This document shows, one piece after another, positions 1 to 37,838 of a stretch of DNA of 37,838 nucleotides (positions are counted from its first letter, which is position 1; each line of letters starts with the position of its first letter). The position numbers and the translations under genes were made by a program. The stretch comes from a virus: IMG/VR virus record IMGVR_UViG_3300037174_000086, positions 1-37,838 of that record. One strand, 5' to 3'. Under the pieces are notes generated by a model that was given only the letters and a program-made list of their open reading frames with translations, was not told the DNA's origin and made no database searches.

Positions 1-396
1 GAACTTTTTCCCACGGCGTATGTGGGTTGGAGACTCTGGTAGCGGTGTATTCAGGTCAATTGCTGTCCAGTCTTCAGATGCGATCCAGTCCTGAATCTGA
101 ATAGACCCTGCCTTGATGAGCCTCTGCGCGTCAGAGTTTGATTCAGCTATCTCCAGAAAAACTAACATCTGCGGCCAATTCCTCGGGCGGCTGAATACTC
201 TGATCCTCTTTTCCCACACGCCTTTTCGGGACGTGTCGGCCCACTCCCACATTTCCTCTTCGGATTTACGGGTGCCCATCCTTCGATCCCAACGCCAATA
301 CTTCAGGCGCGGCATCCACTCGCGTGGACGCCATCTATCGAACCAATCGGCGGCGTTGAGCTTGAAGTTGGCAAAGCTGCTGAGTATCTGGTTCAT
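1..396 (-). CDS. Partial hypothetical protein with S4-like motif (3' end off window)
   Basis: The frame stays open from an ATG at 396 to the window edge, giving 132 codons without a stop, so the C-terminus is missing. The ATG overlaps the stop of the upstream gene as ATGA, which fixes the start and implies translational coupling. The N-terminal half is rich in Trp and Arg. Residues about 86-105 (SNSDAQRLIKAGSIQIQD) resemble the helix-turn core of S4 RNA-binding domains, where S-x-x-x-A-x-x-L-I-x-x-G precedes a short strand. That would fit an RNA- or nucleic-acid-binding protein, but it is a motif resemblance only. It is the last visible gene of the integrase-led operon. Confidence 0.75.
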   Translation of the reverse strand, partial: MNQILSSFANFKLNAADWFDRWRPREWMPRLKYWRWDRRMGTRKSEEEMWEWADTSRKGVWEKRIRVFSRPRNWPQMLVFLEIAESNSDAQRLIKAGSIQIQDWIASEDWTAIDLNTPLPESPTHIRRGKKF

Positions 397-611
397 GCCG
401 CCGCCTTCTTTCTCGGCTTCAAGGGCAACCTGTGGTTAAGCCGCTTCCATTTATCGTGCGAGATTAGCACCGCGCAGGTTCGCGTACCCTCGTAGCTATC
501 TGACGTGATGAACTTCGGCCCGTCGATAGCGAGTAGCTCGGAAGCAGACATAAGTACGAGATCTGCGAGGGGGATGTGAAGGCTAGGAGATAACTTTTTG
601 AGTTTGGACAT
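393..611 (-). CDS. Small hypothetical protein (72 aa)
   Basis: A 72-residue protein with a basic C-terminus (KPRKKAAA). I do not recognise the family. The start is supported by a GAGGG SD just before the ATG at 611. The stop overlaps the next ATG as ATGA. It lies 22 bp downstream of the preceding gene in the integrase operon. There is no signal peptide, membrane segment or cysteine cluster. Confidence 0.65.
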   Translation of the reverse strand: MSKLKKLSPSLHIPLADLVLMSASELLAIDGPKFITSDSYEGTRTCAVLISHDKWKRLNHRLPLKPRKKAAA

Positions 612-633
612 TACACCCTCGATTCTGGAACCT

Positions 634-972
634 TTACTTCGGTCCCGTTGAGTCTTGCCCGGCTTCTACGTCCGAGTCGAGTTGCGGCTCAGGTTGGGCA
701 TCGTACATGCGGCGTACCCACTCAGTAAGAAGTAGAGCCAGTGTCTCCCCTGTCATGGTTCCCTCGCACGTTGAATCACTCCAACTATCTCCAAGCAATT
801 CACGCAGTTGCATTGCTTTCGGCACAGGAGGGTTCTCCCTTTGCCAGCGGAGGAAGGCTTCAAGGATGGCCTTGATTTGCGCCTCACTGATTTCATCCAC
901 CTGCGCTTTAGTTGACGCATCTACCGCCGCGTTCAATCCTTTTTCAGGAACTATAATTTTCTTTTTTCTCAT
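634..972 (-). CDS. Small hypothetical protein (112 aa)
   Basis: The start at 972 is preferred over an upstream in-frame ATG at 1005, because the ATG at 972 overlaps the previous stop as ATGA and has GAAGGAG upstream. The protein starts with a basic run (MRKKK). A helical middle has the segment ILEAFLRWQRENPPVPKA, followed by an acidic C-terminal tail. No family is recognised. It is part of the integrase-led operon. Confidence 0.65.
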   Translation of the reverse strand: MRKKKIIVPEKGLNAAVDASTKAQVDEISEAQIKAILEAFLRWQRENPPVPKAMQLRELLGDSWSDSTCEGTMTGETLALLLTEWVRRMYDAQPEPQLDSDVEAGQDSTGPK

Positions 973-1199
973 TTGAATTCTCCTTCGTCTCTCATCGCTT
1001 TGCAATACTCATGCGCCGCCTTGCTAAATTTATCAAATGCGGCATTCATTCTCGCAAGATCGCTGTCTGGTGGTGTCCCTGCGAGGTAAGGAGTTAAGGG
1101 AACGCCGTAGCCGTTCATGCCGATAAAAGACACTGCCGGGGTACGATTCTTCCCGCGCAAGTAGAATTCCAATTTCAGTGCGATTTTCTTTTCGCTCAT
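969..1199 (-). CDS. Small hypothetical protein (76 aa)
   Basis: A 76-residue protein starting MSEKKIALKLEFYLRGKNR, with a lysine/arginine-rich N-terminus and a helical C-terminus. It has an ATGA overlap at each end with its neighbours. Its SD (GAGGAGG) lies inside the end of the upstream gene, within a junction sequence that recurs at 1548-1572. No family is recognised. Confidence 0.65.
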   Translation of the reverse strand: MSEKKIALKLEFYLRGKNRTPAVSFIGMNGYGVPLTPYLAGTPPDSDLARMNAAFDKFSKAAHEYCKAMRDEGEFK

Positions 1200-1219
1200 C
1201 GACTCAACCCTCCTCTGTT
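1195..1219. repeat. 25-bp junction repeat, copy 1
   Basis: Matches 1548-1572 at 23 of 25 positions. On the minus strand it reads AACAGAGGAGG-TTGAG-CGATGAG: SD, end of one gene and ATGA start of the next. The pair brackets the 118-residue membrane-protein gene. Confidence 0.85.
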
Positions 1220-1552
1220 CAATTTTTGTATAGCATCTTCACGCGACATAAGTTTTTCAAAATAGTCGTCAGGTCGAGTAGGCGATTCTCCACACCGGAT
1301 ACACTCATCGTGAGATAGGCCGCGTAATCTGAGAGAGCCATAACGGGGATTGAAATTCGGGGGAAGTTTACTCAGATGGCGGCGCATCTGCGCTTGCATA
1401 CTCCATCCGCCAGTAAGTCCATCTTTGATCGTCTCCCCGACTCCAAATAATGCACACCCGGCGATGAAGTAAAAGACTAAGGAACCTAGCCATACAATGT
1501 GGAAGATAATCGCTATTGCGACCAGAATTGCAAGTATTAGAACGACTCTCAT
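1196..1552 (-). CDS. Small membrane protein with CxxC tail (118 aa)
   Basis: Residues about 2-42 form one long or two closely spaced hydrophobic segments, so the protein should sit in the inner membrane. The C-terminal soluble part has a C-I-R-C pair in the context SHDECIRCGES, a possible half zinc site or redox pair. The gene is bracketed by almost identical direct repeats (1195-1219 and 1548-1572, 23 of 25 positions) that contain the SD, the stop of one gene and the start of the next. Function is unknown. A superinfection or membrane-associated accessory role is only a guess. Confidence 0.7.
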   Translation of the reverse strand: MRVVLILAILVAIAIIFHIVWLGSLVFYFIAGCALFGVGETIKDGLTGGWSMQAQMRRHLSKLPPNFNPRYGSLRLRGLSHDECIRCGESPTRPDDYFEKLMSREDAIQKLNRGGLSR

Positions 1553-1572
1553 CGGCTCAATCCTCCTCTGTT
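1548..1572. repeat. 25-bp junction repeat, copy 2
   Basis: Second copy, 353 bp away. It makes both upstream proteins end in the same residues, NRGGLSR. Confidence 0.85.
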
Positions 1573-1725
1573 GTTATGCGCTATGCGAAGATGTTCGACC
1601 AGAGAAAACAGCGCCGGGAACGGTGGGTGGGGACACAACTTGCAAGGCCACATGTCGGCAGGCATACGCGCCGATTGCGGGATACGTGGGGTTCCACCGG
1701 GAGCGCTGAGGGTTTCAACTCTCAT
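1549..1725 (-). CDS. C2H2-type zinc-finger microprotein (58 aa)
   Basis: A 58-residue gene fixed by ATGA overlaps on both sides: its ATG at 1725 overlaps the upstream stop, and its TGA at 1549-1551 overlaps the downstream ATG. Residues 28-50 give C28-x2-C31-x13-H45-x4-H50 with hydrophobic residues between, a C2H2-type zinc finger pattern. Exactly the same spacing occurs in the gene immediately upstream. It probably binds nucleic acid or protein. Its position in the integrase operon would fit an excisionase or regulator role, but this is inference. Confidence 0.7.
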   Translation of the reverse strand: MRVETLSAPGGTPRIPQSARMPADMWPCKLCPHPPFPALFSLVEHLRIAHNNRGGLSR

Positions 1726-1737
1726 CCAGTTTTCCTC
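1721..1737. repeat. 17-bp junction repeat, copy 1
   Basis: CTCATCCAGTTTTCCTC, identical to 2059-2075. On the minus strand it is GAGGAAAACTGG-ATGAG: SD plus the ATGA stop/start. The pair brackets the 113-residue zinc-finger gene. Confidence 0.85.
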
Positions 1738-2063
1738 TTCCTGCGCTCATCAAGCTCCAGCGAACACACACATCGGCAGTCGCCACCATCGCAGCATAAA
1801 TGATCGCCAGTTCGACAAGCATCACACAGTATATTGCCATCCACTCCCGGCGGCCTACCTCGACCCCGTTTTTCAAGAGAGGGAGCAGGAAGCGGCGCCG
1901 TAGACGGCAGCCTAACAAGTATCGGTCTATCACTATGCGCACGACTATTATGTTCGGCCCGGCCAGCATTGGTATCAATGACCGGGCATCCACACTTCGG
2001 GCAAGACGCGACCCCGCGACCATCGAATTCATCTATCCCGCGCCATTTACGAACCTCGCTCAT
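1722..2063 (-). CDS. Zinc-finger protein with AT-hook-like and Cys-rich parts (113 aa)
   Basis: Three parts are visible. Residues 21-43 carry C21-x2-C24-x13-H38-x4-H43, a C2H2-type finger. Residues 66-72 read RGRGRPP, the core of an AT-hook (minor-groove binder). Residues 80-100 hold a dense cysteine cluster (C80, C83, C90, C91, C96, C98, C100). This combination suggests a DNA-binding regulator or architectural protein. The gene overlaps the integrase stop as ATGA, so the two are likely made together. It is flanked by an identical 17-bp direct repeat (1721-1737 and 2059-2075). No precise family assignment is possible by eye. Confidence 0.75.
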   Translation of the reverse strand: MSEVRKWRGIDEFDGRGVASCPKCGCPVIDTNAGRAEHNSRAHSDRPILVRLPSTAPLPAPSLEKRGRGRPPGVDGNILCDACRTGDHLCCDGGDCRCVCSLELDERRKRKTG

Positions 2064-2075
2064 CCAGTTTTCCTC
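2059..2075. repeat. 17-bp junction repeat, copy 2
   Basis: Second copy, at the integrase/zinc-finger gene junction, 338 bp from the first. Confidence 0.85.
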
Positions 2076-3205
2076 GCGAGCATTTCTATGATTCGCGCAT
2101 TTGCCGGGCGGGTAGTCTCCAGGTTGCTGTTCCCGCCATACGTGTCCATTGTCGTCGCCAGTCTACTGTGACGCATCAGATTCTTCTGAATCTCCAGCGG
2201 AGTCCCGCCCTGTCTCAGCATAGCGCGGTAAAAGTGCCTCAGCGAGTGCCAGCCAAACCCGTCAACACCAATGCGCTCCCCGGCTGGCTGTAGGTATTGC
2301 GCGCGGAGCCAGTCCCGATCGTAAGGCCTGGAGGTCCGCTCCGAGCAAAACACCCAACGCGAACGAAACTTCTCCCCAGCCTTCCACGCCTTCAACACGT
2401 CGATCAATACTTCATGCAGGGGCAACGTCTGCCGGGAACTATCCGTCTTGGTGTCGCTGGCCATGCCGTGAACCACGCTGCGCTGAATTTGGATGGTCTT
2501 GGCCTCAAAGTCGCAGTCGTCCCACCGCAGCCCGAGTATCTCCGACACGCGCAAGCCGAGGCCAGCGGCGAGATGCACCATGGTCTTGACCAATTCCGGC
2601 AGTTGCGGATCGTCCAAGAGTTGCTGGTACTGATCTACGGTCAGAATGACGAGATCTTTGGCGCGCTTCGAGGCGCCCTTCAACCGAATCAGGTCGAGCG
2701 GGTTGCGGTCCATCTGTAAATGGTTCCACAACATTGCCTTTTCAATCAATAAGTGAAGTAGGTTGCGAACCTGGCCGCGGTACAAGGGGCTGGCCAGAGC
2801 AGGTACGCCCTTGCCTGGGTGCCGGCCAATCGCAGGTAGTTCCTTGAGCCACACTTCGACCGCCAAAATGTCGCGGCAGAACTGGTCTATGCGTAGATTA
2901 CCCCAACGGAATTCGATGCGCTTGAACACGGAACGGTAGGACGCGGCAGTTGTCTCGCGCCCAGGTGGGCAGTCCCGCCAGAATTTAGCGATCAGGTCGG
3001 CGATGGTAATAACCTCCGCGTCGCTGTTGGCGAACTTCCGGAAGCGCTCGGCGGCCTTCTCGGCCTGGGCGCGGGTCGGGAATTGCTTGACGGTGCCGAT
3101 GAACTCGGAGCGTTGGATGCCATCTTGTCTCCAACGGAATCTCCAGCATTCCCCGGACTTGCGCTGGATTTTTACGATTGAGCCCTGCTGAAAACTGGTT
3201 CTCAT
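2060..3205 (-). CDS. int: Tyrosine-family integrase
   Basis: A 381-residue site-specific recombinase that should integrate and excise the phage genome through a covalent 3'-phosphotyrosine intermediate. The catalytic set is visible: R219 (GLRVSEILGLRW), K253, H320 and R323 (HSLRHFYR), H346 (RHS), and the nucleophile Y356 in TMDTYGG. The N-terminal part has a basic arm-binding-like region and a SAM-like core-binding domain. The start at 3205 is chosen because AAGGAAAG precedes it at good spacing. Upstream in-frame ATGs lie on the promoter. It is the first gene of a leftward operon whose next genes overlap by ATGA. Its promoter contains the phage-wide TGCAAGCGT elements. Confidence 0.96.
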   Translation of the reverse strand: MRTSFQQGSIVKIQRKSGECWRFRWRQDGIQRSEFIGTVKQFPTRAQAEKAAERFRKFANSDAEVITIADLIAKFWRDCPPGRETTAASYRSVFKRIEFRWGNLRIDQFCRDILAVEVWLKELPAIGRHPGKGVPALASPLYRGQVRNLLHLLIEKAMLWNHLQMDRNPLDLIRLKGASKRAKDLVILTVDQYQQLLDDPQLPELVKTMVHLAAGLGLRVSEILGLRWDDCDFEAKTIQIQRSVVHGMASDTKTDSSRQTLPLHEVLIDVLKAWKAGEKFRSRWVFCSERTSRPYDRDWLRAQYLQPAGERIGVDGFGWHSLRHFYRAMLRQGGTPLEIQKNLMRHSRLATTMDTYGGNSNLETTRPANARIIEMLARKTG

Positions 3206-3227
3206 GGTCTTTCCTTTCTTTACCATC

Positions 3228-3269
3228 ACGCTTGCATAAAGCATAGCACCACGCTTGCAAGCGTGCAAG
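3228..3269. promoter_or_regulatory. Operator cluster ACGCTTGCA / perfect 14-bp palindrome
   Basis: 3251-3264 is the perfect palindrome ACGCTTGCAAGCGT, and 3228-3236 is another half site ACGCTTGCA. The palindrome falls within the -35/-10 spacer of the integrase promoter and touches the edge of its -35. The second half site lies near the expected transcription start. That placement is typical for repression. The same element recurs at the other control regions of the window. Confidence 0.75.
3240..3268 (-). promoter_or_regulatory. Integrase promoter (sigma70-like)
   Basis: On the minus strand, TTGCAC (3268-3263), a 17-bp spacer and TATGCT (3245-3240), followed by the integrase SD and ATG about 35 bp downstream. 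The spacer holds most of the palindromic operator. Confidence 0.7.
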
Positions 3270-3282
3270 GGGGAAATTCAAA

Positions 3283-3353
3283 GCGGCAGGTATCTATGGG
3301 GGCACAGCATACCTGCCGCCGATTTCCGGCTGCCAGCCCGATGGCGCCGGAAA
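3283..3353 (-). terminator. Two tandem stem-loops after the RHH gene
   Basis: Two perfect inverted repeats follow the RHH gene stop on the minus strand. First is TTTCCGGC/GCCGGAAA (3346-3353 with 3323-3330, 15-nt loop). Then comes an 11-bp stem, GCGGCAGGTAT/ATACCTGCCGC (3309-3319 with 3283-3293, 15-nt loop), followed by TTTGAATTT. They likely stop transcription of the replication operon before the integrase promoter. The T-run is weak, so a recombination-site role next to int is also possible. Confidence 0.5.
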
Positions 3354-3354
3354 C

Positions 3355-3696
3355 TTAATCCTTTCTCAAAGTGATGAAGGATTTGAAATTCTCACGCACG
3401 CAGATGCGCACGAAATCCGGCTGGTCGCGGTCCGCTTTCTTCATGGCCGCGTCTAACTGCGCCGCCTGTTCCGGGTTCAGGTGTAGGACGACGTTACGCG
3501 CGCCTTCCTCGCGGTCACGCTTCAGGCCTTTCCGGAGAACAGGTGTGCTGGTTGGTGCGGCTTGGGTTTCGGCTGGTGCTGGTGGAGCTGCTGCGGGCGG
3601 ATTGTCGGCGTTCATCTTCTTCAGCCTTGCCCGGGCATCCGCCAATTGCTCTTCGGAAAGCGCGTCGGTATCAAATTCAGTGCTGCGATTTGCCAT
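3355..3696 (-). CDS. Ribbon-helix-helix-like regulator (113 aa)
   Basis: Residues about 68-108 (RNVVLHLNPEQAAQLDAAMKK, then DFVRICVRENFKSF) match the strand-helix-helix layout of CopG/Arc-type DNA-binding proteins. The N-terminal half is a helical segment plus an Ala/Pro-rich linker. The start at 3696 is taken because AGAGGAA precedes it; the frame also runs upstream into poor sequence. RHH proteins bind as dimers to short repeated half sites, so this is a good candidate to read the TGCAAGCGT elements, one cluster of which lies just downstream of its stop. That link is inference. Confidence 0.7.
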   Translation of the reverse strand: MANRSTEFDTDALSEEQLADARARLKKMNADNPPAAAPPAPAETQAAPTSTPVLRKGLKRDREEGARNVVLHLNPEQAAQLDAAMKKADRDQPDFVRICVRENFKSFITLRKD

Positions 3697-3905
3697 TTCT
3701 TTATTCCTCTCGTCTGCGATTTGTGGTGCGTTAAAAGTTAATGCGCGGCGGGCTGACTCGCTTCCATGGATACGGCCAACCTTCCTACCCTTTCTTCGCA
3801 GAACCAGTCTGCTCTTCCGGCATGTAGGTGTCACTAGGACTTCAACCCGGAGTGCGCCCCGGTCGCCGCCGCGCATCTTCCCCTGGAGGCATAACCAGAG
3901 GAAGG
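3697..3905. other. Intergenic region with inverted repeat GCGTTAA-AAG-TTAATGC
   Basis: These 209 bp lie between the acyl carrier protein stop and the RHH start. The only structure seen is an imperfect palindrome at 3728-3744, about 30 bp upstream of the RHH start, a possible autoregulatory site. The tiny frames present lack convincing SD support. Confidence 0.35.
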
Positions 3906-4154
3906 TTAAACTGTTTCCATCAGCTTCCTGACCTCGGCCGCCACGTCGCCGACCGTCATGGATGCTGAGATCGCCGAGTCTGGAATCTCGATGCCGAATT
4001 CTTCTTCGAGATCCATTCCGAACTGGACCATCTCCAAGGAGCCCAACCCCAGGTCGTCAACAAGGTGGCTGCCGGTCGTAACGTCGTCGGCATCGGCGGT
4101 GAATTCTTCGATGAGAATGTCGCGTATTTTCTGTTCTACTTCTACTTGGTCCAT
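3906..4154 (-). CDS. acpP: Acyl carrier protein
   Basis: An 82-residue, acidic, four-helix ACP. The 4'-phosphopantetheine site is S39 in DDLGLGSLEMVQF, and the second half has the usual EEFGIEIPD segment of helices II-III. The Asp that normally precedes the serine (DSL motif) is replaced by Gly, which could alter recognition by the host holo-ACP synthase. It starts 2 bp after the helicase stop, so it is co-expressed with replication genes. In bacteria ACP carries acyl chains. In a phage it might tether or divert acyl groups or partner with another protein. No fatty-acid enzyme is visible nearby. Confidence 0.93.
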   Translation of the reverse strand: MDQVEVEQKIRDILIEEFTADADDVTTGSHLVDDLGLGSLEMVQFGMDLEEEFGIEIPDSAISASMTVGDVAAEVRKLMETV

Positions 4155-4156
4155 GG

Positions 4157-5563
4157 TTACTCTCTCGCTAGGTTCTCGAATTTTGTAAAAGTTTCCTGAA
4201 ACGCAAGTTTCACGATTCCAGTGGGGCCGTTGCGGGATTTGCCAATTATCAATTCCGCAATCCCTTTGAGGTCTTGATTGTCACGGTCAAAGTATTCAGG
4301 CCGGTGGATAAAAACGGCAACGTCGGCATCTTGTTCGATCTGTCCACTTTCCCTCAAATCAGAAAGCACTGGCCGTTTATCCTGCCGCTGTTCTGGATTA
4401 CGATTGAGCTGCGCCATGGCAACTACCGGGCAGTCCAACTCTTTCGCGCATGCCTTCAATGACCTGGAAATAGCTGCAACTTCCTGTTCGCGGCTTTGTG
4501 TTTTGTGAGCAGCGGACATTAACTGTAGATAGTCTACAAGGCAGAGGTCTAACCGCTTCTCTTTACTTTTCAGCCGGCGGCATTTTGCGCGCAGTTGCAC
4601 CGGGGTCAAAGTCGGCGAGTCGTCGATGAAGATACGAGATTCAACCAGCGCGCCGAGAGCGGTTTCCAGTTTTACTCGCTCTTCCCGGCCAAGATAGATG
4701 CCCTCCATTACTCTCTGGATATTCACCCGTGCCCTCGATGCCATGAAGCGCCTCTCGATTGCGGAGCGAGTCATTTCCAGACTGAATACGGCGACTACCA
4801 GGTCGGTGCCCACGGCAACATTATCTGCGATGTTCATACCGAGTGCGGTTTTCCCCATAGAGGGCCGCGCCGCAATGATCGTCAACTCACCCTTTTGTAA
4901 ACCGCCGGTCATGCGATCGTAGTCGGCAAAGCCCGTCAGCAGCCCAGGCTTTATATCTGGATCTGTGCAGGCCTTCATATAGGGGTCCAATCCCCCCGCA
5001 TCTTCGACCGACTGGTAGATGGTCTTGAGCCTACCGCTGGTTGCGTCCTGGGCGATCTGTAAGAGTTCGCTTTCGGCATATTCCAGAATCTCCAACGGTA
5101 GCTCTGATTGATCTTGGGCGCGCGTAACCGCCGCGTTGAATATGTCGATCATCTGGCGGAGTTGCGATTTCTCGCGAATAAGTCTGATGTAATCTGTAAT
5201 TGAGGGCCGGCGCGGTAGCCCTTCCGTGAGCCCAGCCAACGCCGCTACGCCCCCGACACTACTCAGATCCTTATTCCGATCAAGTTCTGCCGCGAGTGTG
5301 GCTATATCCACAGCCATCCCCGACTCGACAAGATTACCAATGGCTCGAAAGATGCGCACATTCGAGTCAAGATAGAAGTCACTTTCCGTCAATTGTTCGG
5401 CAATTTCCGAATAGCATTGCGAGTCCAGCAAACACGCGCCGAGCAATACCTGTTCAGCTTGAGCGTTGGATGGGGATTCGCGCTCAACAAATATCGGGGC
5501 GTGTTCTTGCGGCGGCGGCTCTGGCACCGACTCGGAGAGCATATAGTCATTCACGTCAGCCAT
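4157..5563 (-). CDS. dnaB: Replicative DNA helicase, DnaB family
   Basis: A 468-residue hexameric 5'-3' helicase expected to unwind phage DNA at the replication fork. The N-terminal DnaB domain is at about 33-135. The RecA-like core has Walker A RPSMGKT (233-239), SLEM (261-264), Walker B LVDYLQLM (342-349), QLNR (385-388) and the arginine-finger region SDLRESGQIEQDAD (401-414). Length and motif order match standard DnaB. No primase or loader is recognised in the window, so the phage may use host DnaG and loader. The start at 5563 has AAGGA upstream, rather far away; M8 is the alternative. Confidence 0.96.
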   Translation of the reverse strand: MADVNDYMLSESVPEPPPQEHAPIFVERESPSNAQAEQVLLGACLLDSQCYSEIAEQLTESDFYLDSNVRIFRAIGNLVESGMAVDIATLAAELDRNKDLSSVGGVAALAGLTEGLPRRPSITDYIRLIREKSQLRQMIDIFNAAVTRAQDQSELPLEILEYAESELLQIAQDATSGRLKTIYQSVEDAGGLDPYMKACTDPDIKPGLLTGFADYDRMTGGLQKGELTIIAARPSMGKTALGMNIADNVAVGTDLVVAVFSLEMTRSAIERRFMASRARVNIQRVMEGIYLGREERVKLETALGALVESRIFIDDSPTLTPVQLRAKCRRLKSKEKRLDLCLVDYLQLMSAAHKTQSREQEVAAISRSLKACAKELDCPVVAMAQLNRNPEQRQDKRPVLSDLRESGQIEQDADVAVFIHRPEYFDRDNQDLKGIAELIIGKSRNGPTGIVKLAFQETFTKFENLARE

Positions 5564-5605
5564 TCAGTCGATGATCCTTTCTGTTATTGCTTTTGAAGAA
5601 AAGAA

Positions 5606-5923
5606 TTAGTTGAAAATGCTTTTCCCGTTCCATGTGTGATTTGGCACGTCCGCACGATGCGCTGGGGCCTTGGCTTCCTTGTAGGCTTTCCACGCTGGGG
5701 TAATGACCGCCAGAGACGATGCCGATAACGGACGCATATTGTCGAGACGGCAAACCTGCTCGTCACGCGATTTGCTTGACAAAATGTAGTTGATCCGGTT
5801 GGCGATTGGTTGGGTAAGTTCTTCCCACTCCCTTTCGTGGTGAACACACCATCCATGCGTGGCTCCAGGCAGCGCAGCCCATGCCGCGTAGCAATCCTTC
5901 TCAGCTTCTTCAATTGTTCTCAT
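5606..5923 (-). CDS. Hypothetical protein (105 aa)
   Basis: A soluble protein starting MRTIEEAEKDCYAAWAALPG, with several Trp residues and a conserved-looking HHEREWEEL segment. No family is recognised. The start at 5923 is preferred because GGAGGG precedes it; an upstream in-frame GTG at 5965 has the SD too close. It sits between the KTSC gene and dnaB in the replication operon. Confidence 0.6.
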   Translation of the reverse strand: MRTIEEAEKDCYAAWAALPGATHGWCVHHEREWEELTQPIANRINYILSSKSRDEQVCRLDNMRPLSASSLAVITPAWKAYKEAKAPAHRADVPNHTWNGKSIFN

Positions 5924-5973
5924 TTTTGTCTGCGCCCTCCTGAGAGCGTAGTGGTTGGTTGCCACTTCCCCGA

Positions 5974-6201
5974 TCAGCTCAACTTGCTGTACGCCCTTCC
6001 AGTTTTCTTAAAGAATGTGTCGTAGTGGCTGCCAGGGCTGTCGGCGTTCTCGAAGGAGATAGCCTCTTCCTCCGTTGTCCCAGGTAGAACTCCAGAGTGG
6101 CCAGAATGAAAGACCACTCGGAGCGCCTGCGTGTCCGGGTCATAAAATCCTGAGTGGATATTCTTACTCGTGTTCGTGAACTGCAACTGACGCTCTGCCA
6201 T
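5974..6201 (-). CDS. KTSC-domain protein (75 aa)
   Basis: The sequence has the KTSC layout: a small residue pair, GFYDPDTQALRVVFHSG, then a G-V turn, and an alternating C-terminus ending DTFFKKTGRAYSKL. KTSC domains are short beta-rich modules of unknown biochemical role, found alone or fused to lysyl-tRNA synthetase. The start at 6201 is chosen because AAGGAGG lies 9 nt upstream; the earlier ATG at 6210 directly touches the SD. It overlaps the 3' end of the cold-shock gene. A second KTSC-like domain occurs at the N-terminus of the protein at 6575-7978. Confidence 0.7.
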   Translation of the reverse strand: MAERQLQFTNTSKNIHSGFYDPDTQALRVVFHSGHSGVLPGTTEEEAISFENADSPGSHYDTFFKKTGRAYSKLS

Positions 6202-6421
6202 TTCCTGCATCCTCCTTCAGCACACAAACATTGATCGCCTGCGGCTTCTCTTTGGGGCCAATCTCGACGTTAAAGGATACTCGCTGGCCCTTTTCAAGTT
6301 TCCGGTAACCTTCCATTTGGATATTTTTGTGGTGGACAAAATACTCTCGCCCTCCCTCATCGCTGGCAATAAAACCATAACCACGCGAATTCTCGAACCA
6401 AACCACCGTTCCTGTTTGCAT
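6164..6421 (-). CDS. Cold-shock domain protein (CspA-like)
   Basis: An 85-residue single CSD: GTVVWFENSRGYGFI with RNP1-type GYGFI (14-18), then YFVHH (27-31, RNP2-type), then GQRVSFNVEIGPKEKPQAINV. Such proteins bind single-stranded nucleic acid and melt RNA structure. About 20 extra residues follow the domain and are encoded over the start of the KTSC gene. It lies between the KTSC gene and the 468-residue coiled-coil protein, so it is probably used during replication or early transcription. Confidence 0.92.
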   Translation of the reverse strand: MQTGTVVWFENSRGYGFIASDEGGREYFVHHKNIQMEGYRKLEKGQRVSFNVEIGPKEKPQAINVCVLKEDAGNGRASVAVHEHE

Positions 6422-6492
6422 GTCCGTCCCTTTCTGTTATTTCTTAGCCGTCCCCTGCCGACCCGCAACGTGCTCACAGGAGCTGCCGTGAT

Positions 6493-6564
6493 TCACAAAT
6501 ACCCGTAAGTGTTTCTGTAGATGATTCCGTTGATTGTGTTCTGATTGGCCCCATAATACACCAT
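6493..6564 (-). CDS. Possible 23-residue peptide
   Basis: A 24-codon frame (MVYYGANQNTING...) starts 11 bp after the stop of the upstream gene, with GGTGGG close before the ATG. It fills the otherwise empty 153 bp between the large coiled-coil gene and the cold-shock gene. Very short length makes chance possible. Confidence 0.3.
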   Translation of the reverse strand: MVYYGANQNTINGIIYRNTYGYL

Positions 6565-6574
6565 ATCCACCCAC

Positions 6575-7978
6575 CTACTTCTTCTTCCTGCGCACCGAGA
6601 GAGAACCTACCTCTTTAACGCTGAGGCCAGGGACATTGAACGAAGCGCCGAGAGCTCCAGCCAACTTGTTCGCGGCTGAAAGATCCCACTTAAGCAATGC
6701 CGCCGCCTGCTGCATGTCGTACTTCCCGGCGATCACGGCGCGCATGAGAGCCACGATCGAAGCGGTATACGCCTGATCGTCTTCGATCAAATCTTCATCC
6801 ACTTTCCATTTGGTCGATGTACTCTGGCCCTCGATCTTGGGCGCTGGCGGCGGGATGTAGGCTGGCGGCACATACGGTTTAGGAGCCTCAGCCGGCGCTT
6901 CGAAAAGTGTCTCTGCGCGTTTCTCATCGCCAGCATCCAGGGCATCTTGAACGTCCGCGAGTTTTATTCTAGCCGCGTCCTCCTCCTGCAGCCGCTTCGC
7001 TTCAGCTTCCCGACGATTGTTTTCCTCGCGGATAAGCTGCCGCCGTTCGCGCTCCCGGTCTTGATCCCATGCCAGAATCTGACCTTTGACGTGCTTGATG
7101 CCAACTTCCAGCGGCGTGATGCCAGACTTCACCTTCTCACCGGCCTCAGTGTAGGCATCGTACAAAACCTTGCGGAAGGGGTCGAGAGCGGCCGTAGTCG
7201 TATCTTTCTTCAACACCAGCCTATTAAGTGTCTCGCTGGCCTCTGCGCGCTTCTCAGCAGAGTTCACGCGCACGGTAAGCGCCTGTTCGCCGGTTGTCTT
7301 GTTCTGAGCGATGATCGCCCTAATCTCGCCGTCGCGCTCACTGAGCAGGTCTAAGGCTTCGGCTGCCGACTCCGGGGCGTGCCAGGCGGGAAGAACCTCG
7401 CCGGCGGTGGGCTGTGTGGTGATGGCGAACTCATTCACCGTTCCATCTTCATTCATTTCTGAATTTGGACGATGCCCGGTATGTGGATCAAACTTTTCCA
7501 CGCCAAAATTGGGAGCCTTGCCGCCCGGCGTTGAATTGTGGCTGGGCGAAGGAATTTCAATAGAGCCGCGCTCGATTCCACCGTAGGTATCTGCCGTCGT
7601 CGGTTCGAGTCCAACCATTTCCATGGGGATACCGTCAATATTGCTGCCATTCCACCCAGGCTCCGCGATTCGAATATCGTCGTCCGAGATGCCACCCTCG
7701 ACCGCTGGCTTCTTGGGCTCAGGCGCGACTTGCGACGGGTCGGCGCCTAGCACTTCGTACTCCCAGCCGGCATTGTTTCGGACATTCTGATTCCACCATT
7801 GGCCGAGGCTTTTTGCGCTCATGGCTTCGTCGGCAACCTCTGGACTCACGCCTTTGTATGCCTTGATTTCCTTCGTTGATTGGAACTCAAGGAGTAGTTG
7901 CCAGGTTGCTTCGTTGTATCCAGCGCGACTAAACATGCTGGATTTAACTGGTTTCAGACAATCGTAAATGGTCGCCAT
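6575..7978 (-). CDS. KTSC-domain plus coiled-coil phage protein (467 aa)
   Basis: The N-terminus (residues about 12-68) is KTSC-like: SSMFSRAGYN, LLLEFQST, Y-x-G-V, SLGQWWNQNVRN. A low-complexity linker follows. Then comes a helical region at about 205-345 with the segment AALDPFRKVLYDAYTEAG and a charged coiled coil (RRQLIREENNRREAEAKRLQ), a Pro-rich stretch, and a C-terminal helical domain of about 75 residues. The helical part resembles coil-containing proteins often encoded beside phage annealases and exonucleases. Its context between the nuclease and the replication genes suggests a recombination accessory role. The start at 7978 has AAGGAAAGGA upstream. Confidence 0.7.
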   Translation of the reverse strand: MATIYDCLKPVKSSMFSRAGYNEATWQLLLEFQSTKEIKAYKGVSPEVADEAMSAKSLGQWWNQNVRNNAGWEYEVLGADPSQVAPEPKKPAVEGGISDDDIRIAEPGWNGSNIDGIPMEMVGLEPTTADTYGGIERGSIEIPSPSHNSTPGGKAPNFGVEKFDPHTGHRPNSEMNEDGTVNEFAITTQPTAGEVLPAWHAPESAAEALDLLSERDGEIRAIIAQNKTTGEQALTVRVNSAEKRAEASETLNRLVLKKDTTTAALDPFRKVLYDAYTEAGEKVKSGITPLEVGIKHVKGQILAWDQDRERERRQLIREENNRREAEAKRLQEEDAARIKLADVQDALDAGDEKRAETLFEAPAEAPKPYVPPAYIPPPAPKIEGQSTSTKWKVDEDLIEDDQAYTASIVALMRAVIAGKYDMQQAAALLKWDLSAANKLAGALGASFNVPGLSVKEVGSLSVRRKKK

Positions 7979-7998
7979 TTGATCCTTTCCTTTCGTGG

Positions 7999-8733
7999 TT
8001 ATTCTGCTAATTCTTTCCAAAGTTTCTGACCGCGCGCCAACCGCCAATGCACCGTTCTCAGCGCCGCAATTCCAACCGCCTCGTCCTCTTGATGATTCGT
8101 ATGTGGGTGCAACTTATACCGGCCATTCTTGAATAATTGAAGTGCGAATCTCTGCACTCTGCCTAGATGGTTCGATTTGAAAATCCCCATCTCTTGAAGT
8201 CCAGTTTGAATGCTCCAGCTCGCTTGAACGGAACTCGCCGCTTTCAACTCGACCACCGCATTATATTTCCCCAGCCGTCCGAATAGGTCCGGTTTCATAC
8301 CAATCGACATTCCGAACACAGTAGCGATCATCGGCAGTTCTGTCCAGGCCGGGTCTGCTACGAATCCCGTGTCGCGCTCGAAGGCTAAATACCCATTGAA
8401 GTAACCCTCGATCTCTTCTGTGATCCACGTCGGATCAAGACCTTCCTTGTCTTTACCGTATACCTCAACTACTCCATGCAGAGCGTTGCCTCTCCTCGCA
8501 GCATTCGCCATATCCTCTAGATCTGCGCCGTCGAAGTTAGACAGACCGGCAAGGCGAATCGTCTGCGTCAAACTCGGCACCCATACGCCATCCACGGTCC
8601 GGTATTCATGTGGATCATCGTTGAAGGTGCCGCCCGGGATGGTCTGGATGCTCACTGGTTCGCAATCTCCAAAAACAGGTTGCCCCATTTTCCGGGGCGC
8701 GTCACACTGACACAATTCGGGGGCATCTTCCAA
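7999..8733 (-). CDS. RecB/YqaJ-like PD-(D/E)XK exonuclease
   Basis: A 244-residue nuclease-like protein. Visible are H86 in RGNALHGVVE, D149 in MKPDLFGRL, and E162-x-K164 in VVELKAA, followed by the Gln-bearing SWSIQTGLQ. This is the order expected of RecB-like phage exonucleases that resect double-stranded ends. It pairs naturally with the RecT-like annealase at 9633-10610. The start is uncertain: ATG 8733 overlaps the small DUF4326 gene by 82 bp and ATG 8688 overlaps it less. Neither has a well-spaced SD. Confidence 0.82.
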   Translation of the reverse strand: MEDAPELCQCDAPRKMGQPVFGDCEPVSIQTIPGGTFNDDPHEYRTVDGVWVPSLTQTIRLAGLSNFDGADLEDMANAARRGNALHGVVEVYGKDKEGLDPTWITEEIEGYFNGYLAFERDTGFVADPAWTELPMIATVFGMSIGMKPDLFGRLGKYNAVVELKAASSVQASWSIQTGLQEMGIFKSNHLGRVQRFALQLFKNGRYKLHPHTNHQEDEAVGIAALRTVHWRLARGQKLWKELAE

Positions 8734-8768
8734 CCGCGAGTGCGTTTACGTCGAATACGTTTAGGCAT
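8652..8768 (-). CDS. Truncated DUF4326-like protein (38 aa)
   Basis: MPKRIRRKRTRGWKMPP, followed by a Val-rich strand and GKWGN, matches the start of DUF4326 proteins (basic start, then V-x-V-x-R-P-x-KWGNPF). The frame stops right after KWGNLFLEIANQ, leaving only the first third of a usual domain. A repeated GGGAA SD (GAAGGGAAGGGAAG) precedes the ATG, so it should still be translated. It may be a decayed remnant or a minimal functional form. Its 3' end overlaps the nuclease gene start. Confidence 0.6.
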   Translation of the reverse strand: MPKRIRRKRTRGWKMPPNCVSVTRPGKWGNLFLEIANQ

Positions 8769-8923
8769 AATATTCTTCCCTTCCCTTCCCTTCACGCCGC
8801 AGGAGCCAGAATCTTGAGCCGATGCCATGCCGTCCGCGTCTCGCGCTAAGACACTCGCTGGCTGGAAATCTGCTCTCATCTGGCCCATGCAGCGCACCTT
8901 GCCGGGATAATCGGCAAAGACTG

Positions 8924-9199
8924 TTAAACTTCGATGCCCAGGCGCAGCAGTTCGCGCTCCAACTCCTCGGCGCGCAAGCAGTGGTACTGGTACTCGCGCT
9001 CCAAAACGCCGTGCAGATCGTCGATGGTGTCCTCGGCTTTCTCGTGCAGATCGTCGAGTTCGGCGATGCGCTTTTGCGCAGACTCCTGGGTTTCGGTTGT
9101 TGGGAGAGGCGAACCGTACTGGATTGGGTCGGCAGTAGTGGAAGCCGCCGCAGCTCTCCTGCGCTCCAGTGTTGCCCGTGCTTTGCGTGGTTTTGCCAT
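8924..9199 (-). CDS. Basic/coiled-coil protein (91 aa)
   Basis: A basic, arginine-rich N-terminus (MAKPRKARATLERRRAAAA) is followed by a long acidic helical segment with heptad-like leucines (IAELDDLHEKAEDTIDDLHG onward), probably a coiled coil. No family is recognised. An in-frame GTG at 9211 is the alternative start. It lies in the recombination operon between the secreted protein and the nuclease. Confidence 0.65.
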   Translation of the reverse strand: MAKPRKARATLERRRAAAASTTADPIQYGSPLPTTETQESAQKRIAELDDLHEKAEDTIDDLHGVLEREYQYHCLRAEELERELLRLGIEV

Positions 9200-9250
9200 G
9201 ATGATTCTCACTTTCTTCGGTTGATGATTCGCTGAGGTTCCGGCCGCTTA

Positions 9251-9595
9251 CTACTTCGCCGGCGGCTGTGTGGTCGGTGCAGGTTGAGGCTTCAGCTTTG
9301 CTCTGGCAACGCAGGTCAGTTCGCCGTCTTGACTCAGGTTCGGCGCGTAGTCGTCGCCGCACACTTTGTTGATCTCCTGAATCATTGCTTGAAATTCCGC
9401 CTGTCGCCCCTGCGCGTTCTTGTACACCTGGCTCTGTTCGAGATCGTGTTGCGTGGATTGCTGGAGCGCGGATGCCTTGAAGAATTTCAATTGCACGTCG
9501 GTTGGGATAGTCGGCGCGGCATCGGGTTTGTCTTTCGCTTGAACGCACACCGGCAGGGTGATTGCCAGCGCGAGAAATAGGAGCAGTCGTCTCAT
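9251..9595 (-). CDS. Secreted/periplasmic small protein (114 aa)
   Basis: A clear Sec signal peptide (MRRLLLFLALAITLPVCVQA, cleavage after VQA) is followed by about 94 residues that are Gln/Glu-rich and helical, with two cysteines and a Pro-rich tail. AAAGGAA precedes the ATG. An exported protein inside an early recombination operon is unusual. It could act in the host periplasm, for example in superinfection exclusion. I do not recognise the family. Confidence 0.75.
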   Translation of the reverse strand: MRRLLLFLALAITLPVCVQAKDKPDAAPTIPTDVQLKFFKASALQQSTQHDLEQSQVYKNAQGRQAEFQAMIQEINKVCGDDYAPNLSQDGELTCVARAKLKPQPAPTTQPPAK

Positions 9596-9632
9596 AGTGT
9601 TCCTTTCGTAGTCAGTCTATGCGTGGATTGAA

Positions 9633-10610
9633 CTACTCGCCGCGGTCCGCCTTGTTGCGCCGCTCGATCTCTTCATCGAGAGCCTTGGAAACATTGGTGT
9701 ATTCCTCGACCCGTTTCGGTCCCTTGTGCGCTGTGAAGAATTCCGTCCGCTCTTCCGGATTCAATCCGATAGCCTCGAACTTCTCCTCGACGGCCTTCTT
9801 AATCGGCGCCGGAGATTTTGCCCAGGCGAAGGCTACTTCCTTCTTGGCGAGTGGAATGTCTTTGGAATTCTTCTCGTTGTGCGGCGGTCCGATCTGGAGG
9901 TTATCGCGCAGGAAGGTCTTACTATCCTCCGGTGTCCACCCGCTGTCGATGTAGATTTTGTAGTATTCGCTGCCGCCCTGCTGCCCGATGGTTTCTTCTG
10001 CCTTTTCGGTTGTAGCTGGCTGCGCAACGGTTCCTTCGATGGTCTCACCGGGGTAGTCGCGTAACTCCTCGACGGTCTTGATGCCTTTGAGCGCATCGGG
10101 AAATTGGTCGCGCATGGCAAAACCACGCGCGCGTATCTGCATCATCCGGAATGGGGCTGTCGTCCACGGTCCAGCCTTTTTCCAGAGGCCGGCAGTCTGG
10201 GCGTCGTCCTGCCCGAACGTGGCTTTCACGTCAGGCTGGTTACGCCGTTTAATAATACAGGTGGCTTTATTGTTCTTCTTGATTGTCTCGGGGTCGTCTT
10301 CGTGAATGCTCACAAAATCGGGATGCGCTTTGACGATTGCCAATGCGCCGTCCCCCCACAGGCCCGGTCGGCCATTGATGACTGCGATAGATTGCAGCGC
10401 TTGGATAGGTAGAAGGCCGACCTCCATGCCCATCTGAATTGCGACGACAATAGCTCCCGGCTTGTTCACGTAATCCTTCGGGACCATGCCGGAATCGGAG
10501 ATGAGTTTGGCGAACTCAATAGCCTCGCCAAGACTACGGGGTGCAAAGGTTTGTATTTGGCTGACTTGAGGTGAAGACTGGGGTGCTACTTGAAGGGCTG
10601 TATCTGCCAT
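9633..10610 (-). CDS. recT: RecT-like single-strand annealing protein
   Basis: A 325-residue protein. The N-terminal core has the RecT-type pattern: SLGEAIEFAKLISDSGMVPK, Y-x-x-KPGAIVVAIQMGMEVGL, LQSIAVINGRPGLWGDGALAIV, and later TTAPFRMMQIRARGFAMRDQFPD. Such proteins coat single-stranded DNA and anneal complementary strands, usually with a 5'-3' exonuclease, here probably the gene at 7999-8733. The C-terminal third is a charged helical region without recognised motifs. It is the first gene of the leftward early operon, with GGAAAGGA as SD and a promoter carrying TGCAAGCGT elements. Confidence 0.9.
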   Translation of the reverse strand: MADTALQVAPQSSPQVSQIQTFAPRSLGEAIEFAKLISDSGMVPKDYVNKPGAIVVAIQMGMEVGLLPIQALQSIAVINGRPGLWGDGALAIVKAHPDFVSIHEDDPETIKKNNKATCIIKRRNQPDVKATFGQDDAQTAGLWKKAGPWTTAPFRMMQIRARGFAMRDQFPDALKGIKTVEELRDYPGETIEGTVAQPATTEKAEETIGQQGGSEYYKIYIDSGWTPEDSKTFLRDNLQIGPPHNEKNSKDIPLAKKEVAFAWAKSPAPIKKAVEEKFEAIGLNPEERTEFFTAHKGPKRVEEYTNVSKALDEEIERRNKADRGE

Positions 10611-10638
10611 GCTGTCCTTTCCTTTCCGAACAATTGCA

Positions 10639-10667
10639 AGCGTAATTTATGCAAGCGTGGAAGTCAA
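10639..10667 (-). promoter_or_regulatory. Promoter of the recT operon with two TGCAAGCGT sites
   Basis: On the minus strand, TTGACT (10667-10662), a 17-bp spacer, TACGCT (10644-10639). Direct copies of TGCAAGCGT on the + strand at 10635-10643 and 10650-10658 cover the -10 and the spacer, 15 bp apart. Confidence 0.6.
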
Positions 10668-10704
10668 GGAGTATTTCGAGAATCCCGTTACTAAAAGAAT
10701 ACAC

Positions 10705-10733
10705 TTGCATATCCCGCCGCTTGCATCTAAAAT
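10705..10733 (+). promoter_or_regulatory. Promoter of the rightward regulatory pair; leaderless start
   Basis: TTGCAT (10705-10710), a 17-bp spacer, TAAAAT (10728-10733). The expected transcription start falls at about 10740, which is the A of the downstream ATG. CGCTTGCA (10718-10725) sits in the spacer and ACACTTGCA overlaps the -35. Confidence 0.7.
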
Positions 10734-10739
10734 CCCTGT

Positions 10740-10982
10740 ATGGCGAACAAAGCAGAACCATTAAAAGGCAAGAAGCGAGGGCCAAAGCCCAAGCTCCGCA
10801 AATCCGACAAGGATTTCTATAAGAAATTAGGCAAGCGCGGCGGCAAGAAGAACCGCGACAACCACGCAACCAAAGGCGGCAACACCTCACTTCATTTCCG
10901 AAAACTGGCTATCCTCTCCCACCAAATCAGGAGAGAGCGCCGCTTACAGGAAGAACTCCAGGCGGAAGCCGGTGGCCGTTGA
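10740..10982 (+). CDS. Small very basic protein, AT-hook-like (80 aa)
   Basis: An 80-residue protein dominated by Lys, Arg and Gly (KGKKRGPKPKLRKSD, then GKRGGKKNRD), with KRGPKPK resembling an AT-hook core, and a helical C-terminus. It likely binds nucleic acid. There is no SD. The ATG lies 6 nt after a good -10, so the mRNA is probably leaderless. It is the first of only two convincing genes on the + strand in this control region and overlaps the next gene by 11 bp. It could be an early regulator; the family is not recognised. Confidence 0.75.
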   Translation: MANKAEPLKGKKRGPKPKLRKSDKDFYKKLGKRGGKKNRDNHATKGGNTSLHFRKLAILSHQIRRERRLQEELQAEAGGR

Positions 10983-11772
10983 GCGTATCACCCTTGCCGA
11001 TCTCGCGGTAGAGTTGAATGTCCCTGCCCGCCGTCTGCTGCCGCTGATTTCACACTGCTATCTAAAGACTGTCTTGCGCCATGAATCCCTTGAAAGTACG
11101 ATCGTAGAGCGTCCGTCCCCCGAAGTTCTGGATTGGCTCAAAACGATGTTCGCACCCCTGGAACTGCGCCCCATGGTGCCCATTCGAGATGCGGCCGCGC
11201 TCGTCGAGAAGCATCCTAAAATCTTCCGGAAACTCTGCCTCCACTACAAAATACCACTCCATGACGACCCCGTATTTCGTGAAATAATCAGCATCGAATC
11301 CCTACGCAAACTGCAACTGGCCATCTACGAGTCTGAGAACCCAGTGCGCATCGACCGCCAGGCGCTGATCGTCCTGCTGGCCGGCCTCAAAGGATTCACC
11401 AAAACCGAGATGCGGCCATATAACGCGCGGCTCGAAAGCGAGATCCGTAGAATCATTAAACTGAAGGAGCCGCGGCGAACCCTGATGGCCGTGGATTTCT
11501 GGAAGACCTATATTGATGCTGAGCAGTTTGTAGGGTGTATGGGGAGTCTCGATGAGGAGACAATAAGGGCCGGGTTGCGCATCACAAATTTAGCGGAACG
11601 GGTAAAAAATGGGTTGAAGTCTGGCGGATATAGGGCTGGAGATTTAGACGCTATTTCGAAGATAAGGAGACGTTACCAAGAAACACGTAGAGAGAAAAAG
11701 CGGAGAGCTATCCTTGCCGCGGAGCTTGTCGCCTTACCTGTGACCGGCGAACCTTCGGCTTCCGCGTCTTGA
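10972..11772 (+). CDS. Putative helix-turn-helix regulator (266 aa)
   Basis: It starts with GTG (GGCGGAAG upstream) and overlaps the previous gene. The N-terminus (ITLADLAVELNVPARRLLPLI) reads as a helix-turn-helix. A second segment (IRDAAALVEKHPKIFRKLC) looks like another. The C-terminal part is strongly basic (IRRRYQETRREKKRRA). It should bind DNA. Its place in a divergent control region opposite recT fits a phage repressor or activator, and it is a rival to the RHH protein for binding the TGCAAGCGT sites. No exact family can be named. Confidence 0.7.
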   Translation: MAVERITLADLAVELNVPARRLLPLISHCYLKTVLRHESLESTIVERPSPEVLDWLKTMFAPLELRPMVPIRDAAALVEKHPKIFRKLCLHYKIPLHDDPVFREIISIESLRKLQLAIYESENPVRIDRQALIVLLAGLKGFTKTEMRPYNARLESEIRRIIKLKEPRRTLMAVDFWKTYIDAEQFVGCMGSLDEETIRAGLRITNLAERVKNGLKSGGYRAGDLDAISKIRRRYQETRREKKRRAILAAELVALPVTGEPSASAS

Positions 11773-11824
11773 CCGTGCGGCCATTGACGCGCTTATAAGC
11801 CCACCTGTTTTTGCCTCTTGCCAT
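11708..11824 (-). CDS. Possible 38-residue basic protein antisense to the HTH gene end
   Basis: A frame beginning MARGKNRWAYKRVNGRTVKT is very basic and overlaps the 3' end of the rightward regulator on the opposite strand. A weak GTGAGAG precedes the ATG, and a stem-loop sits directly upstream. The composition resembles small basic phage proteins, but the overlap and size leave it doubtful. Confidence 0.25.
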   Translation of the reverse strand: MARGKNRWAYKRVNGRTVKTRKPKVRRSQVRRQAPRQG

Positions 11825-11840
11825 ATTCTCTCACTAAGGA

Positions 11841-11864
11841 AGCCCCAGCCGTTAAGCTGGGGCT
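11841..11864. terminator. Bidirectional terminator-like hairpin
   Basis: A perfect 9-bp stem, AGCCCCAGC/GCTGGGGCT, with a 6-nt loop lies between the convergent HTH gene and the acidic-peptide gene. A second small hairpin, CAGGGC-TGC-GCCCTG (11878-11892), directly follows the acidic-peptide stop. T-runs are weak on both sides. Confidence 0.55.
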
Positions 11865-11892
11865 CTTGTGCTTCACTCAGGGCTGCGCCCTG

Positions 11893-11997
11893 CTACTCGT
11901 CTTCGTCAGTTTCGTCTTCGTCGGTTTCAGGAGTTTCAGTCTCCGCCGATGCTTCGGTTTCGACCGGCGTTTCGGTTTCGATGGGTTCGTCTGCCAT
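11893..11997 (-). CDS. Acidic 34-residue peptide
   Basis: MADEPIETETPVETEASAET, then more Glu/Asp/Thr, ending DEDETDEDE; there is no basic residue at all. AAGGAGG lies 8 nt before the ATG, a textbook SD. It has its own promoter at 12063-12092 and a hairpin terminator downstream, so it is a monocistronic unit lying after the giant gene. Such a highly acidic peptide could mimic DNA (nucleoid, repressor or restriction decoy). The role is inference. Confidence 0.7.
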   Translation of the reverse strand: MADEPIETETPVETEASAETETPETDEDETDEDE

Positions 11998-12062
11998 TAT
12001 GAGCCTCCTTCCCTTGAACGATGTGCTTTACGCTTGCGTGAATTACCCCATGCCTAATTCAG

Positions 12063-12092
12063 AACGTATCACGCCAAGACCCACGCTTGCAA
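12063..12092 (-). promoter_or_regulatory. Promoter of the acidic-peptide gene with operator elements
   Basis: On the minus strand, TTGCAA (12092-12087), an 18-bp spacer, TACGTT (12068-12063). ACGCTTGCAAG (12083-12093) overlaps the -35, and ACGCTTGCGT (12030-12039) lies downstream of the -10. Confidence 0.5.
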
Positions 12093-12099
12093 GATAATT

Positions 12100-15000
12100 T
12101 TACAACACACCTGTTTTCTTCCGGCGCGGTTGATGGGAAGGTGCTACTTTGTGAGGCTTCAGACCAGGGACTAGAGCGGCTCCAACAATCTCCTCGTTTA
12201 GCAGGCGCTTGACCAAGTTATCTCGCCGTTCCTTCGGCCCCTGCTTGTGCTTTCCGGTGTCGGAGAACGAGTTGGACATATCCTCGAAGAATGTGAGCAG
12301 CGCTTCCACATCCTGCCCAGGAATTCCCATCGGCATCCCTACAATACCTTTCGTAAACCGGTGCTGCGTGGCGAGCTTTTCCCGATCCTTCGGGTTCTTA
12401 GTCGCCCACTCGTTGAACAAATCGGATAGCGGCTGGATGCCAATTGCCATCGACATATTCGCCATCGACCACCAGAGAGCATTCGCCGACTCTGGGTGCG
12501 CCATCAGCCATTCGTGACGGTTCCTTTCAATCTCCGCTTCCGATGAATGCTGTAGTTTGTGCCGTTGGTAGAGAAGTTGCTCCAGCGCAAATCCGGCGAG
12601 CCCTGCATTGAAAGCGAACCGTCCGATGAGATGATATGGCTCCACGCTCTTCCAGTTGGACTTGTAGAGTTCATCGAACACGGTGCGGTTGACGAGATTC
12701 GCCGTTTTGAACATGAACCCATGGAGCATCTGCGTCATGCGGAAGAGTGTGGCCAGGTGAATATCCGCCATATCCGCGTTCTTTTTGGGGCGGAACGCTG
12801 GGGGCATCTCTGATGGACGATTGCTGCCCGTCACCCAGTTGGCCGCGCCCAACTCCATGCGCCTCACGTCGTCCGGCCCATAGCCATTCTTGATGATGTT
12901 GTCGAGGTGCTCGTCCGACATTCCGTAGAGGTCGCTAAGTTTCCGGCGTAGAATTGGATTCTTTGGATCTTTGATCAGTTCTGGGTATGCGTACCGCTCG
13001 AAATAGCGCCGCCCCATGGCGGAAGCCAATATGCGCGATACTTGAATCTCCAGCGTGAACCCGGTGAAGTCAAGGAATTTCTGCCCAATATTGCCGCGTG
13101 TCATACCATACTCGCGCATCCACGCACTCTTGCTGTAGTCGAGGAGAGCGTTGCAATCCCTGGCCCGTTCAAACATCTCACCGGCATGGGTGACTCCGGT
13201 AAAGATTCCGCCTACCACACTGCGCGTGTTGGTCGCCAGCGAGGCTTTCCATAAATGAGTCATCACCTTGATTGGCGAGTAGAGCATCTTGCCGACGATG
13301 ATGACGGCGCTCGATGCGGATAATGCTTGACGGTCGCCAGCAGGCAAGTGAACTGGGTCAAGGTCTGACGTAATGATGCGATCGACGAGCGCAGCATCTT
13401 CTGATGGGAGTTTGCTGATGAGCGGGTCGGTTTTCTGACGGAACTGCCCATGTACTTCGGTGATAGCCAGCGTCGTCGCTACCTGGTCGATGTACCTCTC
13501 AATAGCTTGTCGGTCGCGCCCATAAGTGGGGATGCTCCACTCTCTCGCCCGCTCCACGTTTCCAGCCAGACGGATGCCGCGGTCAGCGTGCTCGAAGAAT
13601 GCCTGAGCCGCTAGTTTGGAGATGCCGCGATCTTCCGCGAATTGATTGATGATATTCTCCCGACGCACGTCGCCTGTCGGCATATTCATAATGTCAGCCA
13701 GCGTTGTGATGGTCTTCTGGCCGGTTACTTTGTCGGTGACCACAAATTTCTTGTTCCAGTCGTACATGCGCGGCCAGTAGTTCGGGTCCTTTTCAATCGT
13801 AGAGTATGGAACCTCTTTACGCTTACCGTCCTCGTAGATCACCACTGCGCTGCCGGCATCGGCTAATGCTTGCCGAATATCAGCGGTGAATGTTCTCCAC
13901 TCCTTAACCGCTTTGTTGATGCGCGGATCATCTGACGATGCCTGTCCCTCGACCACCTTCGACATGAGTTCAATATCTTTTGGTTTGAGATTGTTTCCGT
14001 GGATAAGGTCGCGGATAATCGCCTGCATACGTCCCTGGTACAACCCCTTCCGAAGATCTACATCGACCACGCGCCGTCCCATCTCCCGGCCCAGTTTCTC
14101 CATGCCTGCGCGTATGTAGGCTTTCTCCACTACTTTGTCGCCGGATGTGAGCAGTATCCAACCATTCTCCCGAATAAATTTTCCTATATTGCGAACACTA
14201 TCCTTGCCTCTTTCGAGAGCGATCAGTTTTTCGTCGGACAAAAGCAGGTCGTTTACCGCATCCCTCGTCTTGCGCTGGACCGCATCCTTGACAGGTTCGC
14301 CTGAGCCCATGGCGGCATGAGCGGTGTCTTCCGCTTCCAGCCGGATAACGCCCTCGTTGGCGGTGATCGCGCGTGCGGTTGGCGCCGGAAGATTGTCAGT
14401 GCGCCCAAGTAATTCCTGCCACGCTTCGCGGGCTGCGCGCTGCCATGGATCTTCATCCACTGGGCCTTGGTAGAGCTTGCGCCCGGCTCCCTTGTACTTC
14501 ATGCCCTTATTTACAGCTTTCTTCGCATCCGGTATTTTGAGGTCTTTCAGATGTTGATAGTTAACCCCTTCGCCGTCCTTCTCCCACTCGGCATTTTGCG
14601 GCTTATATTCCTCACCCTGCTCGTAACTTAAAACTTCTCCAGGGATGCCAACTGAATCACGCAAATCCTTCGCCAGTTTGGATTCCATTGTCTCGCCGTA
14701 TACGGCAGCTTTTAGGGAGCGCATCCTGGGCAATACTTTGGTCGCCAGTAGTTTCATCTCCGGCAGGGCATCCGTGGTGATGAAGATATTTGCGACTCCG
14801 GATTTGGTTCCGAAACGCCAGGTACGCCGTGTTCCTTGCTCAAGCATGATCCCAGCCCACGGAGGCTCCAGAAAGATGCCCATGCGCGGCTTGTCGCCCA
14901 CTTTGTCTTGAGCGTTGGTTCCCAAAGCGCCAGCCGCGTAACTCATATACATGGCGTCTTTCTCTCCAGCTTGAAATGCCTCTAGTTCCTCGGTGCGAAT

Positions 15001-18000
15001 CTGGTTAGCTGGACCGGCAAATATAGCGATCTTGTCGCCGAATGCTTTGCGCATCACCTCTACAATGTTTGGCAGAGGTGGAAGTAGTTTGTTGATTTCC
15101 GCGCCCAAGTCTCCCGGCAGGTTATGGAAGAAGGCCATACCTTCTTCGGCTGGCGAACGGTACTCGGTGAAGATAATCGGCTTCCAACCTGCATCAATTG
15201 CATTCTTGGCAAATTCGATAGTCGCAGGGAGTTTAGATGCCGCGATGTACCGCTTGAGGTAGATGGCCTCATGGCCAAGCGTCGGCGTAAGATACCGGCT
15301 TAGGCCTGCTTTCTGAAACGCCTTAGCTGCCCTGGCGAACGCTGCGCGGATGTTGCGAACTCCGGCGCGTACTTCTTCGGTCTGCGGCACCATGGCGACG
15401 TGCGCCTCAGTTCCCTCCATATCCATGTGCAGTGTCTGCCACTGGCCGCGCTCGATAAGCTGCTGCCTTAATTTTTCAAGTTTCTTCGCCGCCGCGCCGC
15501 CGCTGTATGTATTGGGAGCAATCTCCACCAATCCAAATTGGCTTGCCCATTCTGGAAACCCCCCCCTCGGCCACAGGCCCAGCCTGTCCATGTAGCCCAT
15601 TTCCATCACGGTTGTATATGGAGTACCGCTGGAATACACGACTTTTTTGGCGGCTTGCCCCAATATACGGACAGCTCGGCCCTGATCAGATTGAGTCCAG
15701 TTGCGCGCTGCGGCAGATTCATCGAAGATCACAAAGTCCCAGGGGATAGAGAACGCTGCCTTATTGCCGCGGATTTGCGCGTAAGTGCCAGCGTAGACCC
15801 CGCCGGTCTGAATCTCCTTCATGTCGGCAGGCAGCGCATCAACCGTCAACCCAACGCGACGCCCCCAATCAACGTATCCATCCGCATCGTGGATAAGGTT
15901 CTGGCTTACGGTGATGATCAAGCCTACCTTGTCTCCGCCCACTCCGAGCAAATGGTCGGCAATGGCGACGTTCATATAAGTTTTTCCCCCGCCCATAGGA
16001 ACAGCCAGGACTGTCGCATCGTGCTGCTGCAGGGCAGACAGGGCTCCTTCGATTCCTTCTGGTTGGCCGGGATAGATGCCGAGGTCGCGCATATCCGGAG
16101 AGATGCGCAGGGTCGGCGGCGGTGTTCCTTTCGGCAGGCCCAGCGCGTCTACGTGCTCGCGCCATGTATCAGGGTCAACAACCGGCGTCCCGCGCTCCCT
16201 TTCCGGCGCTTTAAGTGAGGCTGCCTTTACTTCTCTGAGAGGGTTCTTTTTGGGTGTGGCGATTCGTCCGGAATCTCCCTTACCGCCGGCGGCTCCATGT
16301 TCCCCGTCGGCCTCTCCGGACTGTTCAGGAACTCGATCAACTGGTTCCGCTTCTCGAACCCCAGTAGGCTCATCAGATACTTCTCCCGGTCCATGTTTAC
16401 CACCTCCAAGTGCGATTGCCGTCGGGTCGCCGCGGGTCTGCTGCACGGTCACAGCCTGGGCCGGCGTCGTCGGCTCATTCATCGTCGGATGCTCGCTGAC
16501 CCCATGGACGAGCTGAATAACGCTGGTATCTTTTGGCTCCGGAGTTCCACCGATAATCCCGGTCGCCCCGCGAAGTTTGTCCTCAATTCCGTTCAACTGG
16601 CCGCGTAGCAGCGCCTGGCGCCGGGGATCTGTTTCCCTCTTCAGTTGAGCTTCCAGTTCTTTTGCTTGACGGGCAAGGTTGATAGTTTCATTCAGGCCGG
16701 GTTGGAAGAGTCTCTTGCTTTTTTTAGCATCAGCGCGGACGTAAGTCGTATCCTCGCCCTTGACTTGATAGACCTCCCACGCCTTGACGCCGTTATCTTT
16801 ATTGAGAACGAACTGCGCCGCGGCCGCCCGGTCCACAAATATATAATTCTGCGCCTTATCCGATGGCCGCCTGTTGCTCCGGTCAATCCACTTGGCCTCT
16901 GATGGAATCTCCACTTCCCCAGATGCCGCCTTTTCCAGCGCGTCTACGTCGATTCTGGCAGTAACCGGCTTGCGCTCAGTGCGAGTCCAGTCGTACCAGC
17001 TATCGAACATTTCGTTGAGTTCTTTGGAGCCCTTTGCCAGCTTACTCCCAATTGCAGCATTGTAGATCGACTGCATGGCCCGGTGGATGGTCGCAAAGAC
17101 TTGCTCCAACTTTCCGCGGCGAATACCACCGTCGTAGTGGTAGCGCTCGAAGGCTTGCGCGAACTTCTCTTCCTGTGCCTCAGTCCACTCTTCTCCCGGC
17201 TTCGCGCCGACAAACTCATTGGCGATCTTTTGATGCTCAGGTTTCAGGAAGCGACGGATGGCGTGCGGCAGTTCGTGGATGACAGTTGACACATCCGCTG
17301 AATCACACAACCGAACAATCGTCTGGAGTTCATTGAACATTTCAGTGTAGCCGCGAGCTTTGCCATCTTCTCCGCCCATGACAAAAGTCAGCCGCCGGTT
17401 GCCCAACAAGTTCTCAAACGATTCTCCGATGGCTTCGGGGAGAATCTGCTCTATCATTTGACTGGCGGCGGCGGCCTGCTCCGGCGTGATACCTGGATGA
17501 TTCTCTAGCGACTCACGGAACTCTTTGACTGTGCGCGGGCCTTCCGGCAGCGCCTCGACTACGCTCGACGAATCCGGCTGCACGTCGGCAACCACCGTCT
17601 CTGCGTGGACTGAGGGTTCAACCGGCAACGGACCGCGACCATCCTCGATAGCCGCCTTGACGACCTCCGGAAGCCCGGTGACCATTCCCCACTCTTCGGG
17701 AATGACCTTCAATCCATACCTGCTGGCGATGGTGTTGGTGAAAGCATCTGCCGGATGCTCTGCGCCGAACATGGAGGACTGTTTACCTGTGGCGTTGTCG
17801 GCGAATTTGGCGATCATCGTCGAGTATTCGCGCGGTGATTCTTCGAGAGCCATGGCCATAGCTTCAACCGCAGGATGAGGTGGAGCTACGAGCGATTGGC
17901 CATCAAACTCAAATGCTCCAGCGGGTCCGAATCCTTTCCTGTCTGTGTACTTTTCTGGACGCAGGTAGCGGTCGATGAGTGATTCGGCGTTTTCGCCTTC

Positions 18001-21000
18001 CTTCGGCGCTTCGCGCGGGACAAGGTGAGAGAGTCTGGCTGACGCATCCTGCACTCGGGAGAGCAGCCGGACGGCATCGGTATTTATCGATGCAAGGTTC
18101 CAACTCTCGCCCGCGTTGCGCATCTGGATAAAGAACAGGCCGGCGCGGGTCAATTTGTCTTTGGTTGACGCCGATGCGCGGTTGAGAACATTGGAATCTG
18201 TGACCGTCATCGAAGCCAACATATTTTCGAATAGGTCTTTGGCTTTCTCTTTGAGGGCACCATCTTTGTCCACGTACTCTTCAATCTTTGTGGGGCTGAT
18301 AATCCCGGCATCCTGCAGGAGTTGCGCAATATCCGCGCTTCTCTCCCGCATCGCTTCCCTGACGGTCAGCGCTGTATGATTCTTGTCGAAAACGTCGAGG
18401 GATTGAACGATGTTATCCAGTCTCTCGATAAACTCCGGAGCCAGCAGGCGCTTCATCGCCTCGCCCTGCTCTTCATCCGACATACCGCCTTCGGGACCGC
18501 GATTCAGTTCTGTGCCCAGGCGCGACCATTCAATATCTGAACTGATTGGTTTGTCGAGCATCTTGACCAGAACTGGAGCTTTCATCTTCAAGACTTCAGC
18601 GGGGTCGATTCCAAAGGTTACGGCGCGTCTGTGAAGTTCGGCGACGTACCGCGCGAATCCATCCGCGTTATTGCGCAGCGCCGTCAACAGGCCCAATGCC
18701 CGGCGATTACCAGAGATTACGTCCGTCTTCTGGTCAACGACCGGCGGGCCTGTCGTAGCCGATACGCCATTGTCCAATAGTTGATCGGGGTCGGGAGCCG
18801 CAGCAACCTGCTCAACGCGCACCTGGGCGTTCTTGCTGGTCTTGTAGTTTCGGGGCTGACCTTTCTGGTTGTAACCTTCGCGCTCCTCATAAGTGAACGG
18901 CACATGGGAAGTCCGCAAATCGGACGCTTCCATCAAAACATAGTGCGCTGGCAAATCTTCGCTGTTCCCGTGGGCAACAACTTTCCCGTGGGCAACAACT
19001 TTGGTTTCGCGGCCCATCACCAGGGGAACATCTGGTCTCGCAATAGGCGCCGGTGCTGGGCTGTGAACCGATTCGGCTCCAGCTGCTACCGCGTCCGCCT
19101 TCCGCGAGTCGAAGTTTGCTGCCTGCTGCGCCGCATCAGCCGCCGCATCCTGGCCCTGCGCTCTCAGATCGTCGGCTGCCTGCTGCAAATCCTGGGACTG
19201 GCCAGAGAGTTCGACTATCTGTTTGGCGGCATCATCCACCGACCCATCGGCGTCGTCCCTGAACTTTGCGGCCGTGGCCTCGGCGAGCTCGTTGAGGATG
19301 TGATCTTCGGCCGCGGCCCGCACCTGCCGCATCCGGGTCAAAAACTCGTTGAGCGCGGCGGTGCGCGCCCGGGCAGGCAGATTGAGGGCATCGCGTTCGA
19401 TCTTGAAAAGGTCTTCCGGCGAGTTGACTTCGCCAAGGCCAAATTTTGAGGCCTGCTCCGTCAATCCCCGGCTGACCCGGTTCACTTCGTCCAGGGACGG
19501 CGAGCGCCCGGTATCTGACGCTGTGATCGCTGCCCCAAGCTCCCTGTGATGGCTGTCACGCTCCTCTGTGACCATCTGAGCGGCAATCCTTGAGTCCATG
19601 TCCCGGCGAATGGCGTCCCGCTGGTCCATGCGTAGACTGGCGCGCTGCTGGGCGCGCTGCTCGGCGTCCATGTTGGCGAGGTCAATATGTTGGCCGGTGC
19701 GCATCCTTTCGGTAAGGTCCACGGAAAGAAAGGCTTGAACCTTGCCCGGCTTGTTGCGCAGGTACTCAGCCAATGCCGGGATGCGCTGCTCTTCGGTCAA
19801 TGAATCGAACGACTTACCGAAGAATTTCTCGGTGTGCCCGTTTAGGTCGTGGGCAGTCTCCGGGTCGGCTTTGAGCACAGAATCGATGTTGCTGCGGCCG
19901 ATGATGAGTTTGGCGGTGCCCGCGTAGATGTCGGCGGATGGATCTAGAGGTTCCTGGTCCCCGGTCTCGGTGCGGTCCAGATACCGCTTGAGCATAGAGT
20001 CAGCCAGGTCCGCATGCTTCACGTCGAGTTCAAACTGTTCGAAGGCGGGCGTTCCCTTGAAGGCCTCCCATTGCTCGGAATGGTTCTTTTCCAGCCACTC
20101 TGCGGCTACCCTCTGGCGGTAAACCGGGAGACTGGAGAACGATTGGCCGAATTGCTGCTCGGTATGCTCTTGAATGGCGGTCTCGGCGGCCGTAACCTGG
20201 GCAGTACGCTCTGGGGTGGGCTCGCCGCCGCCGGCGCGGCGCTCGACGACAGGGATAGCTGGTTCTGGGGGCTCAGGGTCATACCGCTGGCCCGATTCGC
20301 GCTCCGTGGTCCAGCGCAGGCCGGTGACAGGCAGGTTCTCGGAGGTGCGGCCCTCGACTACCTCGAATCCGCGCTGCTCGGCGTCAGATGGGATAATGTC
20401 ACGGCGCGCGGCCTGTTCCCGGTGGAGGGCGTCTTGCTTGTAAACCTCTTCGCGCTGATGCTTGATGAGTATCTGTTTTGTCAGATTCTTGGCGGCTTCC
20501 GCCCGGTCTTCAAACTCTTTACGCTTAACTTCCGCCGTATCTGCTACTTCAGAAGGTGTTGGAACTCCGGACTTCTTGGCGACCTTGGCCAATCGCTGCA
20601 TCTCTCGGTCAACCCTGGCCTTAACATTTTTCCCTGCCGCATCCGTCGCAATGTTATAAACGACCGCCGCTTTCTGCTTATCACTAAGATCGTTGTAATC
20701 AGACCCGTAGACGCTCTGGGCGTGTTCGTTAAACTTCCCATGAGTTCCATAATCTCTTACCGCGCCATGAATGTCTCGACCTGCGCTGTACCCCAGCATA
20801 AGGGTCATTGCAGTGGAAACCGCCATATTACCTTCGATTTCACTGGCAGCTCCCTCATCTCCCGCATCTTTGGCTTTTTGGCGATCTTTCCAGTCGCTGA
20901 CCAGACTTTTCACCATCGATGCGCCGAACCCGGCGGTCACAAGCCGCGGCAAAACCATCTTCGCCAAACCGCCGCCGAGCCCAAGTAGGTCGCCAATGGG

Positions 21001-21540
21001 GATTGCCTGGAGGAGAAGCATATCCGGGGAGGTCAACCCGCTAACGCCTTTGGCGAATCCAGTTGCACGCCTCTCCCATTTTCCAGCGGCATCTGCTGGA
21101 TTTTTACGGTCCTTTCCCTCTGTCGCATTTTCGAAGGAGAACAATTCTCCTTGATGACGGTAGTAGTCCTCGCTTCCGTGAACGTCAACCGGCTCAACGC
21201 CGAGAGCGCGGGAAACCCCTGGAGCCATGTTGTAGAGGGTTTGAAATGGGGTGCTGCTCGTCAATGTGCGGCGCGTGCGCTCCCACCACGACGGAGACCA
21301 CGCCTTCAACTCTACGTCGGAGTGAGGTTTGATTTTGTCGGCATCCTCTGGAGTGGTGCTGGCAATTTCCGCAGGTGGTGCAGGTTGCTCGACGGGGATG
21401 TTGAAACTCTTACTTTCAACGGGTATCTTAAAGGTCTTGCCGCGGTGCTCGTGCGTGTCAGACGCAGGGTTTTCTACCGGGATATTGAATGTCCGGGTCG
21501 TAGGCGTTTCGGGAGTTGCTGTGGCGGTTCCATCGGCCAT
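12100..21540 (-). CDS. Giant polyvalent virion protein (ParB/DdrB-like, HExxH, SF2 helicase)
   Basis: A 3146-residue multidomain protein, probably packaged and ejected with the DNA. In order: an N-terminal tail with three F-x-IPVE repeats (residues 17-51). Next is a region with hydrophobic helices (about 165-250). A DdrB/ParB-like domain runs from about 866 (HYVLMEASDL) with SGNRRA at 943-948. A zincin-type HELPH at 1422-1426 is followed by EEKFAQAFERYH. An SF2/SNF2-like helicase spans about 1815-2310, with PMGGGKT (1848-1854), DES (1940-1942), SSGTP and EQGTRRTWRFG (2234 on). Long helical regions follow, and a hydrophobic C-terminal part (about 2740-3100) resembles polyvalent-protein-associated domains. 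Known polyvalent proteins protect entering DNA or rewire the host. Substrates here are unknown. Confidence 0.88.
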   Translation of the reverse strand: MADGTATATPETPTTRTFNIPVENPASDTHEHRGKTFKIPVESKSFNIPVEQPAPPAEIASTTPEDADKIKPHSDVELKAWSPSWWERTRRTLTSSTPFQTLYNMAPGVSRALGVEPVDVHGSEDYYRHQGELFSFENATEGKDRKNPADAAGKWERRATGFAKGVSGLTSPDMLLLQAIPIGDLLGLGGGLAKMVLPRLVTAGFGASMVKSLVSDWKDRQKAKDAGDEGAASEIEGNMAVSTAMTLMLGYSAGRDIHGAVRDYGTHGKFNEHAQSVYGSDYNDLSDKQKAAVVYNIATDAAGKNVKARVDREMQRLAKVAKKSGVPTPSEVADTAEVKRKEFEDRAEAAKNLTKQILIKHQREEVYKQDALHREQAARRDIIPSDAEQRGFEVVEGRTSENLPVTGLRWTTERESGQRYDPEPPEPAIPVVERRAGGGEPTPERTAQVTAAETAIQEHTEQQFGQSFSSLPVYRQRVAAEWLEKNHSEQWEAFKGTPAFEQFELDVKHADLADSMLKRYLDRTETGDQEPLDPSADIYAGTAKLIIGRSNIDSVLKADPETAHDLNGHTEKFFGKSFDSLTEEQRIPALAEYLRNKPGKVQAFLSVDLTERMRTGQHIDLANMDAEQRAQQRASLRMDQRDAIRRDMDSRIAAQMVTEERDSHHRELGAAITASDTGRSPSLDEVNRVSRGLTEQASKFGLGEVNSPEDLFKIERDALNLPARARTAALNEFLTRMRQVRAAAEDHILNELAEATAAKFRDDADGSVDDAAKQIVELSGQSQDLQQAADDLRAQGQDAAADAAQQAANFDSRKADAVAAGAESVHSPAPAPIARPDVPLVMGRETKVVAHGKVVAHGNSEDLPAHYVLMEASDLRTSHVPFTYEEREGYNQKGQPRNYKTSKNAQVRVEQVAAAPDPDQLLDNGVSATTGPPVVDQKTDVISGNRRALGLLTALRNNADGFARYVAELHRRAVTFGIDPAEVLKMKAPVLVKMLDKPISSDIEWSRLGTELNRGPEGGMSDEEQGEAMKRLLAPEFIERLDNIVQSLDVFDKNHTALTVREAMRERSADIAQLLQDAGIISPTKIEEYVDKDGALKEKAKDLFENMLASMTVTDSNVLNRASASTKDKLTRAGLFFIQMRNAGESWNLASINTDAVRLLSRVQDASARLSHLVPREAPKEGENAESLIDRYLRPEKYTDRKGFGPAGAFEFDGQSLVAPPHPAVEAMAMALEESPREYSTMIAKFADNATGKQSSMFGAEHPADAFTNTIASRYGLKVIPEEWGMVTGLPEVVKAAIEDGRGPLPVEPSVHAETVVADVQPDSSSVVEALPEGPRTVKEFRESLENHPGITPEQAAAASQMIEQILPEAIGESFENLLGNRRLTFVMGGEDGKARGYTEMFNELQTIVRLCDSADVSTVIHELPHAIRRFLKPEHQKIANEFVGAKPGEEWTEAQEEKFAQAFERYHYDGGIRRGKLEQVFATIHRAMQSIYNAAIGSKLAKGSKELNEMFDSWYDWTRTERKPVTARIDVDALEKAASGEVEIPSEAKWIDRSNRRPSDKAQNYIFVDRAAAAQFVLNKDNGVKAWEVYQVKGEDTTYVRADAKKSKRLFQPGLNETINLARQAKELEAQLKRETDPRRQALLRGQLNGIEDKLRGATGIIGGTPEPKDTSVIQLVHGVSEHPTMNEPTTPAQAVTVQQTRGDPTAIALGGGKHGPGEVSDEPTGVREAEPVDRVPEQSGEADGEHGAAGGKGDSGRIATPKKNPLREVKAASLKAPERERGTPVVDPDTWREHVDALGLPKGTPPPTLRISPDMRDLGIYPGQPEGIEGALSALQQHDATVLAVPMGGGKTYMNVAIADHLLGVGGDKVGLIITVSQNLIHDADGYVDWGRRVGLTVDALPADMKEIQTGGVYAGTYAQIRGNKAAFSIPWDFVIFDESAAARNWTQSDQGRAVRILGQAAKKVVYSSGTPYTTVMEMGYMDRLGLWPRGGFPEWASQFGLVEIAPNTYSGGAAAKKLEKLRQQLIERGQWQTLHMDMEGTEAHVAMVPQTEEVRAGVRNIRAAFARAAKAFQKAGLSRYLTPTLGHEAIYLKRYIAASKLPATIEFAKNAIDAGWKPIIFTEYRSPAEEGMAFFHNLPGDLGAEINKLLPPLPNIVEVMRKAFGDKIAIFAGPANQIRTEELEAFQAGEKDAMYMSYAAGALGTNAQDKVGDKPRMGIFLEPPWAGIMLEQGTRRTWRFGTKSGVANIFITTDALPEMKLLATKVLPRMRSLKAAVYGETMESKLAKDLRDSVGIPGEVLSYEQGEEYKPQNAEWEKDGEGVNYQHLKDLKIPDAKKAVNKGMKYKGAGRKLYQGPVDEDPWQRAAREAWQELLGRTDNLPAPTARAITANEGVIRLEAEDTAHAAMGSGEPVKDAVQRKTRDAVNDLLLSDEKLIALERGKDSVRNIGKFIRENGWILLTSGDKVVEKAYIRAGMEKLGREMGRRVVDVDLRKGLYQGRMQAIIRDLIHGNNLKPKDIELMSKVVEGQASSDDPRINKAVKEWRTFTADIRQALADAGSAVVIYEDGKRKEVPYSTIEKDPNYWPRMYDWNKKFVVTDKVTGQKTITTLADIMNMPTGDVRRENIINQFAEDRGISKLAAQAFFEHADRGIRLAGNVERAREWSIPTYGRDRQAIERYIDQVATTLAITEVHGQFRQKTDPLISKLPSEDAALVDRIITSDLDPVHLPAGDRQALSASSAVIIVGKMLYSPIKVMTHLWKASLATNTRSVVGGIFTGVTHAGEMFERARDCNALLDYSKSAWMREYGMTRGNIGQKFLDFTGFTLEIQVSRILASAMGRRYFERYAYPELIKDPKNPILRRKLSDLYGMSDEHLDNIIKNGYGPDDVRRMELGAANWVTGSNRPSEMPPAFRPKKNADMADIHLATLFRMTQMLHGFMFKTANLVNRTVFDELYKSNWKSVEPYHLIGRFAFNAGLAGFALEQLLYQRHKLQHSSEAEIERNRHEWLMAHPESANALWWSMANMSMAIGIQPLSDLFNEWATKNPKDREKLATQHRFTKGIVGMPMGIPGQDVEALLTFFEDMSNSFSDTGKHKQGPKERRDNLVKRLLNEEIVGAALVPGLKPHKVAPSHQPRRKKTGVL
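18965..19000. repeat. Perfect 18-bp tandem duplication in the giant gene
   Basis: Two exact copies of TTCCCGTGGGCAACAACT, encoding VVAHGK-VVAHGN just before the ParB-like domain. In-frame, probably replication slippage. Confidence 0.9.
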
Positions 21541-21545
21541 CGAGA

Positions 21546-23693
21546 TTACTCGTCTTTCGTATCATAACCTTGCGTGGTCAGTTGCGGCTTGATCGCCTGC
21601 CAATCGGCATCGGTTGAACCGGGGTTTGCTTTGAGGAAGGCTGATTTCTTGACAATGCCTTTGGATTGTTTATGGCCGCCGTTTTTCTGCCCTCGATTAT
21701 GCAGGGTTTCCGCGTAGGCATCAGCATTTCCCGGGGTATCGAACTTGCCAAGGTTCTCACCGGTTTTCTCGAATCTATCCCAGGCCGCCTTCTTTAGAGC
21801 CTTCCATGGCGGATATTTGTCCCAATCTTTCATCTTCGGAATTTTCCCATTTACAAGAGGCGGCATTTTCCCGTCTGGAGTCAAAAACTTCCCATCGGCA
21901 ATCGTGGGGACCAAGACTTCGCGGCCTTGAGAATCTCCCATTGAAATCGACAGTTCAGAACTGTGGCTACCGTCGGCGTTCTGAATAGATGGCCGATTCC
22001 AAATAGGAAGATTGCCGGGCTCTTTGAGTCCCTTTGGATTCAGGGCAGCCATGAACTGTGATTGCCCCCCAGGCGCCGCCTGAGACGAGGCAGGCGGCGC
22101 TGAGGGCGTAGCACCCGCCGACGGCGATTTCGGCGTCACGGTGCCTCCCTGTGGCGCTGCTGCCGGACCGAACAAAGGTTGCAGGCGGGTCATCACCGCG
22201 CGCCGCTCAGTCGAAGACAGCGCCGTTTCCTTTGAACCACTCAGAACGACCCGAATCTGTGTTTGGAGATCCCGCTCCAAATTCGTCAAATCTTCTTCTG
22301 TCAGGTCTCCGGAATACTTTCCGTCCTTGCCTGGCTTCGGCTTATTGCCGGCGGACTGGTATTGGTAGCCATCCTCTCCCTGATAAACAAGGTTAGCCAG
22401 AGCGTCGTCGAGGTTGAACGGCAGTTTATCGGAAGTCAGCCTATCTTTGTACTGTGGCATGGGGCGCATCCGGTCAATAGCCGCCGACAGCACGTAATTG
22501 TCGTGCGCGATCACCCCAGCCTCTTCTTGACCAGCACCTTCCACCTTGCGCCGCACCAGCGCATCACGCTCCTCGGGGGACAAGTTTGGGCTGTGTTGCT
22601 TGTAGTAAGCATCCCACTTCTTGTAAACCTTTTCCTCGGCCCCGCCGCCGCCAGATCCCCCTTCACCGCGCGAAGCATAGGCCTTTTGTGGCCCACGCAG
22701 TATTTCGTAACTACCGTCCTCGTGCTCGGATATGAGCTCGCCGCGGCTGGTCACATGGAGCTTGGACTTCGGATCGATAGTGATCTTATTGGCTCGGAAA
22801 ATCTCCCTATCCGCCTCGGTCAACTTATAGTTCGGGTCGGTATGAAGTTTGCCCACCACATCGTCGAGGGCTTTCTTTGTTTCATCTCCCGGCTTTAACT
22901 CTGGAATCTTTGGCGGATTCACCACGTCATAAGCCTGCCTATATTGACCATACTGCTGCTTTTGAGCGTCGGTCCACTGGCTCTGCGGGGTGCTTGAGAA
23001 ACTGGCGATCGTCGGCCCGAGTTTGTCGATGGTTCCCTGGGCCGTCTGGACCGTCTGCTCATGTGAAATTTGGCCGGCTTCGAGCCCCGGCACGGCGGCG
23101 CGGTTGGCGCGCGACTGCTTCGCTTCTGGCGTATTCAGCGTTGCGATCTGGCCGTAGATCGGGGCGCCCGCTTTCTGCGCGACTGAATACCATGCCTGGG
23201 AGACTTGTGCTGGGTCTTTTGATTGGAGAGCGCCGACGATACCGCCCTCAACTTTCTTCGCTTTTGACTTCTTTTTTCCGTCGTCCTGAGAAACGTGCTT
23301 GCCGTAGAAGTCCATCAGCGCGCCCCAGGAGCCATCTACCGAGGATTTGGCGGCCTTGTACTCGTCGGAGTTAGAATCGATGCCGGCAGCCGTCAACTGG
23401 TAGAGCCTCACCGCGTCCTGATTGTAGGAGTTCTGCAGGTCGTCCGTTTTCTTCTTGAGCTTCATCACTTCAGAGGCTTGGTGCTGGGCTCTGCCGCTCA
23501 TATATCCGCGCAGGATGCTGTCGGCGATGGTTGCGATGGCTCCAGACTTCTTGACCGCACCGTTAATTTCTGGACCTTGTGTTGGCAGTGGAGACGGTGT
23601 AGCTGGAGTCGGGTCCGGTATCGCCGGCGCCTGATAAGGCGTACTCGGGTCGTAAGGTTGGAATTTACCGGGATTTTCTTGTGCTGTCGCCAT
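21546..23693 (-). CDS. Internal virion protein (715 aa)
   Basis: A largely helical, Gln/Ala/Lys-rich protein. The C-terminal 170 residues carry a pattern I know from phage internal proteins: NLPIWNRPSIQNADGSHSSE, REVLVPTIADGKFL, then an F-x-K-TGENLGKFDTPGNADAYAETLHNRG segment. No lytic-transglycosylase catalytic motif is evident. It sits between the gp14-like gene and the giant protein, the place of the ejectable core proteins in podoviruses. GGGAGAAG precedes the ATG, and the giant gene starts 5 bp after its stop. The exact role in the core or ejection tunnel is inference. Confidence 0.8.
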   Translation of the reverse strand: MATAQENPGKFQPYDPSTPYQAPAIPDPTPATPSPLPTQGPEINGAVKKSGAIATIADSILRGYMSGRAQHQASEVMKLKKKTDDLQNSYNQDAVRLYQLTAAGIDSNSDEYKAAKSSVDGSWGALMDFYGKHVSQDDGKKKSKAKKVEGGIVGALQSKDPAQVSQAWYSVAQKAGAPIYGQIATLNTPEAKQSRANRAAVPGLEAGQISHEQTVQTAQGTIDKLGPTIASFSSTPQSQWTDAQKQQYGQYRQAYDVVNPPKIPELKPGDETKKALDDVVGKLHTDPNYKLTEADREIFRANKITIDPKSKLHVTSRGELISEHEDGSYEILRGPQKAYASRGEGGSGGGGAEEKVYKKWDAYYKQHSPNLSPEERDALVRRKVEGAGQEEAGVIAHDNYVLSAAIDRMRPMPQYKDRLTSDKLPFNLDDALANLVYQGEDGYQYQSAGNKPKPGKDGKYSGDLTEEDLTNLERDLQTQIRVVLSGSKETALSSTERRAVMTRLQPLFGPAAAPQGGTVTPKSPSAGATPSAPPASSQAAPGGQSQFMAALNPKGLKEPGNLPIWNRPSIQNADGSHSSELSISMGDSQGREVLVPTIADGKFLTPDGKMPPLVNGKIPKMKDWDKYPPWKALKKAAWDRFEKTGENLGKFDTPGNADAYAETLHNRGQKNGGHKQSKGIVKKSAFLKANPGSTDADWQAIKPQLTTQGYDTKDE

Positions 23694-23702
23694 ACTTCTC
23701 CC

Positions 23703-23868
23703 CTACGCACTTACCCCATTATCAGAACCGAGCAAGGAAAGAATCCCCGCTATATCGCCAGATCCTGTCCCGAGATCGTTGGCGCCCGTCGCCCCCACAG
23801 CCGCCCCTGGATTCTGCGCCCCAATATTTGCGGGATTTGGGCTAGTACTTCCGCTAGATGAGCTAGGG
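23703..23868 (-). other. Candidate +1 frameshift and C-terminal extension
   Basis: At CCC TAG (23868-23863), skipping the T gives AGC TCA TCT AGC and then an open, Gly/Ser/Ala-rich tail ending AGILSLLGSDNGVSA with a stop at 23703-23705. That stop lies 9 nt before the next ATG, directly before its SD. CCC-U is a known +1 slippery context in some phage structural genes (for example Listeria phage PSA). A real single-base change or assembly error is the alternative. Confidence 0.55.
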
Positions 23869-24426
23869 TATGAAGCCTGCTCCCACCTTTGCTAAATCGC
23901 CGCCAAAGGAAGACAGTGCTCCTAACTGTGCTCCTTTCTGCTCGATCTGGAGTTGTCCCACTTGGCTGAGGCCTTGATTGGCCGCTCCAAACCCTGAGAT
24001 TCCAGTACCCGCCGCGGAAGTTGATTCGCCGATCCCTTGGGAGGCGAGTTGTGCCAATGAGTTGAAACTGTTCAAATATGCGTTTGTTGCGGTTCCGCCG
24101 ACCTGCGCACCCTGGCTTACGTCTGCCTGCTCCAAGGCGAGGTTTTTCTCACCGCCAGACGGAGCGTTATTCATGATGTTGGCTTTGGCTCCGGCCGTAG
24201 CTTGGCTGATTTTCTGTGTTGCAGGGCTGATTGCCGCGGCAATTTTATACGGATCTCCGCTCGCCAGCGACCCCTCGAACGACTCGGCTTGCTGAAAACC
24301 GGGTTGGGATTCTTGAAACAATTGATTAGAGTTGTTGGATTGAGTTTGGGCGATGGCGGTCAAAGCATCGGCGTTAGCCGTGATCCCGGAGGTAACGGAA
24401 GGACTCAAACCAGCACTTTTGCCCAT
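23863..24426 (-). CDS. Internal virion protein, zero-frame product (187 aa)
   Basis: Small, Ala/Gly/Gln/Ser-rich and helical, similar in size, composition and gene position to T7 gp14-type internal core proteins that form the first part of the ejection channel. The zero frame ends GAGFIP-stop, where the last sense codon and stop read CCC TAG. Reading continues well in the +1 frame for 53 more codons to 23703, giving a possible 240-residue long form. Without the extension there is a 169-bp gap before the next gene, in an operon where most junctions are tight. Confidence 0.75.
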   Translation of the reverse strand: MGKSAGLSPSVTSGITANADALTAIAQTQSNNSNQLFQESQPGFQQAESFEGSLASGDPYKIAAAISPATQKISQATAGAKANIMNNAPSGGEKNLALEQADVSQGAQVGGTATNAYLNSFNSLAQLASQGIGESTSAAGTGISGFGAANQGLSQVGQLQIEQKGAQLGALSSFGGDLAKVGAGFIP

Positions 24427-24494
24427 GACGCAATACTCCTACCGAGGGATGGTAACAGGGAAGCGGGGTAAAGTCCTGAGTTTGCGGGAGATTT

Positions 24495-25448
24495 TTACAG
24501 CCAAGACAAAGATGGCGGTTCCGGCGCTTTGGCGGGTTCCGGCTCTGGCGGCGCCACTTCCACGGGAATCACCCGCGCGGCCGGCGCAGGGGGCGGCAAG
24601 CGCTTCTCGATCACTGGTTTAGGCTCTGGTTCCTTCACTTTACAGTGGCAGTCCGGGTATGTCCGCTTAAACGCCTCAATCTGCACGGCTACGGCCTCTG
24701 CGGTCCGCTCCACAGACTTCTCTTGCAGGAGGGTGTCGTCCGAGTCTATGGCTTGAACGATGAAGGTGCCGCTTTCCGGCGCCGGGCTCTCGTCTTCCGC
24801 CGGCTCCTCGCGGAACTTCTCGACCAGAAACTTCGCCGCATACTGCTCAAAATCCTCGCGCAGCAGGGACGAAACCAGCATCGGCACGAGTTTCTTCCCT
24901 TTCAACTGGAAGCGCGGGATCTCGCCGCACTCTTTGAAGCCGAATATGGCCATGAACTTTGCGGTGAGCGCATTCTCTTTGTGCCGGTTGCCGATGATTG
25001 CCTGGAGATCGAATTCCTTGAATAAATAGGCCAGTCCGAGCATGGTCACAATCTGCTGATCTTCTGTACCCCACGCATGCCGAAACATACAATACCCCGC
25101 GATAAGCGCCTTCTCTGTATTATTTGTTCCGAGGGATACGGTTGGAAAGGCAAATCCGAGTGCCTTAAAACCGCGCTCTTCCCACCGGCCAAGGATTAAA
25201 AGAAATGGGCGCTGCGACAAATAGGAAACGATAGACCCGAAATCAGAAGAGGGGGTGCCTCCAAATGTTGCGTCAATCGCGCCGTTCCCCGACCTTCTCC
25301 GAGAGTCACGAGCCCAATAATATAAGTGAGAAAGATAATCTTCACTAAACAAGTCTGTCCGGTTGCGATCATACCGTATAGCCTGCAAATCTCCCCATCG
25401 GTACTCGTCTTCGCGCAGCGCTTCGAGAACATCCACTTTTTCGCTCAT
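24495..25448 (-). CDS. GNAT-like internal/structural-module protein (317 aa)
   Basis: Residues about 75-185 (PFLLILGRWEERGFKALGFA, NNTEKALIAGYCMFRHAW, LFKEFDLQAIIGNRHKENAL, FMAIFGFKECGEIPRF) read like a GCN5-related acetyltransferase fold: strand, long helix, then a GF-beta end. The position next to internal core genes recalls T7 gp13-type proteins. The C-terminal quarter is Pro/Glu-rich. Upstream of the ATG at 25448 there is no room for a coupled start as elsewhere, because an antisense HNH gene intervenes. A diverged second copy of its first 27 codons remains beyond the HNH gene at 26067-26150. Catalysis is unproven. Confidence 0.7.
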   Translation of the reverse strand: MSEKVDVLEALREDEYRWGDLQAIRYDRNRTDLFSEDYLSHLYYWARDSRRRSGNGAIDATFGGTPSSDFGSIVSYLSQRPFLLILGRWEERGFKALGFAFPTVSLGTNNTEKALIAGYCMFRHAWGTEDQQIVTMLGLAYLFKEFDLQAIIGNRHKENALTAKFMAIFGFKECGEIPRFQLKGKKLVPMLVSSLLREDFEQYAAKFLVEKFREEPAEDESPAPESGTFIVQAIDSDDTLLQEKSVERTAEAVAVQIEAFKRTYPDCHCKVKEPEPKPVIEKRLPPPAPAARVIPVEVAPPEPEPAKAPEPPSLSWL

Positions 25449-25549
25449 GCTTGCAATATACTCCTCGCGCTTTTCATCATCAAGTGGTAAAATAGAGGGG
25501 TCGGGAGTTGATAGCTCCTGGCAAGCCTAGCCGCCCCAAGGAGACGACC

Positions 25550-26287
25550 ATGACCCCTCAAGAATCCAGTTTAGCACTTTGTCGATGCGGTAATCCAACC
25601 TGCACTATTCCCTACGGTTTCTGTCATTGCGGGTGCGGAAAAATAACCTCTTTAGCCTGCCAGTCGTTCACGCGATTAGGATGGGTTCGAGGAGAGCCAA
25701 CACTGTTTCTTAATGGACACAATCGCGTCAAGCCTCGACCTGTAATCGTCCAACCTGACGATCCCTCTATCCGCCTGATTGCGCTCACACAAAACCAAGT
25801 ATCAATTGTCGATTTTTCGGAATATGAACGACTTATGGATCGACTCTGGATAGCCCAAGACGACAAACATACTGGAGATTTTTATGCCATCCATAATATC
25901 CGAAATGGAAACCGGTGTATTCATGTCCGAATGCATCATGAGATTTTACCTCTGCGTGATGGCTTAGTGACAGATCATATCAACGGGTACACTCTCGACA
26001 ACAGGAGAGTAAACCTTCGCCTAGTTACACATTCCCAAAGTATGATGAACCGGGGGATTTTTCCATCTAACCATAGCGGACGCACTGGAGGTCGCCCCAC
26101 TTATAGGCGTCTTCCTGGAGGGCTGCTAGTACGTCGATTTCTTCGGTCACTTTCGCCTCGCAACTTCACCATAGGTTTTCCCCGAGGTCTGTCTGCAAAT
26201 CGCCTGATAGGCGTCCATATCACCATTGGCAAGCGCTGCGCTCGCGGCATTCATGCGCTCTTCAACAATCTCGACCACACTCATTGA
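25550..26287 (+). CDS. HNH homing endonuclease, antisense to the structural operon
   Basis: The HNH core is clear: HVRMHHEILPLRDGLVTDHI, then NGYTLDNRRVNLRLVTHSQS and MMNRG, matching the DH-x-N-x-x-LDNR-x-x-NLR signature of phage HNH endonucleases. N-terminal CxC/CxCxC clusters may bind zinc. The start at 25550 has AAGGAG upstream. It is one of very few + strand genes and lies inside the leftward structural module, as expected of a freestanding selfish endonuclease. The last about 70 residues run antisense through the GNAT 5' remnant and the end of the next gene, so the native C-terminus may have been near residue 175. Confidence 0.88.
   Translation: MTPQESSLALCRCGNPTCTIPYGFCHCGCGKITSLACQSFTRLGWVRGEPTLFLNGHNRVKPRPVIVQPDDPSIRLIALTQNQVSIVDFSEYERLMDRLWIAQDDKHTGDFYAIHNIRNGNRCIHVRMHHEILPLRDGLVTDHINGYTLDNRRVNLRLVTHSQSMMNRGIFPSNHSGRTGGRPTYRRLPGGLLVRRFLRSLSPRNFTIGFPRGLSANRLIGVHITIGKRCARGIHALFNNLDHTH
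26067..26150 (-). pseudogene. 5' remnant of a GNAT-like gene cut by the HNH element
   Basis: GTG at 26150 overlaps the upstream stop (GTGA) and encodes 27 residues, VTEEIDVLAALQEDAYKWGD then LQCVRYG, before a stop. This aligns without gaps to the first 27 residues of the GNAT-like protein (MSEKVDVLEALREDEYRWGD, LQAIRYD), 17 of 27 identical. It is the original, translationally coupled start of that gene, now separated from the rest by the endonuclease. Confidence 0.8.
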
Positions 26288-26443
26288 GTGCGGAGTTTTG
26301 ACGCCGAATTCGGCAATGTAGGCATCGGCGTCCTGATGCGCCTTATAGAGCAACTTGTATTGCGGATACCGGCTGGCATAGACGCTGAAGCAGCCGACGA
26401 TCTTCTCCAAGCGCTCAAGCCTCTCTAGCAAGTTATCGTCCAT
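26147..26443 (-). CDS. Helical hypothetical protein (98 aa)
   Basis: Starts MDDNLLERLERLEKIVGCF, a leucine-rich helix likely to form a coiled coil. The rest is helical with no cysteine pairs or membrane segment. It overlaps the upstream gene by 11 bp, and its stop overlaps the GTG of the GNAT remnant. No family is recognised. The HNH frame runs antisense through its last 47 codons. Confidence 0.65.
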   Translation of the reverse strand: MDDNLLERLERLEKIVGCFSVYASRYPQYKLLYKAHQDADAYIAEFGVKTPHSMSVVEIVEERMNAASAALANGDMDAYQAICRQTSGKTYGEVARRK

Positions 26444-26747
26444 ACACCACCATCGCCTTCGGACCCTCTTTCACAAGAGCGGTCACGAGACAGGAACCAT
26501 CCCACCACGCATACTTAGCCTTCGGGTCGAACATCATCACCGCTCCTCGCGGGTCAGGGTGCGCAATATTGAAGAAGAAGTTCATGGCGATACCGTCGTA
26601 GAGAGTTTGGCTACCGGAACTAATCCGATGCCGCAGTTGCCCGTCTCTCTGGTAGAATTCTTCTCTGATTTCAACCATTCCGTCTCTCATAGTTACTCCT
26701 TCACCCTCGCGGTAGTAGTAGTCGCGGACCAGAACTGTGTCGCTCAT
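26433..26747 (-). CDS. Hypothetical protein (104 aa)
   Basis: A beta-rich small protein with many Tyr/Phe/Met residues (VRDYYYREGEGVTMRDGMVE, MNFFFNIAHPDPRGAVMMFD). The ATG overlaps the previous stop as ATGA. No family is recognised. It sits among accessory genes between the nozzle and internal core genes. Confidence 0.65.
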   Translation of the reverse strand: MSDTVLVRDYYYREGEGVTMRDGMVEIREEFYQRDGQLRHRISSGSQTLYDGIAMNFFFNIAHPDPRGAVMMFDPKAKYAWWDGSCLVTALVKEGPKAMVVYGR

Positions 26748-27220
26748 CGTCCAACCTCAGCCGCCAGCCACAACCCTCCGAATACCAACAGCGCGAACGA
26801 AGAGAAGCCGAGCGACAGAATAGCCGCGTATCGGTTCAGCGTGTAGTTGGATGGTCCGAGTTTTTGAACTGCCAGTGGTAATGCCAGTGGTCCATCATCG
26901 CTCTTGCCCAAGTATCTCGAATTCATAAACGCTTCGTAAAAGAAGGTGAGCAGCCCGACAAACAGAAGCGCGTAGATCGCCGCGACCAGCAGGACAAGCG
27001 CCGGGTGCCATTCGAAGCCGTACACGATGGACCATACTGCGCCGAGACTGGCTGCGATGGCTACGATGTAAAAGAACACGCTGTAGAGAATCAGCAGGGG
27101 GAAGAATGTTCCAGGCGCAGTTCCGTGACCGTGATCCATTTCATACGGGCCGGATGGCAGAGAGAGGCGAAGAATTCCCCACAAAACCCACGGCAACATT
27201 ATTGCGGCTTCGATGAGCAT
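26744..27220 (-). CDS. Polytopic membrane protein, possibly holin-like (158 aa)
   Basis: Four hydrophobic segments are seen, at about residues 3-21, 39-68, 73-98 and 133-155, with charged loops between. It should sit in the inner membrane. Size and topology would allow a holin or a superinfection-exclusion protein, but no endolysin lies beside it. The ATG follows the previous stop directly (TAAATG) inside a 27-bp sequence repeated at 27638-27664. Confidence 0.65.
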   Translation of the reverse strand: MLIEAAIMLPWVLWGILRLSLPSGPYEMDHGHGTAPGTFFPLLILYSVFFYIVAIAASLGAVWSIVYGFEWHPALVLLVAAIYALLFVGLLTFFYEAFMNSRYLGKSDDGPLALPLAVQKLGPSNYTLNRYAAILSLGFSSFALLVFGGLWLAAEVGR

Positions 27221-27238
27221 TTACGTTTCCTTTCCTTC
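27212..27238. repeat. 27-bp direct repeat, copy 1 (SD-stop-start junction)
   Basis: Identical to 27638-27664 over 27 bp. Read on the minus strand it is a GAAGGAAAGGAAACG SD region followed by the start codon and the first codons of the next gene. Here the TAA stop abuts ATG CTC ATC. Confidence 0.9.
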
Positions 27239-27646
27239 TTGTAATTTCTCGATCACTGCGGTTGCGCGATCTACGCCAGAATGGTCGCTCCACTTATCCG
27301 GTTTGCCGTCAGCACGCCATTTAGAGTAGGCGCTCCAGAACGGAGAGGTTAGGTTCTGTTTTCCCAATTTCGCTTGGCGTTGAAAACCTTCATGAAGAAC
27401 TTTGAGTCTGTCTGCTGGCCATTTCGTTATATCTCCAGTTGCCGACTCGGGTACTACCGGCATATATCTCTCGCTCCACAATAACCAGCGGAAACCAAAT
27501 ACCGATAGCGCAATATGCGACTCGATCCATACTGAGGATAAAGGATACCTCCACTTTATCTCCAAGCAAAGAAGCCTCAGAATGAAGCCCCACCCTGTAT
27601 CCATATTACAGTGAGGCGCAAGACCGCGTTTTGTTATGATGAGCAT
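27221..27646 (-). CDS. Hypothetical protein flanked by identical 27-bp repeats (141 aa)
   Basis: A 141-residue protein: a Trp-rich first half with one weakly hydrophobic stretch (SHIALSVFGFRWLLW), and a basic helical second half. No family is recognised. It begins MLIITKRG while the next gene begins MLIEAAIM, because both starts lie in the same 27-bp repeat. The repeat pair brackets this gene exactly, suggesting insertion or duplication as a cassette. Confidence 0.6.
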   Translation of the reverse strand: MLIITKRGLAPHCNMDTGWGFILRLLCLEIKWRYPLSSVWIESHIALSVFGFRWLLWSERYMPVVPESATGDITKWPADRLKVLHEGFQRQAKLGKQNLTSPFWSAYSKWRADGKPDKWSDHSGVDRATAVIEKLQEGKET

Positions 27647-27819
27647 TTACGTTTCCTTTCCTTCATCGCTTCCAGATCGTCTCCGGTCGCAAGCATCAGT
27701 TGCATGTCAATGGACCGATGCGCCTCCCTTGCCTTATGGTGAACTTCCATCCACCACGGCAAAGGAGACTCGGCGTGCTGTACATCTTGGCAAGGGGTGT
27801 CGAGTAGCGATCGCTCCAC
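27634..27819 (-). CDS. Small hypothetical protein (61 aa)
   Basis: Starts with GTG at 27819, overlapping the upstream TAG by one base, with GGGGA upstream. It encodes a helical, Met/His-rich product ending MKERKRKCSS. The last codons run through the 27-bp repeat. No family is recognised. Confidence 0.5.
   Translation of the reverse strand: MERSLLDTPCQDVQHAESPLPWWMEVHHKAREAHRSIDMQLMLATGDDLEAMKERKRKCSS
27638..27664. repeat. 27-bp direct repeat, copy 2
   Basis: Second copy of the junction sequence, 426 bp from the first, holding the start of the 141-residue gene. In this copy the upstream gene reads through the repeat in another frame. Confidence 0.9.
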
Positions 27820-28100
27820 TACCGTTGTCCCCGGACCACCTGCGGACCCGGCTGCGGGACGGCGAGACCAGAAGCATTCGGGCCGGCCTCGAACATCGCT
27901 TCGGCCTTTTTGAGTTGGATGGACGCATTGAGCATCTCGCCCATCGGCTGATCGGCGACCGAGTAGCTGCCGTCGAGCATGAGTGCGCCGCCGACGCGAC
28001 CCAGGAAAGTGTGGATGCTGCGCAAGGCGTTCACAAGCTGTGATTTTGTCGGGGCTTCACTGAAGGAGATTGCTTCGAGTTCCAAATTCTTAACTTCCAT
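27819..28100 (-). CDS. Hypothetical protein (93 aa)
   Basis: A soluble, mixed alpha/beta protein (MEVKNLELEAISFSEAPTKS start) with a Pro/Gly-rich tail. GAGGAAAA precedes the ATG. It is the first gene after an operator-bearing promoter, so it leads a separate transcription unit covering the accessory and internal virion genes. No family is recognised. Confidence 0.65.
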   Translation of the reverse strand: MEVKNLELEAISFSEAPTKSQLVNALRSIHTFLGRVGGALMLDGSYSVADQPMGEMLNASIQLKKAEAMFEAGPNASGLAVPQPGPQVVRGQR

Positions 28101-28145
28101 GGTCGATTTTCCTCGTCTGGGTACAGAATTTTGACGCTTGCAACC

Positions 28146-28174
28146 ACATTAAACCCTGCAAGCGGTTTATGCAA
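28146..28174 (-). promoter_or_regulatory. Promoter with operator elements before the accessory/internal-protein operon
   Basis: On the minus strand, TTGCAT (28174-28169), a 17-bp spacer, TAATGT (28151-28146). CGCTTGCA lies inside the spacer, TGCAAGCAT overlaps the -35, and TTGCAAGCGT lies just downstream of the -10 (28134-28143). Confidence 0.65.
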
Positions 28175-28182
28175 GCATTATT

Positions 28183-28395
28183 TTAGGCTGGTATTTCGTG
28201 GGAAGTATAGGCCCGCGCGCACTCGGCGAAGTCCTCTTCTTTGTCCGACAGCCGGTAAATGCGGTGATCGTCGATGGAACTCGTCGCTAATATCTTCTCG
28301 AAACAAGACAGGCACACCTTTTTCCCATCCACGGAAAATACCGGACGCTGGTTCCGCGCCCTGCAACACTCTCTCTCGCATTTATGTAACGCCAC
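28183..28395 (-). CDS. Cys-rich small protein, zinc-ribbon-like (70 aa)
   Basis: Cysteines at 6, 10, 11, 28 and 31 (HKCERECC and VCLSCFEK) suggest one zinc site. The rest is charged. It starts with GTG after GGGAGG at good spacing and follows the nozzle gene. Possible regulatory or scaffold role; family not recognised. Confidence 0.6.
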   Translation of the reverse strand: MALHKCERECCRARNQRPVFSVDGKKVCLSCFEKILATSSIDDHRIYRLSDKEEDFAECARAYTSHEIPA

Positions 28396-28406
28396 CTTAT
28401 GCCTCC

Positions 28407-31400
28407 CTAGACTTCGAGTTCTTTGACTTGGTAACTATGGCCACTCTCTGCGATCTTAAATTCGATGCGAGGCTTATCCCATAACTGGAAACCCTGCAAG
28501 GGGTCGGTCACGCTGGTTGTCAACATAACGATGCGCCAGGTCCGCATGGTGAACGCTGTCGTGCCGCTATTCAGGTTGCCAAAGCGAACCCGAATCACGC
28601 CACGGATAGGCTGCGCTGGCAGAGTGAAAGTGTAGTATGCCGTCGAACTTCCGTCCGCGTAAAGTGAGACGTCGATGGCGACCGGAGAGTTGTAATCGAA
28701 CCACCCTTGTTTGATGAATTTACTCTGGTCGGTTCCCATTTTGATAAAGTAGGAATCATAACTCGCCTGCACCTCCGCGAGAATAGCGGCGTGTATGTCC
28801 TCTTGGAAAAGAATCGGCGCAGTCGTCACTTGAATCGTATGCAGAATTGACGCACGATATGCCTTCTGCCCATCGCCCTCGTTCACGATAAGTTCAGCTT
28901 TGCGTCGGTTTGTTCCGGTGTTGATGGTGGCCAGAGGAATAGAGATCGACCCATCATCAAAAAGTAAGGTCGTCGTCAGAACTTGATTCTGCGTGTTACA
29001 ATCCGTCTCCAACCCGTTCCATTGTTTTGGATCGTGAGGTTTGCCCAGGTCGCGGTACGGGTGCTGAATGACTACGTTGATTGGAGTCTGGATCAGGGCC
29101 GGGGGAGATGCCGTATTCCATCCACCATCGTCGTAGTCGCCAACCTGGTCCTGCACTACGGCGTACTGGCCAGTTCCGATCTGCTTGCCGACCAGCAACA
29201 CGTTGATGTCTTTCTCCCAGAACATCGCTGTGGCTTGAACGTCGTCATAACGGTACCGTAGGTAATTAGTATCCCATACCATGCGGAATCGTGGACTGCC
29301 GGCGTTGAGGCTGATATACGAAGTCAAAACCTGATTGTTGTAGTAGGCCATCACGTCTTGATTCGCCTGTGTGGGATCAGCCTGCGGCGGGATGCACTCT
29401 GGGTTACCTCTGTATATCCACTCGATCGGAAGCGACTTGTACACGCCGTCGGCGCCGGTAAACTCACGAAGCCCGTCAGCAGCCCTGTACCAACAAGCTC
29501 CTTCGACTTCCGTCCATCCATTCTTCGCGATAATTCCATGCACGGAGCCTGTGGGTTGCGGATAAGGAACGTCGCCCTGGCCGACGATAATAAACCAACT
29601 CTTCAGTGTGCCAACGATAAGCACCCCGCGCCAGTTGATAACGGCGTTGATGGGATCGTCCGGAGTCGTAACCGGGATATAGTTTTGCGGCCCGAAGTTC
29701 TCAGGCAACCCCTTCTTTGAATAGTAGAGGTAGTGGGGATTATTCGGGTCGCCGGCCAGCCACACGCGATTGTAGGCGAAGGCGCATAGATCGCAGGCCT
29801 GGCGTGGAACCGCATAGATGTTGACCGGCTCACCTTGGTTATGCTCAAGGCGAAGAATGGCTGTGAATGTCGTGTTGCCGCCGGAGACCACGCCGCCCGT
29901 AGTAACCGCGACCAACTCTTCGTTCGATGGATTTCCGACGACGACGAGCTGGTTCTGGACGACGGTGTACGCGCCGACTATCGCGATGTTCTGAGGTGAG
30001 AACGTACTGTAGATCGACGAGAGGCTGGACAGGGTGGTAGCCGATGCCAGTGTCGTCTGAATCGGGTTGACGAGCGAACTGGTAACCGGCGGGTCATTGT
30101 CCAATATCAGCGGCTGTGCTTCTTCGATGTAGGCGTCCGCAATCACATCTTTGAATATGAATTGGCCTGCGCCTGTGATATTGGGGATCTGGCCGACCTG
30201 AAACCAGTTCGAGGATAAGGTTCCGCCGCGGCGATAGTTGCGCACATGGGTCACTTGCGGGTCCGACGAATACTGGCCTACAACCTGGGCCGCTTGCCGC
30301 AAGAATATAGGGGCGCTTGTCGAAGACAGATAGCCGTAATCTTCGTTGAATTGCTGCTCGGGGCAGGGAGACGATTCAGTGCCGGTGTTGGCGTTGTAAT
30401 ATGTCTGCCGCCAATCGTAACCAATTCCGCCAAAAGATGAAGGCCCATACCCCCACTGCAGGTAGAGTCCATTGCAGGAGAATGACACGCCTTCAGATGG
30501 AGTCGTATTCGCATTGGTTGTGACCGTCAACATCCAGCCGCTAATGTTCGACCAGTCCAGACCGGCTGTACCCGCCAAGCCCACCGGCAGGAAGTTCCCG
30601 CGCGGGATATAGCAAGCCTGCCACGATCCGGCCCCCGTCGATATATTGGTTGGCTGGAGCTGCGCGGGGGTCGTCCCCGGAGTCTGGCCGGTGATCAGAC
30701 CTAACGTGTCCGCGAGGATTTGGTTTTGAGTTGCCTTATAGGCATCTTCCGAACCCACCAAAGAACCCTGGTAATACGCCTGAGAGATGAACGCCGAGTA
30801 GTAGTTGTCTACCCCCTCCCCGACAAAGAACTGTAATTGAATCTGCGCGATGTTTTGTGGGGCTGAAACAGCGAGGGTCAGAACAATTAAGTCGTCGTCC
30901 GTCACCTGGTCGTTTTGACTAAGGTCAAGGGCTACTGTTTTTCCGATTGTCCCCGTCGCGCTTACTGTGGGCACTTCTCCACTCCAACAACTGAACGGAA
31001 AAGATGTCGTGGTTGGCGGAACCCATTCATAGAATCCCCACGCAGACATTTGCAATATCGGAAGGCTGTAAAGGTTATTCACCACGCAGGCGGCGGGAAT
31101 TCCAGAATACGATCCGCTTGAAGTGAGATAGGTGATGTACCCACCAGCCGCGCCAATTTGTGTAGCCGACTGGAGTGGAACTGTAAATGAAGTTGACGAC
31201 ACCACGGTAGCTACTTCATAGAATCCATCTACTATGTCGTTGGACGATGCGTAAATCGCTAACGTGTTGCCTGTCGATAGGCCATGCGCGGCGGCTGTTT
31301 GAACCAGCAACTCCGTGTACAAACCATTGACGAGAGTGGTTGCCGTAACCTGAGAGATTGGGACTGTGGCCTGCACGTTGGTATTTAGCAGTGCGATCAT

Positions 31401-32627
31401 TCCAGCCGCTACTGATCCAACTCCGCCTTGAGTGGACACGACAGCATAGACGGAATCAATAGTGCTGACCGTTTGGACAGCTCCGTTAATGAGGTACACA
31501 GCGCTAGGGGGGGTTACCGTTACTTGGTTTATTATCGTGGTTCCGTCACCGAGAGGTGGGTTCCATGTAGTCCCGCCATCCACGCTGTATTGGAGGCCAA
31601 TCAACCCGCTACAGTATATTGTATTGACAGATGTTGACGCCGCAATCGCTCGTAATTGAATTAGGCTTAGATTAGAGGTCTCCACAGTAAATGAAACTAC
31701 CGTAGGGGGAAGTGTTTGTATATTAGAAGGGAATCCTACAGCAATACCAAATGTGACTGTTCCGGAAATCGTTACGTTTAATGTCACCGTATCTACGGCA
31801 GACAGGGGGACTGAGGCGAATCCATAAATCGAGCTGGAGTACGTCGTTACCGGGGTATTACTAATAGTGGCAATGGCTGTTGGAGAAGTTACACTCCCTA
31901 AACTTCCACTGGTCGGATACCGCGTGGATGCTGACCCGCTATAACCAAGTCCAAAGAACTCACTGAAGTCGGTCACGAGTTGTCCGGAATTAACAGCGAT
32001 AGTATCGACGGCGACCCAAGCCCAACCTGTTACTCCCGTGGCAGTGTAAGTGTTCGCCTCCGCAAACGAGTCGATCATGATGAGCAGCGGAGCGTAAGGA
32101 TTGACATTGAGCGTGTAGGGGGATGGATCGATGCCCCAAAGTTGAGGGTTTCCCGTGCCCATATCTTTGATTGAATAGCTGGAATCGGCTATGAAGATGT
32201 ACGGCTGGCTCGTCTCGAAGCAACTGTCTACTATTGAACCGAAGGTGTCTCCGGAGAGGATGATCTGCGTGCCGGTTGCCGTGACGGGAAGGGTTAGTTC
32301 CGTGTACGCGCCTTGAAGGTTGCCAGCGCGCCTCCAAAGTGAACCATCAGCAAGACCGGCATACCGCCAGGCACTGCTCTGATAGTTTAGGCGGGTGATG
32401 GTTGTGACAGGCTCGGTAAACCAGTAATTGCTAGTTCCAACACCGACCGGATCGCGGTTGATGATCTGCGTTCCAAACCTGCTGCTGACTGAATTTTCTT
32501 CTCTTTCAAGAATGTTTAGGTACTGTAAGAACGTGCTCTCTGGAGCTTGATCGATTACATCTCGCGCAATAAGACCGCGTGATTTATAAATCACCGGTAC
32601 TGGGACGTAAGCTGTATCGATCGACAT
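28407..32627 (-). CDS. Tail nozzle-like / tail tubular protein B-like (1406 aa)
   Basis: A very large beta-rich protein. A segment around residues 940-1060 (ACDLCAFAYNRVWLAGDPNN, HYLYYSKKGLPENFGPQNYI, DDPINAVINWRGVLIVGTLK SWFIIVG) matches the beta-propeller pattern of podovirus nozzle proteins such as T7 gp12 and P22 gp10. N-terminal VIDQAPESTFLQYLNILERE also fits the family start. The protein is longer than those, with a Ser/Thr/Val-rich central insertion that may hold Ig-like or fibre-like domains. It should close the tail tube and bind fibres. Its neighbours are a fibre-type protein upstream and accessory genes downstream. Confidence 0.78.
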   Translation of the reverse strand: MSIDTAYVPVPVIYKSRGLIARDVIDQAPESTFLQYLNILEREENSVSSRFGTQIINRDPVGVGTSNYWFTEPVTTITRLNYQSSAWRYAGLADGSLWRRAGNLQGAYTELTLPVTATGTQIILSGDTFGSIVDSCFETSQPYIFIADSSYSIKDMGTGNPQLWGIDPSPYTLNVNPYAPLLIMIDSFAEANTYTATGVTGWAWVAVDTIAVNSGQLVTDFSEFFGLGYSGSASTRYPTSGSLGSVTSPTAIATISNTPVTTYSSSIYGFASVPLSAVDTVTLNVTISGTVTFGIAVGFPSNIQTLPPTVVSFTVETSNLSLIQLRAIAASTSVNTIYCSGLIGLQYSVDGGTTWNPPLGDGTTIINQVTVTPPSAVYLINGAVQTVSTIDSVYAVVSTQGGVGSVAAGMIALLNTNVQATVPISQVTATTLVNGLYTELLVQTAAAHGLSTGNTLAIYASSNDIVDGFYEVATVVSSTSFTVPLQSATQIGAAGGYITYLTSSGSYSGIPAACVVNNLYSLPILQMSAWGFYEWVPPTTTSFPFSCWSGEVPTVSATGTIGKTVALDLSQNDQVTDDDLIVLTLAVSAPQNIAQIQLQFFVGEGVDNYYSAFISQAYYQGSLVGSEDAYKATQNQILADTLGLITGQTPGTTPAQLQPTNISTGAGSWQACYIPRGNFLPVGLAGTAGLDWSNISGWMLTVTTNANTTPSEGVSFSCNGLYLQWGYGPSSFGGIGYDWRQTYYNANTGTESSPCPEQQFNEDYGYLSSTSAPIFLRQAAQVVGQYSSDPQVTHVRNYRRGGTLSSNWFQVGQIPNITGAGQFIFKDVIADAYIEEAQPLILDNDPPVTSSLVNPIQTTLASATTLSSLSSIYSTFSPQNIAIVGAYTVVQNQLVVVGNPSNEELVAVTTGGVVSGGNTTFTAILRLEHNQGEPVNIYAVPRQACDLCAFAYNRVWLAGDPNNPHYLYYSKKGLPENFGPQNYIPVTTPDDPINAVINWRGVLIVGTLKSWFIIVGQGDVPYPQPTGSVHGIIAKNGWTEVEGACWYRAADGLREFTGADGVYKSLPIEWIYRGNPECIPPQADPTQANQDVMAYYNNQVLTSYISLNAGSPRFRMVWDTNYLRYRYDDVQATAMFWEKDINVLLVGKQIGTGQYAVVQDQVGDYDDGGWNTASPPALIQTPINVVIQHPYRDLGKPHDPKQWNGLETDCNTQNQVLTTTLLFDDGSISIPLATINTGTNRRKAELIVNEGDGQKAYRASILHTIQVTTAPILFQEDIHAAILAEVQASYDSYFIKMGTDQSKFIKQGWFDYNSPVAIDVSLYADGSSTAYYTFTLPAQPIRGVIRVRFGNLNSGTTAFTMRTWRIVMLTTSVTDPLQGFQLWDKPRIEFKIAESGHSYQVKELEV

Positions 32628-32637
32628 GTGGTTCCTT

Positions 32638-33141
32638 TTACGTCGGGGCTTGGTATCCGGTTATGATGCCATTTGAGAATTCGATGAAACCTTCCGCTGT
32701 TGTCAGCTTCGGAATAGTGATCTTTTGTGAAACTCCCATGCCCGGCTGAGTCTGCCCGTAAACTGACGCTAAGCCTTTCAGCGCCGAACTCCCGCCAACG
32801 TCGAATTGCGGTGCGAGTACCGGAGCGCTGTACTGACTTTTCGCATGGTCTGAAGAGATGGCGTCAGTCGGATTGACCGGAGTGCCCAACCCTGTGACCG
32901 TCTTGCCTTTCACATCTACTCCAGATGGCAGCGCGGTTGGACCAGATACGCCTGAGTGTTGGTTGACCCTCTGAATCAACTGCTGGAGCATCACGTTCAG
33001 CCGGCCAAGCGACGGATCTTCGAGGTCTTTCTTTGATAATTGGAAGTTCTGGATGGGATCGGGAAGGTCTGCTTTGGGCGCGATGGGAGATATGCTGCGA
33101 GTGTAACGAGCGCCCGGGCGAGATGTGGGGACTGGGCTCAT
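32638..33141 (-). CDS. Short tail fibre/collar-type protein (167 aa)
   Basis: Contains VDVKGKTVTGLGTPVNPTDA, the signature seen in tail fibre and collar proteins (G-K-x-V/I-x-x-LG-x-P-x-x-x-TDA, followed by a short Ala/Lys segment). The N-terminus is Pro/Arg-rich and disordered; the C-terminus is beta-rich. It overlaps the adaptor gene as ATGA. It likely links fibre and tail hub. Confidence 0.7.
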   Translation of the reverse strand: MSPVPTSRPGARYTRSISPIAPKADLPDPIQNFQLSKKDLEDPSLGRLNVMLQQLIQRVNQHSGVSGPTALPSGVDVKGKTVTGLGTPVNPTDAISSDHAKSQYSAPVLAPQFDVGGSSALKGLASVYGQTQPGMGVSQKITIPKLTTAEGFIEFSNGIITGYQAPT

Positions 33142-34238
33142 TTTCCTGTTCCAATCTTCATGGCTTGGATATAGCGCCCGGTGGCCATGACGATTTGAGC
33201 GTACCGCTTGAGCGCGAACTCGGCCATTTGTGGTTGCTGGACGACACCATCTTTCGCCCAGGAATAATTAAGCGTCAAGTATTTCAGGGCGTGGCAAATT
33301 GTGTCAGGCACAAGGAAGCCATCGAGCATTCCCAGCGTATCCGTATCCCGCACCGCGCAAAGCATTTCTACCGGGAAATTCGACGAAGGCCTTCCGCCCA
33401 CGCCCCATTTGTACAGCCCAGCCCGGTCTTCAAACCAGCTCTGCAGCGGCCCCACGTAGTTCACCTGCCAGTTCCGGTTCTGCTGGACCAGCTCTTCCTG
33501 GGTCACTTCGTACAGTCTACGCATGGATTGGATATTTCCGCCAGTAGTCGAGGCGTTGGCCGCGATCTGGGTGTAGATTACTACGTCCGCCGACGGCGCG
33601 CTTGTCACGGCAAAGACCCCGGCAAACGATGAATCTACCGGGTTAACCACGGCGAAGGTGCTGTACTTGCTGAGGCCCGTGGGTCCAGATGCGGTCAGCG
33701 TCACCGTATTGCCTGAGCGGACCAGGGTGGTAATGGGGATATTGAGGTTCGATGCCGCGATGCGGTCGATGAGGATGGTTGTGGGGGGTGTGGCCTGGTA
33801 GACCTGCCCGGTGTTTACGGTCTGAAAGAATCGCTCGTAGAAGCAGGGGACGGCCGTCAGAAACTCGTTCTGCGCCCTCGACAGGTAGGCCAGCATCTCC
33901 GACTGGGTGAAGATCGGGTCCGTGCCCTGCTGTGTCGGAAACGTGGCTCCCCATACAGGCGCTGCCGCGGCGTGGTTATTGGCGAATGTGGCGACAAATT
34001 GGGTGCCGGAGGTGATGCTGGTGATGGAGATGACTTCCTGCTCGGCGTTGCCGGGCACCTCGACAACGAGCTGGGCGCCGGGATACATGGCGTAAGTGCT
34101 GGGCACCGTGGCCGTGACGCCCGCGCCGGCGGTGATGGGAGCGGTCAAGGCGACATAGACAGCGGGTTGGCAAAGATGAAGGCTCGTCTCCATCAGAACG
34201 TCAGCCGCCGTTCGGTATCCAAAACCAGGAACCGCCAT
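33138..34238 (-). CDS. Head-tail adaptor-like protein with inserted beta domains (366 aa)
   Basis: The central helical segment (TQSEMLAYLSRAQNEFLTAV PCFYERFF) and the C-terminal helices (DTICHALKYLTLNYSWAKDG, MAEFALKRYAQIVMATGRYI) fit phage adaptor or connector proteins. Two Ala/Thr/Val-rich beta segments, at about 30-95 and 150-230, look like inserted Ig-like domains. It is coupled to the downstream fibre-type gene by ATGA. Confidence 0.65.
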   Translation of the reverse strand: MAVPGFGYRTAADVLMETSLHLCQPAVYVALTAPITAGAGVTATVPSTYAMYPGAQLVVEVPGNAEQEVISITSITSGTQFVATFANNHAAAAPVWGATFPTQQGTDPIFTQSEMLAYLSRAQNEFLTAVPCFYERFFQTVNTGQVYQATPPTTILIDRIAASNLNIPITTLVRSGNTVTLTASGPTGLSKYSTFAVVNPVDSSFAGVFAVTSAPSADVVIYTQIAANASTTGGNIQSMRRLYEVTQEELVQQNRNWQVNYVGPLQSWFEDRAGLYKWGVGGRPSSNFPVEMLCAVRDTDTLGMLDGFLVPDTICHALKYLTLNYSWAKDGVVQQPQMAEFALKRYAQIVMATGRYIQAMKIGTGK

Positions 34239-34251
34239 GAACCCCTCTCGC

Positions 34252-34560
34252 TTATGCTACCGCAGCGACTTCCGGAATGGCCTCTTCTTTGGGCGCGTCC
34301 ACCCAATCCTTTGGCCGGTTCACACCGAACTTGCCCTTGCCGCCGCAGAGCGAACAGGTCGAGGACATTACGCCCAGGGTCTTATCGGTGCCGTTGACCG
34401 CGACCTCGTGCTTTCCTGTTCCATTGCAGCCTTTACAGGCAGCCACAAAACCTCTGCCGTAGCAAAACACACATGCGCGTTCGCCTGTGCCTTCAGGGTG
34501 ATCTGCGAGTCCGCAGTCACATTTTGAAATCTCGCCGTGGAACTGACTGATATTCGCCAT
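34252..34560 (-). CDS. DnaJ-like zinc-cluster protein (102 aa)
   Basis: The start at 34560 is preferred (TAGGAGA SD); the frame extends upstream antisense-like without support. Three CxxCxGxG-like motifs are seen: CVFCYGRG, CKGCNGTG and CSLCGGKG, plus an N-terminal CDCG. This is the zinc-binding central-domain pattern of DnaJ, but no J-domain is present. It may act as a chaperone-like assembly factor for tail or adaptor proteins, as it lies between two adaptor genes. Confidence 0.82.
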   Translation of the reverse strand: MANISQFHGEISKCDCGLADHPEGTGERACVFCYGRGFVAACKGCNGTGKHEVAVNGTDKTLGVMSSTCSLCGGKGKFGVNRPKDWVDAPKEEAIPEVAAVA

Positions 34561-34568
34561 AAAATCTC

Positions 34569-35261
34569 CTATCGTTTGGTAGTTGGATTTACACTTTGAA
34601 TTCCGCCGTAGCCGCCCGAAAAGAGCAGCGGATCGCGCAGGTCTTGTATGGCGGACATTCTCTTCGCCCCCTGCAAATACTGCTCGAACAGTTTCATGCC
34701 CTCCGCAAACTCGCCGCCCAATTCTTTGATCCGGCAGTAAAAAGCTGCGTACTCTTCGATCAACTGGAAGAAGTTGTCCTCGAAGACCACGCTCTCGCTT
34801 CCAGTATACGGCCAAACATCACTCGTTGGATACTGAATTGCTGTGATGTTAACGGATTGTGGTTCTGCGACCGCCGGGTGAATCGCGAACATATTGAAAC
34901 CGATAGGACACCAGCGATAGCAGGCGTTGTCTACATCTTGGGTCCAGTCAGAACCCCAGTTCACCTGGAGATAGTCCAAATTTATTAAATTTATCTTATA
35001 CAACGGCGATGAGAACCCTTGAATATCCGTGATCGCCAGTATCCCTTTTGGGACAGTCTGCCAGACTGAATTCGGCACGAGATTAAAAGGAATGTTTACT
35101 ATCTGTGTTGGCCGTCCGACAAGAAGCAATAAATCGTTCTGAGCCTCGATCAAAGAAGAGTAGATTTCAAACCGAGCACTCCACCACGCGCCGCTGCTTC
35201 CAGGCACCTCTTCTAACCTGGATTGAACATTATTCGCGAGCGTGGCAATGGTTGTGCCCAT
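34569..35261 (-). CDS. Head-tail adaptor / tail tubular A-like protein (230 aa)
   Basis: A helical N-terminus (TTIATLANNVQSRLEEVPGS, RFEIYSSLIEAQNDLLLLVG) leads to a beta-rich middle with VPKGILAITDIQG and WCPIGFNMFAIHP, and then C-terminal helices (FFQLIEEYAAFYCRIKELGG). This is the layout of podovirus connector proteins that attach the tail to the portal. AAGGGGAA precedes the ATG. Confidence 0.72.
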   Translation of the reverse strand: MGTTIATLANNVQSRLEEVPGSSGAWWSARFEIYSSLIEAQNDLLLLVGRPTQIVNIPFNLVPNSVWQTVPKGILAITDIQGFSSPLYKINLINLDYLQVNWGSDWTQDVDNACYRWCPIGFNMFAIHPAVAEPQSVNITAIQYPTSDVWPYTGSESVVFEDNFFQLIEEYAAFYCRIKELGGEFAEGMKLFEQYLQGAKRMSAIQDLRDPLLFSGGYGGIQSVNPTTKR

Positions 35262-35270
35262 CTATTCCCC

Positions 35271-35332
35271 TTACTGCGCCAAATTCCAGCTAAACCCGAA
35301 TCCATGCGCCGCGATGTCCACGCTACTCCCCC
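35271..35332 (-). other. Possible +1-frame C-terminal extension
   Basis: After a GGGGG run (35332-35328) the +1 frame reads SSVDIAAHGFGFSWNLAQ-stop, ending 9 nt before the next ATG. Either a second frameshift site, a single-base indel, or chance. Confidence 0.3.
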
Positions 35333-35697
35333 ACAACCGGCGTAGACCCGGCAAACACCGGCCCCGCCACTGGGTCAGCAAGCAAGCTCTGATACACCTG
35401 AGCCATTGTCTGCCCGTCCGTGACCGTGAGCGTGTACGACAGCACTGTGAGCATCGGCGTGTACGTTGCCAACTGCGCCGGAGATGCGTAGACAATCACC
35501 GCCACGCGCTCTGTGCCGTTGTCTTGTAGCCACACCTTAACGATGTGCGCTACGGCTGTGGGATATGCGGTCCCGCGCAAGCTGTAATTGGCAAGGTTGT
35601 AATTCACTTGCGCCGTTTTCGCCAGAGTATTGTGCGCGGGTGCTTGCGCCCATGCGAGTGACGCGGCCAGTAGAACGATGCTTGCAAAGAATCTCAT
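35323..35697 (-). CDS. Secreted structural-module protein (124 aa)
   Basis: A Sec signal peptide (MRFFASIVLLAASLAWAQA) is followed by a beta-rich domain of about 105 residues (KVWLQDNGTERVAVIVYASP). The start at 35697 has TAGGAG upstream. The zero frame ends TPVVGE-stop next to a run of five G. Reading on in the +1 frame adds 17 codons and ends at 35271, just before the next gene's SD. The family is not recognised. Export to the periplasm is unusual for a virion part. Confidence 0.65.
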   Translation of the reverse strand: MRFFASIVLLAASLAWAQAPAHNTLAKTAQVNYNLANYSLRGTAYPTAVAHIVKVWLQDNGTERVAVIVYASPAQLATYTPMLTVLSYTLTVTDGQTMAQVYQSLLADPVAGPVFAGSTPVVGE

Positions 35698-35705
35698 GCT
35701 CTCTC

Positions 35706-36917
35706 CTACGGCAAGAAGCCGCAACTGCTACCTGCATAAATCGTTGTTGAATCACCTGCACGCACGCTTGTATCTGTATAAAGCGTTACCGTTACAGGGT
35801 TGGCTCCGGCTACTACGGTGACTATGCCGGTGGCCTTGTATACATAATTTGCAGTAGATGAGTAGAACCAAGGAACCGTTGAAGATGCCGTTGAGTCTTC
35901 TCCGGCGAGTAATGGAGTAGGTGTTATAGCCCAAATGGTTGGCGTGATCGGTCCCGTCACTGTGGGGTATTCCGCCCCTACAAAATCGGCTGTAATTTGA
36001 CCTGCGACAAAACCGTTGACGGTATAACTCGTAAAATCTCCATACGCCCAAGTCGGAGCCGCGCTGAAGTTGTAGGCGAAATCGAAGCCACCCGATATTG
36101 GATTCTGCGATAACGCCTGACTCCAGTACACAACAAACTCCAGCCGCTTGCTTGTGCCCGCAGCCACCGCAGGACACGCGAGGCCGGTAGTCACTACTGT
36201 GGGGCTTACGCTTGTGGTGGTGAAGTTGCTGGCTAGGAAGTTGGCTGGCGGAGGGACAACTGCGCTGATTACGCCGTTAGACGCAGTGATGGTCGTATTG
36301 TCCACCTTCGCCAAGCCGAACATAGACGACGACGCATACGGCGCTTCCACGCTCACATTTGTGGTGCTGGTCTGGAAAGGCAAGTTCTGGTAGCCGCTTC
36401 CTGCCGCCGGGGTTGTGCTGTTGAAATTGGCTATTGTTAAAGCAGATCCGCCGTTGACGGTGACACTTGTTCCGCCGCTGCCTCCACTAAAACAAGCACT
36501 CGTCGCCGGAACCCACATAGTCGCAGTCCCAGTATCGTTCGTGCTGGTTACGTTGGCGTGTGTGAAATCGAATTCGTATTGCGAACCGGAAAGACCCGCC
36601 GACAAGATGGTCGCTGTCTGACCGTTGAAATAGGTAGCGGCTGTCCATCCAGCAAGGTAGACCCTGTTCCCGGCGGCAAAAGAGTTGGTTGCCTCGACCG
36701 TCACCGCGTCCGTAGTGATCGAGAACGAGGTTGCTGTCGCCTGGTTCTGGCAATAAAGATAGGGCGCTGGAGGTGGAATGGAAATCGCTCCAGTAGCCGA
36801 CGACGATACGGCAGCGGCCCAGCCTCCCGATCCGTTACTGATGAAAGCGGTCACAGCTTGCGACTGCGCGCCCGCCGCCGTTATCGCCAAAAACAGAACT
36901 GCTATCCATTTCTTCAT
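35706..36917 (-). CDS. Exported tail-fibre-like protein (403 aa)
   Basis: The N-terminus MKKWIAVLFLAITAAGAQSQ is a Sec signal peptide. The rest is Thr/Ser/Gly-rich and beta-like. Around residue 200 it has MFGLAKVDNTTITASNGVIS, the GL-x-K-x-D-x-T-x-T-x-x-x-GVI pattern common in tail fibre proteins. A signal peptide on a fibre-type protein is unusual: it may be displayed or released from the host rather than mounted on the virion. AAGGAC precedes the ATG. It lies 8 bp upstream of the other signal-peptide gene, so the two probably act together. Confidence 0.75.
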   Translation of the reverse strand: MKKWIAVLFLAITAAGAQSQAVTAFISNGSGGWAAAVSSSATGAISIPPPAPYLYCQNQATATSFSITTDAVTVEATNSFAAGNRVYLAGWTAATYFNGQTATILSAGLSGSQYEFDFTHANVTSTNDTGTATMWVPATSACFSGGSGGTSVTVNGGSALTIANFNSTTPAAGSGYQNLPFQTSTTNVSVEAPYASSSMFGLAKVDNTTITASNGVISAVVPPPANFLASNFTTTSVSPTVVTTGLACPAVAAGTSKRLEFVVYWSQALSQNPISGGFDFAYNFSAAPTWAYGDFTSYTVNGFVAGQITADFVGAEYPTVTGPITPTIWAITPTPLLAGEDSTASSTVPWFYSSTANYVYKATGIVTVVAGANPVTVTLYTDTSVRAGDSTTIYAGSSCGFLP

Positions 36918-36928
36918 AGAGACCGTCC

Positions 36929-37498
36929 TTAAACCTGCTTGTAGGATGCGACGAAGCTATCCGATGCTGTGCCGTAAACCCAGTACGCCGAGAGTTGATC
37001 CGACTGTGTTGTGCCGATGCTGGTCGTATCGAACAGGTTGCCGGGAGTGAGCACATCTACGACCGAAAGATCAGTTGCGGAGATAGTGCCAGCGACGCCG
37101 ATATACAGCACATTCTGGCCGATGAACCGGATGCGAACTTCGCCTGCATCTTCATTCAGCACACACCACTCGCCGCTTGCCGCATGAGGCTTCTTTAGCC
37201 CCTGGACGACCAAGACGGTGCTCGACGTGATGCTTTTGACCGTACCCTGATCGGGGATGGAGCCCACAGCCACAATTCCAGGCTTAAAGGCCGCGGTTAG
37301 ACCGACTGCCACGCGATCGCCGGGCAGGAATCCGTTGGTCGAGGCGACGGCCAGATTGCACTGGGTCTCGTTGGAGCCAGGATTCAGGTTATTGCTGAAT
37401 GGATCTGGAGGCGGCGTGACGGCGGCAGTGACGGCTGAGCCGAACACTGGCTGCGCGGTGCCGATAACAGATTGGACGCCGTAAAAAGGCCTTAGCAT
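36929..37498 (-). CDS. Probable virion/decoration protein (189 aa)
   Basis: A beta-rich protein starting MLRPFYGVQSVIGTAQPVFG, with many Gly/Val/Thr residues and no signal peptide. Segments such as NGFLPGDRVAVGLTAAFKPG and EWCVLNEDAGEVRIRFIGQN look like small beta-barrel parts. GGAGAGGAG lies upstream and the preceding stop is 2 bp away. A capsid-associated or decoration role fits the position; the family is not recognised. Confidence 0.6.
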   Translation of the reverse strand: MLRPFYGVQSVIGTAQPVFGSAVTAAVTPPPDPFSNNLNPGSNETQCNLAVASTNGFLPGDRVAVGLTAAFKPGIVAVGSIPDQGTVKSITSSTVLVVQGLKKPHAASGEWCVLNEDAGEVRIRFIGQNVLYIGVAGTISATDLSVVDVLTPGNLFDTTSIGTTQSDQLSAYWVYGTASDSFVASYKQV

Positions 37499-37500
37499 GG

Positions 37501-37838
37501 TTATTCTCCTCTCCGCTTTTTGTACATCGGATTAACGCCGGAAGGTGAATATGGCTGCGGGATACAGCACGGGCCGGTTCCGGTTTCGTTGCTCGGTCCA
37601 TCGACGCTCGCGTAGCTTGCTTTCGCACGCAGGTCGCCCATGGCTCCAATCGCGTTAAGGCGAATATCGTTGGGGGTTGGAATAAACTTGCCTTTCCCTC
37701 CCCAATTATTCGGCGCTTCAGGATCGTATTCGTCGTGGACGCCAAGCCTCGAACGATCAATGAAGAAGTTACTGGCCGCCGACTTTGTGTTGTCGAGCGT
37801 TTCGACCTTGCCGTAATCACGACGACGAAATTTGTCGT
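37501..37838 (-). CDS. Partial virion-module protein (5' end off window)
   Basis: An open frame of 111 sense codons enters from the right edge and ends at 37501-37503. It reads DKFRRRDYGKVETLDNTKSA, then NDIRLNAIGAMGDLRAKASY and a Pro/Gly/Cys-containing tail ending MYKKRRGE. No family is recognised. Its coding character and tight junction to the next gene support it. Confidence 0.65.
   Translation of the reverse strand, partial: DKFRRRDYGKVETLDNTKSAASNFFIDRSRLGVHDEYDPEAPNNWGGKGKFIPTPNDIRLNAIGAMGDLRAKASYASVDGPSNETGTGPCCIPQPYSPSGVNPMYKKRRGE

Follow-up and report, generated by a model that had tools for sequence, protein, structure and literature searches.

We found an HNH endonuclease gene lying antisense between the stump of a GNAT-like gene and a complete copy of that gene, and this locus probably arose by homing-type allele replacement with a failure at one of its two junctions. 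It was analysed within a viral contig of metagenomic origin (IMGVR_UViG_3300037174_000086), whose whole 37,838-nt stretch we call the window. The most novel component of the locus is the cloverleaf leader RNA of the nuclease gene, whereas scars of this kind come from a process already known.

Results

On the minus strand, the order is a 104-aa gene (26433..26747), a 98-aa gene (26147..26443), a 27-codon stump (26067..26150), the antisense HNH gene and the complete GNAT-like gene of 317 aa (24495..25448). The stump is composed of a GTG and 26 further codons. Both the sequence and the open reading frame lists confirmed that its GTG overlaps the TGA of the 98-aa gene as GTGA (26150-26147), as the earlier note had described. 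It is translated as VTEEIDVLAALQEDAYKWGDLQCVRYG and ends with TAG, and the GNAT-like protein starts with MSEKVDVLEALREDEYRWGDLQAIRYDRN. The count of 17 identical residues out of 27 between both starts was also reproduced (start codon counted), and using the GNAT-like protein as a query against the window retrieved the stump with an E-value of 3.8e-7 and 59% identity. This homology is real rather than due to chance, since the corresponding sites of related phages without the HNH gene show the uninterrupted gene.

The evidence for the label "GNAT" on the product of 24495-25448 is weak: PHROG 4470 (acyl-CoA N-acyltransferase) was matched weakly by eight of eight family members, with a best E-value of 0.0025. 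The protein had no match in Pfam or the PDB, and its AlphaFold model (mean pLDDT of 54) was too poor for a structure search. No member of the family was found in bacterial or archaeal genomes, and cultured phages presented no match to it or to the 1406-aa protein. Similarly, no relatives of the 98-aa gene were found in viral contigs. Elsewhere in the window, virion-type genes lie next to that of a 3146-aa protein (12100-21540), part of which is helicase-like (PHROG 62, E=1.3e-12), and a tyrosine integrase is encoded at 2060-3268.

The HNH frame (25550-26287, plus strand) stays open across the whole stump and part of the 98-aa gene. Only its residues 1 to ~180 (25550..26091) are HNH-like by alignment; the rest (26092..26287) is read-through of sequence antisense to these two features and has no homology to HNH relatives. 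The HNH_3 catalytic domain is present at residues 137-165 (PF13392, E=2e-7, above the cut-off), and the HNH motif is kept. The C-terminal AP2 domain is absent, with the read-through in its place. Among the HNH relatives, AP2 was detected in L015 (E=1.3e-7) and, just under the curated cut-off, in L005 and L007. Thus truncated, the nuclease of the window is probably inactive. Its best match in a cultured phage was L084 8079-8600 (32% identity), from a phage that infects the soil bacterium Tunturiibacter, which may be a hint of an acidobacterial host for the window phage.

The relatives form an uncultured phage group that we identified with the GNAT-like and neighbouring proteins; the window proteins were mapped on them and the gene joints were read. 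The HNH gene was present at the site in two phages (the window and L001) and absent in seven. All seven empty-site phages presented an uninterrupted gene whose start overlaps the upstream stop. The upstream partner is a 104-aa-type gene in L019/L017, L021, L022, and L035 (ATGGxGGATxA), a 158-aa-type gene in L029 and L036 (GTGA), and another small gene in L015/L020 (GTGA), so the GTGA joint was found in three of the empty sites. The nearest relative of the stump was L015, with 91% identity over 68 bp (26085-26152) and 92% of the residues. Together with the same GTGA joint in the empty site of L015, this supported the proposal that the stump is the start of a once uninterrupted gene. Tandem paralogs occurring without any HNH gene, which the earlier note had named as a possible refutation, were ruled out: the gene is single-copy in seven of seven empty loci, and no relative has two copies.

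In L001, a full-length antisense HNH gene lies directly before an intact GNAT-like gene, and both the 98-aa gene and the stump are lacking. The HNH gene abuts a 104-aa-type gene instead, and its right junction is unlike that of the window. The idea that other filled sites would have the same boundaries was therefore not borne out, with two filled sites to compare.

L015 carries a second-site HNH gene with the same leader (2122-2906), between a 67-aa-type and the 93-aa genes. The same flank (AAATTTCCTGTTGC) is found in L001 at 3300-3370 without an HNH gene.

A stretch of 35 bp at the 3' end of the 104-aa-type gene (window 26440-26474) is kept with zero to seven mismatches even though the downstream genes differ. 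Copies were located in L001 (5144), L015 (5124), L017 (5184), L021 (6970), L035 (15188), and L016 (5181), the last of which had no GNAT-like gene that we could find. It is a possible shared recombination linker.

At the level of gene ancestry, the working copy is a mosaic. Its first ~35 codons are nearest to L001 (73% of nucleotides, and 26 of 30 nucleotides at codons 21-30), and past codon ~40 the identity to L001 drops to 50-62%. The body of the L001 gene is L015-like (87-100% in several blocks), whereas that of the window gene (codon ~40 on) is nearest to L035/L029; the relatives are only ~60-75% identical, which makes the parentage of each segment approximate. Maximum chi-square breaks fell at codons 30-35 in L001 and 34-38 in the window (permutation p<=0.001). 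The earlier note had asked for separate trees of the 5' part and the body. These did conflict, in agreement with a mosaic gene, and the window body did not group with the lineage of the stump. In both HNH-bearing alleles, the only two in the data, a 5' segment of ~35 codons (codons 1 to ~36 in the window) and the intergenic region accompany the HNH gene while the bodies differ. The flanking sequence thus appears to travel with the nuclease gene.

The intergenic region (25449..25494) is divergent and, as judged by eye, promoter-like. The empty sites lack it and have the gene coupled to the stop codon before it; both filled alleles have such a region immediately before the GNAT-like start. In the window it reads TTGATG, 17 bp, TATATT, and then gcaagcATG on the minus strand; in L001 it reads TTGCAA-16-TATACT-tgcaagcGTG. 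A -10-like box for the HNH gene (TAAAAT, plus strand) was also seen by eye within 25449-25494.

The motif TTGCAAGC(G), or a close form of it, recurs in intergenic promoter-like places of the window (3254, 10640, 12093, 25450, and 28137) and is perhaps an operator of this phage. We considered an element carrying a TTGCAAGC promoter module and dropped it, given that the motif also precedes the 93-aa gene in L001, at a site without HNH.

The HNH gene starts within a leader RNA (25495..25559, plus strand) that can adopt the cloverleaf shape common to its family, as defined with a covariance model and pair counts. In this fold, P1 closes over the start codon region and is followed by P2 and P3, and the P4 hairpin holds the Shine-Dalgarno sequence. 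P4 is imperfect in the window copy, whose own minimum-energy fold keeps P1 and not all the inner helices. The covariance model, R1, was built from six loci and searched in 32 sources. It retrieved nine further sites at E<1e-4, including the window (E=5e-9), which is a non-seed match, and L001 (3e-8), plus two weak ones. Changes on both sides were observed in 15 of 20 pairs, with 52 such cells compared with 13 after shuffling and 3-8 for slid partners, counts that lean towards the model because the alignment was fitted to it.

In whole-record searches, a nuclease-like reading frame began in the leader at all 20 matching loci examined. These nucleases belonged to at least three families: HNH_3/AP2, HNH_2, and endonuclease VII. 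Since the leader precedes HNH_2 nuclease and endonuclease VII genes (L096, G007 61520-61583; L099, G007 41027-41088), it is not tied to one nuclease family.

The leader had no match in the four empty-site phages searched, around the HNH relatives of four cultured phages, or in the whole Tunturi_2 record. Searching the window region and seven leader-bearing loci against Rfam gave no match, apart from one at chance level (0.16) elsewhere in L041. A search of bacterial and archaeal genomes for the exact leader pattern, in one sequence variant only, retrieved none. Among the papers that we searched, none described this leader, which is weak evidence of novelty.

Discussion

The proposed origin begins with the HNH-AP2 protein of an L001-like donor, which would have cut an HNH-less gene near codons 20-30, in the GDLQxxRY region. 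We place the cut there because the HNH-bearing alleles are most alike in that region and the stump ends in it. Repair would then have used homology on the side of the gene body to bring in the HNH gene, the promoter region, a cleavage-resistant 5' end, and probably the body as well. At the opposite end, an illegitimate joint at a short similarity would have cut the nuclease gene short, so that 27 codons of the old gene persist as the stump after the 98-aa gene. The outcome would be a working gene with its own promoter-like region and a probably inactive nuclease.

The failed junction lies somewhere in 26073..26091, as delimited by the similarity on both sides: the HNH similarity extends to ~26091 and that of the stump to ~26073-26085, so that the two overlap. 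This places it within ~18 bp at codons ~20-26, and not after codon 27 as first thought. The overlap includes CTGGAGG, which also occurs on the strand opposite the GDLQ codons of L015. Microhomology at the junction is likely, although the direct parental match for the 18-bp junction was only partial. We read the junction as an illegitimate joint at short similarity.

Most of the working gene would have come in as a new allele, rather than being what was left of the broken gene, because the stump and several flanking proteins of the window are L015-like and the body is not. This speaks against the first interpretation of the functional gene as the old gene with a new first part: its body resembles that of L035/L029, whereas the stump, along with much of the backbone, resembles L015. 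The earlier note had given replacement of an intact allele with co-conversion of flanking DNA as its alternative. That alternative fits better than regeneration of the target's 5' end, because the lineages of body and stump differ, the boundaries differ, AP2 was lost, and crossovers occur without HNH.

The role of the nuclease in the event is inferred: plain homologous recombination with one illegitimate joint could suffice, because crossovers in the first codons were seen without HNH. L035 (15219 on) and L021 (7001 on) are identical immediately upstream and through approximately the eighth codon, and then ~56-88% identical; L036 and L021 have the gene in common from codon ~5 and not the upstream sequence. 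GNAT-like 5' ends also recombine in relatives that lack the nuclease gene. Ordinary recombination of co-infecting phages, with the HNH gene as a passenger, an accidental illegitimate joint, and no involvement of the nuclease, is thus a serious though clearly less probable account. It agrees with the 5' end of the gene being a repeated recombination boundary in these HNH-free relatives and with the conserved 35-bp 3' end of the 104-aa gene, which offers another shared joint. However, it does not predict that both HNH-bearing alleles have the same short 5' segment with matching breaks, or that their identity peaks at codons 21-30, beside the stump break, as a nuclease target would.

We consider it improbable that the mobile unit is made up of the leader, the HNH gene, the promoter, and its own codons 1 to ~35, and that it inserts, supplies a new start, and displaces the old one. 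The 5' segment common to two alleles with different bodies, and the duplication of codons 1-27 by the stump and the working copy together, are what such a unit would leave. Yet there is no common right boundary (L001 lacks the stump, and its HNH gene abuts the 104-aa-type gene), the body of the window gene belongs to another lineage than the stump, the nuclease is incomplete, and related HNH genes with the same leader lie elsewhere without such a gene piece, such as that at L015 2122-2906. Of the suggested insertion that regenerates the 5' end of its target, the distinctive ~35-codon 5' end of both HNH-bearing alleles stands, and a dedicated strategy is unsupported. Finally, an assembly chimera of two co-occurring phages inside the HNH gene is very improbable: although the window is a metagenome virus contig, its junction falls within a stretch of similarity, and a search for an independent contig with the same junction found none, the flanks to either side keep the gene order of the relatives, and an assembly artefact would hardly be expected from so short a shared stretch.

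If read as a homing-type replacement, the locus would be a natural snapshot of such an event with a failed second junction, in which the donor-type allele, the empty sites, the stump, and the truncated nuclease can all be compared. Comparison of the alleles predicts a target site at codons ~20-30 of the GNAT-like gene. Moreover, a nuclease could in this manner give a virion-region gene a different 5' end together with a different regulatory context: the gene is operon-coupled when the site is empty and has its own promoter-like region when it is filled.

Regarding the leader, its conservation suggests one translational control device common to unrelated phage nucleases, and in that case leader-guided discovery of homing nucleases would be possible. 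The broader proposal is evenly balanced in our judgement: that one cloverleaf leader, not described before, moves with nucleases of at least three families as a shared mobile control module, with the window nuclease as a decayed carrier.

Several of these features have counterparts in known systems. Free-standing HNH-AP2 homing endonucleases (PF13392 and PF00847; HNN-AP2 of Xp10/Xop411 and IPA-HNH of ICP1) have the same HNH_3 core, lie near virion-type genes, are present or absent among relatives, and decay by AP2 loss. In Xanthomonas phages, HNN-AP2 genes lost AP2 after transfer (PMC2248197), and nuclease genes are found at phage exchange boundaries near essential genes (PMC10448857). Unlike them, the window copy is fused to the antisense of a neighbouring gene, and its relatives have the cloverleaf leader.

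For the replacement itself, the closest parallel is T4 intronless homing with one-sided double-strand-break repair. There, free-standing nucleases are transferred with co-conversion of their flanks, and one-sided homing gives illegitimate junctions at microhomology (PMC2988022). The window likewise presents flank co-conversion and, to one side, a junction that is irregular and lies at short similarity, whereas its event would be natural, with no laboratory cross, and is read from sequence. The pairs of mobE in nrdA of Aeh1 and mobA in T4 gene 60 (PMC2988022) also place a free-standing HNH nuclease beside a broken gene; in contrast to those split genes, the window has a complete working copy, so no split protein is needed.

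The leader resembles the T4-type leader hairpins (I-TevI, segB, and mobE of Aeh1; PMC2988022) in having the ribosome site hidden in RNA structure and a promoter near the stem. As in those leaders, a covarying structure encloses the ribosome site and the start codon, and translational repression is predicted. The T4-type hairpins are simpler and have the same apparent purpose, whereas the leader described here is a four-helix cloverleaf with strong covariation that precedes several nuclease families.
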